Source of the DNA: Myxococcota bacterium | GTDB lineage: Bacteria > Myxococcota_A > UBA796 > UBA9615 > JAKLKC01 | Length of the DNA stretch: 59,623 bases | Assembly (NCBI GenBank): GCA_023150875.1 | Contig: JAKLKC010000042.1 | Location: 1 to 59,623 of the forward strand | Direction of reading: 5' to 3' | Shown: piece after piece, positions 1 through 59,623 of the stretch | How positions within the stretch are numbered: the stretch's first letter is position 1 | Layout: each line of letters starts with the position of its first letter | Translations under genes and position numbers: made by a program | Notes under the pieces: generated by a model | What the model was told of the DNA's origin: nothing | Database searches by the model: none | Seen by the model: the letters and a program-made list of their open reading frames with translations, nothing else

Positions 1-1989
1 CGGCGGATCGGTACCGACGGGGACACCGAGAAGGCCCGCCGCCTGGTGGCGGAGCACGACGGGCTGGTGGACGCCATCGGCCTCGGCGGCATGGCCATCG
101 AGTTCCGGATCGGGGACCGCACCTGGGTCCACCGGGAGACCCTCCGGATCGCCCGCGCCGCCCGCACCACGCCCGTGGTGGGAGGCAGGGCGCTGAAGCG
201 CATCGTGGACCGCTGGGCCATCCGGGACATCGGGGACCGCGAGCCCGATCTCTTCGAGGAGCGCAACGTGCTCTTCCTGTCGGGGATCGCCAACTACGAC
301 ATGTTCCACGTGATGAAGGGGTTCACCGACCACTTCATCTTCGCCGACCCCATCCTCCACTTCGGCGTCCCCCAGACCCTCCACACCGAGGACGGGCTGC
401 ACCGTTACGCGCGCCTGGCCATGCCCCTGCTCACCCGGCGCCCCTACGTGTCGTTCTTCCCCCGGGGGCGCACCGGCGAGGAGCTCCAGACCTGGCTGCT
501 CACCCGGCCCTACGAGAAGGCCGACGTCATCGCCGGGGACCTGGGGTTGGTGCTCCACTACACCCCCCGGGACCTCAGCGGCAAGACGGTGGTGACCGAC
601 ACCGTGGACGACGAGCGTCTGGAGGACCTCCGGGCTCGGGGCGTCGAGGTGGTCTGCACCACCACCCCCGAGGTCTTCCCCCACCGCCGCGCCGACCTGA
701 ACGTGCTCCAGGCGATCTTCCTGGCCCACCTGAAGAAGCCGCCCCGGGACGTGACCGACGAGGACTACCTCCGGCTCCTGCGCTCCCTCGGCGCCGCGCC
801 GCGGATGATCGACCTGCGGGCCCGACCCCGTCGCCGGGTGAAGTTCGCCGCCCTGATCGTCGCCGCGGACCGGGAGTCCTTGATGGGACATCCCCGCCTG
901 CGCTGGATGCGCCTCCTCCCCGGACCCGTCCAGGCCCGGGTGGAGCGGGGCCTCGCCACCGCGCCCCCCTTCGCCTACGCGCGGGTCTCGGGGATCGCCG
1001 GAGGGGACACCGTCGCCGAGGGCTGGATCCTCACCCTGCCCGCCTCGGCCCCGGAGATCGTCGCCCGGGGGCCGGAGTTCCTGATCGGGCGCATGCGCCG
1101 CGCCGCCGGGATCGCGCAGCAGCTCGGCGCCCGGGTGATGGGGGTCAGCACCTTCGACCGCGCCCTGTCCGCCGCGGCGGGGGCGGTGGCCGCCACCGAG
1201 CCCATCCCCATCACCTCGGGGCTCTCCATGGCCCTCTCCGCGGACCTCTGGGCGGGTCGGGAGGCCTGCCTGAGGGTGGGAATGGCGGCCGGGGAGGACG
1301 GGCGGATCGACGGGACGGCGTTGCTCCTGGGGGCGCGGACCGAGGGGCCGGCGTCGGTCGCCGCCCGGCTGCTGGCGGTGGGCTTCCGGCGGGTGGTGCT
1401 GGTGGCGCCCCAGGCCGACGAGGCCCTGGAGCTGCTGCGGGAGATCGAGAGGGAGATCCCCGGCAGCGAGGTGGAGATCTCCACGACCCTCCAGGGCTAC
1501 CCCGGGGAGGCCGACCTGGTGGTCTCCGGCCTGGATCCGGACTCCGCGAAGGCCGTAGGCCTCGCCGACCTGAAGCCCGGCGCCGTCCTCCTGGACCTCT
1601 CCCGCCCCACCGCGTTCGGGGTGGAGGAGGCCCGGGGGCGGGACGACGTGCTGCTGGTCTACGCCGGAGACCTGGAGCTCCCCGGCGACGTCCGCTTCAG
1701 CCACCCCATCGGCCTGCCCCCGCGGGTGGCCTACGCCGCCGTCGTCGAGGCCGCGGTGCTGGCCCTGGAGCACCGCTTCGAGTGCTTCAGCCCGGGAGAG
1801 GCGGTGGAGGCCGAGAGGGTGAAGGAGATCTACCGGATCGCCCGCAAGCACGGGGTCCGCCTGGCGGCGATCCGCGGGCCCGAGGGGGTCGTGGACGAGG
1901 AGACCGTCGAGAAGGTGCGGGCGGCGAGGGCGCAGGCGGCCGCGGCGCACCGGAGGGTCCCGGGACCGCGGGCGGCCCTGGTGACCTGA
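1..1989 (+). CDS. Quinate 5-dehydrogenase-like protein fused to a second Rossmann-like domain (5' end outside window)
   Basis: The frame is open from base 1. The residues before the first visible GTG (base 46) include IGTDGD and already fit the family, so the true start lies upstream. Codons 1 to about 285 resemble proteins annotated as quinate 5-dehydrogenase: VDAIGLGG, TPVVGG, KADVIAGDLG, and CTTTPEVF with the closing LKKPPRDVTDEDYLRLL. That family is normally about 300 residues with no partner domain. Here a further 370 residues follow, containing ITSGLSMALSADLW, a Rossmann-like strand RRVVLVAPQADEA and PGAVLLDLSRP, loosely like acyl-ACP reductase or shikimate-type dehydrogenases. The quinate name is a database convention and the true substrate is unknown. 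The gene ends 3 bases from the convergent MopE-like gene. I am confident of the gene, moderately of the N-terminal family and weakly of the C-terminal one. Confidence 0.75.
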   Translation, partial: RRIGTDGDTEKARRLVAEHDGLVDAIGLGGMAIEFRIGDRTWVHRETLRIARAARTTPVVGGRALKRIVDRWAIRDIGDREPDLFEERNVLFLSGIANYDMFHVMKGFTDHFIFADPILHFGVPQTLHTEDGLHRYARLAMPLLTRRPYVSFFPRGRTGEELQTWLLTRPYEKADVIAGDLGLVLHYTPRDLSGKTVVTDTVDDERLEDLRARGVEVVCTTTPEVFPHRRADLNVLQAIFLAHLKKPPRDVTDEDYLRLLRSLGAAPRMIDLRARPRRRVKFAALIVAADRESLMGHPRLRWMRLLPGPVQARVERGLATAPPFAYARVSGIAGGDTVAEGWILTLPASAPEIVARGPEFLIGRMRRAAGIAQQLGARVMGVSTFDRALSAAAGAVAATEPIPITSGLSMALSADLWAGREACLRVGMAAGEDGRIDGTALLLGARTEGPASVAARLLAVGFRRVVLVAPQADEALELLREIEREIPGSEVEISTTLQGYPGEADLVVSGLDPDSAKAVGLADLKPGAVLLDLSRPTAFGVEEARGRDDVLLVYAGDLELPGDVRFSHPIGLPPRVAYAAVVEAAVLALEHRFECFSPGEAVEAERVKEIYRIARKHGVRLAAIRGPEGVVDEETVEKVRAARAQAAAAHRRVPGPRAALVT

Positions 1990-1992
1990 GGT

Positions 1993-5352
<3,360 letters not shown>

Positions 5353-5507
5353 GGGGGGCCTCCTCTGGGGACGCGGGGGATGTCTGCGGGCAGCATATCA
5401 CGGGGCCGCCGGCGGGACGACGTGCCTCCGGCCCGCCCTGGAGAGGCGCGGGCGGGCGCGGGTTGACCGTGGCCGGGGGGCGTGCGAGCATCGCGGCCTC
5501 GGTGGCC

Positions 5508-5828
5508 GTGACCCGTTTCTCCGCAACACCCGCCGCGGCGGGGCCCCTCCTCGCCGCCGCCATCCTGGCGCTGGCGGGATGCAGCACCAACGCCTGCATG
5601 GACCTCTGCGACACCTGGTACGAGTACAGGGAGCGCGTCTGCGACGACGCCACGGCGGTGGACGCCCTCGCCCGCTGCGAAAGCGACTACCGCTCCGTCG
5701 CCGACGACAGCGCCGAGGCGGCGGCGTGCGCCGAGGCCTCCGCCCTGGACGTGCTCTCCTCCGACGATCCCCGGTGCTGCGACGTCGCCGGCGAGTCGTG
5801 CGTGGAGCTTCCCCTGACTTCCCCCTGA
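5508..5828 (+). CDS. Small Cys-rich lipoprotein, paralogue of the next gene
   Basis: 106 residues from a GTG. The frame also allows GTG 5502 or TTG 5463, none with a good Shine-Dalgarno, so the start is uncertain. A short basic n-region and AAAILALAGC form a signal peptide with lipobox, so the mature protein should be a lipid-anchored envelope protein beginning at Cys. The mature part opens STNACMDLCDTW and has several further Cys (CDDA, CESDY, CAEA, RCCDVAGESC), which suggests disulfides. The next gene, 17 bases downstream on the same strand, has the same layout (GCGNACQQLCDVV), so the two look like a tandem duplication. I recognise no known family. Function unknown. Confidence 0.65.
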   Translation: MTRFSATPAAAGPLLAAAILALAGCSTNACMDLCDTWYEYRERVCDDATAVDALARCESDYRSVADDSAEAAACAEASALDVLSSDDPRCCDVAGESCVELPLTSP

Positions 5829-5845
5829 TCCCCGGAGCCGCCCCG

Positions 5846-6148
5846 ATGCGAACCGCCCTCCTCGCCGTCCCGTTCCTCGCCGCGCCGCTGCTGTTCTCGG
5901 GGTGCGGCAACGCCTGCCAGCAGCTCTGCGACGTCGTCGCCGACGTGTACGAGTCCTGCGGGAAGAGCTACGGCGACTCGGAGATCGGCGACTGCCGCTC
6001 CCGGTACGCCTCCACGGACGCGGACATGCTGGCCACCTGCGAGTACGGGATCGACGTGGACCGGGACGGGCGGACGAACTTCGAGAAGGACGCGACCTGC
6101 GAGACCATCGAGGGCTGGGAGGCGGCGTTCGCCGGATCGGGGGAGTAG
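5846..6148 (+). CDS. Small Cys-rich lipoprotein, paralogue of the preceding gene
   Basis: 100 residues from ATG 5846. The signal peptide ends in the lipobox LLFSGC and the mature protein starts CGNACQQLCDVVADVY. It shares the NACxxLCD opening and the later pattern (ESCG, GDCRSRY, ATCEYG, ATCETIEGW) with its upstream neighbour. DVDRDGRTNF resembles an EF-hand or dockerin-like Asp loop, but a single loop is weak evidence. The two lipoprotein genes are 17 bases apart and probably co-transcribed. The convergent histidine kinase gene ends 19 bases downstream. Function unknown. Envelope location is inferred from the lipobox only. Confidence 0.75.
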   Translation: MRTALLAVPFLAAPLLFSGCGNACQQLCDVVADVYESCGKSYGDSEIGDCRSRYASTDADMLATCEYGIDVDRDGRTNFEKDATCETIEGWEAAFAGSGE

Positions 6149-6166
6149 GTCCTCTCCCCGGTCCGC

Positions 6167-8020
6167 TCACTCCTTGGGGACGCGGGCGTCCAGCAGCTCG
6201 CGGACGCGGCGCAGCAGGTCGTCGGGGACGAAGGGCTTCTGAATGAACGTCAGCCCGGCGTCCAGGACGCCGTGGTGGACGATGGCGTTCTCGGTGTAAC
6301 CGGACATGTACAGGACCCGGATCCCCGGGTACTTCGCGACGACCTTCTCGGCGAGCTCCTTTCCCCCCATCTGCGGCATCACCACGTCCGTGAGCAGCAG
6401 GTCGATGTCCCCCTCGCAGGTCTCGCACTTGCGCAGGGCGTCCACCCCGTTGGTGGCCTCGAGCACGGTGTAGCCCGCGCCCCGCAGGGTGCGGAGGAGC
6501 ACGCGCCGGAGGGTGGGCTCGTCCTCCACCACCAGGATGGTCTCCCGCCCTCCGACGGGGCGGAGCCGGGGCGGCGGGGCCACCAGGCCCTCCGCCTGGC
6601 CCTGGGCCCGGGGCAGGTAGACCTTGAACGACGTCCCGGCCCCGACCTCGCTGTACACCCAGATGTGGCCTCCGGCCTGCTTCACGATGCCGTAGACCGT
6701 GGCCAGCCCCAGCCCGGTGCCCTCGCCCACCGCCTTGGTGGTGAAGAAGGGCTCGAAGATCCGCGCCCGCACCTCGGGCGTCATGCCGGTGCCGGTGTCG
6801 CTCACCGCGAGGCGCACGTAGTCTCCCGCCCGCACCTCGGGGTGCTGACCCGCGTAGTCCTCGTCGAGGGTCACGTTGCTGGTCTCGATCTCCAGGTCGC
6901 CGCCCCGGGGCATCGCGTGGCGGGCGTTGACGGTGAGGTTGAGCAGCACCTGCTCGATCTGGCTCTGATCCACCTGCACCGGCCAGAGCCCCTCCCCGGC
7001 GATCCGGGTCAGGGTGACGTCCTCCCCCAGGATGCGCTCCAGCATCTTCGAGAGGCTCGCGATGAGCTCGTTGAGGTCCGTCCGGCGCACCTCGATGATC
7101 TGCCGCCGTGAGAACGCCAGCAGTTGACCGGTGAGGGCGCTGGCCCGGCCGGCGGCGGCGAGGACCTCGTCGAGGTCCTCGGCGAGCTGCGACCCCGGCG
7201 GCACCCCCTCCTTTACGAAGCCGCCGTAGCTGACGATGACGGCGAGGATGTTGTTGAAGTCGTGGGCGATCCCGCCGGCGAGCCGCCCGATGCTCTCCAT
7301 CCGTTGCGTCGCGCGCAGGCGCTCCTCGAGGGCGTGCCGGTCGCTGACGTCCCGGACGGCGGCGATGGTGAAGCGCTCGCCGTTCTCGAAGGTGCTCAGG
7401 CGGCACTCGACGGGGACCTGCTTGCCGTCGCGGCGCCGTCCGTAGACCGGTTGGTCCTGGGTGGCGGGCCGGGGCGCCGAGTCCCCGAGGAGCGTGCCCA
7501 GGGCGTCGGGCTTGCCCTGGCATCCTCGCCGGGGGATGAGCCGGGCGATCTCGCTGCCCAGCAGGTCGTCCGGCTCGTATCCGAACATCCGGCACGCCGC
7601 GCCGTTGGCGACGCGGATCAGGCCCCGGTCGTCCATGACCAGCATCCCGTCCGGGGCGGCCTCCAGCGCCACCCGGAAGAGGGCGGCGCTCCTCTCCCGC
7701 TCCCTCGCCGACCTCCGCTCCTGGTGGCGGTTGAGTTGGATGATGCCGACCACCGTCCAGATCGCCGCCAGCGAGAACGCCCGATTCGCCAGGGTGACGG
7801 CCAGGGTGGCGCCCTCCGTGCCCAGCAGGACGTCCGCCAGCAGGAGCGCCGTGCATGCGCCCGCCGCCGCCGCCGTGTGCCAGTCCTCCCGGGCCCTCAG
7901 GGTGAGGAGCACGGGGAGGAGGTACAAGGCGCCGACCGCCACGCCCCGCGGCGTCAGGAGGTCGACCGCGAAGACCGCCAGGGCGGCCAGGATCACCCCG
8001 ATCAGGGTTCTCATTCTCAC
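6167..8020 (-). CDS. Hybrid sensor histidine kinase (membrane, PAS, HisKA, HATPase, receiver)
   Basis: 617 residues from a GTG, with an ATG two codons later. Three or four membrane segments fill residues 5-95. A PAS domain spans about 112-230. The dimerisation and phosphoacceptor helix has GRLAGGIAHDFNN with His253. The ATPase domain has its N box at NARHA (Asn366), DTGTGM at 408-413 and GTGLGL at 434-439. A receiver domain covers 493-617 with acidic pocket EDE (500-501 region), phosphoacceptor Asp545 in LLLTDVVMP, and Lys595 in QKP. The order gives an inner-membrane sensor that passes phosphate from His253 to its own Asp545. No separate response regulator is adjacent, so the output partner is elsewhere. 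A TAGAAT box on the same strand (8063-8068) lies about 40 bases upstream. Confidence 0.93.
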   Translation of the reverse strand: MRMRTLIGVILAALAVFAVDLLTPRGVAVGALYLLPVLLTLRAREDWHTAAAAGACTALLLADVLLGTEGATLAVTLANRAFSLAAIWTVVGIIQLNRHQERRSARERERSAALFRVALEAAPDGMLVMDDRGLIRVANGAACRMFGYEPDDLLGSEIARLIPRRGCQGKPDALGTLLGDSAPRPATQDQPVYGRRRDGKQVPVECRLSTFENGERFTIAAVRDVSDRHALEERLRATQRMESIGRLAGGIAHDFNNILAVIVSYGGFVKEGVPPGSQLAEDLDEVLAAAGRASALTGQLLAFSRRQIIEVRRTDLNELIASLSKMLERILGEDVTLTRIAGEGLWPVQVDQSQIEQVLLNLTVNARHAMPRGGDLEIETSNVTLDEDYAGQHPEVRAGDYVRLAVSDTGTGMTPEVRARIFEPFFTTKAVGEGTGLGLATVYGIVKQAGGHIWVYSEVGAGTSFKVYLPRAQGQAEGLVAPPPRLRPVGGRETILVVEDEPTLRRVLLRTLRGAGYTVLEATNGVDALRKCETCEGDIDLLLTDVVMPQMGGKELAEKVVAKYPGIRVLYMSGYTENAIVHHGVLDAGLTFIQKPFVPDDLLRRVRELLDARVPKE

Positions 8021-8062
8021 CGCCGCTCCACCGCCCCTCCCCGCCCCGCACGTGGCGGCGGG

Positions 8063-8068
8063 ATTCTA
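8063..8068 (-). promoter_or_regulatory. Putative -10 box TAGAAT of the histidine kinase gene
   Basis: TAGAAT read on the minus strand (ATTCTA on plus), 42 bases before the GTG at 8020. It matches 5 of 6 consensus positions and stands out in GC-rich surroundings. I see no good -35 at 16-18 bases. Confidence 0.4.
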
Positions 8069-8104
8069 CAGCCATGCCGGTGGGGGAGGCGAGGCCAGAC
8101 CGCG

Positions 8105-8728
8105 CTACAGCAGCCCGTATCCCAGGTCGGCGGCGGCGTTCCGGAGGACCGTCAGGAGCACCGGGTCGTCCAGCCGGCGGTGGAAGACCGGGCGGCGGGG
8201 GACCGACTCCGCCGCGCGCTCGTACAGGGCGACGGAGGGGCGGTTGGCGTGCATCGACGAGGCGGAGAGGAGCCCGTCCACCTCGGGGAACGCCTGGTAG
8301 ATCGCCTGGGACCAGCGGCGCGCCCGGACCCGGGGGCCGGTGCACAGCGCCATGGACGCCCCGGCCCGGGTGGGCCAGGAGCCCGTCAGGTCCAGCAGCT
8401 TCAGGTCCCGGGCGGTCTCGAAGGCCACCAGCGCCGGGCTCGCCTCGCCCCGGTCCACCAGGCGTGTCGCCTGGTAGACCTCGGCGATGCAGGTCTTGCC
8501 CGCCAGGGCCGCGTACAGGATCCCCCGACCCTGCATCCGCCGCGGGGGGAGGTGGTGGTCGAAGCGGGCGTCGCAGGGGCCGAAGGCCCGGAACGCCTCC
8601 CAGGTGGTGGGGTGGGCTCCCCCCTGGAAGTACACGCGCCAGAGCCGCGTCCCCGCCGGGAGGACCTGGACCTCGGGGCCGACCTGACGCAGCGCGGCGG
8701 GAGAGGGGGGCTCGGGGAACTTGGGCAA
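8105..8728 (-). CDS. RES-domain toxin (probable NAD+-degrading toxin of a type II toxin-antitoxin pair)
   Basis: 207 residues from TTG 8728. No ATG or GTG lies upstream in frame before the antitoxin stop. The RES fold is shown by TRLWRVYF (Arg31, Tyr33), GRGILYAAL, TCIAEVY (Glu83), LKLLDLTG and LSASSMHA. These hold the conserved Arg, Tyr, Glu and Ser positions of the family. Characterised RES toxins (MbcT, ParT, Res) cleave or modify NAD+ or related substrates and are restrained by an Xre/MbcA/ParS-type partner. The gene follows its likely antitoxin by 22 bases on the same strand. The length is typical. The partner and the fold agree, so I am confident of the class but cannot say which substrate it attacks. 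Confidence 0.85.
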   Translation of the reverse strand: MPKFPEPPSPAALRQVGPEVQVLPAGTRLWRVYFQGGAHPTTWEAFRAFGPCDARFDHHLPPRRMQGRGILYAALAGKTCIAEVYQATRLVDRGEASPALVAFETARDLKLLDLTGSWPTRAGASMALCTGPRVRARRWSQAIYQAFPEVDGLLSASSMHANRPSVALYERAAESVPRRPVFHRRLDDPVLLTVLRNAAADLGYGLL

Positions 8729-8750
8729 GGAGCGGCCTCGGGCGGCCGGA

Positions 8751-9350
8751 TCATGCCAGATCTCGGGCCAGGCGCGCGACCGCGTCCGGCGGGCCTCCGG
8801 CCAGGAGCCAGTCCCGCGGGCTGCGGGGGGAGCCGTCCTCGGCCTCCAGGTCAGCGTCGGGGGTGGAGAACCAGCGCAGCACGGCCACCAGGGAGAGCCC
8901 GGGGGGGATCTCGGTCACCACCTCGCTCCACCCCGGGACCTCGCCGGCCTCGGTGAACTGGAAGCTGGGGAGCCGCCAGCCCCGCCGCGTCTCCACCCCG
9001 AGCAGGGTCCGCCTGCCCGCCAGCCGCTGGCGGATCCGGGCGTCGGAGACCCCGAGGAGGGCGGCGGCGTCCCGGGTGCCGAGGGAGGACTGGAGGATCG
9101 CGGCGTACTCCGCGGTGGTCCGCACCAGGGGGTCGTCGGGACCGATGCCGCGGGGCGTGACGTCGAAGCCCCCCTCCCGCAGCACCTCCTCCTCGGGGGC
9201 CGTCAGCCCCTCCCGCCCGGGGACCGGGTGGAGCACCGCCCGGTGGCGGGCGATCGCCTCCGCCAGGGCGGTCTGCAGGTCCCCCGGGTCGACCGACAGC
9301 CCGTGGGCGTGCAGGAACGCGATGGCGGCCAACGTCGAGGTCTTCGCCAT
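8751..9350 (-). CDS. Antitoxin of the RES pair (HTH plus MbcA/ParS-like C-terminal domain)
   Basis: 199 residues from ATG 9350, which has a strong ribosome site (GGAGGTGTC directly before it). The frame stays open upstream, but those codons precede the likely transcription start. A helix-turn-helix lies at about 93-111 (RDAAALLGVSDARIRQRL), followed by LLGVETRRGWRLPSFQF, common in DNA-binding partners of RES proteins. The C-terminal SPRDWLLAGGPPDAVARLA (177-195) resembles the toxin-binding region of MbcA/ParS proteins. Antitoxin-first order and the inverted repeat over the promoter suggest that the protein, or its complex with the toxin, represses the operon. The family assignment rests on motif memory and genetic context. 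Confidence 0.8.
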   Translation of the reverse strand: MAKTSTLAAIAFLHAHGLSVDPGDLQTALAEAIARHRAVLHPVPGREGLTAPEEEVLREGGFDVTPRGIGPDDPLVRTTAEYAAILQSSLGTRDAAALLGVSDARIRQRLAGRRTLLGVETRRGWRLPSFQFTEAGEVPGWSEVVTEIPPGLSLVAVLRWFSTPDADLEAEDGSPRSPRDWLLAGGPPDAVARLARDLA

Positions 9351-9470
9351 GACACCTCCGCGCGACGCTCGCGCATGGACCCGTTCGGGGGCTCGCGCCC
9401 CGTCCCGGGCCGCAGGGGGTCCGCCCCTTCCGCCGACGCGACCCGATCCCGGACGGGCCCCGACGCCGAC

Positions 9471-9506
9471 CTTACGCATCATAGCGACGGAACAATGCGT
9501 AAGCAA
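9471..9506 (-). promoter_or_regulatory. Promoter of the RES toxin-antitoxin operon embedded in an inverted repeat (probable operator)
   Basis: On the minus strand -35 TTGCTT (9501-9506), a 17-base spacer and -10 TATGAT (9478-9483) precede the antitoxin by about 120 bases. The perfect 9-base arms CTTACGCAT (9471-9479) and ATGCGTAAG (9495-9503) overlap both boxes, so a bound dimer would block RNA polymerase. The segment is far more AT-rich than the flanks. Confidence 0.7.
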
Positions 9507-9547
9507 GCCCCGGATCGCCGCCCGGCCCCGTGGGGGCGGGCAATGGG

Positions 9548-11134
9548 TCACGGCGTGAAGAGGCGGACCTCGCCGGAGGGCTGCCCATCCCAGCCGCCGG
9601 CCAGCACCACCCCGCCCCCGGGCAGGACCGCGGCGGCGGTCCCCGCGGCGCCCTCCCACAGGCCCTCGGGCAGGTCCCCGGCGTCCCCGTCGGGGGGCAT
9701 CAACGGCGAGAAGCCGGCCCCGTCCCCCTCGCCCCCGAACCGTTCGCAGGGGGCCACGGGGCCCGCCGAGTCCTCGCCGCCGCACAGCAGGGCTCCCCCG
9801 CCGGGCAGGACCGTCAGCCGGGCCCCCCAGCGGGGCCAGATCAGGGGTGGGGAGGAGTCCAGGCGGAGCCCCGCGCCGGGGTTCCCCGGGTCGAACGTGT
9901 AGACCTCCGCCGCCGCCACCGCCTCACCGTCGTCCCCCACGCCCCCGGCCACCAGCAGCCGGCCGGGCCCGAGGAGGGCGACGTCATGGAGGGCCCGGGG
10001 AGCGGCGAGGGAGCCGGCGGGCACCGCGCCCCCCGCCTCGCTCCACAGCTCCGAGCCCGCCACCACGGGTCCGGCGGCTCCGTTCCCCCCGGCGCCGAAC
10101 CCACCGGTGACGAGGACCTGGCCGGCCCCCAGGTGCAGGGCACGGGCGAAGGCGCGGGGGGTCGAGAGGGAGGCGTCCAGCGCCACCACCGCCTCCGCGG
10201 CGGGGTCCAGGACCTCCACCGTCCCCACCGCCTCCGGGACCGCGCCCATCGCCGGCGAGGCGAGGCCCCCCAGGGCGACGAAGCGTCCGTCGGGCAGGGC
10301 CGCCAGGGCCACCGCCCACCTCCCCGGGGTCCCCGCTCCGTCCAGCACCCTCACCTCGGGCTGGCCGCCCCCCGGGGCGGGACGCACCAGCGCCACCCCG
10401 CCGGCGGCGGCGTCGCCGGTGGTGGCGTCGAAGGCGGATCCGCCCACCTCGGTGACCCCGCCCCACACCGCGGCGACCTCCCCGGCCAGCGCCACGGCGT
10501 GGAAGGCGCGGGGGAGGTCCCCGAAGGGCACGGGATCGAGGAGGGGGCCCTCGCCCCCGGTGCGGGCGACCTCCAGGGAGGCGATGGCCGGCGTGCCCTC
10601 CCGGCCGGGCAGCCCCCCGATCACCACCAGGGTGCCGTCCTCGAAGGCCGCCAGCTCGGCGCCGGTCCGGGCCACCGCCAGGGGCGCCGGGCCCGTGGAC
10701 AGGGCGCCGATCCGCCCCACCAGCACCGAGGTCGCGGCGGCGCCGGCCAGGTCCACCGGCACCGACACCCCCGAGGACACCGCCAGGGCGTTGCCGGGGT
10801 ACAGGTCGTCCTCCCGCAGCGCGGTCACCGTGAGGACCACCCCCTCGCCTCCGGGGACGCCCTCGAAGTCCCGGGAGCCGCCGGAGGGGTCCTCCCAGTA
10901 CACCGACCACGCCTCACCGTCGGCGTAGGCGAAGTCGACCCTCAGGTACGACACCCCCTGGAAGGGATCGGGCTCGGCGGCGCCGTACAGCGACAGGTCC
11001 AGGGTGAACCCCCCCTCGGGGGTCCCGGGGTCGGCGCACGCGGCGAGGCCCGCGAGGAGGCCCGCGGGCAGCCAGAGGGCGGCCCGGGAGGGGAGGAGGG
11101 GCCGGGGGCGGCGTCGATGGAGGGGGCGGCGCAT
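9548..11134 (-). CDS. Kelch-like beta-propeller lipoprotein
   Basis: 528 residues from ATG 11134. An Arg-rich n-region and AGLLAGLAAC form a signal peptide with lipobox, so the protein should be anchored at the cell envelope. Residues about 30-130 form an Ig-like or unknown N-terminal region. The rest carries six or so Kelch-type repeats with the hallmark double Gly after a hydrophobic strand (TLVVIGGLPG, RFVALGGLAS, QVLVTGGFGA, RLLVAGGVGD, GALLCGGEDS, GVVLAGGWDG). These fold as a beta-propeller and often act in binding rather than catalysis. No enzyme motif is visible. The gene is 74 bases after the E1 gene on the same strand, so the two could share a transcript, but nothing links their functions. 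Confidence 0.82.
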   Translation of the reverse strand: MRRPLHRRRPRPLLPSRAALWLPAGLLAGLAACADPGTPEGGFTLDLSLYGAAEPDPFQGVSYLRVDFAYADGEAWSVYWEDPSGGSRDFEGVPGGEGVVLTVTALREDDLYPGNALAVSSGVSVPVDLAGAAATSVLVGRIGALSTGPAPLAVARTGAELAAFEDGTLVVIGGLPGREGTPAIASLEVARTGGEGPLLDPVPFGDLPRAFHAVALAGEVAAVWGGVTEVGGSAFDATTGDAAAGGVALVRPAPGGGQPEVRVLDGAGTPGRWAVALAALPDGRFVALGGLASPAMGAVPEAVGTVEVLDPAAEAVVALDASLSTPRAFARALHLGAGQVLVTGGFGAGGNGAAGPVVAGSELWSEAGGAVPAGSLAAPRALHDVALLGPGRLLVAGGVGDDGEAVAAAEVYTFDPGNPGAGLRLDSSPPLIWPRWGARLTVLPGGGALLCGGEDSAGPVAPCERFGGEGDGAGFSPLMPPDGDAGDLPEGLWEGAAGTAAAVLPGGGVVLAGGWDGQPSGEVRLFTP

Positions 11135-11208
11135 GTGCCGGACAGTCTGCCGCAAATCCGGGTCAGGGGGGAGGGCCGGGACGCTCGGGGCGGCGCGGGC
11201 CGACGGGC

Positions 11209-13422
11209 TCAGCCCGCCAGGTAGCGGGGCGGGATCCACACCCACCCGCCCGGAGCCCCGGCGCCGGACCGGGCCCTCGCCAGGTCCCGCGCGGCGGCGG
11301 CGATCCGGCCGGTGCTCAGGGCCGCCGCCTCCTCCAGCACCGCCGACTGGCCGATGGCCGGCACGTCCACCATGCCCACCACCCGGGTGGCCAGCGCCGG
11401 CTCCCACTCCACGAGGTCCCCCTGGATCTGCCTGCCGAAGCCGCCGAAGGAGCGGTCCTCGTGGGCGATCAGCACCCGCCCGGTCCTGGCCGCGGAGCGG
11501 CGGACGAGGTCCATGTCCGGGGGCACCACCGTCCGCAGGTCGATGACCTCGGCGGAGATCCCCTCCCCGGCGAGGGTCTCGGCGGCCTCCAGGGCCCCGA
11601 GCGCCGCCTTGCCCCAGGCGACGATGGTCAGGTCCTCTCCCGGCCGGCGCACGATCCCCTTGCCCAGGGGCACCGCCACGCCGGCCCCCACCTCGGGGAT
11701 CTCGCCCCTCCGGATCCGGGCCTGGAGGTCCCTGCGCCCCGCCTCGTCCTCGGGCTCGTCGGGAAAGGCGGGGCCGTTGGTCCGGCGGTAGCAGTACTTG
11801 GGCTCCAGGAAGACCACCGGACCGCCGTACCGGGCGGCGCTCACCAGCAGGCCGTAGGCGTCGTAGGACGTCGACGGCATGCAGATCACCAGGCCCGGGA
11901 TGGGCGACAGGTACCCGTCCACGCTCATGGAGTGGTAGATCGCCCCGCCCCCGAAGGGATCGGTGGGCATGCGGACGATCACCGAGGACTTCACCTCCCC
12001 CAGGGTCGACCAGTACACGTTGCCCATGTACACGAACCAGTGGTACGCGTTCAGGCAGTAGTCGCCGAACTGGATCTCGGCGATGGCGGTGGTGCCGGGG
12101 TGGAGGCCCGCGCCGAAGGCGGTGCCCACGATCAAGGGCTCGTTGAGGGGGGAGTCCAGCACCCGGTCGGGGAAGAGCTCCTTGAGCCCGGCGGTGGCCT
12201 GCATGACCCCGCCCAGCCGGCCGATGTCCTCGCCCCAGGCGATGGCGGTCTTCTCGGTGAGGATCTGGCGGTGGGCGGCCCGGATCGCCCCCGCGTAGGT
12301 CACGCAGGTCTCCCGCCGGGTCGCCAGGTCGTCCGGCTCCACCACCTCGGGGAAGGGGGGCCGGACGAACTCGTGGAGGGTGGCGGGATCGGGCTCGGGC
12401 TCCGACTCCGCCAGCCGCTGCCAGGCGGCGACCCGCTGGTCCTCCGCGCCCATGATCGCGCCGAGCTCGTGGTGGGCGAAGTAGTCGGCGCCGCTGCCCG
12501 GCTTCCGCACCACGATGTCCGCCTGCTCCAGCACGCCGCGCCGGACCAGCTCCTCCCCGAAGGACAGGAGGGGATCCGGCTGGGCGAGGTCGAAGCGGTA
12601 GTCGCCGGCCGAGGAGTGCCCGTTGAGGCGCGGCATGTCGTGGACGTGGATCAGGGCCCCCCGCTGCTCCCGCCGGGCGGTGGCGGCGCATCGCCACGTC
12701 GTCTGGTACACGTCGTCGAAGTCCCGGCCGTCGCACTCGTAGAAGTCGAGGCCGAAGGCCTCGGCGTAGCGACGGAAGTCCCGGATCCCGCGGCCCTCCT
12801 CGGGGCGGGTGGAGATGGCGACGCGGTTGTCGGTGACGATCCCGACGAAGGGCAGGCTCCACACCGACGCGGCGTTCATGGCGTCGTGCATGTCCCCCTC
12901 GGCGGTGGACCCGTCGCCGATCACCGCCGCCACCACGGCGTCCCGCACCCCCCGGGCCTTGAAGCCCATGGCGTAGCCCGCCGCCTTGCCCATCTGCATG
13001 CCCACGGGGCTCTGGACCGGGAGCACGCCGATCCCCGGCACGTGGGTGTGGTTGACCATGTTCCGGCCCGCCGAGAAGGGGTCCGTGGCCCGGGAGAACT
13101 GCTGCCGCAGCACCGAAAGGGTGTAGTCGTCGACGCCGTTGAGGGCGCACCACATGGTGATCAGCGCCCCGGAGCGGTAGTGCCCGACGAAGCCGAAGTG
13201 CTCGGGATCACAAGCCTTCTTGAAAGCCAGGGCGCTGGCGACGCCGTGGATCTCCTCGCCGGGGCCCCAGATCGCGAACTTCACCTTGCCCTGGTTCACC
13301 AGGCGGACGATGCGCTCCTCGGCGGAGCGGGACCGGCAGGCGATCCGGTACGCCAGGGCGAGCTCGTCGGCGGAGAGGGCCGGGGCTCGCTCCTGGGTGT
13401 CCAAGCGGGTGGCGGTGGCCAT
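11209..13422 (-). CDS. 2-Oxoacid dehydrogenase E1, alpha and beta subunits fused in one chain
   Basis: 737 residues from ATG 13422 with GGAG 8 bases upstream. Residues 1 to about 360 are an E1-alpha: FGFVGHYRSGA, and the ThDP/Mg2+ motif starting GDG at 169-171 and ending at Asn199. Residues about 385-725 are an E1-beta (AIAWGEDIGRLGGV, LNEPLIVGTAFGAG, DPFGGGAIYHS, LTIVAWGKAA, IDLRTVVPPD). It is a ThDP-dependent decarboxylase feeding a lipoyl E2, of the branched-chain or pyruvate type. Such fused E1 proteins occur in several bacterial groups and are often annotated as branched-chain 2-oxoacid dehydrogenase, but the sequence alone does not fix the substrate. No E2 or E3 gene is nearby. Enzyme class certain, substrate not. 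Confidence 0.92.
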   Translation of the reverse strand: MATATRLDTQERAPALSADELALAYRIACRSRSAEERIVRLVNQGKVKFAIWGPGEEIHGVASALAFKKACDPEHFGFVGHYRSGALITMWCALNGVDDYTLSVLRQQFSRATDPFSAGRNMVNHTHVPGIGVLPVQSPVGMQMGKAAGYAMGFKARGVRDAVVAAVIGDGSTAEGDMHDAMNAASVWSLPFVGIVTDNRVAISTRPEEGRGIRDFRRYAEAFGLDFYECDGRDFDDVYQTTWRCAATARREQRGALIHVHDMPRLNGHSSAGDYRFDLAQPDPLLSFGEELVRRGVLEQADIVVRKPGSGADYFAHHELGAIMGAEDQRVAAWQRLAESEPEPDPATLHEFVRPPFPEVVEPDDLATRRETCVTYAGAIRAAHRQILTEKTAIAWGEDIGRLGGVMQATAGLKELFPDRVLDSPLNEPLIVGTAFGAGLHPGTTAIAEIQFGDYCLNAYHWFVYMGNVYWSTLGEVKSSVIVRMPTDPFGGGAIYHSMSVDGYLSPIPGLVICMPSTSYDAYGLLVSAARYGGPVVFLEPKYCYRRTNGPAFPDEPEDEAGRRDLQARIRRGEIPEVGAGVAVPLGKGIVRRPGEDLTIVAWGKAALGALEAAETLAGEGISAEVIDLRTVVPPDMDLVRRSAARTGRVLIAHEDRSFGGFGRQIQGDLVEWEPALATRVVGMVDVPAIGQSAVLEEAAALSTGRIAAAARDLARARSGAGAPGGWVWIPPRYLAG

Positions 13423-13576
13423 GGGGTCACTCCGGGGACCGTGGGTGGGCGCGCCCGGCGCCGGGACGCCGTGGGGAAGGGGAGGGATAGGCACGGCCAC
13501 CCGGGGGCGCCACTGCCTACCAGAACCGCGCGCGCTTCTCAAGGGCCCCTCCCCCCGGTCGGCGACGCCTTTCCCC

Positions 13577-13582
13577 TATACT
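13577..13582 (+). promoter_or_regulatory. Putative -10 box TATACT of the beta-helix protein gene
   Basis: TATACT, 5 of 6 to consensus, ends 18 bases before ATG 13601, with GGAGGT between. The mRNA leader would be only about 12 bases, just enough for the ribosome site. No -35 is visible. Confidence 0.4.
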
Positions 13583-13600
13583 CGCGGCACCGGAGGTGCC

Positions 13601-15571
13601 ATGCCCGCCCGTCCCGCGATCCGCCCCGCCGTCCTCCTCCTGTGCGCCGCCACTCTCCCCTCCGGGGCCACCGCCGCCACCATCGCGGTCGACGGCTCGG
13701 GGGGCGGCGGCTTCCTGACCATCCAGGAGGGGATCCTGGCCGCCGCCAACGGCGACGTCGTGGAGGTCGCCCCCGGCACCTACGCCGAGGAGATCGACTT
13801 CCTCGGCAAGGACATCGTGGTGGTCGCCACCGAGGGACCCGACGCGACGTTCATCGTGGGCGGCGGCGACGGGGCGGTGGTCACCTTCCACACCGCCGAG
13901 GGGCCCGACGCCGTGCTGGACGGCTTCGACGTCTCCGGGGGCGACAACTCCGACAACTCCGATCACGGGGGCGGCATCGACGTCTACCTCAGCTCGCCCA
14001 CGCTGCGGGACCTGGTGGTGCACGGGAACCGCGCGTTCGTCGGCGGCGGGATCCTGCTCAACCAGAGCGACTCCCGGATCGAGCGCTGCGTGGTGCGGGA
14101 CAACCTGGCGGCCAGCGGCGCCGGGGGCGGGATCTACTCGTACCTGGGAGATCCCTTGCTGGACGGCGTCGAGTTCTCCGGCAACCTCGCCCACCAGGGG
14201 GGCGGCCTCTTCGTTTGGGGCGGGCTGGTGGAGGTCCAGGGGGGCGAGTTCACCGGGAACACCGCCGACCACGGCGGCGGGGCGCGCCTGGACGAGGGGG
14301 CGATGGGCACCCTCACCCAGGTGGTCTTCCAGGGGAACCAGGCGGAGATGGGCGCCGGCCTCTACGTCGGAGGGGCGTCCCAGCCCGACGTCGTCGACTC
14401 GTTCTTCGTGCAGAACGTCGCCGGCGACACGGGGGGCGGCGTGCGGGCGACCGGCGCGGACACGGCCGTCCAGCTCTGGAACTGCCTCGTCGAGGGCAAC
14501 TCGGGCGCCAACGGGGGCGGCGGCCTGGACGTGGAGGACGGCCCCACCGTGGACGCCTTCTCCACGGACTTCGTAGAGAACACGGGGATCTACGGCGGCG
14601 GCACCCTGGTGGACGAGGCGGGGCTCGTCGCCCGGCGATGCCTCTGGTACCGGAACGAGGGCTCGTCGGGGGGCGCGGTGTTCGCGATCTCCGCCGACCT
14701 GGTCCTGGAGGGCAACCGCTTCGCAAACAACTCCGCGGATCCCGGCGGGGGCAACGGCGGCGCCGCCGCGCTCCAGGGGGTGTCGGGCGCCGTGCGGGCC
14801 AACCTCTTCCTGGACAACGGGGCCTACTCCGGCGGCGGGCTCCACGTCAGCGGCCCCCCGGTCCCGGACGTCCACAACAACACCCTGGTGGCCAACGCCG
14901 CGGAGGGGTCGGCGGGGGGGATCCGGATCGCCTCGGGCAACGCCGACGTCCGGGGCAACGTGGTGGCGTTCACGGCCCGGGGCAGCGGGATCTCCACCGG
15001 GGCCGGGGTGGCCGTGCTCGCGTACAACGACGTGTTCGGGAACCCGGACGGGGCCTACAGCGGGGGGGTGGCGGACCCGACGGGCACCGACGGGAACACC
15101 TCCGCCGATCCGGACTTCGTCGCCTTCGCCAGCGACGGCGACGGGCTGGCCGACGACCTGACCCTCGGATCGGGCAGCGCCTGCCGCGACGCCGGCGATC
15201 CCTCCGCCCCCTTCAACGACCCCGACGGCAGCCGCAACGACCAGGGCGCCTACGGCGGCCCGGGGGCCGCGGCGTGGGACCTGGACGACCCGCCTCCCCC
15301 CGAGCCCGGGGACGACGACGACGACGACTCCTACCCCGACGACGACGCCTCCGACGACGACGCCTCCGACGACGACGCGTCGGGCGACGACGACGACGAC
15401 GCCACGGCCCCCGGGGACGACGACGTCGCTGGGGACGACGACTCCGGTGGCCCCGGCGGCTGCGACTGCGACGCTTCGGGCGTGGCGGGCGGCGGCGGGG
15501 CCTCCGGCGTCCTCGTCCTGTCCGCCCTCGCCGCCGTCGCCGCCGCCAACCGCCGGCGCAGGGCGGGCTGA
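13601..15571 (+). CDS. Secreted right-handed beta-helix protein with Asp-rich linker and MYXO-CTERM tail
   Basis: 656 residues from ATG 13601 with GGAGGT just upstream. A signal peptide ends near SGATAA. FLTIQEGILAAANGDVVEVAPGTY is the usual opening of parallel beta-helix proteins of the DUF1565/Pel9A-like kind. Repeated GGGI, GGGL and GNxA turns continue to about residue 500 (GGGIYSY, GGGLFVWGG, GGGVRATG, GGAVFAIS, GGIRIASG). A linker of Asp runs (residues about 570-620) follows. The end has GGCDCDASG, a hydrophobic helix and NRRRRAG, a MYXO-CTERM sorting signal. It is most likely a surface or released protein. Beta-helix folds can be polysaccharide lyases or adhesins, but no lyase active site is evident. 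Its own -10 box lies upstream. Confidence 0.88.
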   Translation: MPARPAIRPAVLLLCAATLPSGATAATIAVDGSGGGGFLTIQEGILAAANGDVVEVAPGTYAEEIDFLGKDIVVVATEGPDATFIVGGGDGAVVTFHTAEGPDAVLDGFDVSGGDNSDNSDHGGGIDVYLSSPTLRDLVVHGNRAFVGGGILLNQSDSRIERCVVRDNLAASGAGGGIYSYLGDPLLDGVEFSGNLAHQGGGLFVWGGLVEVQGGEFTGNTADHGGGARLDEGAMGTLTQVVFQGNQAEMGAGLYVGGASQPDVVDSFFVQNVAGDTGGGVRATGADTAVQLWNCLVEGNSGANGGGGLDVEDGPTVDAFSTDFVENTGIYGGGTLVDEAGLVARRCLWYRNEGSSGGAVFAISADLVLEGNRFANNSADPGGGNGGAAALQGVSGAVRANLFLDNGAYSGGGLHVSGPPVPDVHNNTLVANAAEGSAGGIRIASGNADVRGNVVAFTARGSGISTGAGVAVLAYNDVFGNPDGAYSGGVADPTGTDGNTSADPDFVAFASDGDGLADDLTLGSGSACRDAGDPSAPFNDPDGSRNDQGAYGGPGAAAWDLDDPPPPEPGDDDDDDSYPDDDASDDDASDDDASGDDDDDATAPGDDDVAGDDDSGGPGGCDCDASGVAGGGGASGVLVLSALAAVAAANRRRRAG

Positions 15572-15632
15572 TCCCTTCCGCGGCCCGGGGCGTGCAACCC
15601 GGGGCGCGGGGGGCGCGGGGGGCGGAGGGCCG

Positions 15633-16724
15633 ATGGGGCGGATCGAGGCGTCGCCGGTGGTGGTGGTGACGGGCGCCTCCGCCGGGGTGGGGCGGGCGAC
15701 GGCGGTACGCTTCGCCCGGGACGGCGCCCGGGTGGCCCTGCTCGCCCGGGGCGAGGCGGGGCTGGAGGGGGCCCGGCGGGAGGTGGAGGAGGCGGGGGGC
15801 AGGGCCCTGGTGGTGCCCGTGGACGTGGCGGATCCCGGAGGCGTCGAGGCGGCTGCCGCCCGGATCGAGGAGGAGCTGGGGCCCATCGACGTGTGGATCA
15901 ACAACGCCATGGTCACCGTGCTGGCGGAGGTGGTCCGGACGACGCCCGAGGAGTTCCGCCGCGTCACCGAGGTGACCTACCTGGGCCAGGTCCACGGGAC
16001 GCTGTCGGCCCTCCGACGGATGCTCCCCCGGGACCGGGGGACGGTGGTGCTGGTGGGATCGGCCCTGGCGCACCGCTCGATCCCGCTCCAGTCGGCTTAC
16101 TGCGGGGCGAAGCACGCGGTCCGGGGCTTCTTCGAGTCCCTGCGGACCGAGTTGATCCACCGGGGGAGCGAGGTCCACGTCACCATGGTCCAGCTCCCGG
16201 CCCTCAACACGCCCCAGTTCGGCTGGTGCCGGACCCGCATGCCCCGGCGCCCCCAGCCGGTGCCCCCGATCTTCCAGCCCGAGGTGGCCGCCGACGCCAT
16301 CCACTTCGCGGCGCGGCACCGCAGGCGGGAGCTCTGGGTGGGAGCGCCGACGGCGCTGGCGATCGTGGGCAACCGGGTCGCCCCCGCCCTGGCGGACCGG
16401 TACCTGGGGAGGACGGGTTACGACAGCCAGCAGCACGACGGTCTCGTCCCCGAGGACCGCCTGGACAACCTCTTCGCGCCGGTGGACGACGCGCGGGACC
16501 ACGGGACCCGTGGAGAGTTCGACGACAGGGCCAACGAGGGGAGCCTCCAGCTCCGGGCGGCCAAGGCGAGGCCCTGGCTGGCGCTGGCGGCGGCGGGCCT
16601 CGCGGCGGCGATGCTGGCGGGGAGGGGCGCGGCGAGGGGGCGCCGGGCCGCGGCCCTCACCCGGCGAGGGCGAGGAGTCCGGCGATCCCCAGCGCCAGGT
16701 AGAACAGCGCCTCGCCGGCGATGA
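15633..16724 (+). CDS. SDR-family oxidoreductase with C-terminal membrane tail
   Basis: 363 residues from ATG 15633. The classical SDR core is complete: TGASAGVGRA (13-22) binds NAD(P), INNA at 89-92, and the catalytic Ser143, Tyr156 and Lys160 (YCGAK). Residues about 250-340 are extra and include GYDSQQHDG and a hydrophobic stretch ALAAAGLAAAMLAG, so the enzyme may be tethered to the membrane. The same extended layout is common in bacterial SDRs of unknown substrate. The last 68 bases overlap the convergent OPT transporter gene, and the final 30 residues are Arg/Ala-rich and may not be conserved. Reaction: NAD(P)-linked oxidation or reduction of an unknown substrate. Confidence 0.87.
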   Translation: MGRIEASPVVVVTGASAGVGRATAVRFARDGARVALLARGEAGLEGARREVEEAGGRALVVPVDVADPGGVEAAAARIEEELGPIDVWINNAMVTVLAEVVRTTPEEFRRVTEVTYLGQVHGTLSALRRMLPRDRGTVVLVGSALAHRSIPLQSAYCGAKHAVRGFFESLRTELIHRGSEVHVTMVQLPALNTPQFGWCRTRMPRRPQPVPPIFQPEVAADAIHFAARHRRRELWVGAPTALAIVGNRVAPALADRYLGRTGYDSQQHDGLVPEDRLDNLFAPVDDARDHGTRGEFDDRANEGSLQLRAAKARPWLALAAAGLAAAMLAGRGAARGRRAAALTRRGRGVRRSPAPGRTAPRRR

Positions 16725-18465
16725 GCCCGCCGCCCACGAGGGAGGTGGTGCTCATGTCCTCGGGCACGTCGGCCTCTTTCGGGCGACCGCGGGTGATGCG
16801 CCCCTGCACCGACTGGACGGCGGAGGTGAGTGAGCCGCCGGCGGCGAACCAGGCGGTGACCGGCCACTCCACGAAGCCGCCGAAGCTGGAGGCGTAGGGG
16901 GAGGGCAGCAGGACGGAGTCCGTCACCCACCCGAGGGTGAACCCGGCGCGGCTGCCGGTGGTCAGGCGGCGCCAGCCCGGGCTGCGGTGGAGCCACTTGC
17001 GGGCGACCTCGGTGAGGGTCCCGATGGCGAGGCCGATCCCGAGGGCGGTGATCTTGTAGGGTTCCAGGTGGCCGATGTCCTGGATGGCGCCCACGAACTT
17101 GTAGGTCATCGCCGACTGCCAGCGGTCGTCCGCCAGCTCGGGGTGGGCGAAGGCGTTCACCTGGAGGACGGGGTAGGCCGCGAGGAACACGTCGGCGAGG
17201 ACCACGCACAGCACCGCGCCCATGGTGACCCCCACCACCTGGTAGCGGAACTGGATCCGGCGGTCCGAGCCCAGGCGCCAGCCGGTGGAGCGGTCCTGCT
17301 GCATGTCGCAGGCGATGGAGGTGGACACCAGCAGGATCGAGGCCGCCATCATGCCCACGATGGGGCTCTTGAGCCCCAGCAGCGACATCAGCAGCACCGA
17401 GATGACGAAGGCGCTGGAGATGGGGTTCGAGTCGCTGATCCCCAGGGAGATCCCGTTCACCATCACGAAGACCAGCGAGAGGACGAGGGCGAAGACCACG
17501 AAGCCCAGCGGCTGCCCCAGCAGCGACGTCGCCACCGCCACCGTCGCCACGCCCCAGAAGCCCACCCACGCCCCGAGGCGCAGGGCGTCGCCCCGGCTCC
17601 AGCTCGCGGCCGTGTCCGGGGCGGCCCTCTCGCGGAACCGGGCCGCCGCCTGCACCCCCACCAGGACGATGTCCACGATGGCGGCGCCGAGGATCATCGC
17701 CAGGGCGATGAGGAAGCCGATCTTCCGGAAGCTGTCCTGGGGGCCGAGCCAGCCGATGGAGCGCAGCCACGGGGTCGCGGCGAGTCCGACGAGGCCCATG
17801 ACCAGGCCGGGGACGGCGATGCGTGAGGCGACGACCATGCCCGCCCCGAGGGTCGCGGCGGAGACGTGGGTCGCGGCGACGGCGGGGACGAAGCTGCCCC
17901 CCGCCCCGGCGGCCACCCCCAGGCCGACCCCCGTGGCGAGCTGGAAGACCGACCGGCGCAGCAGCCTCTTGTCGGTGAGGGCCCGCAGGATGTTGGCGAC
18001 GGCGAGGCCCGAGGGGTAGGTGAGGCGCATCCGGTCGACGAGCAGGGGGGTGTAGGCCATGCCGACGCCGACCCCGAACATGCCGATGCAGCCGAAGTAG
18101 AGCATCAGCTTCCAGCTCTCGGGCCGTTCCATCCCCAGCCAGACCATTCCCTGGACGAGGACCGCCATGCCGCTGAGGGAGGCGACCGAGGCGGCCATGG
18201 TCTGCATGTAGTTCGCGCCGTGGCGCCCCTCGGCGCCGTACCCGTAGGTCACGGCGCTGCCCAGGATCCCGGCGAGGACCTGCCCGCCGACGAAGAAGCC
18301 GAGGCTGAAGTTCATGTAGGCCGCGGCGATCCCCCCCAGGGGGCCGAGGACCAGGATCGCCACCGCCGCCAGCATGGCGTGGTAGGCGGGGGTCCCTGGG
18401 GTCGGCAGGAAGCCGGGGCGCCGGCTCCCCGCGGGACGGGGTGTGGACGAGGGCGCGGCGCTCAT
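16657..18465 (-). CDS. OPT-family oligopeptide transporter
   Basis: 602 residues from ATG 18465. The protein is almost entirely hydrophobic helices with about 14-16 spans. Landmarks are LGPLGGIAAAYMNF near residue 45, YMQTMAASVASLSGMA near 87-102, LTYPSGLAVANILRAL, and a late block with LEPYKITALGIGLAIG and FVEWPVTAWFAAGGSL. These match the OPT superfamily (oligopeptide or metal-chelate uptake driven by protons). Bacterial members are mostly uncharacterised and the substrate cannot be inferred here. It overlaps the SDR gene tail to tail by 68 bases and is divergent from the ABC transporter operon. Confidence 0.9.
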   Translation of the reverse strand: MSAAPSSTPRPAGSRRPGFLPTPGTPAYHAMLAAVAILVLGPLGGIAAAYMNFSLGFFVGGQVLAGILGSAVTYGYGAEGRHGANYMQTMAASVASLSGMAVLVQGMVWLGMERPESWKLMLYFGCIGMFGVGVGMAYTPLLVDRMRLTYPSGLAVANILRALTDKRLLRRSVFQLATGVGLGVAAGAGGSFVPAVAATHVSAATLGAGMVVASRIAVPGLVMGLVGLAATPWLRSIGWLGPQDSFRKIGFLIALAMILGAAIVDIVLVGVQAAARFRERAAPDTAASWSRGDALRLGAWVGFWGVATVAVATSLLGQPLGFVVFALVLSLVFVMVNGISLGISDSNPISSAFVISVLLMSLLGLKSPIVGMMAASILLVSTSIACDMQQDRSTGWRLGSDRRIQFRYQVVGVTMGAVLCVVLADVFLAAYPVLQVNAFAHPELADDRWQSAMTYKFVGAIQDIGHLEPYKITALGIGLAIGTLTEVARKWLHRSPGWRRLTTGSRAGFTLGWVTDSVLLPSPYASSFGGFVEWPVTAWFAAGGSLTSAVQSVQGRITRGRPKEADVPEDMSTTSLVGGGLIAGEALFYLALGIAGLLALAG

Positions 18466-18577
18466 GGGTGGACCTCCGCCCGCCGAGGACGCGGGGCGCG
18501 GGACGCGGGGAGCGTACCGGGAACGAGCGTCCTGGAGAACCCCGCCCCGAGGATGGCGCCCCCGCCGGGTCGCGGCG

Positions 18578-18583
18578 TATCAT
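18578..18583 (+). promoter_or_regulatory. Putative -10 box TATCAT placed for leaderless transcription of the ABC ATPase gene
   Basis: TATCAT is followed by exactly 8 bases (cggcgccc) and then ATG 18592. With the usual 6-8 base distance from -10 to the start of transcription, the mRNA would begin at or next to the start codon. No Shine-Dalgarno is present. Confidence 0.45.
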
Positions 18584-18591
18584 CGGCGCCC

Positions 18592-19584
18592 ATGCCCGAT
18601 CCCGCGCTCCACCTCGCCGGCGTGACCAAGCGGTACGCGGACCACATCGCCGTCGACGGGCTCGGCCTGTCGGTCCCGGCGGGGACGATCTACGGCCTGC
18701 TGGGACCCAACGGGGCCGGGAAGTCCACCACCATCCGCATGGTGATGGGGATCGTGGGGAGGGACGACGGCGAGATCCGGGTGCTGGGGCGCGACCCGGC
18801 GGTGGACCGGAGCGTGCTGGACCGTGTGGGCTACCTGCCGGAGGAGCGCGGCCTCTACAAGAAGATGCGGGTGCTGGACGCCATCGTCTTCTTCGCCCGC
18901 CTGAAGGGGATGGGCGCGGCGGCGGCCCGGGCGGGGGCCGAGGGGTGGCTGGAGCGCCTGGACCTGGGCGAGTGGAAGGCCCGCCGGGTGGAGCAGCTCT
19001 CCAAGGGGATGCAGCAGAAGGTGCAGTTCGTCGCCACGGTGCTGCACGATCCCGACCTGTGGGTGCTGGACGAGCCCTTCTCGGGGCTGGACCCGGTGAA
19101 CCAGGACGTCCTGCGGGAGGCGGTGCTGGACGCCCGCCGCCGGGGGCGGACGGTGGTGCTCTCGACCCACGTGATGGAGCACGCCGAGCAGCTCTGCGAC
19201 CGGGTCTGCATCGTCGCCCGGGGGCGGAAGCTGCTGGAGGGGGAGGTGCGCGCGGTGCGGAGGGAGGCGGCGGGGCGCCGCTACTCGGTGGAGTTCGACC
19301 CCCGCAGCGAGGCGGTGGAGCGGGCCATGCGCCCCGGGGCCGCCTTCGCGCGGGTGGCGGCCCGGGGGGAGCGTTACGAGGTGGAGCTGGCCGAGGGCGC
19401 CGATCCGCGGCGGGTGCTGGCCGATCTCGCCACCCTGGATGCGCCCCTGGTGCGCTGGGCGAGGGTGGAGCCGACCCTCCACGAGGTCTTCGTCAGCCTG
19501 GTGGCGGGGCGGGGCGGCGGGGCCTCCCCCGGGGGCGAGGTGGCGGGCGGCGGTGACCCCGGCGCCGAGCGGGTGGCGGGGTGA
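18592..19584 (+). CDS. ABC transporter ATP-binding protein (NatA-like)
   Basis: 330 residues from ATG 18592. Walker A GPNGAGKST (38-46), signature LSKGMQQK, Walker B LWVLDEPF, D-loop SGLD and the switch His in STHVMEHAE are all intact. The C-terminal 100 residues (ARGRKLLEGEVRAVRREA onward) form the accessory domain of DUF4162/NatA-type ATPases. It energises the membrane subunit encoded immediately downstream. The genes overlap by four bases (GTGA), so translation is coupled. NatAB-type pairs export Na+ or drugs, and the substrate here is unknown. The start codon sits 8 bases after a -10-like TATCAT without a ribosome site, which suggests a leaderless message. Confidence 0.95.
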   Translation: MPDPALHLAGVTKRYADHIAVDGLGLSVPAGTIYGLLGPNGAGKSTTIRMVMGIVGRDDGEIRVLGRDPAVDRSVLDRVGYLPEERGLYKKMRVLDAIVFFARLKGMGAAAARAGAEGWLERLDLGEWKARRVEQLSKGMQQKVQFVATVLHDPDLWVLDEPFSGLDPVNQDVLREAVLDARRRGRTVVLSTHVMEHAEQLCDRVCIVARGRKLLEGEVRAVRREAAGRRYSVEFDPRSEAVERAMRPGAAFARVAARGERYEVELAEGADPRRVLADLATLDAPLVRWARVEPTLHEVFVSLVAGRGGGASPGGEVAGGGDPGAERVAG

Positions 19585-20867
19585 CGCCGATCTTTCTGCT
19601 GGTGGCCACCCGGGAGTTCCGGGAGCGGGTGCTCAGCCGGGCCTACCTGCTGAGCACGCTGCTCTTCCCGGTGCTGGTCCTGGCCTCGGTGCTGCTGCCG
19701 AGCCTGCTCATCCGCGGGCTGCCCAGCGAGGCCCGCACCCTGGTGGTGGTGGACGAGGCCCCCCTCGGGGTGGCGGCGGCGGTGGTGGAGGCCCTGGCGG
19801 AGCCGGGGAGCGACGGCGCGGACGGGGAGGGGAAGGTCACGGCGACGGTGCGCCGCGCCCCACTGGCGGACGTGGAGGAGGGGCTCCGCGCCGACCTCGC
19901 CGCGGAGAGGATCGACGGCTACCTGTGGCTGCCCCCGGACGTCGCCGACTCGGGCCACGTCTCGTACCGCGCCAGGAACGTCAGCAATTTCCAGGAGATG
20001 GCCCGCATCGAGGCGGCGGTGAACGACGCGGTGCGCCAGCTCCGCCTGGCCTCGGTGGGGCTGTCCCGGGACCAGGCCGAGGCCCTCTTCCGCCGCGTCC
20101 GGCTGGACGCGGTGCGCCTGGGGCGGGACGGCCAGGAGGGTGGGGGAGCGGAGGCGACGTTCTTCGTGGGCTTCGCGATCTCCTTCGCCCTGTACATGGT
20201 GATCGTGCTGTACGGATCCCTGGTGATGCTGAGCGCCCTGGAGGAGAAGACGAGCCGGGTGGTGGAGGTGGTGCTCAGCTCCATCGATGCCTCCCACCTG
20301 ATGGCGGGCAAGGTGCTGGGGATCGGGGCCGCCGCCCTGCTCCAGGTGGGGATCTGGACGGTGGCGGGCCTGACGGCCCTGGCGGCGGCGGCGCCCCTGG
20401 CGCTGGCCCTGAGCCTGCCGCCGGGGGCCCTGGACGCCCTCCGGATCGCGCCCGGTTCCCTGGCGGCGATGCTGGCCTACATGCTGCTGGGTTTCTTCCT
20501 GTACGCGGCGGTCTTCGCCGCCATCGGGGCGTCGGTGAACACCCAGCAGGAGGCCCAGCAGTTCGCGATGCTGCCGACGATGATCCTGGTGGTGCCCCTG
20601 ATGATGGCCCCCGCGATCTCCGCCGCCCCGGACGGGGCGCTGGCGCTGACCCTGTCCCACCTCCCCTTCACGTCGCCCCTGGTGATGCCGGCGCGCCTGG
20701 GCGCGGCGGACGTGGCGGCCTGGGAGGTGGCGCTGTCCCTCGCCCTGCTGGTGGCGGCCACCGCGGGCGTGGCGTGGCTCGCCGGCCGGATCTACCGGGT
20801 GGGCGTCCTGGCCACGGGCAGCCGCCCGGGGGCCCGGGAGCTGTGGCGCTGGGTCCGCCACGGGTGA
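19581..20867 (+). CDS. ABC-2 type transporter permease (NatB/YhaP-like)
   Basis: 428 residues from GTG 19581, inside the stop of the ATPase gene (GTGA overlap). One membrane helix at about 20-45 is followed by a large extracytoplasmic domain of some 150 residues. Five or six helices follow from about residue 190 (FFVGFAISFALYMVIVLYG, LEEKTSRVVEVVLSSI, AMLAYMLLGFFLYAAVFA). The LEEKTSRVVEVVLSS segment is the coupling region typical of ABC2_membrane_3 permeases. It forms the membrane pore of the exporter with two copies of the ATPase. The transported molecule is not evident. 148 bases without a recognisable element separate it from the next gene. Confidence 0.93.
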   Translation: MTPIFLLVATREFRERVLSRAYLLSTLLFPVLVLASVLLPSLLIRGLPSEARTLVVVDEAPLGVAAAVVEALAEPGSDGADGEGKVTATVRRAPLADVEEGLRADLAAERIDGYLWLPPDVADSGHVSYRARNVSNFQEMARIEAAVNDAVRQLRLASVGLSRDQAEALFRRVRLDAVRLGRDGQEGGGAEATFFVGFAISFALYMVIVLYGSLVMLSALEEKTSRVVEVVLSSIDASHLMAGKVLGIGAAALLQVGIWTVAGLTALAAAAPLALALSLPPGALDALRIAPGSLAAMLAYMLLGFFLYAAVFAAIGASVNTQQEAQQFAMLPTMILVVPLMMAPAISAAPDGALALTLSHLPFTSPLVMPARLGAADVAAWEVALSLALLVAATAGVAWLAGRIYRVGVLATGSRPGARELWRWVRHG

Positions 20868-21015
20868 CGGGTCGGGCGGGGGGTGCCGCGTCGGCGGCGA
20901 TCGAGCGCAAGGCCGACCGGAACCCGGCGTCCCATCCCACTTCCCGGGTCCGGCCGACGGGATGCACGCGCGGCCCTCGGGCGCGACGTGGGGGCGGCCA
21001 CCTGTCCAGCGGGCG

Positions 21016-21693
21016 TCATCCGGCGACCGGCACGTAGTCGTAGGTGACCGTGATCTCGCCCGCGTAGCGGATGGAGGGCAGGTCCCACTCGACCTCGACC
21101 CCCGAGCCCTCAAGCGACTTGTCGAAGTACACGAACGTCTCGAAGAAGCCGCCGATCACGATGGTCACGTCCCCGGAGTCGGTCATCGCTTCGAGGAACT
21201 CGGGCGTCTCCGCCGGGTCGTAGCTCGCCTCGAACGTGACCGTCTCCTCGAAGGTCTCCTCGAGGGTGTCCGTGGCCGATCCCTGCGGCCCGAGCGCGTC
21301 GTCGATCTGGATCCAGAAGCTGCCCGGCCCGAGGAACGGCGGGCCTTCGCCCGGGGCGTCGTCGTCCGGGGTCAGCCCGAGCTGGGCGAGGGTGTTGAAG
21401 TAGTGGTCCATGACGTAGTCGCCCTCGGCCAGGTCCACGTCGCTGGTGTTCCGCAGTCGGACCTCGGTGGTCACCGTGTGGTCGAACGCGATCGTCATGA
21501 GCTCGAGCGCGCGCGTGCCCCCCTGCGTGTCGAAGGAGGGCAGGGTGGGGCTCTCGTACGGCGTGTACATGTCGACGTCGAACGTGACGCTCACGGTCTC
21601 GGTGCCGGGCTCCGGGGTCTCGTTGGGCTCCGGCTCGTTGGGCTCGCCGCCGGCACAGCCGGCCAGCACGACGATCAGGGCGACACGACGCAT
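21016..21693 (-). CDS. Putative lipoprotein with Pro/Glu-rich linker
   Basis: 225 residues from ATG 21693 with GAGGA 9 bases upstream. A very short signal peptide ends in the lipobox VVLAGC, so the mature protein starts CAGGEPNEPEPNETPEPG, with a repeated PNE/PEP spacer. The rest is predicted all-beta (TVSVTFDVDMYTPY, TTEVRLRNTSDVDLAEGDY, SFWIQIDDALG, VTIVIGGFFETFVYF, GEITVTYDYVPVAG). I recognise no named family. It is probably a lipid-anchored beta-sandwich at the envelope. It is transcribed toward the ABC permease and lies beyond the terminator of the tRNA cluster. Confidence 0.75.
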   Translation of the reverse strand: MRRVALIVVLAGCAGGEPNEPEPNETPEPGTETVSVTFDVDMYTPYESPTLPSFDTQGGTRALELMTIAFDHTVTTEVRLRNTSDVDLAEGDYVMDHYFNTLAQLGLTPDDDAPGEGPPFLGPGSFWIQIDDALGPQGSATDTLEETFEETVTFEASYDPAETPEFLEAMTDSGDVTIVIGGFFETFVYFDKSLEGSGVEVEWDLPSIRYAGEITVTYDYVPVAG

Positions 21694-21838
21694 GCCAGGT
21701 CCTCCTCGGGATCCTGCGGGATCCCCGCGAGGTCCCCATGCCCGCGCCGCGGACCCGAGCAGGCCCGGTGCCAGCCGGCCGGGCCCACCCGTGCCCGGAG
21801 CCAGGCCCTCCCCCGGCCCGCGGTGGATGCGTCCCGCC

Positions 21839-21891
21839 AAAAAGAAGACCCCAGGTCCGGTGGCCCAGGCGGGCGCCGGATCTGGGGTCTT
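21839..21891 (-). terminator. Rho-independent terminator of the tRNA cluster
   Basis: Perfect 10-base arms AAGACCCCAG and CTGGGGTCTT (21845-21854 and 21882-21891) enclose a GC-rich loop that can extend the stem. On the minus strand the hairpin is followed by CTTTTTGG (21838-21844). It starts 4 bases after the CCA end of tRNA-Arg. Confidence 0.88.
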
Positions 21892-21895
21892 CGAG

Positions 21896-21972
21896 TGGTG
21901 CGGCCGGCAGGACTCGAACCTGCGACCTACGGATTCGTAGTCCGTCGCTCTATCCAGCTGAGCCACGGCCGC
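21896..21972 (-). tRNA. tRNA-Arg (anticodon ACG)
   Basis: 77 bases including an encoded CCA. Acceptor arms GCGGCCG and CGGCCGC pair fully. The T arm has GTTCGAGTC and the D arm GGCTCAGCTGGATAGAGC. The anticodon loop CTACGAA gives ACG, whose A34 is normally deaminated to inosine so that it reads CGU, CGC and CGA. It is the last of three tRNA genes in one transcript. Confidence 0.96.
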
Positions 21973-21990
21973 ATTGCGGGTACACGGAAG

Positions 21991-22081
<91 letters not shown>

Positions 22082-22121
22082 ACTTCTGAAAGTCGTTCCG
22101 CGGGGAGCTGGCATGCCCGGG

Positions 22122-22211
<90 letters not shown>

Positions 22212-22225
22212 CCGAAGAGGGCGGC

Positions 22226-22254
22226 ACTATATCCATGGACGCGCGCGCGATCAA
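22226..22254 (-). promoter_or_regulatory. Promoter of the tRNA cluster
   Basis: On the minus strand -35 TTGATC (22249-22254), 17-base spacer, -10 TATAGT (22226-22231). The start of transcription would fall about 8 bases before the first tRNA. This is the best canonical sigma-70 promoter in the window. Confidence 0.8.
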
Positions 22255-22315
22255 GGGTGGGGGAGGAGAAAACCGGGGGGGCACGGCGGTGGGGGGATCG
22301 TGTCGCCGGTCCGGG

Positions 22316-22321
22316 TACAAT
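22316..22321 (+). promoter_or_regulatory. Putative -10 box TACAAT of the NHL lipoprotein gene
   Basis: TACAAT, 5 of 6 to consensus, lies 59 bases before ATG 22381. There is no convincing -35. It is divergent from the tRNA promoter. Confidence 0.4.
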
Positions 22322-22380
22322 CGCCCCGAACCGAGCCCCATCCCGCCGCGGCACCGCCCGCCCGGGCCCGCGAGGAAGTC

Positions 22381-23913
22381 ATGCGCCGCCCCTCCCTTGC
22401 CCTCGTCCCCCTCGCCGCTGCCCTGGCCACCGGTTGCCAGCCGGACCCCGGCGAGACCCCCGGCGACGACGACACCTTCGTCCCCGATCCCGGCGACACC
22501 ACCCCTCCGACCCTGGAGCACGACGGGGTGCCCTCGGGGGCGGAGGGGGTGGCGATCCCGCTCGCCGCCACCGCCAGCGACGCCTCGGGGATCTCCCGCG
22601 TCGGCGTGTCGTGGCGCCGGCCGGGGGACTCCTCCTTCGTCACCGAGCTGCTGGAGGACCAGGGGGGCGGCGCCTTCGCCGGTGAGATCCCCGCCTCGGG
22701 GGTCACCCCCTGGGGGGTCGAGTACTACCTGGTGGCCGCCGACAGCGCCGGCAACCAGGCGACCTGGCCCCAGGACGCCCCCGCCTCCTACCAGGCGGTC
22801 GCCGTCAGCCCCGATCCGCCGGAGCCGGCCTACAACGTGGCGGCCTACCACGATCCCTCCCGGGGCGGGGTGGTGGTGTCGTGGTACCACGTCGCCGGGG
22901 ACGACTTCCTGGACTACACCATCCACCGGGGGACCTCGGAGTCCGTGGACGGTTCGGACCCCGTGGTCGGAGAGGTCGCCGACGGCTCCGCCCAGGAGTT
23001 CGTGGACGCCTCCGCCCCTACGGACGCCTACTCCTGGTATCGGGTGGCGGTCCATGACATCTGGGGCGGGGAGACCTGGTCGGACGTGGCGAAGGGACGC
23101 GGGCTCTTCCTCCACCAGGACTCCTGGGGCCCCTTCGACGGGCCGGCGGGGCTGGCCACCACCGCCGACGGCGGGGTGCACGTGTGCGAGTCCGGCACCG
23201 GTTCCCTGCACCACTTCGACGCCTCCGGGGCGCAGGTCGACGCCGCGGACGCCGGCATGACCGATCCCGTCGCCCTCGGCCGGGGGATCGACACCGGTTG
23301 GTACGTGCTGGACCGGGCGCTGCGGGGGGTGCACGTCTTCGGCGGCACCGGGGACCTGGGTGACTTCATCGACGAGGCGGCGATGTCCCCTGCCCTCGGG
23401 GACCCGGTGGTCCTGGACGCCCCCACCGGGATCGCGTTCAACGCCCAGTTCCAGCCCCACATCGTCGACGCCGGGAACGCCCGGCTCCTGCGGCTGACCG
23501 ACGACTTCGTCTATTATACGGAGGTCGGCGCCGGCGGCGGATCCGCCCTGGCCTCCCCCTACGGAGTCGTGGCCCACGGGGCGGGGCACGTCTTCCTCAC
23601 CGACTCCGGCCGCGACCTCGTCGTCCGCTACCGGGACTCGAACTCCCTCACCGAGGAGGTCGCCTTCGGCGGGTCGGGAGCGGGGGACGGGCTCCTCTCC
23701 GATCCCCGGGGCATCGCCGTGGACGGGGGGGGCGCGGTGCTGGTGGCCGACCGGGGCAACGGGAGGGTGGCCCGCTTCACGGTCGATGGCGCGTGGCTGG
23801 GAGCCTTCGGCGCCGGCGTCCTCCAGACTCCCCTGGCCCTCGCCGTGGCCGAGGACGGGACGGTGTACGTCTCCGACGAGGGCTCCGGCACCGTCGAGGT
23901 CTTCGGGCCCTGA
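22381..23913 (+). CDS. NHL-repeat beta-propeller lipoprotein
   Basis: 510 residues from ATG 22381 (GAGGAAG just upstream). The signal peptide ends in AAALATGC, so it is a lipoprotein. The mature N-terminus has a Pro/Asp spacer (PDPGETPGDDDTFVPDPGD). Residues about 42-135 are an Ig-like domain of the DTTPP type, and about 140-225 a fibronectin-III-like domain (VSWYHVAGDDFLDYTIHRG). Residues 230-510 carry five or six NHL-type repeats (GLATTADGGVHVCESG, GVVAHGAGHVFLTDSG, GIAVDGGGAVLVADRGNGR, ALAVAEDGTVYVSDEGSG), which form a propeller. It is probably an envelope-anchored binding or scaffold protein, with no catalytic motif seen. 180 bases separate it from the ATP synthase operon, which has its own promoter. 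Confidence 0.88.
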   Translation: MRRPSLALVPLAAALATGCQPDPGETPGDDDTFVPDPGDTTPPTLEHDGVPSGAEGVAIPLAATASDASGISRVGVSWRRPGDSSFVTELLEDQGGGAFAGEIPASGVTPWGVEYYLVAADSAGNQATWPQDAPASYQAVAVSPDPPEPAYNVAAYHDPSRGGVVVSWYHVAGDDFLDYTIHRGTSESVDGSDPVVGEVADGSAQEFVDASAPTDAYSWYRVAVHDIWGGETWSDVAKGRGLFLHQDSWGPFDGPAGLATTADGGVHVCESGTGSLHHFDASGAQVDAADAGMTDPVALGRGIDTGWYVLDRALRGVHVFGGTGDLGDFIDEAAMSPALGDPVVLDAPTGIAFNAQFQPHIVDAGNARLLRLTDDFVYYTEVGAGGGSALASPYGVVAHGAGHVFLTDSGRDLVVRYRDSNSLTEEVAFGGSGAGDGLLSDPRGIAVDGGGAVLVADRGNGRVARFTVDGAWLGAFGAGVLQTPLALAVAEDGTVYVSDEGSGTVEVFGP

Positions 23914-23959
23914 TCCTTCCGCTCCCCGTGGGGGACTGGCGCGAGGGACCTCCGATGCC

Positions 23960-23988
23960 TTGAATTCGGTCCGCGCCTCTGGTAGAAA
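23960..23988 (+). promoter_or_regulatory. Promoter of the ATP synthase operon
   Basis: -35 TTGAAT (23960-23965), 17-base spacer, -10 TAGAAA (23983-23988). The 5' leader to the first gene would be about 100 bases. Confidence 0.6.
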
Positions 23989-24093
23989 CCCGCGCGGCGT
24001 CGGTCCCCTCACCCTGCGGCCCCCCAGATCCCCCCCTCCGGTGCGTCTCCGACGTGCCGGGACCGGAGGGGCCCACCCTCCCGGAAACCGCGG

Positions 24094-24525
24094 ATGCACA
24101 TCGACCCCATCCTGGTCCTCCTGCAGATGGTCCCCTTCCTGCTGGCGGTCTTCGGCCTCTGGTTCATCATCTTCAAGCCGACGCTGAAGCTGCTGGAAGC
24201 GCGGGAGGCGCGCATCGTCGGCGCCCGCAAGGAGGCCGAGGCCCTCTCCGCCCGCCTGGACGCCAAGGTCGCCGAGTTCGAGGATCGCCTGCAGGAGGCC
24301 AACGCCGCCGCCGCAGCCGAGCGCACCCGGCTCCGGCGGGAGACGGCGGCGCGGGAGGACGAGGTCCTCGGCCAGGCCCGGGCCGAGGCCGAGCGCCTCG
24401 CCCAGGAGGCCCGGGCCCACATCCAGGCCGAGGCCGCCGCGGGGCGGGCCCTGCTGCGGCGTGAGGCCGACGGCCTCGCCCGGGACATCGCCGGCGCGGT
24501 GCTGGGACGGGAGGTGATTCAGTGA
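24094..24525 (+). CDS. atpF': F0F1 ATP synthase subunit b'
   Basis: 143 residues from ATG 24094. One membrane helix (residues 6-27, ILVLLQMVPFLLAVFGLWFIIFKP) is followed by a long charged coiled coil to the end. This is the b/b' peripheral stalk layout, without signal peptide, and a b-type gene follows, so this one is b'. With b and delta it holds the alpha3beta3 head still against the rotor. It is the first gene of a seven-gene operon and overlaps atpF by GTGA. Genes for subunits a and c are not upstream, where an NHL lipoprotein lies instead. They must be elsewhere, as in many delta-proteobacteria-type genomes. Confidence 0.9.
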   Translation: MHIDPILVLLQMVPFLLAVFGLWFIIFKPTLKLLEAREARIVGARKEAEALSARLDAKVAEFEDRLQEANAAAAAERTRLRRETAAREDEVLGQARAEAERLAQEARAHIQAEAAAGRALLRREADGLARDIAGAVLGREVIQ

Positions 24526-25208
24526 CGCGCCCGCGCTCCACCCTGGCGAGGCGGGGGGCGTCCCTCGCCGCCGCCGGCCTCCTGGCCCTCGCCGCCGCGC
24601 CCGCCCTCGCCGAGGAGCCCGGGCACGGGGCCGCCGCCACGGACCACGGTGCGGCCGCCGGCCACGGCGGCGGGCACGGCCTCTCGGGCGAGGAACTCTC
24701 CCACCGCCTGGGCGAGGTCGGCATCCACGCCGTGAACTTCGCGCTGCTGATCGGCCTGCTGGTCTGGGCGGGGCGGCGACCGGTGGGGGACTACCTGCGG
24801 AACCGCGCCGCGGCGGTGCGGGGCGAGCTCCAGGACTCCGCCCGGGTCCGGGACGACGCCAGGGCGAAGTACGCCGAGTACGACCGCCGCCTGGCCGCCT
24901 TCGACCAGGAGATCAAGGGGCTCGTGGACCGGGTCCGGGCCGAGTGCCAGGTCGAGCACGACCAGGCGATGGTCCAGGCCCGCGCCATGGCCGACGGGCT
25001 GGTCCAGACGACGCGACGGGCCGTCGAGGAGGAGGCCCGCCGGGCCCACTACGAGCTGCGCCGGGAGGCCGTGGACCTCGCCGTCCGCCTCGCCGAGGGC
25101 GTGCTGCGGGAGGGGGTCACCGCCGACGACCAGCGGCGCCTCGCCGACACCTACCTGAGCGCCGTGGGCGGCACCGTCGTCGTCCGCAGCGAGGTGGCCG
25201 AGTCATGA
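24522..25208 (+). CDS. atpF: F0F1 ATP synthase subunit b with apparent signal peptide and His-rich insert
   Basis: 228 residues from GTG 24522, inside the stop of the b' gene. Before the normal membrane helix (about 66-82, AVNFALLIGLLVWAG) stands an unusual N-terminus: a signal-peptide-like stretch (ASLAAAGLLALAAAPALAEE, residues 14-33) and a Gly/Ala/His spacer with seven His (34-58). The rest is the charged coiled coil of the peripheral stalk. If the signal is cleaved, the new N-terminus would lie outside the membrane, which fits the normal orientation of subunit b. The usual length is about 155-170 residues, so the extension accounts for the excess. The assignment is secure from the operon position. 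The role of the extension is unknown. Confidence 0.88.
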   Translation: MTRPRSTLARRGASLAAAGLLALAAAPALAEEPGHGAAATDHGAAAGHGGGHGLSGEELSHRLGEVGIHAVNFALLIGLLVWAGRRPVGDYLRNRAAAVRGELQDSARVRDDARAKYAEYDRRLAAFDQEIKGLVDRVRAECQVEHDQAMVQARAMADGLVQTTRRAVEEEARRAHYELRREAVDLAVRLAEGVLREGVTADDQRRLADTYLSAVGGTVVVRSEVAES

Positions 25209-25762
25209 TCGAGGGTTCCATCGCCCGCCGCTACGCCCAGGCCGTGCTCGACCTCGCTCGGGACGAGGGGATCGCCGAGAGGGTCGGCTCGGAGCTGGAC
25301 GACTTCGTGGCCACCCTGGAGCGGGTGCCGGTGATCCGGGAGGTCATCGTCCACCCCGGCTTCGGCAAGGACGAGCGCAAGGCGCTGCTCCACGCCGTCC
25401 TGGAGCGCTCCGGCTACGCCCGGATCACCCGCGACTTCCTGCTGCTGCTGGTCGACAAGAGCCGCATCGGTGCCTATGGGGAGATCGCCCGCGCCTACGC
25501 CCGGGGCCTGGACGAGGCGATGGGCAGGGTCCACGCCACCGTCCGCTCGGCGGGGCCCCTGGACGCGGGGACCCTCGCGCGCCTGCGGCAGCACCTGGAG
25601 CGGGTCACCGGCAAGACGGTGGTCCTGGAGTCCCAGGTGGACCCCTCCCTCATCGGCGGCCTCGTCACCCAGGTCGGCAGCCTCGTCTTCGACGGTTCGA
25701 TTCGCACCCAGCTCGAGGCGATGCGCTCGCGGCTCCTCCGGGACGAGCCGGCGATCGCCTGA
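25205..25762 (+). CDS. atpH: F0F1 ATP synthase subunit delta
   Basis: 185 residues from ATG 25205, overlapping the atpF stop (ATGA). The N-terminal six-helix domain begins IARRYAQAVLDLARDEG, which binds the alpha N-termini at the top of F1. The C-terminal signature VTGKTVVLESQVDPSLIGGLV is typical of delta/OSCP. It connects the b/b' stalk to the head. Length and position in the operon are normal. 78 bases separate it from atpA, the first gap in the otherwise overlapping start of the operon. Confidence 0.95.
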   Translation: MIEGSIARRYAQAVLDLARDEGIAERVGSELDDFVATLERVPVIREVIVHPGFGKDERKALLHAVLERSGYARITRDFLLLLVDKSRIGAYGEIARAYARGLDEAMGRVHATVRSAGPLDAGTLARLRQHLERVTGKTVVLESQVDPSLIGGLVTQVGSLVFDGSIRTQLEAMRSRLLRDEPAIA

Positions 25763-25840
25763 CGGAAACCCCAGACATCCTGGACCCTTGCACACCCGGA
25801 TGACGCGCGGGCCGCGCGACCGGGGGCGGAAAGAGACGAC

Positions 25841-27349
25841 ATGGACATCCGCGCCGAGGAGATCAGCCAGATCCTCAAGCAGCAGATCCGCGACTACCAG
25901 ACGCGGGTCCAGGTTGCCGAGACCGGCAGCGTGCTCGCGGTCGGCGACGGGATCGCCCGCGTCTACGGCCTGGAGAGCGCCGTCGCCGGCGAGCTCCTGG
26001 AGTTCCCCGGCGGCGTCGCCGGGATGGTGCTGAACCTCGAGGAGGACAACGTCGGCGTCGCCCTCATGGGGGACGACCGCCACATCAAGGAGGGCGACCT
26101 CGTCCGCCGCACCGGCCGCATCGTCGAGATCCCCGTCGGCAAGGCGCTCATGGGCCGGGTGGTGAACCCCCTCGGGATCCCCGTGGACGGCGGCGGCCCC
26201 ATCGAGGGCGCCCAGAGCCGGCGCATCGAGATCAAGGCGCCCGGGATCGTCGGCCGGAAGTCGGTCCACGAGCCGATGCAGACCGGCCTCAAGGCCATCG
26301 ACGCCATGGTGCCCATCGGCCGGGGCCAGCGGGAGCTGATCATCGGCGACCGGCAGACCGGCAAGACCGCCATCGCCATCGACGCGATCATCAACCAGCG
26401 CGGCCAGAACATGTACTGCATCTACGTCGCCATCGGCCAGAAGCAGTCGACGGTCGCCCAGGTGGTGGAGCGCCTGCGCCGGGCGGGGGCGATGGAGTAC
26501 ACCTGCGTCGTCATCGCCCCGGCCTCGAGCCCGGCCCCCCTCCAGTTCATCGCCCCCTACTCCGGCGCCACCATCGGCGAGTACTTCCGGGACAACGGGA
26601 TGCACGCCCTGTGCATCTACGACGACCTCTCCAAGCAGGCGGTGGCCTATCGCCAGCTCTCGCTGCTGCTCCGCCGCCCGCCGGGCCGCGAGGCCTTCCC
26701 CGGCGACGTCTTCTACCTCCACAGCCGCCTGCTGGAGCGCGCCGCCAAGATGAGCGACGCCATGGGGGCGGGCTCCATGACGGCCCTCCCCGTCATCGAG
26801 ACCCAGGCCGGCGACGTGTCGGCCTACATCCCGACCAACGTGATCTCCATCACGGACGGCCAGATCTTCCTCGACACCGACCTCTTCTTCTCCGGGATCC
26901 GGCCGGCGATCAACGTCGGCCTGTCGGTGAGCCGGGTCGGGGGCTCCGCCCAGGTCAAGGCGATGAAGAAGGTGGCGGGCACCCTGCGCCTCACCCTGGC
27001 CCAGTACCGCGAGCTGGCCGCCTTCGCCCAGTTCGGCTCCGACCTGGACAAGGCGACCCAGTCCCAGCTCAACCGCGGCGCCCGGCTGGTGGAGCTGCTC
27101 AAGCAGCCCCAGTACAGCCCCCTGCCGGTGGAGAAGCAGGTGATCGTGCTCTACGCCGGCACCCGGGGCTACCTCGACTCCTTCCCGGTCTCGGCGGTCC
27201 GCAAGTTCGAGGGCGAGCTCTTCGCCTTCATGGACGCCCGCTTCCCGGACGTGGCGGAGGGGATCCGGAAGACCGGGGACCTCAAGCCCGAGATCGAGGA
27301 GCGGCTCAAGGCCGCCCTGGCGGAGTTCACCCGGACCTTCTCCGCCTGA
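25841..27349 (+). CDS. atpA: F0F1 ATP synthase subunit alpha
   Basis: 502 residues from ATG 25841. It is full length with the non-catalytic nucleotide site: Walker A GDRQTGKT near residue 170, [14 protein letters not shown], the beta-strand aspartate in [16 protein letters not shown], and [21 protein letters not shown] near 365. [23 protein letters not shown] contains the arginine-finger region environment. It alternates with beta subunits in the F1 head to make ATP from the proton (or Na+) gradient. Every landmark is conserved and nothing is truncated. Confidence 0.98.
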
Positions 27350-27377
27350 TCGGCCTCAACGGCCCGAGGACCCAGCG

Positions 27378-29752
<2,375 letters not shown>

Positions 29753-29854
29753 TCGGGGCGCACCCCGGCGGCCGGCCGATAGAGTCCGTTCCCAATCCGG
29801 GGCGGCGGGGGCACCCGCCCCGCCCCCCGGGCCGCACCCCGAGGCGAGTGGCCC

Positions 29855-30280
29855 ATGGCCGACCAGAGTCTCCAGCTCGACGTCATCACCCCCGAGCGCC
29901 AGGTGTTCAGCGGCGAGGTGTCCGCCGTGATCGCCCCCGGCGCCCGCGGACAGTTCGGGGTGCTCGGCGGGCACGTCCGCTACGTCACCGAGGTCCACCC
30001 GGGCCCCCTGACCTTCGATCACGGGGGCCGGACCCACCGCTACGTCGTGGGGGGCGGCTTCGCCCAGGTGGGGGACGGACGGGTGATGGTCCTGGCCGAC
30101 CGGTGCGAGGAGGCGTCCACCATCGACGTCGAGCAGGCCCGGCGCGACATGGCCGCCGCCGAGAAGACGATGCTGGAGAGCCTCCCCACCGACCGCGCCT
30201 ACCTCGACGCCCAGGCCGCCCAGCGCCTTGCCATCGCCCGGATCCAGGCGGCGACCGGCGCGGCCGCGTCCCCCCACTGA
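29855..30280 (+). CDS. atpC: F0F1 ATP synthase subunit epsilon
   Basis: 141 residues from ATG 29855. The N-terminal beta-sandwich (LQLDVITPERQVFSGEVSAV, GQFGVLGGHVRYVTEV, GGFAQVGDGRVMVLADR) contacts the c ring. The C-terminal two-helix region (IDVEQARRDMAAAEK onward) can inhibit F1 hydrolysis in related enzymes. GGHVRYVTEV stands where most epsilons have GHAPLVTAL, a modest variation. It is the last gene of the operon, 102 bases after atpD. Confidence 0.95.
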   Translation: MADQSLQLDVITPERQVFSGEVSAVIAPGARGQFGVLGGHVRYVTEVHPGPLTFDHGGRTHRYVVGGGFAQVGDGRVMVLADRCEEASTIDVEQARRDMAAAEKTMLESLPTDRAYLDAQAAQRLAIARIQAATGAAASPH

Positions 30281-30452
30281 GGGTCACCGGGACCGGGGCC
30301 GGCGCTGCCCCACTCCGCCTCCGGGGGACGGCCGGGGACGGAAACCTCGTCTCTTCGCGGTGACTCCCACCCTGGCTGCGCGACGCGCAGGGCAGGGCAC
30401 CGGGGAAGCGCCGTGGGGGCGTGAAGGCCGGGGCCCGCGGAGGATCCCGGCC

Positions 30453-31601
30453 ATGACTCGCTCCCGCTCCACGCACCCCCTCGCCGTGACCGTCACCGTC
30501 GCCGCCTTCGGCGTCATGCTCTCGATGCCCGCCGACGCCGTCGACTGCGCCTGCGACGTGTTCAGCGGGGCCGGGCCCGGCGCCGCCCTGCGGGCCGAGC
30601 GCACCGACGGCGGCCCCGGCAACGCCGGCGAGTTCGAGCACGCGGGGACCAGCGGGCACACCCACGCCGTGGACGCCCGGGTCCACTCCCCCGACGGCAT
30701 GGCGATCCACGCCCACAACCTGGCGACGGAGGGATGGGCGATCGGCGTGGAGGGGGACTCCCTGTCGGAGACGGGGGTCGGTGTCTACGGCTGGCACGCC
30801 GGGGCCGGGGCGGGCTTCGGCGTGTACGGGTCCACCGGCGCCGGATCCGGCGTGGGTGCGTACGGGGGGGCGACGGCGACCTCCGGCCAGTCCTACGGGA
30901 TGAAGGGGGAGACCGCCTCGTCCCAGGGGCGAGCGATCGGGGCCTTCGCCAACGCCGCCATTGGGCAGACCTACGGACTCTACGCCCAGACCCGCTCCAG
31001 CGCCGGCCGGGCGGTGTACGGAATGGCCCTCAGCGGGGCGGGCACGGTCTACGGCGTGTATGGCCAGACGAACTCCATCAACGGCAGGGCCGTGTACGGC
31101 GATGCCACGGCGTCCACCGGCACCACCTACGGCGTGTACGGCCGCGCCGCGTCGTCCGCGGGGTACGCGGTGTACGCCTCGGGCAACCTGACCGCCACGG
31201 GGGTGAAGGCGGCGACGGTGGCCACCTCGGCCGGTCCCACCGAGATGTACGCGGTGGAGTCGGCCGAGGTGTGGTTCGAGGACATCGGCGGCGGTCGCCT
31301 GAAGGGGGGGCGCGCCCGCGTCGACCTGGATCCCCACTTCCTGGAGACCGTCACCGTCGACGACGAGAACCCGCTGAGGGTCTTCGTCCAGCTCCGGGGC
31401 GACGCCCGCGGCGTCTACGTCGTGGAGGGGCAGGAGGGCTTCGACGTGATCGAACTCTCGGGCGGCCGGAGCGACGCCCCCTTCTCCTACCGCGTCATGG
31501 CCAAGCGCCGCGGCTACGAGGACGTGCGGATGCGCCCCGCGGACGTCGTCGTCGACGACTTCATGACCGACGTCCCCTACGCCGGCCCCCTGTCCCGCTG
31601 A
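30453..31601 (+). CDS. Secreted repeat protein (GxYG-type repeats with conserved C-terminal domain)
   Basis: 382 residues from ATG 30453 with GGAGG 10 bases upstream. The signal peptide ends near PADA, and VDCACDVFSG follows. Residues about 90-260 are short imperfect repeats with a GVYG or AVYG core and small residues between (GVGVYGWHAG, GFGVYGSTGAG, SYGMKGETAS, TYGLYAQTRSS, TYGVYGRAAS). The C-terminal 110 residues (EVWFEDIGGGRLKGGRARVDL, YVVEGQEGFDVIELSGG, RVMAKRRGYEDVRM) resemble the end domain of many predicted bacterial surface or phage-tail-like proteins. It is probably an exported structural or adhesive protein. No anchor or enzyme motif is visible. Confidence 0.78.
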   Translation: MTRSRSTHPLAVTVTVAAFGVMLSMPADAVDCACDVFSGAGPGAALRAERTDGGPGNAGEFEHAGTSGHTHAVDARVHSPDGMAIHAHNLATEGWAIGVEGDSLSETGVGVYGWHAGAGAGFGVYGSTGAGSGVGAYGGATATSGQSYGMKGETASSQGRAIGAFANAAIGQTYGLYAQTRSSAGRAVYGMALSGAGTVYGVYGQTNSINGRAVYGDATASTGTTYGVYGRAASSAGYAVYASGNLTATGVKAATVATSAGPTEMYAVESAEVWFEDIGGGRLKGGRARVDLDPHFLETVTVDDENPLRVFVQLRGDARGVYVVEGQEGFDVIELSGGRSDAPFSYRVMAKRRGYEDVRMRPADVVVDDFMTDVPYAGPLSR

Positions 31602-31655
31602 GCCTCGGCCCCTCCCTCTCCGGGGCGCCCGCCCCCTCCGTCCCCCCCGTCCGTC

Positions 31656-34055
31656 TCAGGTCGCTTGTGGCTCCCCGATCCGGGGTTCCGCCTCCACCCT
31701 CGCCGCATCCGGGGACCCCGCCCGCGCGGGGCCGGCGTCGCGCCTGGCCGCCTCCACCGCCCGGAGCACCGCCTCGGGGGTGCAGGGGTAGGACAGCTCC
31801 ACCTCGCGCCCCCGCGCCCCGAAGGCGCCCACGGCGTGGCGTAGGGCGGTGACGGCGGAGATCGCCAGCATCAGGGGGGGCTCGCCCACGGCCTTGCTGC
31901 CGTGGATGGTGCCGTCGTGGGGTGACGAGGGCAGCAGGTCCACCCGGAAGTCCTCGGGGACGTCCCCGATGGCGGGGACCTTGTACGTCGACGGCGAGTG
32001 GGTCAGCAGGTGGCCGGACTCGTCGAAGACCAGCTCCTCGGTGGTCAGCCAGCCGAGCCCCTGCACGAAGGCCCCTTCCACCTGCCCCCGGTCCACGGTC
32101 GGGGTCAGGGACGCCCCCACGTCGTGGAGCACGTCCACCCGGAGCACCCGGTGCTCCCCCGTCAGCCCCGACACCTCCACCTCGGTCACCGCGGCCCCGT
32201 AGGCGAAGTAGAAGAACGGCCGGCCTCGGCCCACGGAGGGATCGTAGTGGATCCCGGGGGTCCGGTAGTAGCCCGTGGCGGACAGGGAGATCCGCGCCAG
32301 CCAGCAGGCGCTCGCCACGTCGGCGAAGGGGGCCGAGAGGCCGGTCCCGGGATGGGACACCCGCCCCTCCGAGAAGACCAGCGCCTCCCCCTCGCCCGCG
32401 GGGAGGCCCAGGAGGGTCGCCGCCACCGGGCGCATGCGCTCCCGCACCGCCGCGCACGCCTCCAGGACGGCCTGCCCGTTGAGGTCCGAGCCGCTGGACG
32501 CCGCCGTCGCCGAGGTGTTGGGCACCTTCTCGGTGGAGGTGGCCATGACCCGCACCGCCTCGACGGGGACCCCCAGCTCGTGGGCGCACACCGCCCGCAT
32601 CTTGGTGTGCAGCCCCTGGCCCATCTCGACCCCGCCGTGGTTGAGCTGCACCGATCCGTCGGCGTACACCAGCACCAGCGCCCCGGCCTGGTTCAGGAAG
32701 GCGGTGGTGAACGAGATCCCGAACTTCACCGCCTGGAGGCCGATCCCCCGCTTCGTCCAGCGGGAGGAGGCGTTGGCCACCTCGATCGACTCGCGCCGCC
32801 GGCGGTAGTCCGAGGAAGCCAGCAGGCGCTCGATCATCCGTCCGGCGCGGAAGTCCCCCACCGGCTGGTCGTAGGGGGTGCGGTCCCGCGGGGCTGGCCC
32901 GTAGAGGTTCAGGCGCCGCACGTCGGCGGGGTCCAGGCCCAGCCGCTCCGCCGCCCGGTTCAGGACCTCCTCCACCACCAGGACCCCCTGGGGGCCCCCG
33001 AAGCCACGGAACGCGGTGTTGGAGGCGCGGTTCGTCCGCACCACCCGGCCCTCGAAGCGCAGGGCGGGCAGGTGGTAGCAGTTGTCCAGGTGGAAGAGGC
33101 AGCGGTCCAGGATCGCCCGGGACAGGTCCGCGCTCCAACCCCCGTCCGCGAAGACCCGCGCCACCAGGGCCAGCAGGCGTCCCTCCCCGTCGAAGCCCGC
33201 CTCCCAGTCAGTGCGGAACGGGTGGCGGCGCCCGGTCTGGCGCATGTCGCGGTCCCGGTCCAACCACACCTTCACCGGCTGCCCCGTCCGCCAGGCCCCC
33301 AGGGAGGCCAGGGCCGCGAAGGGCGCCGCCTGGGTCTCCTTGCCGCCGAACCCGCCCCCGAGGCGCGGGACCTCCACGACCACGCGGTGGCGGGGGATCC
33401 CCAGGACCTCGGCCACCTTCGCCTGGACCTCAGAGGGGTGCTGGGTGGAGGAGAAGACCCGCAGCCCTCCCCCCTCCTCCGGCACCGCCAGGGCGCACTG
33501 GGTCTCCAGGTAGAAGTGGTCCTGCCCGCCGCTCTCCACCCGCCCCGAGAGGCGCAGCGGGGCCCCGGCGAGGGCGGCGTCCGGATCCCCCCGCCGTAGC
33601 ACGTGGGGCTCGCAGAGGAACGCGCCGGCGGCGATGGCCTCGGAGATCCCCAGGATGGGGGGCAGCTCCTGGTACTGCACCGCCACCGCCTCGGCGCCGA
33701 GCCGGGCCGCCCGGGGGGACTCTGCCAGCACCAGGGCCACCGCCTGCCCCTCGGTGTGGACCTCCCCCTCCGCCAGCAGGGGCTCGTCGTGGACCACCGC
33801 CCCCACCTGGTTCAGCCCGGGGACGTCCCCGGCGAGCAGCACCGCCACCACCCCGGGCACCGCCCGGGCTCCCTCCGTACCGATACCCAGGATCCGCGCC
33901 CGGGCGTGGGGGGACGTGACGGCGTGGCCGTGGAGGGTGCCCCGGGGCTCGGGGAGGTCGTCCACGTACAGGGCCTCCCCGGTAACGTGCCGGGCGGCGC
34001 TCTCGTGGGGGGCGAGGCGCCCGATGGGGGAGCCGGACGGGGTGGGGGCGCTCAC
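31656..34055 (-). CDS. xdhB: Molybdenum hydroxylase large subunit, xanthine dehydrogenase type
   Basis: 799 residues from GTG 34055, which overlaps the small-subunit stop by four bases (GTGA). That overlap fixes the start. The Mo cofactor domain is complete: RLGGGFGGKETQ, NTAFRGFGGPQG with the conserved Arg, GGVEMGQGLHTKM, SSGSDLNGQAV, and the catalytic Glu at about 725 in GSKAVGEPPLM. It hydroxylates a purine or similar heterocycle using water as oxygen donor and passes electrons to the FeS/FAD subunit. It is the bacterial XdhB layout. No XdhC-type maturation gene lies nearby. Whether the substrate is xanthine cannot be proven from the sequence. Confidence 0.93.
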   Translation of the reverse strand: MSAPTPSGSPIGRLAPHESAARHVTGEALYVDDLPEPRGTLHGHAVTSPHARARILGIGTEGARAVPGVVAVLLAGDVPGLNQVGAVVHDEPLLAEGEVHTEGQAVALVLAESPRAARLGAEAVAVQYQELPPILGISEAIAAGAFLCEPHVLRRGDPDAALAGAPLRLSGRVESGGQDHFYLETQCALAVPEEGGGLRVFSSTQHPSEVQAKVAEVLGIPRHRVVVEVPRLGGGFGGKETQAAPFAALASLGAWRTGQPVKVWLDRDRDMRQTGRRHPFRTDWEAGFDGEGRLLALVARVFADGGWSADLSRAILDRCLFHLDNCYHLPALRFEGRVVRTNRASNTAFRGFGGPQGVLVVEEVLNRAAERLGLDPADVRRLNLYGPAPRDRTPYDQPVGDFRAGRMIERLLASSDYRRRRESIEVANASSRWTKRGIGLQAVKFGISFTTAFLNQAGALVLVYADGSVQLNHGGVEMGQGLHTKMRAVCAHELGVPVEAVRVMATSTEKVPNTSATAASSGSDLNGQAVLEACAAVRERMRPVAATLLGLPAGEGEALVFSEGRVSHPGTGLSAPFADVASACWLARISLSATGYYRTPGIHYDPSVGRGRPFFYFAYGAAVTEVEVSGLTGEHRVLRVDVLHDVGASLTPTVDRGQVEGAFVQGLGWLTTEELVFDESGHLLTHSPSTYKVPAIGDVPEDFRVDLLPSSPHDGTIHGSKAVGEPPLMLAISAVTALRHAVGAFGARGREVELSYPCTPEAVLRAVEAARRDAGPARAGSPDAARVEAEPRIGEPQAT

Positions 34056-35509
34056 CGGGGATCCCCGGCATGCACCGTGGAGGTGGGACGGGGGTGCAGG
34101 CCCCCCTCCGGGGACGACACCTCCGCCCAGAAGCCCCGGAGCAGGTTCCCGGCGACGGTCCGGCGATACCACGCCGAGCCCCGGTGGTCGGAGATGGGCT
34201 GGAAGTCCTCGTCCAGGAAGGGGATCGCCGCCTCGATGGCCTCCTCGCCGAAGGGGCGGCCGAGGAGGGCGGCCTCGGTACGGGACGCCCGGCGGGGGAT
34301 GGCCGCCATGCCTCCGAAGGCCAGGCGGGCCTCGGCGATCCGCCCCTCCCCGTCCAGGCGCACCGCGCAGCCGGCGCAGACGGCGGAGATGTCCAGCTCG
34401 CGCCGCTTGGACACCTTGAACGCGCTCACCCGCCACCCCGGCCCGGGGTGGAGCCAGTCCACCGCCTCCATCACCTCGCCGGGGGCCAGGGCGGTCCGGC
34501 GGTAGCCCAGGAAGAAGTCCTGGAGGGGCAGGCGCCGCCTGCCGTGGCGCGAGGCGAGGGTGACGTGGGAGCCCAGGGCGATGAGCACCGGGGGCAGGTC
34601 GCCGATGGGGGAGGCGTTGCACAGGTTCCCCCCCACCGTCGCCCGGTTCCTGATCTGCCGCGACGCGAAGAAGCGCAGCGTCTTGTCCAGGGCGGGAAGG
34701 TGGCCGCGCACCGCGTCGTGGAGGTCCGAGAGGGGGGTGGCCGCCCCGATCCGGAACCCTGTGGCGTCCCGCTCCACCCCCCGGAGCGCCGGGATCCCCT
34801 CCAGGGACACCAGGCAGGGGGGCTCGCGGAAGCGCCGGGTGACCTCCAGGGACAGGTCGGTGCCGCCGCACACCAGGCGGGCGTCGGCGTGGCGGTCCAG
34901 CACGTCCCACAGTTCGGGGAGGGAGGTCGGCACGAAGGCCCTCTGGCCCCCGTGGGCGTATGCGAGGGCCATGGACTCGGGGGCGGGCTCCCGCAGGGCG
35001 GCGGCGAAGCGGTCGCCCGGGCGGAGGCCGGCGACCCGCCGGGCGGCGTCCCGGATGGGGCGGTAGCCGGTGCAGCGGCAGAGGTTCCCGCACATCTGGT
35101 CGTCGAGCTGCCAGGGCTCGGAGACGTCCTCGCGGTGGCAGGCCTCCAGCATCGACATGGCCACGCCCGGGGTACAGAACCCGCACTGGGAGCCGAGATC
35201 GGCGACCAGCGCCTCCTGCACGGGGTGGAGGGGCCGCCCCTCCTCCCGGAGCGCCTCCACCGTCCACACGCTCCGGCCCTGCACCATGGGCAGCAGCACC
35301 AGGCAGGAGTTCACCGCCCGCAGCGCCGGCCCGCCGGGGGCGTGGGGGTCCAGGATCGCCACGGTGCACGCCCCGCAGTCCCCCTCCGCGCACCCCTCCT
35401 TGGTGCCGGTCAGGCCGCGGGAGCGGACGTACTGGAGCAGGGTCGTGGTCGGGGGGACGGAGTCCTCCTCGATCCACGCGTCGTTCAGCCGGAACCGAAG
35501 GACCTCCAC
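34052..35509 (-). CDS. xdhA: Molybdenum hydroxylase small subunit with 2Fe-2S and FAD domains, xanthine dehydrogenase type
   Basis: 485 residues from GTG 35509 (AGGAG 8 bases upstream). Further upstream codons have no suitable start and no family similarity. Two [2Fe-2S] clusters are supported by Cys40, Cys45, Cys48 and Cys69 (GCAEGDCGACTV), and Cys109, Cys112, Cys144 and Cys146 (QCGFCTPG, CRCTGYRP). Residues about 190-370 form the FAD domain (VCGGTDLSLEV, TVGGNLCNASPIGDLPP) and the rest is the CO-dehydrogenase flavoprotein C-terminal domain. Electrons from the Mo site pass through the FeS clusters to FAD and then NAD+. It is the first gene of a two-gene operon, divergent from the kinase gene. 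Confidence 0.93.
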   Translation of the reverse strand: MEVLRFRLNDAWIEEDSVPPTTTLLQYVRSRGLTGTKEGCAEGDCGACTVAILDPHAPGGPALRAVNSCLVLLPMVQGRSVWTVEALREEGRPLHPVQEALVADLGSQCGFCTPGVAMSMLEACHREDVSEPWQLDDQMCGNLCRCTGYRPIRDAARRVAGLRPGDRFAAALREPAPESMALAYAHGGQRAFVPTSLPELWDVLDRHADARLVCGGTDLSLEVTRRFREPPCLVSLEGIPALRGVERDATGFRIGAATPLSDLHDAVRGHLPALDKTLRFFASRQIRNRATVGGNLCNASPIGDLPPVLIALGSHVTLASRHGRRRLPLQDFFLGYRRTALAPGEVMEAVDWLHPGPGWRVSAFKVSKRRELDISAVCAGCAVRLDGEGRIAEARLAFGGMAAIPRRASRTEAALLGRPFGEEAIEAAIPFLDEDFQPISDHRGSAWYRRTVAGNLLRGFWAEVSSPEGGLHPRPTSTVHAGDPR

Positions 35510-35584
35510 GGCTTCGCTCCTGGGCGGCCCCGCGCCGGCAAGCGCGGCGGCGGGCGCGGGCTCCTCCCCGCGGGGAAGGGCCTC

Positions 35585-35613
35585 ACCGTGCCAGCCGGAC
35601 CCCGCAGCGTCAA
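35585..35613 (-). promoter_or_regulatory. Putative promoter of the xdhAB operon
   Basis: On the minus strand -35 TTGACG (35608-35613), 17-base spacer, -10-like CACGGT (35585-35590). The -35 is strong (5 of 6) and the -10 weak. It is back to back with the kinase promoter, with 18 bases between the two -35 boxes. Confidence 0.4.
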
Positions 35614-35631
35614 GGGGAGACGCGCGCGCCC

Positions 35632-35661
35632 TTGTCCGCGCGGGTGCGCCCGGGTTAGGAT
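35632..35661 (+). promoter_or_regulatory. Putative promoter of the kinase and Lon-like operon
   Basis: -35 TTGTCC (35632-35637), 18-base spacer, -10 TAGGAT (35656-35661), about 55 bases before the kinase start. Confidence 0.5.
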
Positions 35662-35716
35662 CCGCGCCTCTCCTCACCGTCGACCGACCCCAGGACCCTC
35701 CCCGGGGGCCAGAGAG

Positions 35717-37855
35717 GTGGCGTTGGATCCGCAGGGCCAAGGCGAACCCCGCTCGAACGGGTCCGAGCCGCACGAGGCTCCCGGAGCCCCGCGCGAGCAG
35801 CGCTTCGCGCCCCAGCCGTTCGGCAAGTACCACCTCGTGGATCGCATCGCCGTCGGGGGCATGGCGGAGATCTTCCTCGCCAAGACGTTCAGCCACGGGG
35901 GGTTCGAGAAGCGGCTGGTCATCAAGAGGATCCTCTCGTCGCTCACGGACAACGAGGAGTTCGTGAGCATGTTCGTCGACGAGGCGAAGCTCTCGGTCCT
36001 CCTCACCCACCCGAACGTCGTGCAGGTCTTCGACTTCGGGCGCATCGGCGACCATTACTTCATCGCCATGGAGGCGGTGGACGGGAAGGACCTCAAGTCG
36101 GTCCTGCGCCGGCTGGGGGAGCGCGGGGAGACCCTGGACCCCCTCTTCGCCGCGTGGATCTGCCAGCAGGCGGCGAGGGGGCTCGACTACGCCCACAAGA
36201 AGAAGGACCCCGAGGGGAACGACCTCTCCATCGTGCACCGGGACGTCTCGCCCTCGAACGTGCTCCTGAGCTACGAGGGCGCGGTCAAGATCGCGGACTT
36301 CGGGATCGCCAAGGCCCAGGGCACGACCTTCGACACCAAGGAAGGGGTGCTCAAGGGCAAGTTCGAGTACATGAGCCCCGAGCAGGCCTGGGGGCGTCCC
36401 ATCGACCGCCGCTCCGACGTGTTCTCCCTCGGGACCGTGCTCTGGGAGATGCTCACGGGCCACCGCCTGTTCAAGGGCGCCAGCGACATGGACACCCTGG
36501 AGCGCATCCGCTCCGCCGCGGTCCGCCCGCCCCGGGAGCTGCGCCCCGACCTGCCCGAGGCGCTGGAGGCCGCCGTCCTGAGGGCCCTCTCGCCGGACCC
36601 CGACGACCGCTACCCCGACGCGGCGGCCTTCGGGCACGACCTGAGGGAGTGCCTCTCTCCCCTCGCCCCCGACGAGGTCGCCGAGGAGTTCGCCCCCTGG
36701 CTGCTCGCGCTCTTCCTCGACGACGTCCAGGACGAGAAGGCGCGGGTCGAGCGCAACAGCCGCGAGGCCCTGCTCCAGCTCGACGTGGACGACGACCTGG
36801 AGCTGGAGGAGACCCCCCTCCTGGACCCGGTGCCCCTGTCCGCGGGGGAGATCGAGAGCGCGGAGCGGGGCCGCGAGGTCACACCACCCCCGACGCCCCT
36901 GCCCCGCGGGGCGGAGTCCCCCGGGGACGCTTCCCCTGTGCTCCCCTTCGGCGGGGAGGGCGCGGGCCCCGCCCGGGCCCACTCCCCCCGCGGCCAACCC
37001 GTCGCGGACGCCCCGCGTCCCGGTGCCTACCCTCACCCCCCGCACCCCCCGCCGCGGCCGGTCACCCCCGCGGAGCCCGCGGCCAGGGGTCTCCTCCGCC
37101 CCGTCGCCGCCGGGTTCCTGGTGGTCGCCCTGGCCCTGCTGGCGGCGTGGTACCTGCTGCGGGAGCTCCCCGGAGACGAGGGCGGCGAGGGGCCGGAATC
37201 GGTCGCCTCCGCGCTCCCCGTCCCGGCGGGGGAGGCCGGACCTGCCGCCGAGCCCCAGCCCGAGGTCTCCCCAGAGCCCCCTCCGGCCCCGCCGGAGGTC
37301 GCGCCCCCGCCGGCACCTTCGCCTTCCCCGTCCGCGACCCCTCCCCGGCCCGCCGCCGCCGCCCGCTCCCAGCCCCCCAGGGGAGGGGAGACCGCGACGC
37401 CGCCCGGGGCCGGGGACTCCGCGGGGGTGATGATCCTGGAGTCCCGCCCCTCGGGGGCCGAGGTCAGGGTCAACGGTCGCACCGTGGGTCGCACCCCGTA
37501 CCAGTTCACCTCCGGCAAGGCCAGCGAGGTCTACGCCATCGACCTCGCCCTGGACGGCTTCGAGGGCGAGGCGTTCAGCCAGGACTTCCCCAAGAGCGGC
37601 ACCCTGAGGGTGTCCCGGACCCTCTCCCCGCGGACGGCCGCCGCCCTCGGGAACCTGAGCGTCCGGGTCAACGGCGGGTTCGCCGACCTCTACATCGACG
37701 GCGCGCCCAAGGGGAAGGCGCCGAGACAGCTCCAGCTCCCCCCCGGCACGTACCAGGTCCGCCTGGTCAACGCCGCGGCGGGCTTCGACCGCACGGTGGC
37801 GGTGACCGTGAAGTCCGGGCAGACGGCTTCCGTGTCCGAGACCCTGGGCGAGTGA
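35717..37855 (+). CDS. Membrane-anchored Ser/Thr protein kinase with two PEGA-like domains
   Basis: 712 residues from GTG 35717. TTG 35723 is equally possible because AGAGG sits 6 bases before it. The kinase domain (36-310) has the Gly loop IAVGGMAEIF, Lys70, Glu89, the catalytic HRD (174-176) in HRDVSPSN and DFGIAK. The SPSN form after HRDV is common in myxobacterial kinases. A Pro/Glu-rich juxtamembrane region leads to one membrane helix (about 462-482). A second Pro-rich spacer follows, then a PEGA domain (ESRPSGAEVRVNGRTVGRTP) and a second PEGA-like unit (ADLYIDGAPKGKAPRQL). PEGA domains lie outside the membrane and may sense the envelope. It overlaps the Lon-like gene by GTGA, so the two are co-translated. 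Confidence 0.92.
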   Translation: MALDPQGQGEPRSNGSEPHEAPGAPREQRFAPQPFGKYHLVDRIAVGGMAEIFLAKTFSHGGFEKRLVIKRILSSLTDNEEFVSMFVDEAKLSVLLTHPNVVQVFDFGRIGDHYFIAMEAVDGKDLKSVLRRLGERGETLDPLFAAWICQQAARGLDYAHKKKDPEGNDLSIVHRDVSPSNVLLSYEGAVKIADFGIAKAQGTTFDTKEGVLKGKFEYMSPEQAWGRPIDRRSDVFSLGTVLWEMLTGHRLFKGASDMDTLERIRSAAVRPPRELRPDLPEALEAAVLRALSPDPDDRYPDAAAFGHDLRECLSPLAPDEVAEEFAPWLLALFLDDVQDEKARVERNSREALLQLDVDDDLELEETPLLDPVPLSAGEIESAERGREVTPPPTPLPRGAESPGDASPVLPFGGEGAGPARAHSPRGQPVADAPRPGAYPHPPHPPPRPVTPAEPAARGLLRPVAAGFLVVALALLAAWYLLRELPGDEGGEGPESVASALPVPAGEAGPAAEPQPEVSPEPPPAPPEVAPPPAPSPSPSATPPRPAAAARSQPPRGGETATPPGAGDSAGVMILESRPSGAEVRVNGRTVGRTPYQFTSGKASEVYAIDLALDGFEGEAFSQDFPKSGTLRVSRTLSPRTAAALGNLSVRVNGGFADLYIDGAPKGKAPRQLQLPPGTYQVRLVNAAAGFDRTVAVTVKSGQTASVSETLGE

Positions 37856-39756
37856 CCGTCCCCGAGACCCTCCTCGCCTCCCTCCGCCTCCCGGCCGAGC
37901 GCCTGCGCTGGCGCTGCCCCGAGGACGAGCCCCCGCCCCTCCCCGCCGGTCTGCCGGTCGGCCAGGAGGCGCTGGTGGAGGGCCTGGAGGCCGTCGTGCT
38001 CGCCCCACGCCCCGGCGTCCACGGGTTCATCGCCGGGACGCCCGGATCGGGGAGGCGGAGCGCTGCGCGGGCGCTGCTGGAGGGCGCCGTCCTCCCCGCC
38101 TGGCCCCGCCGGGACGTCGTCCTGTTGCCCCGGACCCTGAGGCCGCCTGAGGCGGGGTGGCTCGTCCTCCCCCCGGGTGAGGGGAAGGCGGTGGTCGGGG
38201 CGTGGACCGGGGATCCCCGGCTCGCGCCCCGGCTGGTCTTCGCCGCCCGGGAGGGGCCGCCCCCGGTGGTGGAGCTGCCCCTGCCGAGCTGGGAGAGGCT
38301 GCTGGGAGGGGTGGCGGGGGAGGCGCGGGAAGGGGGAGATCCCTTCGCGGAGCTGCGGGTGGGGGCGCTGCTGCGGGCGGACGGGGGATACCTCCTGCTG
38401 GACGCCGACGCCGCGGCGTCGGAGCCGGGCCTCTGGCGGGAGCTGTGCCGGGCCCTCAGGACGGGGTTCCTGGAGCCTCGCCCTCCCCCGGACGCCCGGG
38501 CCCGGAGCGGGCCCCCCGTGGACCCCCTCCCCCTGAACTGCACCGTCATCGCCTTCGGGCAGCCCGCGTTGCTGAACGAGGTCCGGGCGAGGGAGTCCGG
38601 CCGCGCCGCCTTCCCCGTCCGGGTGGAGGCCCGACCCGACCTGCCCCTGGACGGGGCCGCCATCGCCGCGGTCTTCCACGCCGCGGGGCGGATCGCCGCC
38701 CGGGAGGGCCTCCGCCCCCTGCTGCCCGGCGCCGCGGGCCCCCTGGTGGAGAGGCTGGTGTCCCAGGCCAGCGGGCCGGGGCGGATGAGCGCCCGGCTGG
38801 GCTCGCTGCGGGAGCCCCTTCGGGAGGCCGACGCCGCCGCCCGCCGCCGGGGGGCGTCCGCCATCGGCCCCGGCGACGCGAGGGACGGGATCGAGGCCCT
38901 CCGGCGCCGCTCCCGGGCCCGCTGGGACCGGCTCCTGGACCGGATCGAGAAGGGGACCCTGCGCCTGGACGTGAGGGGCGAGAAGGTCGGGGTCGTCAAC
39001 GCCCTGCTGGTGTTCGGCGGCGAGGAGGAGAGCTACGGCGCTCCGTCCCGACTCACGGCGGCGACGGCGGTGGGGCGGGAGGGGGTGATCAACCTGGAGA
39101 GGGAGGCCCGCCTGTCGGGCAGCACCTTCGACAAGGGGCTGCTGATCCTCGTGGGGCTCCTGCGCTCCCGCTTCGCCGGCGCCTCCCCCCTGTCCCTGGC
39201 GGCCTCCCTCTGCCTGGAGCAGCACTACGGCCGCATCGACGGGGACAGCGCGGGCCTCGCCGAGTGGATCGCCCTCGTCTCCGAGCTGTCCTCGATCCCG
39301 GTCCGCCAGGACCTCGCGGTGACCGGTTCCCTGAACCAGAAGGGCGAGGTCCAGTCCGTCGGGCGGGTCGAAGCGAAGGTCGAGGGCTTCTTCGCCGCCT
39401 GCGCGCGCCTGGGACTAACGGGGAGCCAGGGGGTCCTGATCCCCCGGGCCAACGCCGAGGGGCTCATGCTCTCCGAGGAGGTGGTGGAGGCCTGCGCCCT
39501 GGAGCGGTTCCACCTGTACGCCGTGGACCACGTCGACGAGGCGGTGAGCCTGGCGCTGGGCTGCCCCGCGGGGACCCGCGACTCCCGGGGACGCTACCCC
39601 AGGGGGACGGTGAACGGCGCCGTCGCCGCCCGCCTCTCCCGGATGGCGTCCCGGCTCTACCCGCAAAAGAGAGCGGCGAAGAAGGCCGCCACCCGCCCCG
39701 CCGCCCCGTCCGCCCCGGTCCCCGCGGCCCCCAAGCGGGAGCCGGTCCAGGGCTGA
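37852..39756 (+). CDS. Lon-like (S16) ATP-dependent protease with degenerate P-loop
   Basis: 634 residues from GTG 37852, inside the kinase stop codon (GTGA). The C-terminal half is an S16 protease domain: catalytic Ser466 in DGDSAG and Lys509 in RVEAKVEGFF. They are 43 residues apart, the same spacing as Ser679 and Lys722 in E. coli Lon. SLNQKGEVQSVGRV precedes the Lys. The N-terminal half is AAA-like: GTPGSGRRS (62-70) has Arg68 where the Walker A Lys should be, and GGYLLLDADA supplies the Walker B Asp. GxGR P-loops occur in Lon-related AAA_32 proteins, so this may be a family trait. It lacks the Lon N-terminal substrate domain and is shorter than the 750-800 residues usual for that family. 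The C-terminal Lys/Ala/Pro tail is likely disordered. Confidence 0.85.
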   Translation: MTVPETLLASLRLPAERLRWRCPEDEPPPLPAGLPVGQEALVEGLEAVVLAPRPGVHGFIAGTPGSGRRSAARALLEGAVLPAWPRRDVVLLPRTLRPPEAGWLVLPPGEGKAVVGAWTGDPRLAPRLVFAAREGPPPVVELPLPSWERLLGGVAGEAREGGDPFAELRVGALLRADGGYLLLDADAAASEPGLWRELCRALRTGFLEPRPPPDARARSGPPVDPLPLNCTVIAFGQPALLNEVRARESGRAAFPVRVEARPDLPLDGAAIAAVFHAAGRIAAREGLRPLLPGAAGPLVERLVSQASGPGRMSARLGSLREPLREADAAARRRGASAIGPGDARDGIEALRRRSRARWDRLLDRIEKGTLRLDVRGEKVGVVNALLVFGGEEESYGAPSRLTAATAVGREGVINLEREARLSGSTFDKGLLILVGLLRSRFAGASPLSLAASLCLEQHYGRIDGDSAGLAEWIALVSELSSIPVRQDLAVTGSLNQKGEVQSVGRVEAKVEGFFAACARLGLTGSQGVLIPRANAEGLMLSEEVVEACALERFHLYAVDHVDEAVSLALGCPAGTRDSRGRYPRGTVNGAVAARLSRMASRLYPQKRAAKKAATRPAAPSAPVPAAPKREPVQG

Positions 39757-39811
39757 CCGGAGCGGGGGGCGGGATTTCGGCGCGACCCGGGCTCCCGCCC
39801 TTGCCCCGTGC

Positions 39812-39817
39812 TACACT
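39812..39817 (+). promoter_or_regulatory. Putative -10 box TACACT of the second kinase gene
   Basis: TACACT ends 11 bases before ATG 39829. There is no Shine-Dalgarno in between, so the leader would be about 4 bases or none. Confidence 0.3.
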
Positions 39818-39828
39818 CCACGCGACCC

Positions 39829-41274
39829 ATGTACCTCGCTCCCACCCAGCTCCCGTACCATCTCGGACGCTACGAGCTCCAGGAGGAGATCGGGCGCGGC
39901 GCCTACGCATCGGTCTACCGGGCCCGCCTCTCCGGGCCCATGGGCTTCCAGAAGAAGGTCGCCCTGAAGCTGGCGCGCTCCCCCCTCACCGAGGGCCAGC
40001 AGGACGAGGACGAGGGGAGGATCAAGGCCCTGGTGAACGAGGCCCGGATCGGCGGTCGCCTCCAGCACCCCAACATCGTCGAGATCTACGAGTTCGGGCG
40101 GATCGAGGGCTTCTACTTCATCGCCATGGAGTTCGTCGACGGGCTCACCATCGGCCAGGCCCTCGACGTGCTCAAGACCCGGGGGAGGGCCATCCCCCCC
40201 GGCCTCGCCATCGAGCTGATCTCCCAGACGTGCGAGGGGCTCGCCTACGCCCACGACCTGACCGACGAGGCGGGGGAGCACCACCAGGTGGTGCACCGCG
40301 ACCTCAAGCCCGCCAACCTGATGGTCGCCCGCACCGGCCTGCTGAAGGTGATGGACTTCGGGATCGCCAAGTCCGCGTTCTCGCTCTTCCAGACCGCCGA
40401 GGGCATGACCAAGGGCACGCCCATGTACATGTCCCCGGAGCAGGTCTACGGCCGCCCGGTGACGCCCGCGTCGGACATCTTCGCCGTGGGCTCCATCCTC
40501 TTCGAGATGGTCGTGGGCGAGCCCCTCTTCGTCGGCGACAGCGTCGTCGAGATCATCGAGAAGGTGGCGGAGCAGGACGCCGGGCCGCGCCTGGACTCCC
40601 ACCGGGACCGCCTCGGCCCCATGCTGGCTGTCCTGCGCCGCTGCCTGAAGAAGAAGCCCAACCAGCGCTACCCCACCACCTACGACCTCCTCGCCGACAT
40701 CGAGAGGCTGCGGGAGGCATTCCCCCTCACCCAGTCCGCCTCCTCGCTGGTCCGGGAGGTCGAGTCCATCCGCGGGGGCAAGCCCCGCCCGGCCCCCAGC
40801 GCGCCCCGCCGGCGGGAGCCCCCTCCGGCCCCCGAGCCGCGCCCGTTCCGACGGGCTCCCATCCCCCAGTTCCTGCCCGAGGAGGCCTCCCTGGAGCTGG
40901 AGTCGACGCCGGGCTCGGCCTCGACGACCATCGAGGTCCTGGAAGTGGATCCGGACGTGTCCGCGAGGGGATCGGCCCCCGCACCGGTCCCCGGCCCGCC
41001 CCCGCCGAGCCGGCCCCTCACCTCCGCGCCCGCGGCCCCTCCCCCGGCGGCGGCCGGCGGCCGGACGTCGGACCGCCGGCGCGGGCGCCTGGGGAGCTGG
41101 TCGGTCGTCCTGCCCGCCATGGGCCCAGACTTCGCCGCCCGCCCCGCGATGCCGAGCGCCCGGTCGTCGCCCCCCTCCGACCTGGACCTGCCCACGCTGA
41201 GCCTGGAGCTGGCGGCCCTGCCTCCCCTCAAGCCCGGCTCCGAGTCCGGGAGCAGCGGCGGCGCTCCGGGCTGA
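39829..41274 (+). CDS. Ser/Thr protein kinase with Pro-rich C-terminal tail
   Basis: 481 residues from ATG 39829. GTG 39808 in frame is an alternative but overlaps the -10-like TACACT. The kinase core is complete: IGRGAYASVY (21-30), Lys47 in VALKL, Glu71, HRDLKPAN with Asp158, DFG at 176-178, and TKGTPMYMSPEQ. The remaining 180 residues are Pro/Ala/Ser-rich with short acidic motifs (ASLELEST, LPTLSLEL) and no clear membrane helix, so the kinase is probably cytosolic, unlike its neighbour. It starts 72 bases after the Lon-like gene on the same strand. A GC hairpin separates it from the convergent PEGA protein gene. Confidence 0.92.
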   Translation: MYLAPTQLPYHLGRYELQEEIGRGAYASVYRARLSGPMGFQKKVALKLARSPLTEGQQDEDEGRIKALVNEARIGGRLQHPNIVEIYEFGRIEGFYFIAMEFVDGLTIGQALDVLKTRGRAIPPGLAIELISQTCEGLAYAHDLTDEAGEHHQVVHRDLKPANLMVARTGLLKVMDFGIAKSAFSLFQTAEGMTKGTPMYMSPEQVYGRPVTPASDIFAVGSILFEMVVGEPLFVGDSVVEIIEKVAEQDAGPRLDSHRDRLGPMLAVLRRCLKKKPNQRYPTTYDLLADIERLREAFPLTQSASSLVREVESIRGGKPRPAPSAPRRREPPPAPEPRPFRRAPIPQFLPEEASLELESTPGSASTTIEVLEVDPDVSARGSAPAPVPGPPPPSRPLTSAPAAPPPAAAGGRTSDRRRGRLGSWSVVLPAMGPDFAARPAMPSARSSPPSDLDLPTLSLELAALPPLKPGSESGSSGGAPG

Positions 41275-41275
41275 G

Positions 41276-41302
41276 CCCCGCATCCTGCCGCAGGGCGCGG
41301 GG
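41276..41302. terminator. Hairpin between convergent genes (possible bidirectional terminator)
   Basis: CCCCGC-at-CCTGC-c-GCAGG-gc-GCGGGG forms an interrupted 11-pair stem exactly in the 30-base gap between the second kinase and the PEGA protein gene. There is no T tract on either strand, so an intrinsic terminator is uncertain. Confidence 0.4.
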
Positions 41303-41304
41303 AC

Positions 41305-42687
41305 TCAGCCCGACGACCCGAAGCGGATCGTGACCACGCCGGTGTCCGAGGGCGGGGTGGTGGCCTGGGACTGGTTCACGCCCACCGCCACGCCGACTGC
41401 GGCGGCGGCGGCGGCGCCCCCGAGGATCGCCCAGAAGAGGGGGCGGCGGGCCACCGGGACCCGGACCTGTACCGGCGTCGTCCCCGGGACCTGGGTGCCG
41501 GTCCCGAGGGGACGGGTCCAGCCCTGGCCCAGCAGGATCGAGTTCAGGACCGGGTTCCTCCCCAGGAAGACGGGGGCGACGGACGCCGCCGCCGCCTCCT
41601 CGGCGATGCCGCCGTCCGAGCTCACGGTGGCGACCACCCGCTCCACCAGCCGCCGCACGACCTCGTCGGGGCCCTTCTGCGTGAGCAGCACGTCGGCGAC
41701 CTGGGCGCGGGCGAACCGGCCGTCGCGCTTCCCGTAGGCCTGCAGGCGGAAGTTCCCCGAGGTGTCGAAGGCCCCCAGCACCACGATGTCGGTGCCCGCG
41801 GCGCGGGCGAGCTGCTCGTAGAGCGCCATGGTGCGCCCGGAGCTCTTCCCCTCGATGGCCTCCGCCTCCTCCAGGGGGCGGAGCCCCGCGTCGCGCAACG
41901 CCCCCCGGGCGTCGAAGGTCTGGCCCGCCTCCAGGTCCACGACCCACGCGGCCCGGCCTCCCGCGCCGTTGGCCACCACGTAGTGCCGCCCGGGCCGGAC
42001 CTCGATGCGGGCCGGCGCGGTCCCCGCCGGTCGCCCGTCCACGAGGACCTGGGCGCCCGCGGCGTCCCGGCCGACGTCGACGACCGCCGGCGCCCCCGCC
42101 GCCAAGGCCGCCTTCACCCGGTCGAACCGACCGATCTCCTCCTCGGGGAAGCGCACCGGGTCCAAGGTCCGGGCCGGGTCGACGGCCGCGGCCAGCGCGA
42201 ACCAGCGGTCGGCGGCGGCGGCGTCCCCGGTCCAGCTCGCGCACAGCCCGCTATAGAGGTAGGCGTCCACCAGCAGGGAGGGATCCCGCAGGTACTCCGC
42301 CCCGCGGTCCAGGAGCTGCCGTGCCCGGGCGAAGCTCTCCTCGGCCTCGTCGATGCGCGCCGCCTCGAACAGCTTCTGCCCACCGATGACCTCCTTTCGG
42401 GCGGCGTCGAGGAAGGTCTCCGTGAGCACGAACTCCCGCCGGGCGAAGACGGCGGCGCCGGTCTGGTCCAGGTCGCGCAGCTCGATGCCCTCCTGGTCCT
42501 CCAGGGAGAGGGCCACCCAGCGGCCCACGTCGAGGACCCGCGCCTCGGGCATGTCGGGGGTGCCGTGGACCCCGAGGAACGAGACGGTGGGGACCCCCTC
42601 CCCACCCCAAGCCGGCGCGGCGTGGAGGGCCAGCAGCAGGACCAGGAGCAGGGCGACGGGGCGCGAGTTGACCGGGCGGTGAGGCAT
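41305..42687 (-). CDS. Exported PEGA-domain protein with C-terminal membrane helix
   Basis: 460 residues from ATG 42687. Signal peptide (VALLLVLLLALHAAPAWGG). Residues about 95-200 look like TPR-type helices (IDEAEESFARARQLLDRGAEYL, GDAAAADRWFALAAAVDPARTL). A PEGA-like domain follows near 215-265 (AGAQVLVDGRPAGTAPARIEV). Residues about 310-390 contain GTDIVVLGAFDTSG and VRRLVERVVATVSSD. One hydrophobic helix near the end (ILGGAAAAAAVGVAVGV) may anchor it. Proteins of this layout are common in Myxococcota next to kinases and are of unknown function. It converges on the kinase genes, whose first member also has PEGA domains. 250 bases upstream separate it from the divergent TPR gene, and I see no clear element there. 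Confidence 0.78.
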   Translation of the reverse strand: MPHRPVNSRPVALLLVLLLALHAAPAWGGEGVPTVSFLGVHGTPDMPEARVLDVGRWVALSLEDQEGIELRDLDQTGAAVFARREFVLTETFLDAARKEVIGGQKLFEAARIDEAEESFARARQLLDRGAEYLRDPSLLVDAYLYSGLCASWTGDAAAADRWFALAAAVDPARTLDPVRFPEEEIGRFDRVKAALAAGAPAVVDVGRDAAGAQVLVDGRPAGTAPARIEVRPGRHYVVANGAGGRAAWVVDLEAGQTFDARGALRDAGLRPLEEAEAIEGKSSGRTMALYEQLARAAGTDIVVLGAFDTSGNFRLQAYGKRDGRFARAQVADVLLTQKGPDEVVRRLVERVVATVSSDGGIAEEAAAASVAPVFLGRNPVLNSILLGQGWTRPLGTGTQVPGTTPVQVRVPVARRPLFWAILGGAAAAAAVGVAVGVNQSQATTPPSDTGVVTIRFGSSG

Positions 42688-42937
42688 GGGGGAAGGGCGG
42701 GCTCCGGTGCGGGCGCCGGCCGCGGCGCGGGCGGGGGAGGCCCCCGCGCGGGAATGCTGGCCGTCCCCCGAGTGTCCCACCGGGCTCGTGGAGGCGTCAA
42801 GCCGGAGAGGGGCGCGGGCGGGGAGCGGGCGCCGTCCGACGGGGCGTCTCTCCCACGCCATCCGCCCGCCTCCGCTTGACCCGGGCCGGGCTTCTTGCCA
42901 TACCCGCCGCCTGGGGGGTCGCCCCCGGAGGAGCCCC

Positions 42938-44755
42938 GTGAGCGTCATGTCCAGACCGAGCCCCCTCGCCGGCGCCCTGCTGCTCGCGGCCCTGTCCCTC
43001 GGCCTGGGCCTCCCCGCCGGGGCGGAGCCCGTGCCCGAGGCGGCCCGCACCGCCTGGGTCCAAGCGCGGGAGGCGGCGCGGACCCGGGACACCCGCAAGG
43101 CCCTGGCCGCGGTCGAGAAGGCGATCTCCGCCGCTCCCGGCTTCATCCCCGCCCACCGCATGCGGATCGACCTGCTGACCGGCGACGCCCGCGGGGCGGA
43201 GGCGGTGCGCCTCTACCGGGCGAAGGTGGACGCCGAGCCCCGATCCGCCGCGGCCCACTACCTCTACGGCGTGGCCGCGAACCGGCCCGATGTCGCCGAG
43301 GCCGAGTTCCGCGCCGCCATCGAGCTGGAGCCCGGCTTCGCGTGGGCCTGGTTCGGGATCGGCGCCATCGAGTCCGCCCGCGGGCGCCACGAGGCCGCCG
43401 AGAAGGCGTACCGCGAGGCGGTCCGCCTGGACCCGGACATCCCCGAAGCGTGGGGGAAGCTGGCGGAGGCGCGCCTCGCCCGGGGGGACGAGGAGGGAGC
43501 GATCGAGGCCTTCCGGGAGCAGATCCGGCGCGCCCCCGACGACTGGCACGGGCGGCTCAACCTGGGGGGGCTGTTCGCCCTGAAGGGCCAGATGGAGGAG
43601 GCCCGCCCCCTGCTGGCCCGGGCGGTGGAGCAAGCCCCCGACGAGCCCGTGCCCCACGTCAACCTCGGCTTCCTGCTGCTCCGCGCGGGGGACGCCTCCG
43701 GGGCCGCGCGCCACCTCGACCGCGCCGTCGCCCTGGACCCCCGCAACCTCGTGGCCCGGGACTACCGCGCCTTCGCCCGCGCCGTGGCGGGGGGGCAGGC
43801 CCCCATCGGGGCCCTCGGCGCCTTCGAGTCCGCGGTCCGGGCCGCGGCGTCGGATCCCGCGTCGGCGGCCCCCGCCTTTGCCTCCCTCGCCGAGCAGGCC
43901 CCCCGCTTCTGGCTCGCCCACGTCCGCCACGGTGTCGCCCTCGCCGCGGCCTCCCAGGGGGACGAGGCGGCGGCGGCCCTGGGGCGCGCCCTGGCCCTGG
44001 CCCCCGAGGAGCCCGAGGTCCACTACGGACTCGGGATGGTGCGCCTCGCCGCGGGGGACGGCGCCGCCGCGGACGCCGCCTTCCGGCAGTCCTTGTCCCT
44101 GCGCCCGGACGACGCCGAGGCCCTCACCGGGAGGGCGCTGGTGGCGGCGTCCGCCGGCCGCCCCGCCGAGGGCGCGTCGTTCCTCGCCCGCGCGGTGGAG
44201 GTCGCTCCGTGGGAGGTGTCGCTGCGCTTCGACCTCGCCGCGGCCTGGGAGGCCGCCGGCGAGACCGAGGAGGCCGAGCGCGTGCTGGAGCGCATCGTGG
44301 AGCTGCAGCCGGGCTTCCTTCCGGGCCGGCTCCAGCTCGCCCGGGCCTACGCCGCCCACGACCGGTGGGACGACGCCCGCCGCCAGCTCCTGGAGGCGGT
44401 CTCCCTCGCCCCCGGCTCGGAGTCGGTGGCCTCCCAGCTCCGCGCCCTGGACGCCAGCCGGGCCGAGGCCAACGAGAAGCACGCCGGGAAGGTGCGGGCG
44501 TCGGTCCTGGTGACGGGGGACCGGGCACGGGCCGAGGCGGCCCTGAGCCGGCTGCGGGGAGGGGCGTCCTTCGCCGCCGTGGCCCGGGAGGTGAGCACGG
44601 GACCGACCGCCGCCCGGGGTGGCGACCTCGGGTGGATCGGCAAGGGCGAGATCCAGCCCCCCCTGGAGGTGGCCCTGTTCGGGCTGGATCCCGGACAGGT
44701 CAGCCCGGTGGTGGAGTCCGGAGGCAGCTACTTCGTGGTGAAGCGCACCCGTTAG
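42938..44755 (+). CDS. Exported TPR protein with C-terminal parvulin-type prolyl isomerase domain
   Basis: 605 residues from GTG 42938, chosen because GGAGGAG lies 4 bases before it. ATG 42947 is in frame but too far from the site. The signal peptide ends near LPAGA. About twelve TPR units fill residues 35-500 (YLYGVAANRPDVAEAEFRAAI, AWGKLAEARLARGDEEGAIE, PEVHYGLGMVRLAAGDGAAA). The last 85 residues are a short parvulin (PpiC) domain: LRGGASFAAVAREVS, GGDLGWIGKGEIQPPLEVAL, and GQVSPVVESGGSYFVVKRTR. The fusion suggests a periplasmic chaperone-like factor for folding or assembling secreted or outer-membrane proteins. The isomerase part is at the minimal end of the family's length, so activity is uncertain. 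Confidence 0.87.
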   Translation: MSVMSRPSPLAGALLLAALSLGLGLPAGAEPVPEAARTAWVQAREAARTRDTRKALAAVEKAISAAPGFIPAHRMRIDLLTGDARGAEAVRLYRAKVDAEPRSAAAHYLYGVAANRPDVAEAEFRAAIELEPGFAWAWFGIGAIESARGRHEAAEKAYREAVRLDPDIPEAWGKLAEARLARGDEEGAIEAFREQIRRAPDDWHGRLNLGGLFALKGQMEEARPLLARAVEQAPDEPVPHVNLGFLLLRAGDASGAARHLDRAVALDPRNLVARDYRAFARAVAGGQAPIGALGAFESAVRAAASDPASAAPAFASLAEQAPRFWLAHVRHGVALAAASQGDEAAAALGRALALAPEEPEVHYGLGMVRLAAGDGAAADAAFRQSLSLRPDDAEALTGRALVAASAGRPAEGASFLARAVEVAPWEVSLRFDLAAAWEAAGETEEAERVLERIVELQPGFLPGRLQLARAYAAHDRWDDARRQLLEAVSLAPGSESVASQLRALDASRAEANEKHAGKVRASVLVTGDRARAEAALSRLRGGASFAAVAREVSTGPTAARGGDLGWIGKGEIQPPLEVALFGLDPGQVSPVVESGGSYFVVKRTR

Positions 44756-44810
44756 CCCCGCCGGCCCGCACCTCCGTCTCCGACGCCACCCGGCACAGTC
44801 GTCCGCCGCG

Positions 44811-44838
44811 TTGACCGGGGCACGGCCCCTCTGATAAG
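44811..44838 (+). promoter_or_regulatory. Putative promoter of the sigma-factor operon
   Basis: -35 TTGACC (44811-44816), 16-base spacer, -10 GATAAG (44833-44838). The leader to GTG 44896 would be about 50 bases. Confidence 0.5.
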
Positions 44839-44856
44839 AGGCTGGGGGACTGTCTG

Positions 44857-44878
44857 GGGGCGGAGGAGCCTCCGCCCC
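44857..44878 (+). promoter_or_regulatory. Perfect inverted repeat in the sigma-factor leader
   Basis: GGGGCGGAGG, a 2-base centre and CCTCCGCCCC lie 17 bases before the GTG start. As RNA it would form a very stable hairpin of 9-10 pairs between the promoter and the start codon. It could act as an attenuator or a translation block, or as a protein-binding operator in DNA form. Confidence 0.55.
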
Positions 44879-44895
44879 TCCGTGCGAGGCCCGAG

Positions 44896-45564
44896 GTGAC
44901 GGACTCCGAGGTGGTCGAGCTGTTCAAGGCGGCGTACGCCCAGGGCGGGGACGTCGCCCTGCGCGATCGGTCCTGGAAGGCCTTCGTCGACCTCTTCGGC
45001 CGCACCATCGACTTCACGGTGCGGCGGTGGACCCGCCACTACCGCCACCCCGACGAGGCGGAGGACCTCATCCAGGAGGTCTACGTCCGCCTCCAGCGGC
45101 AGGACTGCCGAGCCCTGCGGGAGTTCGTGGTGGGTCGGGCCCGGATGAAGACCTGGCTCATCACCATCTGTACCAACGTCTGCCTCGGCTGGTACCGGTC
45201 CCGCAACCGCCCCGTGTTCGCCCCGGCCCCCCCCGCCTCGGACGACAGCGTCTCGATCTCCCGGGACCGGAAGGACGAGGACGCCACGCTGGCGGACGTG
45301 GCGCTGATGGGGGAGGAGGAGGCCCGCCGCAAGATCCGCATCCTCGCCCACTGCATCTCCGAGCTGGATGAGACGAAGCGGATCTTCTTCATCACGAGGC
45401 TGCTCGGGATCATCACCTACGAGCGCAACCTCTCCATCACCGACATCGGGCGCATCCACGACACCGGACCCCAGACCGCCAAGTACCGCCTCGACACCGC
45501 CCAGGAGTTGCTGGCCAAGTGCATGCGCGCCAAGGAGCGGAGTCAGGTGCGTGGGCCCGAGTGA
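44896..45564 (+). CDS. ECF-like RNA polymerase sigma factor
   Basis: 222 residues from GTG 44896. Sigma region 2 is recognisable by DEAEDLIQEVYVRLQR and the RMKTWLITICTNVCLGWYRSR helix. Region 4 is at about 170-215 with a helix-turn-helix (LSITDIGRIHDTGPQTAKYRL). A linker of about 50 residues joins them. Regions 1 and 3 are missing, as in ECF factors. It would direct RNA polymerase to a stress or envelope regulon. Regulation is suggested by the hairpin in its own leader and by the downstream co-transcribed zinc-ribbon gene, which could be a partner but does not look like a classic anti-sigma. Region 4 matches less well than region 2, so divergence is considerable. Confidence 0.83.
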   Translation: MTDSEVVELFKAAYAQGGDVALRDRSWKAFVDLFGRTIDFTVRRWTRHYRHPDEAEDLIQEVYVRLQRQDCRALREFVVGRARMKTWLITICTNVCLGWYRSRNRPVFAPAPPASDDSVSISRDRKDEDATLADVALMGEEEARRKIRILAHCISELDETKRIFFITRLLGIITYERNLSITDIGRIHDTGPQTAKYRLDTAQELLAKCMRAKERSQVRGPE

Positions 45565-45583
45565 ACCCCATCCCCGTCACACC

Positions 45584-45934
45584 ATGACCGCACCGGCCTC
45601 ACCCTACGACTTCGAGCTCCCCGTCGCCTTCTGCTACGCCTGTAAGAAGGACGTCGTCGTCTACCGGGACCACCCCGAGGGCGCCGCCGACGCGGATCCC
45701 CTGGGGACGTTCTGCCTCGAATGCGACGCCCGGCTCGACCGCTGGGGCATGGTCCCCGAGGTGCGGGAGCGGGACTTCGCGGAGGTCGGGGGACTCGGCT
45801 ACGTCGTGGTGGAGGAGGACCGGCGCGCCTGCGGTGGCTGCGCCTCCGGGGGCTGCGCCCGGGCCCGCGGGGGGGAAGAGACGGCCCCGCCGCGCCTCAG
45901 TCGTCGCAGGACTCCTGCCCCTCGGGACAGGTGA
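45584..45934 (+). CDS. Small zinc-ribbon-like protein following the sigma factor
   Basis: 116 residues from ATG 45584, 19 bases after the sigma-factor stop. Two CxxC knuckles about 31 residues apart (CYACKKD and CLECDAR) should bind one zinc. A third Cys cluster CGGCASGGC comes later. There is no membrane segment and no anti-sigma HxxxCxxC motif. The last 30 residues are Arg/Pro-rich and overlap the convergent endopeptidase gene by 38 bases. Co-transcription suggests a role with the sigma factor, but none is shown. I recognise no named family. Confidence 0.65.
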   Translation: MTAPASPYDFELPVAFCYACKKDVVVYRDHPEGAADADPLGTFCLECDARLDRWGMVPEVRERDFAEVGGLGYVVVEEDRRACGGCASGGCARARGGEETAPPRLSRRRTPAPRDR

Positions 45935-47165
45935 AGCGGACGTGGAGGTGGTCGTCGTGCCCGCGGACGTGGCGGAGAACCGCCCCCCGCGCCTTGTGTC
46001 CGTTCGGGTACTGGAACCACGCCGCCAGCACGTCCTCGGGATAGCCCATCTCGTCCCGGGCGTACTCGTACAGGATCTTCTGCACGCGGTAGTCCACGAA
46101 GATGTACTGGACGTTGCCGAGGCCGATGAGCGCCTCAACCAGCGCGAAGGTCCGCTCCACGTCCAGGTTCGAGCGGCTCGCCGGCGCGAACCAGCGGGAG
46201 TCGCCGGTGTCGCGGTAGTAGAAGCCGATGTCGGCGTCGAGGCCGTTCTGGTGGGAGCGGTGGGGGCGGATCCGGCCGCCCCGGCGGGCGCTGATGTCGC
46301 CCAGGGCGAGGCGGGGCGTGTCGGGGAAGCGCGCGCGGACCAGCTCGGCGGCGTGGATCAGGCCGTCGATGGTGGCCGCCGTCCCGTACGCGCGATCGGG
46401 TGAGACCACCACGAAGTCCTCGTGGTCCAGGGGGAACTGGATGCCGTTCGCCAGCCTTCCCCCACCGGCGCGGCCGATGGCGATCCCCCTGCCGGCGACG
46501 TCGATCCCGAGGCTGGCCAGGTCGCTTCCGGTCTCGATGGCCAGGTCCTCGAGGCGCGCGGCGAAGCGCTGGAGGTCCTCGGGATCTCCTTCGTCCTCGG
46601 GGAGCTCGTCCTCGATGGCCCCGTCCCCCTCGGCGTCGGCGCCGACTCCCATGGGGTAGCTCGTGGAGGCGAAGGCGCGCATCGCCTCGTCGTAGCCCGG
46701 ATCCCCCGGCTCCAGGGCGACCGGGTACTCCTCGCCGAAGGCGTCGGCCAGCTCGTCCGGCGGGACCTGCCTCTCCGAGAGGGCGACCTCCTCGGGTGTG
46801 GCCAGGTGGGGCGGCGGCATCGAGGTCGCGGCGGCCTCGTCGGAGGGCAGCACCGGGGCGACCGCGGCCCGGAGGCCGGCGGTGGGGGGAGGGGCGGCGT
46901 CCGGGACCGCGGCGAGGGCGGGGACGCTGAAGAGGAGGAGCGCGATGAGCGGGGAGACGACTCGGGGCAACGGACGATACCTGTGGGCGGTCTCGCGGGG
47001 CGGGACCGCCAGCTTCCGGAGAGCGACCGCCCCATGGGGGCAGCGGCGTCGATTGTCCGGGCCGCCCGCCGCCACGTCAAGCGCGCGCCTCGAAAAGGCG
47101 CCGCCGGACGGCGCGGCGAGCGACCGACCGCGACGGAAACTCCCGAGGCGCGAGTTCATTCCCAT
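45897..47165 (-). CDS. mepA: Penicillin-insensitive murein endopeptidase (MepA-like, peptidase M74)
   Basis: The zinc site of M74 enzymes is intact: LALGDISARRGGRIRPHRSHQNGLDADIGF contains the His and Asp ligands, and the end has VRGHDDHLHVRFTCPEGQE. The enzyme cuts the DD- or LD-crosslinks of peptidoglycan in the periplasm. The start is unclear. ATG 47165 has a nearly perfect ribosome site (AAGGAGATCGATC) but gives 65 Arg-rich residues before the hydrophobic signal (69-85, VVSPLIALLLFSVPALA). TTG 46970 would give a normal signal peptide and lies downstream of a promoter-like element at 47052-47080. Length is 422 residues from ATG or 357 from TTG. The catalytic half is certain, the N-terminus not. 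Confidence 0.86.
   Translation of the reverse strand: MGMNSRLGSFRRGRSLAAPSGGAFSRRALDVAAGGPDNRRRCPHGAVALRKLAVPPRETAHRYRPLPRVVSPLIALLLFSVPALAAVPDAAPPPTAGLRAAVAPVLPSDEAAATSMPPPHLATPEEVALSERQVPPDELADAFGEEYPVALEPGDPGYDEAMRAFASTSYPMGVGADAEGDGAIEDELPEDEGDPEDLQRFAARLEDLAIETGSDLASLGIDVAGRGIAIGRAGGGRLANGIQFPLDHEDFVVVSPDRAYGTAATIDGLIHAAELVRARFPDTPRLALGDISARRGGRIRPHRSHQNGLDADIGFYYRDTGDSRWFAPASRSNLDVERTFALVEALIGLGNVQYIFVDYRVQKILYEYARDEMGYPEDVLAAWFQYPNGHKARGAVLRHVRGHDDHLHVRFTCPEGQESCDD
47052..47080 (-). promoter_or_regulatory. Promoter-like element inside the 5' part of the mepA-like frame
   Basis: On the minus strand -35 TTGACG (47075-47080), 17-base spacer, -10 GACAAT (47052-47057). It would start transcription about 75 bases before TTG 46970, inside the frame that begins at ATG 47165. 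Confidence 0.4.
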
Positions 47166-47355
47166 GATCGATCTCCTTTCCGCTGCCTCGATCCAGCATG
47201 GCGCGTCACCCCGGGGGGCGGCGCACGCCGCAGATCCGGCGGATCTCCGGGCGGAGGAGGACGAGGATGGAATGGAGACGGATTGGACCGGGATCAGGCG
47301 GAATTGGACGGAGGAGTGCGGAGGACGACGGTCTTCGGCGTGCCGCTCCTCGTGT

Positions 47356-48447
47356 TCAGACCGCGCGCCGGCGCGCCACGGCGAGGGCGACGAGGGCGGC
47401 GAGGGCGGCCCGGGCCAGGGGAGGGGAGGAAGCCTGGTCGCAGGAGCCGTAGGTGCTGTCGTCGACGGAGTTCCCGCCGGGGGTACCGCTCTCGCGCCCG
47501 CAGCCCGATCCGTCCCCCTGGGCGTCGGGGGAGGCGGCCGTGGCGCCGCACCCCCCCGCGCCGGTGTCGTCCTCGCCCAGGCAGAACGCGCCCTCGGGCG
47601 GGGCGTCCTGCCACTCCTCGCAGCGCGCCCCGCCGGTGGCCATCACCAGCGCCCCGGTGCTGGGGTATCGCTCCTCGGTGCCGCCCGGGAGGGTGAAGCG
47701 GAACACGTAGGGGACGCAGGCCTCCTCCTCGATGGCCACCGTCCAGGACCAGACCCCCATCTCCTCGGTGCCCGCCGCCAGCGCCAGGTTCCGGCACTCG
47801 CCGGGCATGGCCACCTCGGCGCTGGCGGGGGACTGGCCGCCGGGGTCGTGCCAGGCGGCGTAGAAGGTCGCCTCGATCCCGACGGCGGGGAGGAGGGGGG
47901 CGTGGGCCCCCGAGGTGATCCGGACGTCGGCCACGTCGGCGCTGCCGCCGAAGTCCTGCACGTACCAGGGCCCGCCGTTGCCGGTGGTCACCCCGGCGCC
48001 GATCTCGTCGAAGGCCGGGGAGAGCATGTTGGCGCGGTGGCCGTCGCTGTGGAGCCAGCCGTCAAGGACCGCCGCCTCCGCCGAGCCGTACCCCTGGGCG
48101 ATGTTCTCGCCGATGGGGCGGTCCGAGTACCAGGCCCCCACCCTCTCCTCGAAGGAGGTGCCGTCGCAGGAGGAGTGGTCGGCGTTGAAGCAGCCGTTGT
48201 CCCGCATGTCCTCGGCGAAGATCCGGGCCACCGCCGACAGGGAGTCGTCCCAGCGCAGGGGGGGCACGGGGTCGAAGTCGTCGCCGAAGCCCACGGCGGC
48301 CGGATCGACCCGCACCATGTCCGTGAACACGTGGACCTCGCGCTCGGCCATGCTGGGGCGCCCGTCCACGGGCTCGCCGTAGCCGAGGGCGATCCCGGGG
48401 GAGAGGGCCAGGGCGGCCGCCGCGGTGGCGAGGACCCGGGGCGCCAC
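47356..48447 (-). CDS. Secreted CAP-domain (SCP/PR-1-like) protein with MYXO-CTERM-like tail
   Basis: 363 residues from GTG 48447, 3 bases after the stop of the upstream gene. A signal peptide ends near GIALG. The CAP domain (about 30-175) has LRWDDSLSAVARIFAEDM, GENIAQGY, AAVLDGWLHSDGHRANML and GPWYVQDFGG, the usual set including the His pair and Glu of CAP proteins. A beta-rich region follows. The C-terminal 60 residues have Cys pairs (GGCGATAAS, GSGCGRES, YGSCDQASS), a hydrophobic helix and VARRRAV, a MYXO-CTERM-like end. It is probably surface-located or released. It forms an operon with the DUF2505 gene. 190 bases before the next gene hold nothing I can name. Confidence 0.88.
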   Translation of the reverse strand: MAPRVLATAAAALALSPGIALGYGEPVDGRPSMAEREVHVFTDMVRVDPAAVGFGDDFDPVPPLRWDDSLSAVARIFAEDMRDNGCFNADHSSCDGTSFEERVGAWYSDRPIGENIAQGYGSAEAAVLDGWLHSDGHRANMLSPAFDEIGAGVTTGNGGPWYVQDFGGSADVADVRITSGAHAPLLPAVGIEATFYAAWHDPGGQSPASAEVAMPGECRNLALAAGTEEMGVWSWTVAIEEEACVPYVFRFTLPGGTEERYPSTGALVMATGGARCEEWQDAPPEGAFCLGEDDTGAGGCGATAASPDAQGDGSGCGRESGTPGGNSVDDSTYGSCDQASSPPLARAALAALVALAVARRRAV

Positions 48448-48450
48448 GGC

Positions 48451-48954
48451 TCAGGCGCTCCGGCCCTGGAACCAGGCGCGCCCCACCTCGGCGGCGACGC
48501 CGTAGCACCGCTCGACGTCCTGGGCGATGGCCTTCTCCACCAGCCCGCCGATCCCGAAGATCCGGACGGCGATCTGCCCCTCCAGCACGCGGCGGCAGGT
48601 GGCCCCCGAGGGCACGGCGACGTGGGTGCCCGAGGAGTCCACGGCCTCGGGGCGGAAGTCCGAGATCACCCGCCACCGCAGCACCTTCCCGGCGCGGTCG
48701 AAGGTCCTCTCCTCCTCGTAGGCGGTGGTGAGGCCGGGCACCGCCTTCCGCACCGCCGCCGGCAGGTCCCGCCGGGGCACCACCCGGACCCGGGTCCTGA
48801 CCAGGTCCCCTTCCTCCTCGCGGTAGAGCTCCCGGTGCTCCGCGAGGTCCAGGGCGATCCGCAGGCGGTCGTTGAACTCCGGGTCGAAGTACATCGCCCA
48901 GTACTCATCGACGGTGCAGGGGAGGGGGTGGTCGGCGTGGATGCGGGTGCTCAT
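48451..48954 (-). CDS. DUF2505 family protein
   Basis: 167 residues from ATG 48954. Landmarks of DUF2505, a START-like fold, are HADHPLPCTVDEYWAMYFDPEFNDRL at the start, RVVPRRDLPAAVRKAV, and EGQIAVRIFGIGGLVEKAI near the end. START-like folds bind hydrophobic ligands, but the function of this family is unknown. There is no signal peptide, so it is cytosolic. It is the first gene of a two-gene operon with the CAP protein (3-base gap). A TAACCT box on the minus strand (49000-49005) is a possible -10. Confidence 0.82.
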   Translation of the reverse strand: MSTRIHADHPLPCTVDEYWAMYFDPEFNDRLRIALDLAEHRELYREEEGDLVRTRVRVVPRRDLPAAVRKAVPGLTTAYEEERTFDRAGKVLRWRVISDFRPEAVDSSGTHVAVPSGATCRRVLEGQIAVRIFGIGGLVEKAIAQDVERCYGVAAEVGRAWFQGRSA

Positions 48955-49107
48955 GGGTTCCTCGGCGGGGGCGGAGGGAGCGGGGCGCCGGGCCGCGAGA
49001 GGTTAGACCCCCCCGCGGCGGGGAGCAACGGGATCCGCCCCGGCCGCCGCTCCGGGACGGGGCGGTCGGGAGGCCGGGGTGCCCTGGCCCCGGCGAGGAG
49101 GGAGGAG

Positions 49108-49113
49108 TAGGAT
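49108..49113 (+). promoter_or_regulatory. Putative -10 box TAGGAT of the aspS gene
   Basis: TAGGAT, 37 bases before ATG 49151. No convincing -35. A GGAG ribosome site follows closer to the start. Confidence 0.35.
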
Positions 49114-49150
49114 CCCGCCCTCGCGCGCGCCGCCGCGCCACCGGAGCCCC

Positions 49151-50440
49151 ATGACCGACCGCGTCTTCACCGCCGATCTCGCCGCCCACTTCGGCCAGGA
49201 GGTCCTCCTCCGGGGCTGGGTCCAGCGCCTGAGGGAGACCAAGAGCACCACCTTCATCGTGCTGAAGGACGCCTCGGGCACGGTGCAGGTGGTCGCGGAC
49301 CCCCAGAAGACCAAGCCCCTGGGCCTCAAGACCGAGGACTGCGTCGAGGTGGTCGGGCGACCCCGGGCCGAGGCCCGCGCCCGCCAGGGCTACGAGGTGG
49401 ACCTGGTGGACGTGCGGCTGCTGGCCGCCGCGGCCGAGGGGCTCCCCTTCACCTCGATGTCGAAGCTGGACGACGTCGGGCCCGAGGTCCAGCTCGACTA
49501 CCGCCCCATGACCCTGCGGACGGACCGGGGCGGCACCGTGTTCCGGGTCCAGGCGGCGCTCATCGAGGGCTTCCGCGCCGCCCTCCGCCGCCGCCGATTC
49601 ACGGAGATCTTCAGCTCCAAGATCGTCGGCGGCGGCACCGAGGGCGGCACGAACCTGTTCGAGATCAAGTACTTCGAGCGCTCCGCCTACCTCGCCCAGA
49701 GCCCGCAGTTCTACAAGGAGCACGGCGTCGCCGGCCTGGAGCGGGTCTTCGAGACCGGACACGTCTACCGCGCCGAGCCCCACGCCACGTCCCGACACCT
49801 GACGGAGTACTACTCCCTGGACCTGGAGATGGGCTTCGTCGACGGCCCCGAGGACGTGATGCAGCTCGAGCGCGAGGTGCTGAGCGAGGTCTTCGAGGAG
49901 GTCCGGACCCGGTTCGGCGATCCCGTCCCGGGCTTCGACTCCTACCTGCCCTCGCTGATGGAGGTCCCCGCCTGGGAGTTCGGCGAGTGCCTGGAGAGGC
50001 TGCGCTCCGCCCACGGCCGCGAGGACCTCGTGGACGACCTGGACCCCGAGGCCGAGCGGCAGCTCTGCGCCCTGGCGGAGAAGGAGACCGGCGTCTCGGC
50101 GGTCTTCGTGGTGGGCTTCCCCCTGGCGAACCGGCCCTTCTACACCCACCCCCGGGGCGCCGCCGGCGCCGCCCAGAGCTTCGACCTGCTCTTCCGCGGG
50201 CTGGAGATCACCACCGGGGGCCAGCGCCTCCACCGCCGGGCCGACCTGGAGGAGGCCCTCCGGGGCCGGGGCATCGAGCCCTCCTCTTTCGAGGCCCACC
50301 TGCGGATGTTCGACCTGGGGATGCCGCCCCACGGCGGCCTCGCCATCGGCGCCGAGCGCCTCACCGGCCAGGTGCTGGGGCTGAAGAACGTGCGGGAGGC
50401 CACCCTGTACCCCCGGGACCGCCACCGCGTCGAGCCCTGA
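49151..50440 (+). CDS. aspS: Aspartyl-tRNA synthetase, archaeal type (possibly non-discriminating Asp/Asn)
   Basis: 429 residues from ATG 49151 (GGAG 5 bases upstream). The N-terminal OB fold (VLLRGWVQRLRETKST onward) binds the anticodon. Class II motifs are present: motif 2 RVFETGHVYRAEPHATSRHL, and motif 3 GGLAIGAERLTGQ. The AYLAQSPQFYK segment has QSPQ, the AspRS form, where AsnRS has SGQ. The length and lack of the bacterial GAD insertion domain (bacterial AspRS is about 590 residues) match the archaeal/eukaryotic type, often non-discriminating in organisms that make Asn-tRNA by amidation. It attaches Asp to tRNA-Asp and possibly tRNA-Asn. There may be a second, bacterial-type AspRS elsewhere. 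Confidence 0.85.
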   Translation: MTDRVFTADLAAHFGQEVLLRGWVQRLRETKSTTFIVLKDASGTVQVVADPQKTKPLGLKTEDCVEVVGRPRAEARARQGYEVDLVDVRLLAAAAEGLPFTSMSKLDDVGPEVQLDYRPMTLRTDRGGTVFRVQAALIEGFRAALRRRRFTEIFSSKIVGGGTEGGTNLFEIKYFERSAYLAQSPQFYKEHGVAGLERVFETGHVYRAEPHATSRHLTEYYSLDLEMGFVDGPEDVMQLEREVLSEVFEEVRTRFGDPVPGFDSYLPSLMEVPAWEFGECLERLRSAHGREDLVDDLDPEAERQLCALAEKETGVSAVFVVGFPLANRPFYTHPRGAAGAAQSFDLLFRGLEITTGGQRLHRRADLEEALRGRGIEPSSFEAHLRMFDLGMPPHGGLAIGAERLTGQVLGLKNVREATLYPRDRHRVEP

Positions 50441-50465
50441 CCTCCGGGTCGCCCCCGGCCCCCTC

Positions 50466-50933
50466 CTATCGCCCCCGGGATCCCCCCCGCGGCCCGCCCG
50501 AGGGGCGGCCCGGTCCGAAGACCTTCTCGTTCTCCCTCGCGTCGTCGGCCAGGATCCGCCCCCAGTCCCGGGGGGCGCGTCGGGCCGCCAGGAAGCCGTC
50601 GTAGTGCATCCTGGCCACCTCGACGGGGTCGATGCCGTCGGGGGCCAGGTCGACGTCGACGCGGGCGTCCACGACGTCGAAGTCCAGGTCCATCATCGTG
50701 TCGGCGTCCATGCCGTAGTCGGCGAGGGCCTGCCGCACGGCGCCCGGCGGGGCCCGGAGGGCCCGCCCCACCTCGTGGAGGTTCAAGGAGCGGCGGGCGC
50801 CGTCGGGGGCCAGGCCCAGGTGGTAGGCGCAGAACAGCTCGAAGGGGTCGATCCCGAACGCCACCCGGTCCGGGGGCGAGCCGCGGTGGCGCCCGGGGCT
50901 GCGGGCGGCGACGGGGCGCCGGGGCTCCTGCAC
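50466..50933 (-). CDS. Conserved-looking hypothetical protein
   Basis: 155 residues from GTG 50933, with AAGGAGG 4 bases upstream. The frame is open further 5' but without family-like sequence. There is no signal peptide or membrane helix. FGIDPFELFCAYHLGLAPDG opens the ordered part. NLHEVGRALRAPPGAVRQALADYGMD looks like a small helix-turn-helix. MMDLDFDVVDARVDVDLAP is acidic. It could be a DNA-binding or protein-binding factor, but I recognise no family. The Gly/Arg-rich C-terminus is likely disordered. It converges on aspS with a 25-base gap. Confidence 0.6.
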   Translation of the reverse strand: MQEPRRPVAARSPGRHRGSPPDRVAFGIDPFELFCAYHLGLAPDGARRSLNLHEVGRALRAPPGAVRQALADYGMDADTMMDLDFDVVDARVDVDLAPDGIDPVEVARMHYDGFLAARRAPRDWGRILADDARENEKVFGPGRPSGGPRGGSRGR

Positions 50934-51024
50934 ATGACCTCCTTGGGGCCGCGCTGGGATCCGGCCCGCCGCGGACAGGATAATCCCTGGCGGGCTGTCG
51001 GGCCTCCCCGGGATCGCGGCCCGA

Positions 51025-52173
51025 TCAGGCGTCCATCTCGCACCGCCGGTTGACCAGGGCCGCCGCGAGTCCCGCCCCCGCCGCCCACGCCCATGCCGGA
51101 CCGGCCCCCGAGGCGGCGCCCCCCGCGATTCCGCCCAGGGCGACGCACAGGACCGCCGCCACCGCCCCAGGGCGGGAGGGGCGCACCGCCCAGGCGGCGG
51201 CCCCACCGGCGGCGGCGCCCAGGAAGGGGCCGGTGCCGGGCAGCAGGGAGGCCATCAGCGCCAGCAGGGCCCAGGCGAGGGGGGGGCCGATCCCCGAGGA
51301 GGCGAGGTCCGCGGGGTCCACCGGGGAGCCGGACGGGGTCGGGGCTGCGTCCCCGGGGTCCGCCGAGGGGAGGGGAGTCGGAGGAGCCGCCGCGGGTCGG
51401 ACGGCGGGGCGCGACGGGCGGGCGGACTCCTCCTTGCCGAGGGTCCGTGGGGGGCGGACCCGGACCGGAGCCGGGGCCGGGATGGCGTCCGGGCGGCGGG
51501 ACCCCGGGGGCGGGCGCGCGGGGGCGGCCGGCAGGTCGTCCCCGGCGAGGCCGGACTCCTCGGCGAAAGCCCTCTCCAGGGCGGCGCCGAGGCCCGCCCT
51601 CTCCAGGGCGGCACGCTCGGCGGGGGCCGCCGTGGCCAGGAAGCGGTCCAGGGTCGGCTCCAGGGCCGAGGGGGGCACCTCGCCGCCGTCCACCAGGTCC
51701 AGGAAGGTCTCGGCGAACCGGTGGACCAGGTCGGTGCGGTGCCCCGGCAGGTGGCGGGGAAGGGAGGCCCGCTCCAGCAGGCCGGGGAGGTCCCAGGGCA
51801 GCCGGAGGGCCACCTGCACGTCGACGTGGCCCGGGGCGGCGCGGACGTCGTCGACCTCGTCCGCGAGGGCGCCGTCCAGCAGCTCCTCCACGAGCCCCTT
51901 GAGCACGGGCTTGCCCCCGGAGCCGTGGCCGACGCCGTGGATCACCCGCACGGGGCTCAGGGCCTCGCGCCGCGCCGCGGAGAGGAACGCGGCCAGCGCT
52001 CGCTGGGCGAGGTCCTGGGAGAGGCCGTGCAGGTCCAGGGTGGCGTGGCCGTCCTCGTCCCGGACGTGGCTCTCCACCGCCCAGTCCGAGGGGAAGGGGA
52101 GGTTCCGGGCGTCGCGCTCGACCTCGTGGAGGATCGCCGCGTCGCCCGAGGGGATGGTCGCCGCCGCCGACAC
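51025..52173 (-). CDS. Smr-domain protein with C-terminal membrane segments
   Basis: 382 residues from GTG 52173. The Smr domain lies at about 45-105: LDLHGLSQDLAQRALAAFL and VRVIHGVGHGSGGKPVLKGL, with the DLHG and GxGxxSxG signatures of small MutS-related nucleases. Here the domain stands near the N-terminus, while in MutS2 it is C-terminal. A helical region (about 110-215) and a long Pro/Ala/Arg spacer follow. At the end are three hydrophobic segments (PLAWALLALMASLLPG, GAVAAVLCVALGGIAG, AWAWAAGAGLAAAL). An Smr nuclease tied to a membrane is unusual. In the canonical domain the last motif is usually GKGxHS, so the site here is slightly altered. Confidence 0.78.
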   Translation of the reverse strand: MSAAATIPSGDAAILHEVERDARNLPFPSDWAVESHVRDEDGHATLDLHGLSQDLAQRALAAFLSAARREALSPVRVIHGVGHGSGGKPVLKGLVEELLDGALADEVDDVRAAPGHVDVQVALRLPWDLPGLLERASLPRHLPGHRTDLVHRFAETFLDLVDGGEVPPSALEPTLDRFLATAAPAERAALERAGLGAALERAFAEESGLAGDDLPAAPARPPPGSRRPDAIPAPAPVRVRPPRTLGKEESARPSRPAVRPAAAPPTPLPSADPGDAAPTPSGSPVDPADLASSGIGPPLAWALLALMASLLPGTGPFLGAAAGGAAAWAVRPSRPGAVAAVLCVALGGIAGGAASGAGPAWAWAAGAGLAAALVNRRCEMDA

Positions 52174-52262
52174 GCTGGCCCCCGGGTTCGGGACGCCCGG
52201 GACGGTACCACAGCGGCGCCCTCCCAGGAGGGTGCGGGGCGCCGGTGGCGGGACCGTCGCGC

Positions 52263-52268
52263 TATGCT
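52263..52268 (+). promoter_or_regulatory. Putative -10 box TATGCT of the beta-helix lipoprotein gene
   Basis: TATGCT, 27 bases before ATG 52296, in GC-rich surroundings. No -35 seen. Confidence 0.35.
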
Positions 52269-52295
52269 GGCGGCATCCCCGACGGAGTCCCGCCC

Positions 52296-53447
52296 ATGTG
52301 CCGTTCCCCCGTCCTCGTGTCGAGCCTGCTGGTGACCGGCCTCCTCGCCGCGGGGTGCGCCCCGGGGGACGACGCCCCCAAAGGCGACGCCTCCGACGAC
52401 GACACCGACACCGCAGACGACGACAGCGCCCCCGGGGACGACGACGGCACCGACGACGACGGATCGCCCCCGACGGGGGATCTGTGGGTGCTCTCCGAGG
52501 ACGCGACCTGGGGTCCGGGCGAAGGCCCGGTGGACCTGGTCGGGGACCTCTACGTGCCCCCGGGGATCGTCCTGACCCTGGAGGCCGGCGCGACCCTGCG
52601 CCTGTACCCCGAGGCGGACGTGTACGTGGAGGGGGCGCTGGTGGCGGAGGGTTCCCCGGGGGCCCCGGTGTCCTTCGAGAGGGCGACGGCGTTCCGCTGG
52701 GGGAGCGTCCAGATCGCCTCCGAGTCGGCCTCGAGCCTGGAATGGATCGGCGTCGAGGGGGGCTCGTTCTTCGTGCGCTCGGGCCTGGACCGCGTGTACG
52801 GCGGATCCTTCGAGAACGCCTCCATCACCGTGTACGACGGCGGGGAGTTCACGGTCGAGGGCTGCTCCTTCGCCGTCACCGAGGCGGACTCCGCCCACCT
52901 GAACGCCGTGTACGCCCCGGAGGGCGGCGCGCTGCACGTGCTGGACACGGCGGTGACCGGCTATCGCTCCGGGGTCCTGTTCTACGGCACCGGGGCGGAG
53001 GGGGAGCTGCTCCACCTGGAGGACCTGGAGGTGGAGCAGGCGACGTGGATGGGGGTGGTGGTGGACGACGCCGAGCTGGACGCCGACGGCCTGCGGGTCC
53101 TGGAGGCGGCGGGAAGCGGCCTCTACGCCACCTCGGTCCGGGGCGTGGTGCGGGGGGCCTACCTCGCCGGGAACGGGTCCTCGGGACTGTACGGCGGCGG
53201 CGCGTCCGCGTCCCTGGACCTGGAGGGCTCCGACGTGACCAACAACGTGGGCTACGGGATCCTGGGGGCGGGCGTGGTGCGGGGCTGCTACCTCGCGGGC
53301 AACGCCGGCGCCGACGCGGGGGAGCTGGACGTGGTCCTGGCCCCCGGGGTCGAGGACGGCGTGCAGGACGCCTACGGGACCCAGCAGCTCGACCTGGACG
53401 CCATCGTGGACCCCGCCGACTCCCCCGTCACCCTCGGCCCGGGGTGA
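52296..53447 (+). CDS. Beta-helix lipoprotein with Asp-rich linker
   Basis: 383 residues from ATG 52296. The signal peptide ends in the lipobox TGLLAAGC. A linker of about 35 residues follows the lipidated Cys and is nearly all Asp, Gly, Ser, Thr and Ala in short DDD runs. The rest is a right-handed beta-helix (GDLYVPPGIVLTLEAGATL, GALVAEGSPGAPVSFE, repeated G-rich turns such as GGSFENASITVYDGGEF and SGLYGGGASASLDLEGS). It has no MYXO-CTERM tail. The lipid anchor plus long acidic linker suggests display away from the membrane surface. The ligand is unknown. It has the same architecture as the beta-helix protein at 13601-15571, with a different anchor. Confidence 0.85.
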   Translation: MCRSPVLVSSLLVTGLLAAGCAPGDDAPKGDASDDDTDTADDDSAPGDDDGTDDDGSPPTGDLWVLSEDATWGPGEGPVDLVGDLYVPPGIVLTLEAGATLRLYPEADVYVEGALVAEGSPGAPVSFERATAFRWGSVQIASESASSLEWIGVEGGSFFVRSGLDRVYGGSFENASITVYDGGEFTVEGCSFAVTEADSAHLNAVYAPEGGALHVLDTAVTGYRSGVLFYGTGAEGELLHLEDLEVEQATWMGVVVDDAELDADGLRVLEAAGSGLYATSVRGVVRGAYLAGNGSSGLYGGGASASLDLEGSDVTNNVGYGILGAGVVRGCYLAGNAGADAGELDVVLAPGVEDGVQDAYGTQQLDLDAIVDPADSPVTLGPG

Positions 53448-53535
53448 GTCCACTGGTTCGAGTCAGCGCCTGCCGGCCCGGAACACGCCCGCCGAGGTCG
53501 GAAGTGCGCGGGCCCACGGGTGGCGCCGTGCGCTG

Positions 53536-53541
53536 TAGAAT
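53536..53541 (+). promoter_or_regulatory. Putative -10 box TAGAAT placed for leaderless transcription of the accessory operon
   Basis: TAGAAT is followed by exactly 8 bases (ggcggccc) and ATG 53550. There is no ribosome site. It would start transcription of the three-gene accessory operon at the ATG. Confidence 0.45.
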
Positions 53542-53549
53542 GGCGGCCC

Positions 53550-53980
53550 ATGAGTTCCCCCGACCGCGTCAACCGGCTGTGCTCCGCCGCCCTGCGGCAC
53601 CTCGTCGACGCCGAGCGCCTCGCCGGCGACTCTTCCCACCCCTCCTTGGACCAGGCGTGGCACCTGGCGGGCTTCGGACCGGAGTGCGCGCTCAAGGCCA
53701 CGTTGGCGTCCGGTCGATTCGACCGCGCCCTCGGCCACGACGTCCATGACCCGGACATCATGGGCTGGGTGCTCGCCGTCGATCCCTCCCCGGAGCGCCT
53801 CGAACGGGAGTGTCATCCTTGCCGGGGACGAGGAACTGGAATCCGGACTCCCGCTACGAGCGGACGGGGACGGCGACGGCCGAAGAGGTCGAAGCCATCC
53901 TGGAGCACGCCCGCGTCGCGACACTCAGGCCGATCTCGGCGCTCTGGGCTATGGGCGTCCTGACAGGGGAGGTCCGGTGA
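53550..53980 (+). pseudogene. HEPN-like protein, first gene of accessory operon, frameshifted
   Basis: From ATG 53550 the frame reads a helical protein (LCSAALRHLVDAERL, LDQAWHLAGFGPECALKATL, DRALGHDVHDPDIMG), like small HEPN-type proteins. After LERE near 53810 that frame turns into Arg-rich nonsense. The sensible continuation lies in another frame: TRNWNPDSRYERTGTATAEE, VEAILEHARVATLRPIS and the stop at 53978-53980. This stop overlaps the next gene's GTG (GTGA), which supports the second frame. A net change of one or two bases between about 53790 and 53830 is needed to join them. RFDRALGH could be read as an RX6H motif but is not convincing. As it stands the protein is truncated or fused to nonsense. 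A sequencing error is possible. Confidence 0.7.
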
Positions 53981-55365
53981 ACCTCAGGTTCGACCAGGTC
54001 GTACCCCGGCTCCTGGAGGTGTGCGAGGGTCACCCGGAGTTCGCCAGTCTCGTCGAGCGGGCCTTGCTCGTTCGAGACCTCCGCGGTCGGGTCCGCTTGG
54101 TGATCCGGGGTCTGGACACAGCGCCGGATGGGGACGTCCGGTCCCTCGTGCGGACGCTCCAGGCCGCGCTAGAAGGGGCCCTGTCCGCTTGGTTCCATGG
54201 CCCCGTCCTGACGCTGTCCGATGATCGCCTGTCCGCTCGCCGACTGGCGGGGGCCCTCCTCGATCAGGGGCGCCCCCGGGCCGGGGAGTGGCCCAGGGGC
54301 TGGCCCGCCGGGTGGCCAGAGGAGGTCACGCCGGTCGTCACGGATCCCGCCGTGGGACTGGCTCCACGGTGGACCGGTCTGCAGGCCGTCTACAGCAAGG
54401 AGTCCTGGATCTCCACGCGCGAGGCGAGTCCCCCGTGGCCGCTGAGGCAGGGTACGCCCCGCATCACCGCGTTTCACTCCTTCAAGGGGGGGGTCGGACG
54501 AACGACGGCGATGGCGATGCTCGCGTGGCGCCTGGCGCGCAGCGGCAGGCGCGTGGTCTGCATCGACCTGGACGTGGAGGCCCCGGGTCTCGGCACGCTG
54601 CTCCTCGGCCGGTCCGTCTCCGCCGAGGATCCTTCGGTCCTGGAGTGGTTGCTCGCCCACGCGGCGACGAGGACCGCTCCGCTGGACCCGCCGGTCGTCG
54701 AGGTCGAGGTCCAGGGCGCGACCCTCCACGTCGCCCCTGCGGGATCGCTGGGAGGCAGCTACGTCGAGAAGCTCGCCCGCCTCGACCTCCTCCGGCACGG
54801 GAACAATGACGGTGCCAGTCCCGTCGAGGCGGCGCTTCTCGCACTCCTACACCAGATCAAGAGGGACCTGGAGCCCCACCACATCATGATCGACTGCCGG
54901 GCCGGCCTCCATGACATCGGTGGGCTCGCGTTGAACGACCTGGCCCACGTCGACGTCCTGGTCGGGCGGAGCGGGCCACAGGACTTGGACGGTCTCTCGG
55001 TCGTCCTCGGCGTCATCGGGCGACGCCGGCGACAGGTGGATCGGCGCATCGTCGTCCTCCAGACGTTCCTGGACCTACCCCTGGAGCAGGACGAGTCGCG
55101 GTTCCGGCGCGAGCGACACCGGAGCGGGCTCTACGACATCTTCTGCGAGCACCTCTACGCGGAACCCCAGGTGCCCGCCATCGAGGACGACCAGGCGCCC
55201 CACCACCCCTGGCCCATTGGCTACAGGTCCGAGCTGGCCAACCTCAGGTGGCTCCGGGAGGCGACAGAGTCGACCCTGAAAGCCGAGGAGTACGGCGAAG
55301 TGCTGAACCGTCTCGAGTCCCTCTGGGCCTCCGAGGTGGAAGCCGGCAGTGAGGGCGGGGCGTGA
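53977..55365 (+). CDS. KGGVGR-motif variant ParA/MinD-like ATPase of the accessory operon
   Basis: 462 residues from GTG 53977. Residues 1-165 are an N-terminal region of unknown fold. ITAFHSFKGGVGRTTAMAML then begins a deviant Walker A P-loop (K170, G171, G172, V173, G174, R175, T176, T177), with Arg in place of the second Lys of KGGVGKT. VVCIDLDVEAPGLGTLLLG follows (Asp197, Asp199) and IMIDCRAGLHDIGG supplies the Walker B-like and switch II region. This form is the hallmark of a set of conflict-system ATPases named after the KGGVGR motif. It is intact, unlike its two neighbours, and overlaps both by GTGA. The likely role is an ATP-dependent switch in a defence or stress cassette. The target is unknown. 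Confidence 0.83.
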   Translation: MNLRFDQVVPRLLEVCEGHPEFASLVERALLVRDLRGRVRLVIRGLDTAPDGDVRSLVRTLQAALEGALSAWFHGPVLTLSDDRLSARRLAGALLDQGRPRAGEWPRGWPAGWPEEVTPVVTDPAVGLAPRWTGLQAVYSKESWISTREASPPWPLRQGTPRITAFHSFKGGVGRTTAMAMLAWRLARSGRRVVCIDLDVEAPGLGTLLLGRSVSAEDPSVLEWLLAHAATRTAPLDPPVVEVEVQGATLHVAPAGSLGGSYVEKLARLDLLRHGNNDGASPVEAALLALLHQIKRDLEPHHIMIDCRAGLHDIGGLALNDLAHVDVLVGRSGPQDLDGLSVVLGVIGRRRRQVDRRIVVLQTFLDLPLEQDESRFRRERHRSGLYDIFCEHLYAEPQVPAIEDDQAPHHPWPIGYRSELANLRWLREATESTLKAEEYGEVLNRLESLWASEVEAGSEGGA

Positions 55366-56930
55366 CGATTCGGGACCTGGTGGAGTCGGAGCGAAGGCGC
55401 ATCCTCGAGGAGGCCGTCGAGATCCTGACCGAGCGGGAGGATGACGAGGACGTACTCAGGCGGTTCCTTCCGCTGGCCGCCCATGCTCGGTCCCTCTCCC
55501 CCCACGCTCTGGTGGTCGTCGGCGAGAGGGGGGCGGGCAAGACCGCGCTGTTTCGATTCCTCGGGGCCCTCGTGAGGAAGGGGGTCCCGGTCGGCAGCGT
55601 CTTCCGCAATGTGCCCGGCGACCTGCCCTGGCACGAGGGGTTCTCCGAGTTTGGCCGTGACCACCCCGCCACCGCCCAGGTGATCGGGTTTGCGAGCGGC
55701 GCGAGCCGGGAGGACATGCGGCGATTCTGGTTCGCGCACCTGGTCGGGAGGCTCGGGGAGTGGGCGGGCGCTCAGGGCGTGGGGCCCCCCGAACCCTTCT
55801 TCTTGACCTGGCGGAGCCGGAGGAACGAGCCCCACCTTTGGGTCGCGGAGGCCAGCCGCCAGGCCGGCGCCCTCCAGGGATGGCTGGACAGTCTGGACGC
55901 GGACCTGTCCAGCCGGGGCGACCGCGTCGTCGTCAGCTACGACCACATCGATCGGCTGAGGGACGCAGGGAGTCCCCGCTTGCCGGAACGGATGGGGGGG
56001 GAGCTCCTGGCCCTCTGGCTCGCGCTGGGCAATCGCCACCGGGCCATTCAGGGAAAGGTGTTCTTGAGGCACGACCTGTACTAGGCGAGTCTCCAGGCGA
56101 CCACCGATGCCAGCAAGCTCAGGAACCGGGCCTTCTCCCTCGATTGGAGCCGCGAGGACCTCTTCCGGGTACTCCTTCGGCGCCTGGGGGCGGGCGATCG
56201 GGTGCGGGCGTGGATGACGGAGCCGCCGGACCCCATCCACTTCGAGCAGGACAGCCGCCTGGGCTGGATGCCGCCGGAGGCGCTCCCGGAGTCGGCGCAG
56301 TTGCCCATGTTCCCCGACGGCGATGTCGAGTCCGCCAGCCAGCGCGACCTCGCGCGCAAGCTCGTGGGCGAGACGATGGGGACGGGGGCGAACAAGGGCT
56401 ACACGCACCGCTGGATCTTCAACCACGTGCAGGACGGTCGCGGGCGGGCGGTTCCCCGGTCGGTGCTCAACCTGGTCCGCTTCGCCGCGGAGGAGGCGCT
56501 GTTGCGGGGGCCACGGGCTGGCGGACGCCGCTTGCTCACGCCATCCGACCTCGAAGGGGCCCAGGAGACCACGGGCCTGCAGCGACTCGAAGAGTTGAAG
56601 GAGGAGCATCCCGTCGCCGGGAGGTTGGAGCAACTGCGGGGCCTCGAGGCTCCCTTCGTGGAGGCTGAAGTGGTCGCGAAGCTCGCCCGGCCGCTGTCCG
56701 AGGGACGGCCCGACGATGGCTATGGATCCGACGGTGCGGAGATCCTCGACGCGCTGGTGGGGCTGGGGGCGCTTACCCGCAGGGAGCACCGGGCGCGCCG
56801 GGGCACGGCGGCAGCGCGGGAGGGACGGATCGACGCCCCGGAACTGATCCGCCGGGCCCTCGGCATCAAGCGCCGGGGAGGTCCCCGGCAGGCGCTGGGG
56901 CGGGAACCGCAGGGGGGCGGGGAGGCATAG
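55362..56930 (+). pseudogene. P-loop NTPase of the accessory operon, interrupted by an in-frame TAG
   Basis: Starts at GTG 55362 in the preceding stop (GTGA). Walker A is GERGAGKT (54-61), the Walker B-like segment VVVSYDHIDRL has Asp194 and Asp197, and GKVFLRHDLY has the sensor Arg usual in conflict-system NTPases (KAP- or Sll1717-like). Codon 241 (56082-56084) is TAG. The same frame then continues without another stop as ASLQATTDASKLRNRAFSLD and WSREDLFRVLLRRLG, the expected continuation of such proteins, to 56930. GAG to TAG at one base would restore Glu. The second half ends in an HTH-like and charged tail. It is therefore a nonsense-mutated gene of about 522 codons, or a sequencing error. 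Readthrough is less likely. Confidence 0.78.
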
Positions 56931-56992
56931 GGAAGGTCGGCATGGGAGGGCCGAGGGGCGTTCGCTGCCCCTCACTTGTTCCCAAGCTGGCA

Positions 56993-57001
56993 TGTTATAC
57001 A
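56993..57001 (+). promoter_or_regulatory. Putative extended -10 of the second MopE-type gene
   Basis: TGTTATACA (TG one base before TATACA) in otherwise GC-rich sequence, about 80 bases before ATG 57082. The -35 is unclear (TTGTTC at 56976-56981 is only 14 bases away). Confidence 0.4.
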
Positions 57002-57081
57002 TCCCCGGAGACGACCGATCCCGTCCCCGCGGCCCCCTCCCGGACCCGCGCCGCGCCCAGGATCGGACGCGGGAGCGAGCG

Positions 57082-59238
57082 ATGGCGAACCTCACGTCCT
57101 GGTCCCTGGGCCTGGCCCTCCTCCTGTCCGTCGCGGCCGGCGGTTGCGGGGAGGAGGAGGCCGACGATGACACCGGCTCCTTCGAGGACGACGACGTGGT
57201 CGTGGACGACGACACGGTGGCGGACGACGACACGGGCCCCGACGACGACACCGCGCCGGACGACGACTCCGCGGCCGACGACGACACCGCGCCGGACGAC
57301 GACACGGCGCCGGGGGACGCGGACGGGGATGGGTACGACGCGGGGGTCGACTGCGACGACGCCGATCCCGACGTCCATCCGGAGGCCATCGAGCACTGCG
57401 ACGGCGTGGACGAGGACTGCGACGGGGAGGTCGACGAGGAGGCCCAGGACGAGGTCACCTGGTACGCGGACGGGGACGGGGATGGCTACGGGGATCCGGG
57501 CGCCGCCGTCGTCGCTTGCAGCCCGCCGGAGCACCACGTCGCGCAGGGGGGGGACTGCGACGACGCTTCCGACGCGGTCCACCCTGGCGCCCCCGAGGCG
57601 TGCGACGGGATCGACAACGACTGCGACGCCCTGCCCGACAACGCCGCCGACGCCGACGGCGACGGGATCGGCCCCTGCGATGGGGATTGCGACGACGCCG
57701 ATCCCGCCGTCCACCCCGGGGCGGTCGAGACCTGCGACGGCCGGGACGGGGACTGCGACGGCCTCGTCGACGACGTCCCCGACGGCGACGGGGACGGGAT
57801 CGGTCCCTGCGAGGGGGACTGCGACGACGCGGACCCCGCCGTCTTCCCGGGCGCTGCCGAGGACTGCGACGGGGTGGACGACGACTGCGACGGCACCGTC
57901 GACGACGGCCCGAACGCCGACCACGACCCTTACGGGCTGTGCGAGGGGGACTGCGACGACGGGGATCCCGCCGTGTATCCCGGGGCCGGCGAGGTGTGCG
58001 ACGGGTTGGACAACGACTGCGACGGCTCGGTCGATGACGGGCCGAACGCCGACGGCGATCCCGTCGGGCTCTGCCAGGGCGACTGCGACGACTCCGATCC
58101 CACGCGCTACCCCGGGGCGCCCGAGGAGTGCAACGCCCTGGACGACGACTGCGACGGCGCCGTGCCCCTCGGGGAGTACGACCTGGACGGGGATGGCCAC
58201 GAGGGATGCGCCGGCGACTGCGACGACGGCGACGACACCGTGCACCCGGGGGCGTCGGACGTCTGCGACGGGATCGCCGACAACGACTGTGACGGCGCCG
58301 CCGATCCCTCCGAGGCCGACGGGGACGGAGACGGCTACAGCGCCTGCGCCGGGGACTGCGACGATGCCTCGGCTGACTTCCATCCCGGCGCCATCGACGC
58401 CTCGGGGGACGGAGTCGACCGGGACTGCGACGGCCGGGACGTCCGCGCCGCCCTGCTGGGCGACTACTGCTTCGGCGACGACGAGATCATCTCCTTCGGC
58501 GACGCCGACGAACGCCTGCTGTCGGGCTCCGACGCCACGGGCGGCCCCGCGGGGGAGGGATACCGCCATGATGACACCGAGTTCGAGGCCGCCGCCGACA
58601 CCCACGTCGTCGTGTGGATGCGCCGCCTCATGGAGAGCGGCGATCCGAGCCCGGTCCAGGACCCGAGGCTCCTGCTCCTGGACGCCAACTGCGAGGTCGT
58701 GGCCGAGGCCGACGACCACGTCTCCCCCTACGACACCAACGCCCGCCTCGACTACGTCGTCCCGGCGACGGGGGTGTTCACCATCGTCTCCACCACCGCC
58801 GAGGCCGGCGACGACGGCGACTACCTCCTGGGCCTCTGGGCCGATGCTCCCCCGGTGGGCGAGAACTGCCTGGACGACGGCTGGACCTGGGAGTACGGCG
58901 ACTCCTTCGGCAGCGCCGCGCTGAACGGGAACGACTGGATCTCCGGGCCCGGCGGGGACGACCGCTACCACGACGACTTCGAGTTCGAGGGGGAGGCCGG
59001 CGACGGGGTGGAGGTCGCGTTCCAAACCTCGGGGATCGTCGGCCAGGTGCTCCTCCTGGGCCCGGCGTGCGAGGTCCTCGCCAGCGCCGCCGCCGACCCC
59101 TCCGCCGCCGACCTCGACCTCACCCTGGACCACACCCTCGCCGCCAGCGGCGTCCACACGGTGGTCGTCAGCTCCGTGGAGGAGATCGGCGGCACCGGAG
59201 CCAGCGGCAGCTACACCATCGCCCTCGACCGCCTCTGA
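57082..59238 (+). CDS. MopE-type Cys/Asp-repeat lipoprotein with PPC-like C-terminal domains
   Basis: 718 residues from ATG 57082. The signal peptide ends in the lipobox SVAAGGC. A linker of about 55 residues of DDDT and DDDS runs follows the lipidated Cys. About eight MopE-type units come next (residues 85-455; DADGDG, CDGDCDDADP, HPGA, CDGxDNDCDG), as in the gene at 1993-5352 but with a different anchor (lipid, no MYXO-CTERM). The last 260 residues contain two PPC-like beta-sandwich domains (DPRLLLLDANCEVVAEADDH with VFTIVSTTAEAGDDGDYLLG, and LLLGPACEVLAS with GVHTVVVSSVEEIG). Such domains aid secretion or binding of surface proteins. No enzyme domain is seen. Confidence 0.9.
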   Translation: MANLTSWSLGLALLLSVAAGGCGEEEADDDTGSFEDDDVVVDDDTVADDDTGPDDDTAPDDDSAADDDTAPDDDTAPGDADGDGYDAGVDCDDADPDVHPEAIEHCDGVDEDCDGEVDEEAQDEVTWYADGDGDGYGDPGAAVVACSPPEHHVAQGGDCDDASDAVHPGAPEACDGIDNDCDALPDNAADADGDGIGPCDGDCDDADPAVHPGAVETCDGRDGDCDGLVDDVPDGDGDGIGPCEGDCDDADPAVFPGAAEDCDGVDDDCDGTVDDGPNADHDPYGLCEGDCDDGDPAVYPGAGEVCDGLDNDCDGSVDDGPNADGDPVGLCQGDCDDSDPTRYPGAPEECNALDDDCDGAVPLGEYDLDGDGHEGCAGDCDDGDDTVHPGASDVCDGIADNDCDGAADPSEADGDGDGYSACAGDCDDASADFHPGAIDASGDGVDRDCDGRDVRAALLGDYCFGDDEIISFGDADERLLSGSDATGGPAGEGYRHDDTEFEAAADTHVVVWMRRLMESGDPSPVQDPRLLLLDANCEVVAEADDHVSPYDTNARLDYVVPATGVFTIVSTTAEAGDDGDYLLGLWADAPPVGENCLDDGWTWEYGDSFGSAALNGNDWISGPGGDDRYHDDFEFEGEAGDGVEVAFQTSGIVGQVLLLGPACEVLASAAADPSAADLDLTLDHTLAASGVHTVVVSSVEEIGGTGASGSYTIALDRL
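57325..58445 (+). repeat. Tandem MopE-type coding repeats (about 8 units)
   Basis: The core word gactgcgacgacgcc recurs roughly every 110-125 bases within the 57082-59238 gene. It has the same unit type as the repeats at 2160-4690 on the other strand, but no unit is identical between the two genes to my eye. Confidence 0.85.
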
Positions 59239-59328
59239 TCCCCCGACCGCGCCCGCGCCTCGACCCTCTCCCCGGTCTCCCGGGACTACGGGCGGACGGC
59301 CTGGCCGGGCGGGTGCGGATCGGGCGCG

Positions 59329-59424
59329 GGACTCCCCGCGATGACGTAGACGAGGCCCGCGCCGCCGTTGCCGGACTGATCGGCGCCGGCGGCGGGGTCG
59401 GGCAGGCCGTCTCCGGCGATGTCG
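59329..59424 (-). other. FG-GAP-like repeat remnant in frame beyond the stop of the right-edge gene
   Basis: Read on the minus strand this segment gives DIAGDGLPDPAAGADQSG followed by NGGAGLVYVIAGSP, an FG-GAP (integrin-alpha-type) unit with a calcium-binding loop. It lies in the same frame as the right-edge gene, but after that gene's TGA (59475-59477). It has no start or own context, so it looks like decayed sequence. Confidence 0.5.
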
Positions 59425-59474
59425 CGTCGGGCGCGGCCCCGACGCGCATGGGGTGGGGCGACTCCGTTGCCCCG

Positions 59475-59623
59475 TCAGTGATCCACGCCGTGGATGTCGC
59501 CCAGGGCCTCCCAGGGGGTCAGGAGTCCCGCGGCGTCCGCGGCACTCTTCAGCCGGTTCCAGGGAGAGCCCGACGCCAGCGTGTCACCGTCCACGATCCA
59601 GTCGTCGGGCGACGCATTCACGA
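59475..59623 (-). CDS. C-terminal end of a protein entering from the right edge
   Basis: 49 codons are visible before the TGA at 59475-59477. The frame is open to the window edge and the start lies outside. The residues WIVDGDTLASGSPWNRLK and SAADAAGLLTPWEALGDIHG read like real protein with an Asp/Gly loop near the end. An FG-GAP-like unit continues in the same frame past the stop (59329-59424). The gene may therefore be an FG-GAP-type secreted protein shortened by this stop. It is too short for a firm family call. Confidence 0.5.
   Translation of the reverse strand, partial: VNASPDDWIVDGDTLASGSPWNRLKSAADAAGLLTPWEALGDIHGVDH

Follow-up and report, generated by a model that had tools for sequence, protein, structure and literature searches.

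LonC proteins, exemplified by MtaLonC of Meiothermus taiwanensis and TTC1975 of Thermus, combine the Lon catalytic dyad with a non-canonical AAA module, and a subfamily-specific insertion, CX3GLX(G/E), separates their helix 3 from strand 9 (PMC3391209). MtaLonC has no ATPase activity, acts independently of ATP and degrades unfolded substrates only (PMC3391209). It reportedly degraded phosphorylated, not dephosphorylated, α-casein, and Escherichia coli Lon took all forms of α-casein (PMC3391209). The 2012 LonC study ends by stating that insight awaits the specific substrates.

Control of proteolysis by phosphorylation has been described in bacteria. In Xanthomonas citri, a phosphate on Ser654 of LonA acts as a switch for proteolysis (PMC5784255); the phosphosite lies on the protease, the ATPase is a working one and no kinase gene is coupled to it. 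In Bacillus subtilis, the kinase McsB marks substrates for the chambered protease ClpCP and thus provides the model for a phosphodegron interpretation, but McsB is a soluble arginine kinase of another fold, has no envelope sensor and delivers its substrates to an ATP-using AAA+ unfoldase (PMC8370763). Within the phylum of the DNA studied here, the Ser/Thr kinase cascade Pkn8-Pkn14 acts on MrpC of Myxococcus xanthus and phosphorylation lowers accumulation of the protein, the responsible protease being separate and not coupled to the kinases (PMC4320627). Membrane Ser/Thr kinases of the PASTA/PEGA kind, finally, join a cytoplasmic Hanks-type kinase through one transmembrane helix to an extracytoplasmic repeat sensor.

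The locus described here brings such a kinase and a Lon-like protease together. It lies in a stretch of 59,623 nucleotides (the window), a contig in the 6.92-Mb draft assembly of a Myxococcota bacterium. A first-pass annotation had noted a PEGA-bearing membrane kinase (K1) that shares a GTGA with a Lon-like gene, and open reading frame coordinates and domain matches confirm this (Table 1). It had also known of no described system of this form. For phosphorylation-controlled proteolysis as such this does not stand, given the X. citri and McsB-ClpCP systems. The open-access literature, outside which most subscription papers lie, yielded nothing on point for PEGA kinases in myxobacteria or for kinase-Lon operons, and a 2020 survey on the conflict systems of multicellular prokaryotes, though it brings up PEGA effectors and kinases, has no mention of Lon. 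The parts are thus of known kinds, and it is a truncated LonC-type protease with a private motif, its gene overlapping that of a PEGA kinase, that was not found described in that literature.

Table 1. Features of the kinase-Lon locus and of the envelope genes associated with it (window coordinates).
Feature	Position	Strand	Basis or details
K1, Hanks-type Ser/Thr kinase	35717..37855	+	ORF and domain search; GTG start 35717, TGA stop 37855, 712 aa
GTGA overlap, K1 stop TGA within Lon start GTG	37852..37855	+	sequence
Lon-like protease, LonC-type, degenerate AAA module	37852..39756	+	GTG start 37852, 634 aa
S16 proteolytic domain of Lon-like protease	38959..39561	+	catalytic Ser466 (39247-39249), Lys509 (39376-39378)
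RLYP motif and basic Lys/Ala/Pro tail of Lon-like protease	39652..39753	+	ortholog alignment
K2, soluble Ser/Thr kinase, lineage-specific passenger	39829..41274 (or GTG 39808)	+	domain match, synteny
Exported PEGA protein	41305..42687	-	signal peptide, PEGA-like segment, C-terminal hydrophobic helix; convergent with kinase operon
Exported TPR protein, C-terminal PPIC (parvulin) domain	42947..44755	+	conserved beside PEGA protein
Small Cys-rich putative lipoprotein	5846..6148	+	family immediately precedes K1 in much of class; here 30 kb away

The kinase domain of K1 spans residues 39-299 (about 35831-36613; Pkinase, E 2e-34), and its catalytic motifs HRD (HRDVSPSN) and DFG (ADFGIA) are intact and kept in the aligned orthologs. 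A single hydropathy peak at residues 463-481 (about 37103-37159) marks the transmembrane helix, and two PEGA stretches occupy the C-terminus (about 37430-37846; E 2e-15). This order of domains would place the kinase in the cytoplasm, the helix in the inner membrane and the PEGA domains in the periplasm. K1 is thus described as a membrane kinase that probably senses the cell envelope. The linker between kinase and helix is long, unstructured and rich in proline, and its sequence is poorly conserved among orthologs. K1 differs from the PASTA kinases in that PEGA replaces PASTA, and it is further set apart by its conserved neighbors, an exported PEGA protein, a TPR-parvulin and a Cys-rich lipoprotein. 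Orthologs from family f2 (L042, L039) carry three PEGA stretches, and it is the membrane-proximal one that seems to have been lost from the K1 of the window.

The Lon-like protein matches AAA_32, LonB_AAA-LID and Lon_C, and its best solved relative is Meiothermus LonC (E 8e-75). The Ser466/Lys509 dyad is invariant in the six orthologs described below and in all 36 aligned homologs. The LonC-specific insertion is present as CARLGLTG, starting at C517, and at the place that aligns with the second LonC insertion (hydrophobic-X2-Ala-hydrophobic, in helix 5) the protein has VVEAC, but some orthologs have VLRDV or similar sequences. An AlphaFold2 model built from 36 homologs (pLDDT 86.4; an earlier one from six sequences was poor, at pLDDT 58.6, and was left unused) has the LonC fold: the predicted structure matches MtaLonC with a Foldseek E of 2e-50, Z 36.9 and an rmsd of 3.2 over 559 residues at 34% identity. 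The AAA module is degenerate. Its P-loop reads GTPGSGRRS, with Arg replacing Lys, and is gone from the other five orthologs; Walker B is without its Glu. Most full-length relatives have about 302 residues from P-loop to Walker B. Here there are 119, a shortening of about 185 residues in which a helical insert has been cut, and two orthologs with a full N-terminus have 57-76. Since the full-length segment is missing, the protein is called here a truncated LonC-type variant. It shares with the LonC subfamily the fold, the dyad, the insertion and a non-canonical AAA module, and departs from it in the shorter segment, the altered or lost P-loop, the RLYP motif with its basic tail and the coupling to a kinase. 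By analogy with MtaLonC, it probably works without ATP. Another short LonC/LonB-like protein without a P-loop, the YcbZ-like L136 (Sodalis), has 140 residues in place of 302 in the same segment and sits on a long separate branch, which suggests an independent shortening.

With about 110 kinase candidates in the genome, a single kinase-Lon neighborhood means little. However, K1 is directly followed by the Lon gene in six of the seven genomes examined from this order, which belong to two families, and the two genes overlap in all six (by 4, 4, 4, 4, 11 and 11 bases); chance is therefore no explanation. The gene order is thus not unique to one genome, the point on which the first-pass annotation had proposed to have its reading checked. 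In one of the six (G005) a contig edge cuts K1, whose C-terminus is in place. The relatives that carry the pair come from metagenomes, and NCBI files them under Myxococcota or uncultured proteobacteria. The pair was found nowhere else. Their own profile gives the six coupled Lons 744-887 bits, and no other match in 71 genomes of the class or 379 of the phylum rises above 427 bits. They form one clade (SH-aLRT 92 with the AAA part included, 98.7 on the protease domain); because the tree has long branches, the clade is argued also from the RLYP motif, which all six share and which is absent from every other LonC-like protein collected, and from the shortened segment between P-loop and Walker B.

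Also considered as further members, and rejected, were the long LonC-like genes of the class (about 800 aa), which score 427 bits or less and have no RLYP. No kinase match accompanies them in the DNA examined, apart from two isolated cases outside the coupled clade, L069 (G044:C358) and L107 (Calditrichia), where a full-length LonC-like gene has an unrelated kinase no further than about 2 kb away. A record titled Klebsiella pneumoniae (L103, CAMAWH010000051.1) and a contig from the class of the window (G039:C51) are both 35,346 long and give the same LonC-like match; the former is probably a mislabelled metagenome record.

The older company of K1 is a different one. In the class search, K1 and the gene for the exported PEGA protein lie no more than 6 kb apart in 32 of 52 genomes, from all nine families, often with the TPR-parvulin gene nearby. 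In 17 genomes from six families outside the order, the two are convergent, with less than 0.9 kb separating their matches and Lon absent from the gap. This proximity across the class indicates that the ancestral company of K1 was envelope proteins, and the earlier suggestion that the kinase is associated with the envelope is supported by its membership in a gene set conserved across the class. On this synteny, the Lon gene was a later insertion of the present order, set between K1 and its PEGA neighbor, and one genome has since lost it. In that genome (G002), K1 is kept on a 75-kb contig and the next gene, 307 bases off, is homologous (48%) to the gene found beyond Lon in G003, which points to loss of Lon with retention of K1. 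The 307 bases contain no Lon remnant, and a search of G002 for a LonC-like gene gave no match above the general Lon background. Dependence runs one way: this Lon is found solely with K1, and K1 often without Lon. Such an asymmetry fits a Lon that serves the kinase as output or accessory; the loss in G002, together with the many K1 orthologs (most of those in the class) that have no Lon, indicates that the main job of K1 does not require it, which counts against the reading favored below.

Several other genes lie in or near this neighborhood. Members of the Cys-rich lipoprotein family (GC-N-x-CQ-x-LC, about 90-130 aa, no Pfam match) are found upstream of K1 orthologs, among them L139:3163-3441, L140:2864-3214 and L042:2925-3323. 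Radical SAM genes adjoin the Cys-rich gene and K1 (L139:2029-3114 and L042:1623-2702, both on the minus strand, and L170:4902-6569), with a SPASM domain in those of L139 and L170 and in one case an ABC transporter following; they could be involved in modification of the Cys-rich protein. In the window, ATP synthase genes occupy 24094-30280 on the plus strand, with Pfam confirming the epsilon subunit at 29855-30280. They end about 5 kb before the K1-Lon unit, and xanthine/aldehyde dehydrogenase-like genes occupy the opposite strand between them and K1 (31656-35476). A scan of the locus for promoters and terminators gave no informative signal at 75% GC.

Taken together, the locus would be a translationally coupled unit of two genes, presumably co-expressed, placed within an older envelope-sensing module. 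The PEGA domains of K1 would stand in the periplasm beside the exported partners (PEGA protein, TPR-parvulin, Cys-rich lipoprotein). The protease would form a hexameric chamber of the LonC type whose AAA module would be unable to hydrolyze ATP, and for that reason would not pull its substrates apart and would accept only unfolded or specially presented chains. K1 would then select the chains that enter the ring, by phosphorylating either the substrates, the route preferred here, or the protease itself, and the state of the envelope would be converted into the removal of particular cytoplasmic proteins. That K1 directs what the ring degrades, and so links envelope state to cytoplasmic protein removal, is the reading that we tentatively favor, at a confidence somewhat short of even.

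If K1 instead phosphorylated the protease itself and thereby switched its activity, the substrates would need no phosphate. The precedent is Ser654 of X. citri LonA (PMC5784255), and eight positions carry Ser/Thr in the protease domains of all six coupled Lons (422, 425, 445, 477, 480, 491, 523 and 586). Most of these, however, lie in the S16 core and are explained by fold or catalysis, and the exposed tail has no conserved site. The first-pass annotation had taken the Lys/Ala/Pro tail for a good phospho-site candidate, which the alignment of the six Lons does not support, since the Ser/Thr of the tail are not conserved and the basic residues are: no column past residue 586 is Ser/Thr in all six, the numbers of Ser/Thr after RLYP are 2, 4, 3, 6, 0 and 21, and those of Lys/Arg are 7, 6, 4, 10, 4 and 23, with 0-5 acidic residues. 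A putative binding role of the basic tail is, from these sequences, better supported than a phosphorylation site. We regard a switch on the protease itself as unlikely, if conceivable.

The direction of control may also be the reverse, with the protease acting in feedback to trim or turn over K1 or the partners close to it and the overlap setting the stoichiometry. The occurrence of this Lon only behind K1, while K1 is found also without it, is what is expected of an accessory regulator, and the unstructured, Pro-rich linker of K1 could be reached by a protease of unfolded substrates. That linker is nevertheless poorly conserved in sequence, and we give this feedback little credence. Similarly doubtful is the view that a housekeeping LonC-like protease was fixed behind K1 for convenience of expression, with no functional link. 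Four-base overlaps are common in bacterial operons and indicate co-expression, not interaction. The f2 genomes, moreover, lack any further LonC-like gene, and their housekeeping copy could thus be the short form. Against this, the genome of the window has a separate full-length LonC-like gene (C55), the short Lon has a remodelled structure and occurs at this position alone, and the coupling is kept in two families while K1 loci are otherwise rearranged.

The second kinase, K2, starts 72 bases past the Lon stop. Its only hydrophobic stretch falls inside the kinase fold, in agreement with the earlier description of a second, soluble kinase, but its membership in the unit does not stand. K2 is absent from the junction of Lon and PEGA gene in all relatives (L033, L039-L042), where these convergent genes overlap or leave at most 63 bases between their ends, and it was inserted there in the lineage of the window. 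A three-gene unit in which both kinases act on the protease, as first proposed, is thus highly improbable despite the shared strand and short gap in the window, given the junctions without K2 and its best matches, which are scattered paralogs at 38-49%.

If K1 does direct what the Lon ring degrades, the most specific form of this reading is a Ser/Thr phosphodegron, in which K1 as writer would mark cytoplasmic proteins on an envelope cue, and the LonC ring as reader, with its basic tail, would degrade them. The casein clue comes from one experiment with a distant homolog (34% identity), and removing the phosphate may there have acted through charge or solubility. Because the basis is this single experiment together with gene order, we consider the phosphodegron of only modest probability, and on balance unlikely. 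As K1 is of the Hanks type and the protease an S16 Lon, with neither McsB nor a Clp ATPase, the pair would be at most an analogue of McsB-ClpCP. If the proposal is true, writer and reader of a phosphodegron are encoded by overlapping genes. The pair makes possible a direct test of whether Ser/Thr phosphorylation can serve in bacteria as a degradation mark, as arginine phosphorylation does with McsB. The kinase whose gene overlaps that of the protease is a first candidate controller of a LonC, and the coupling could explain the finding that a LonC cut only phosphorylated casein. The locus also represents a case of an accessory protease grafted onto an old envelope-sensing kinase module.
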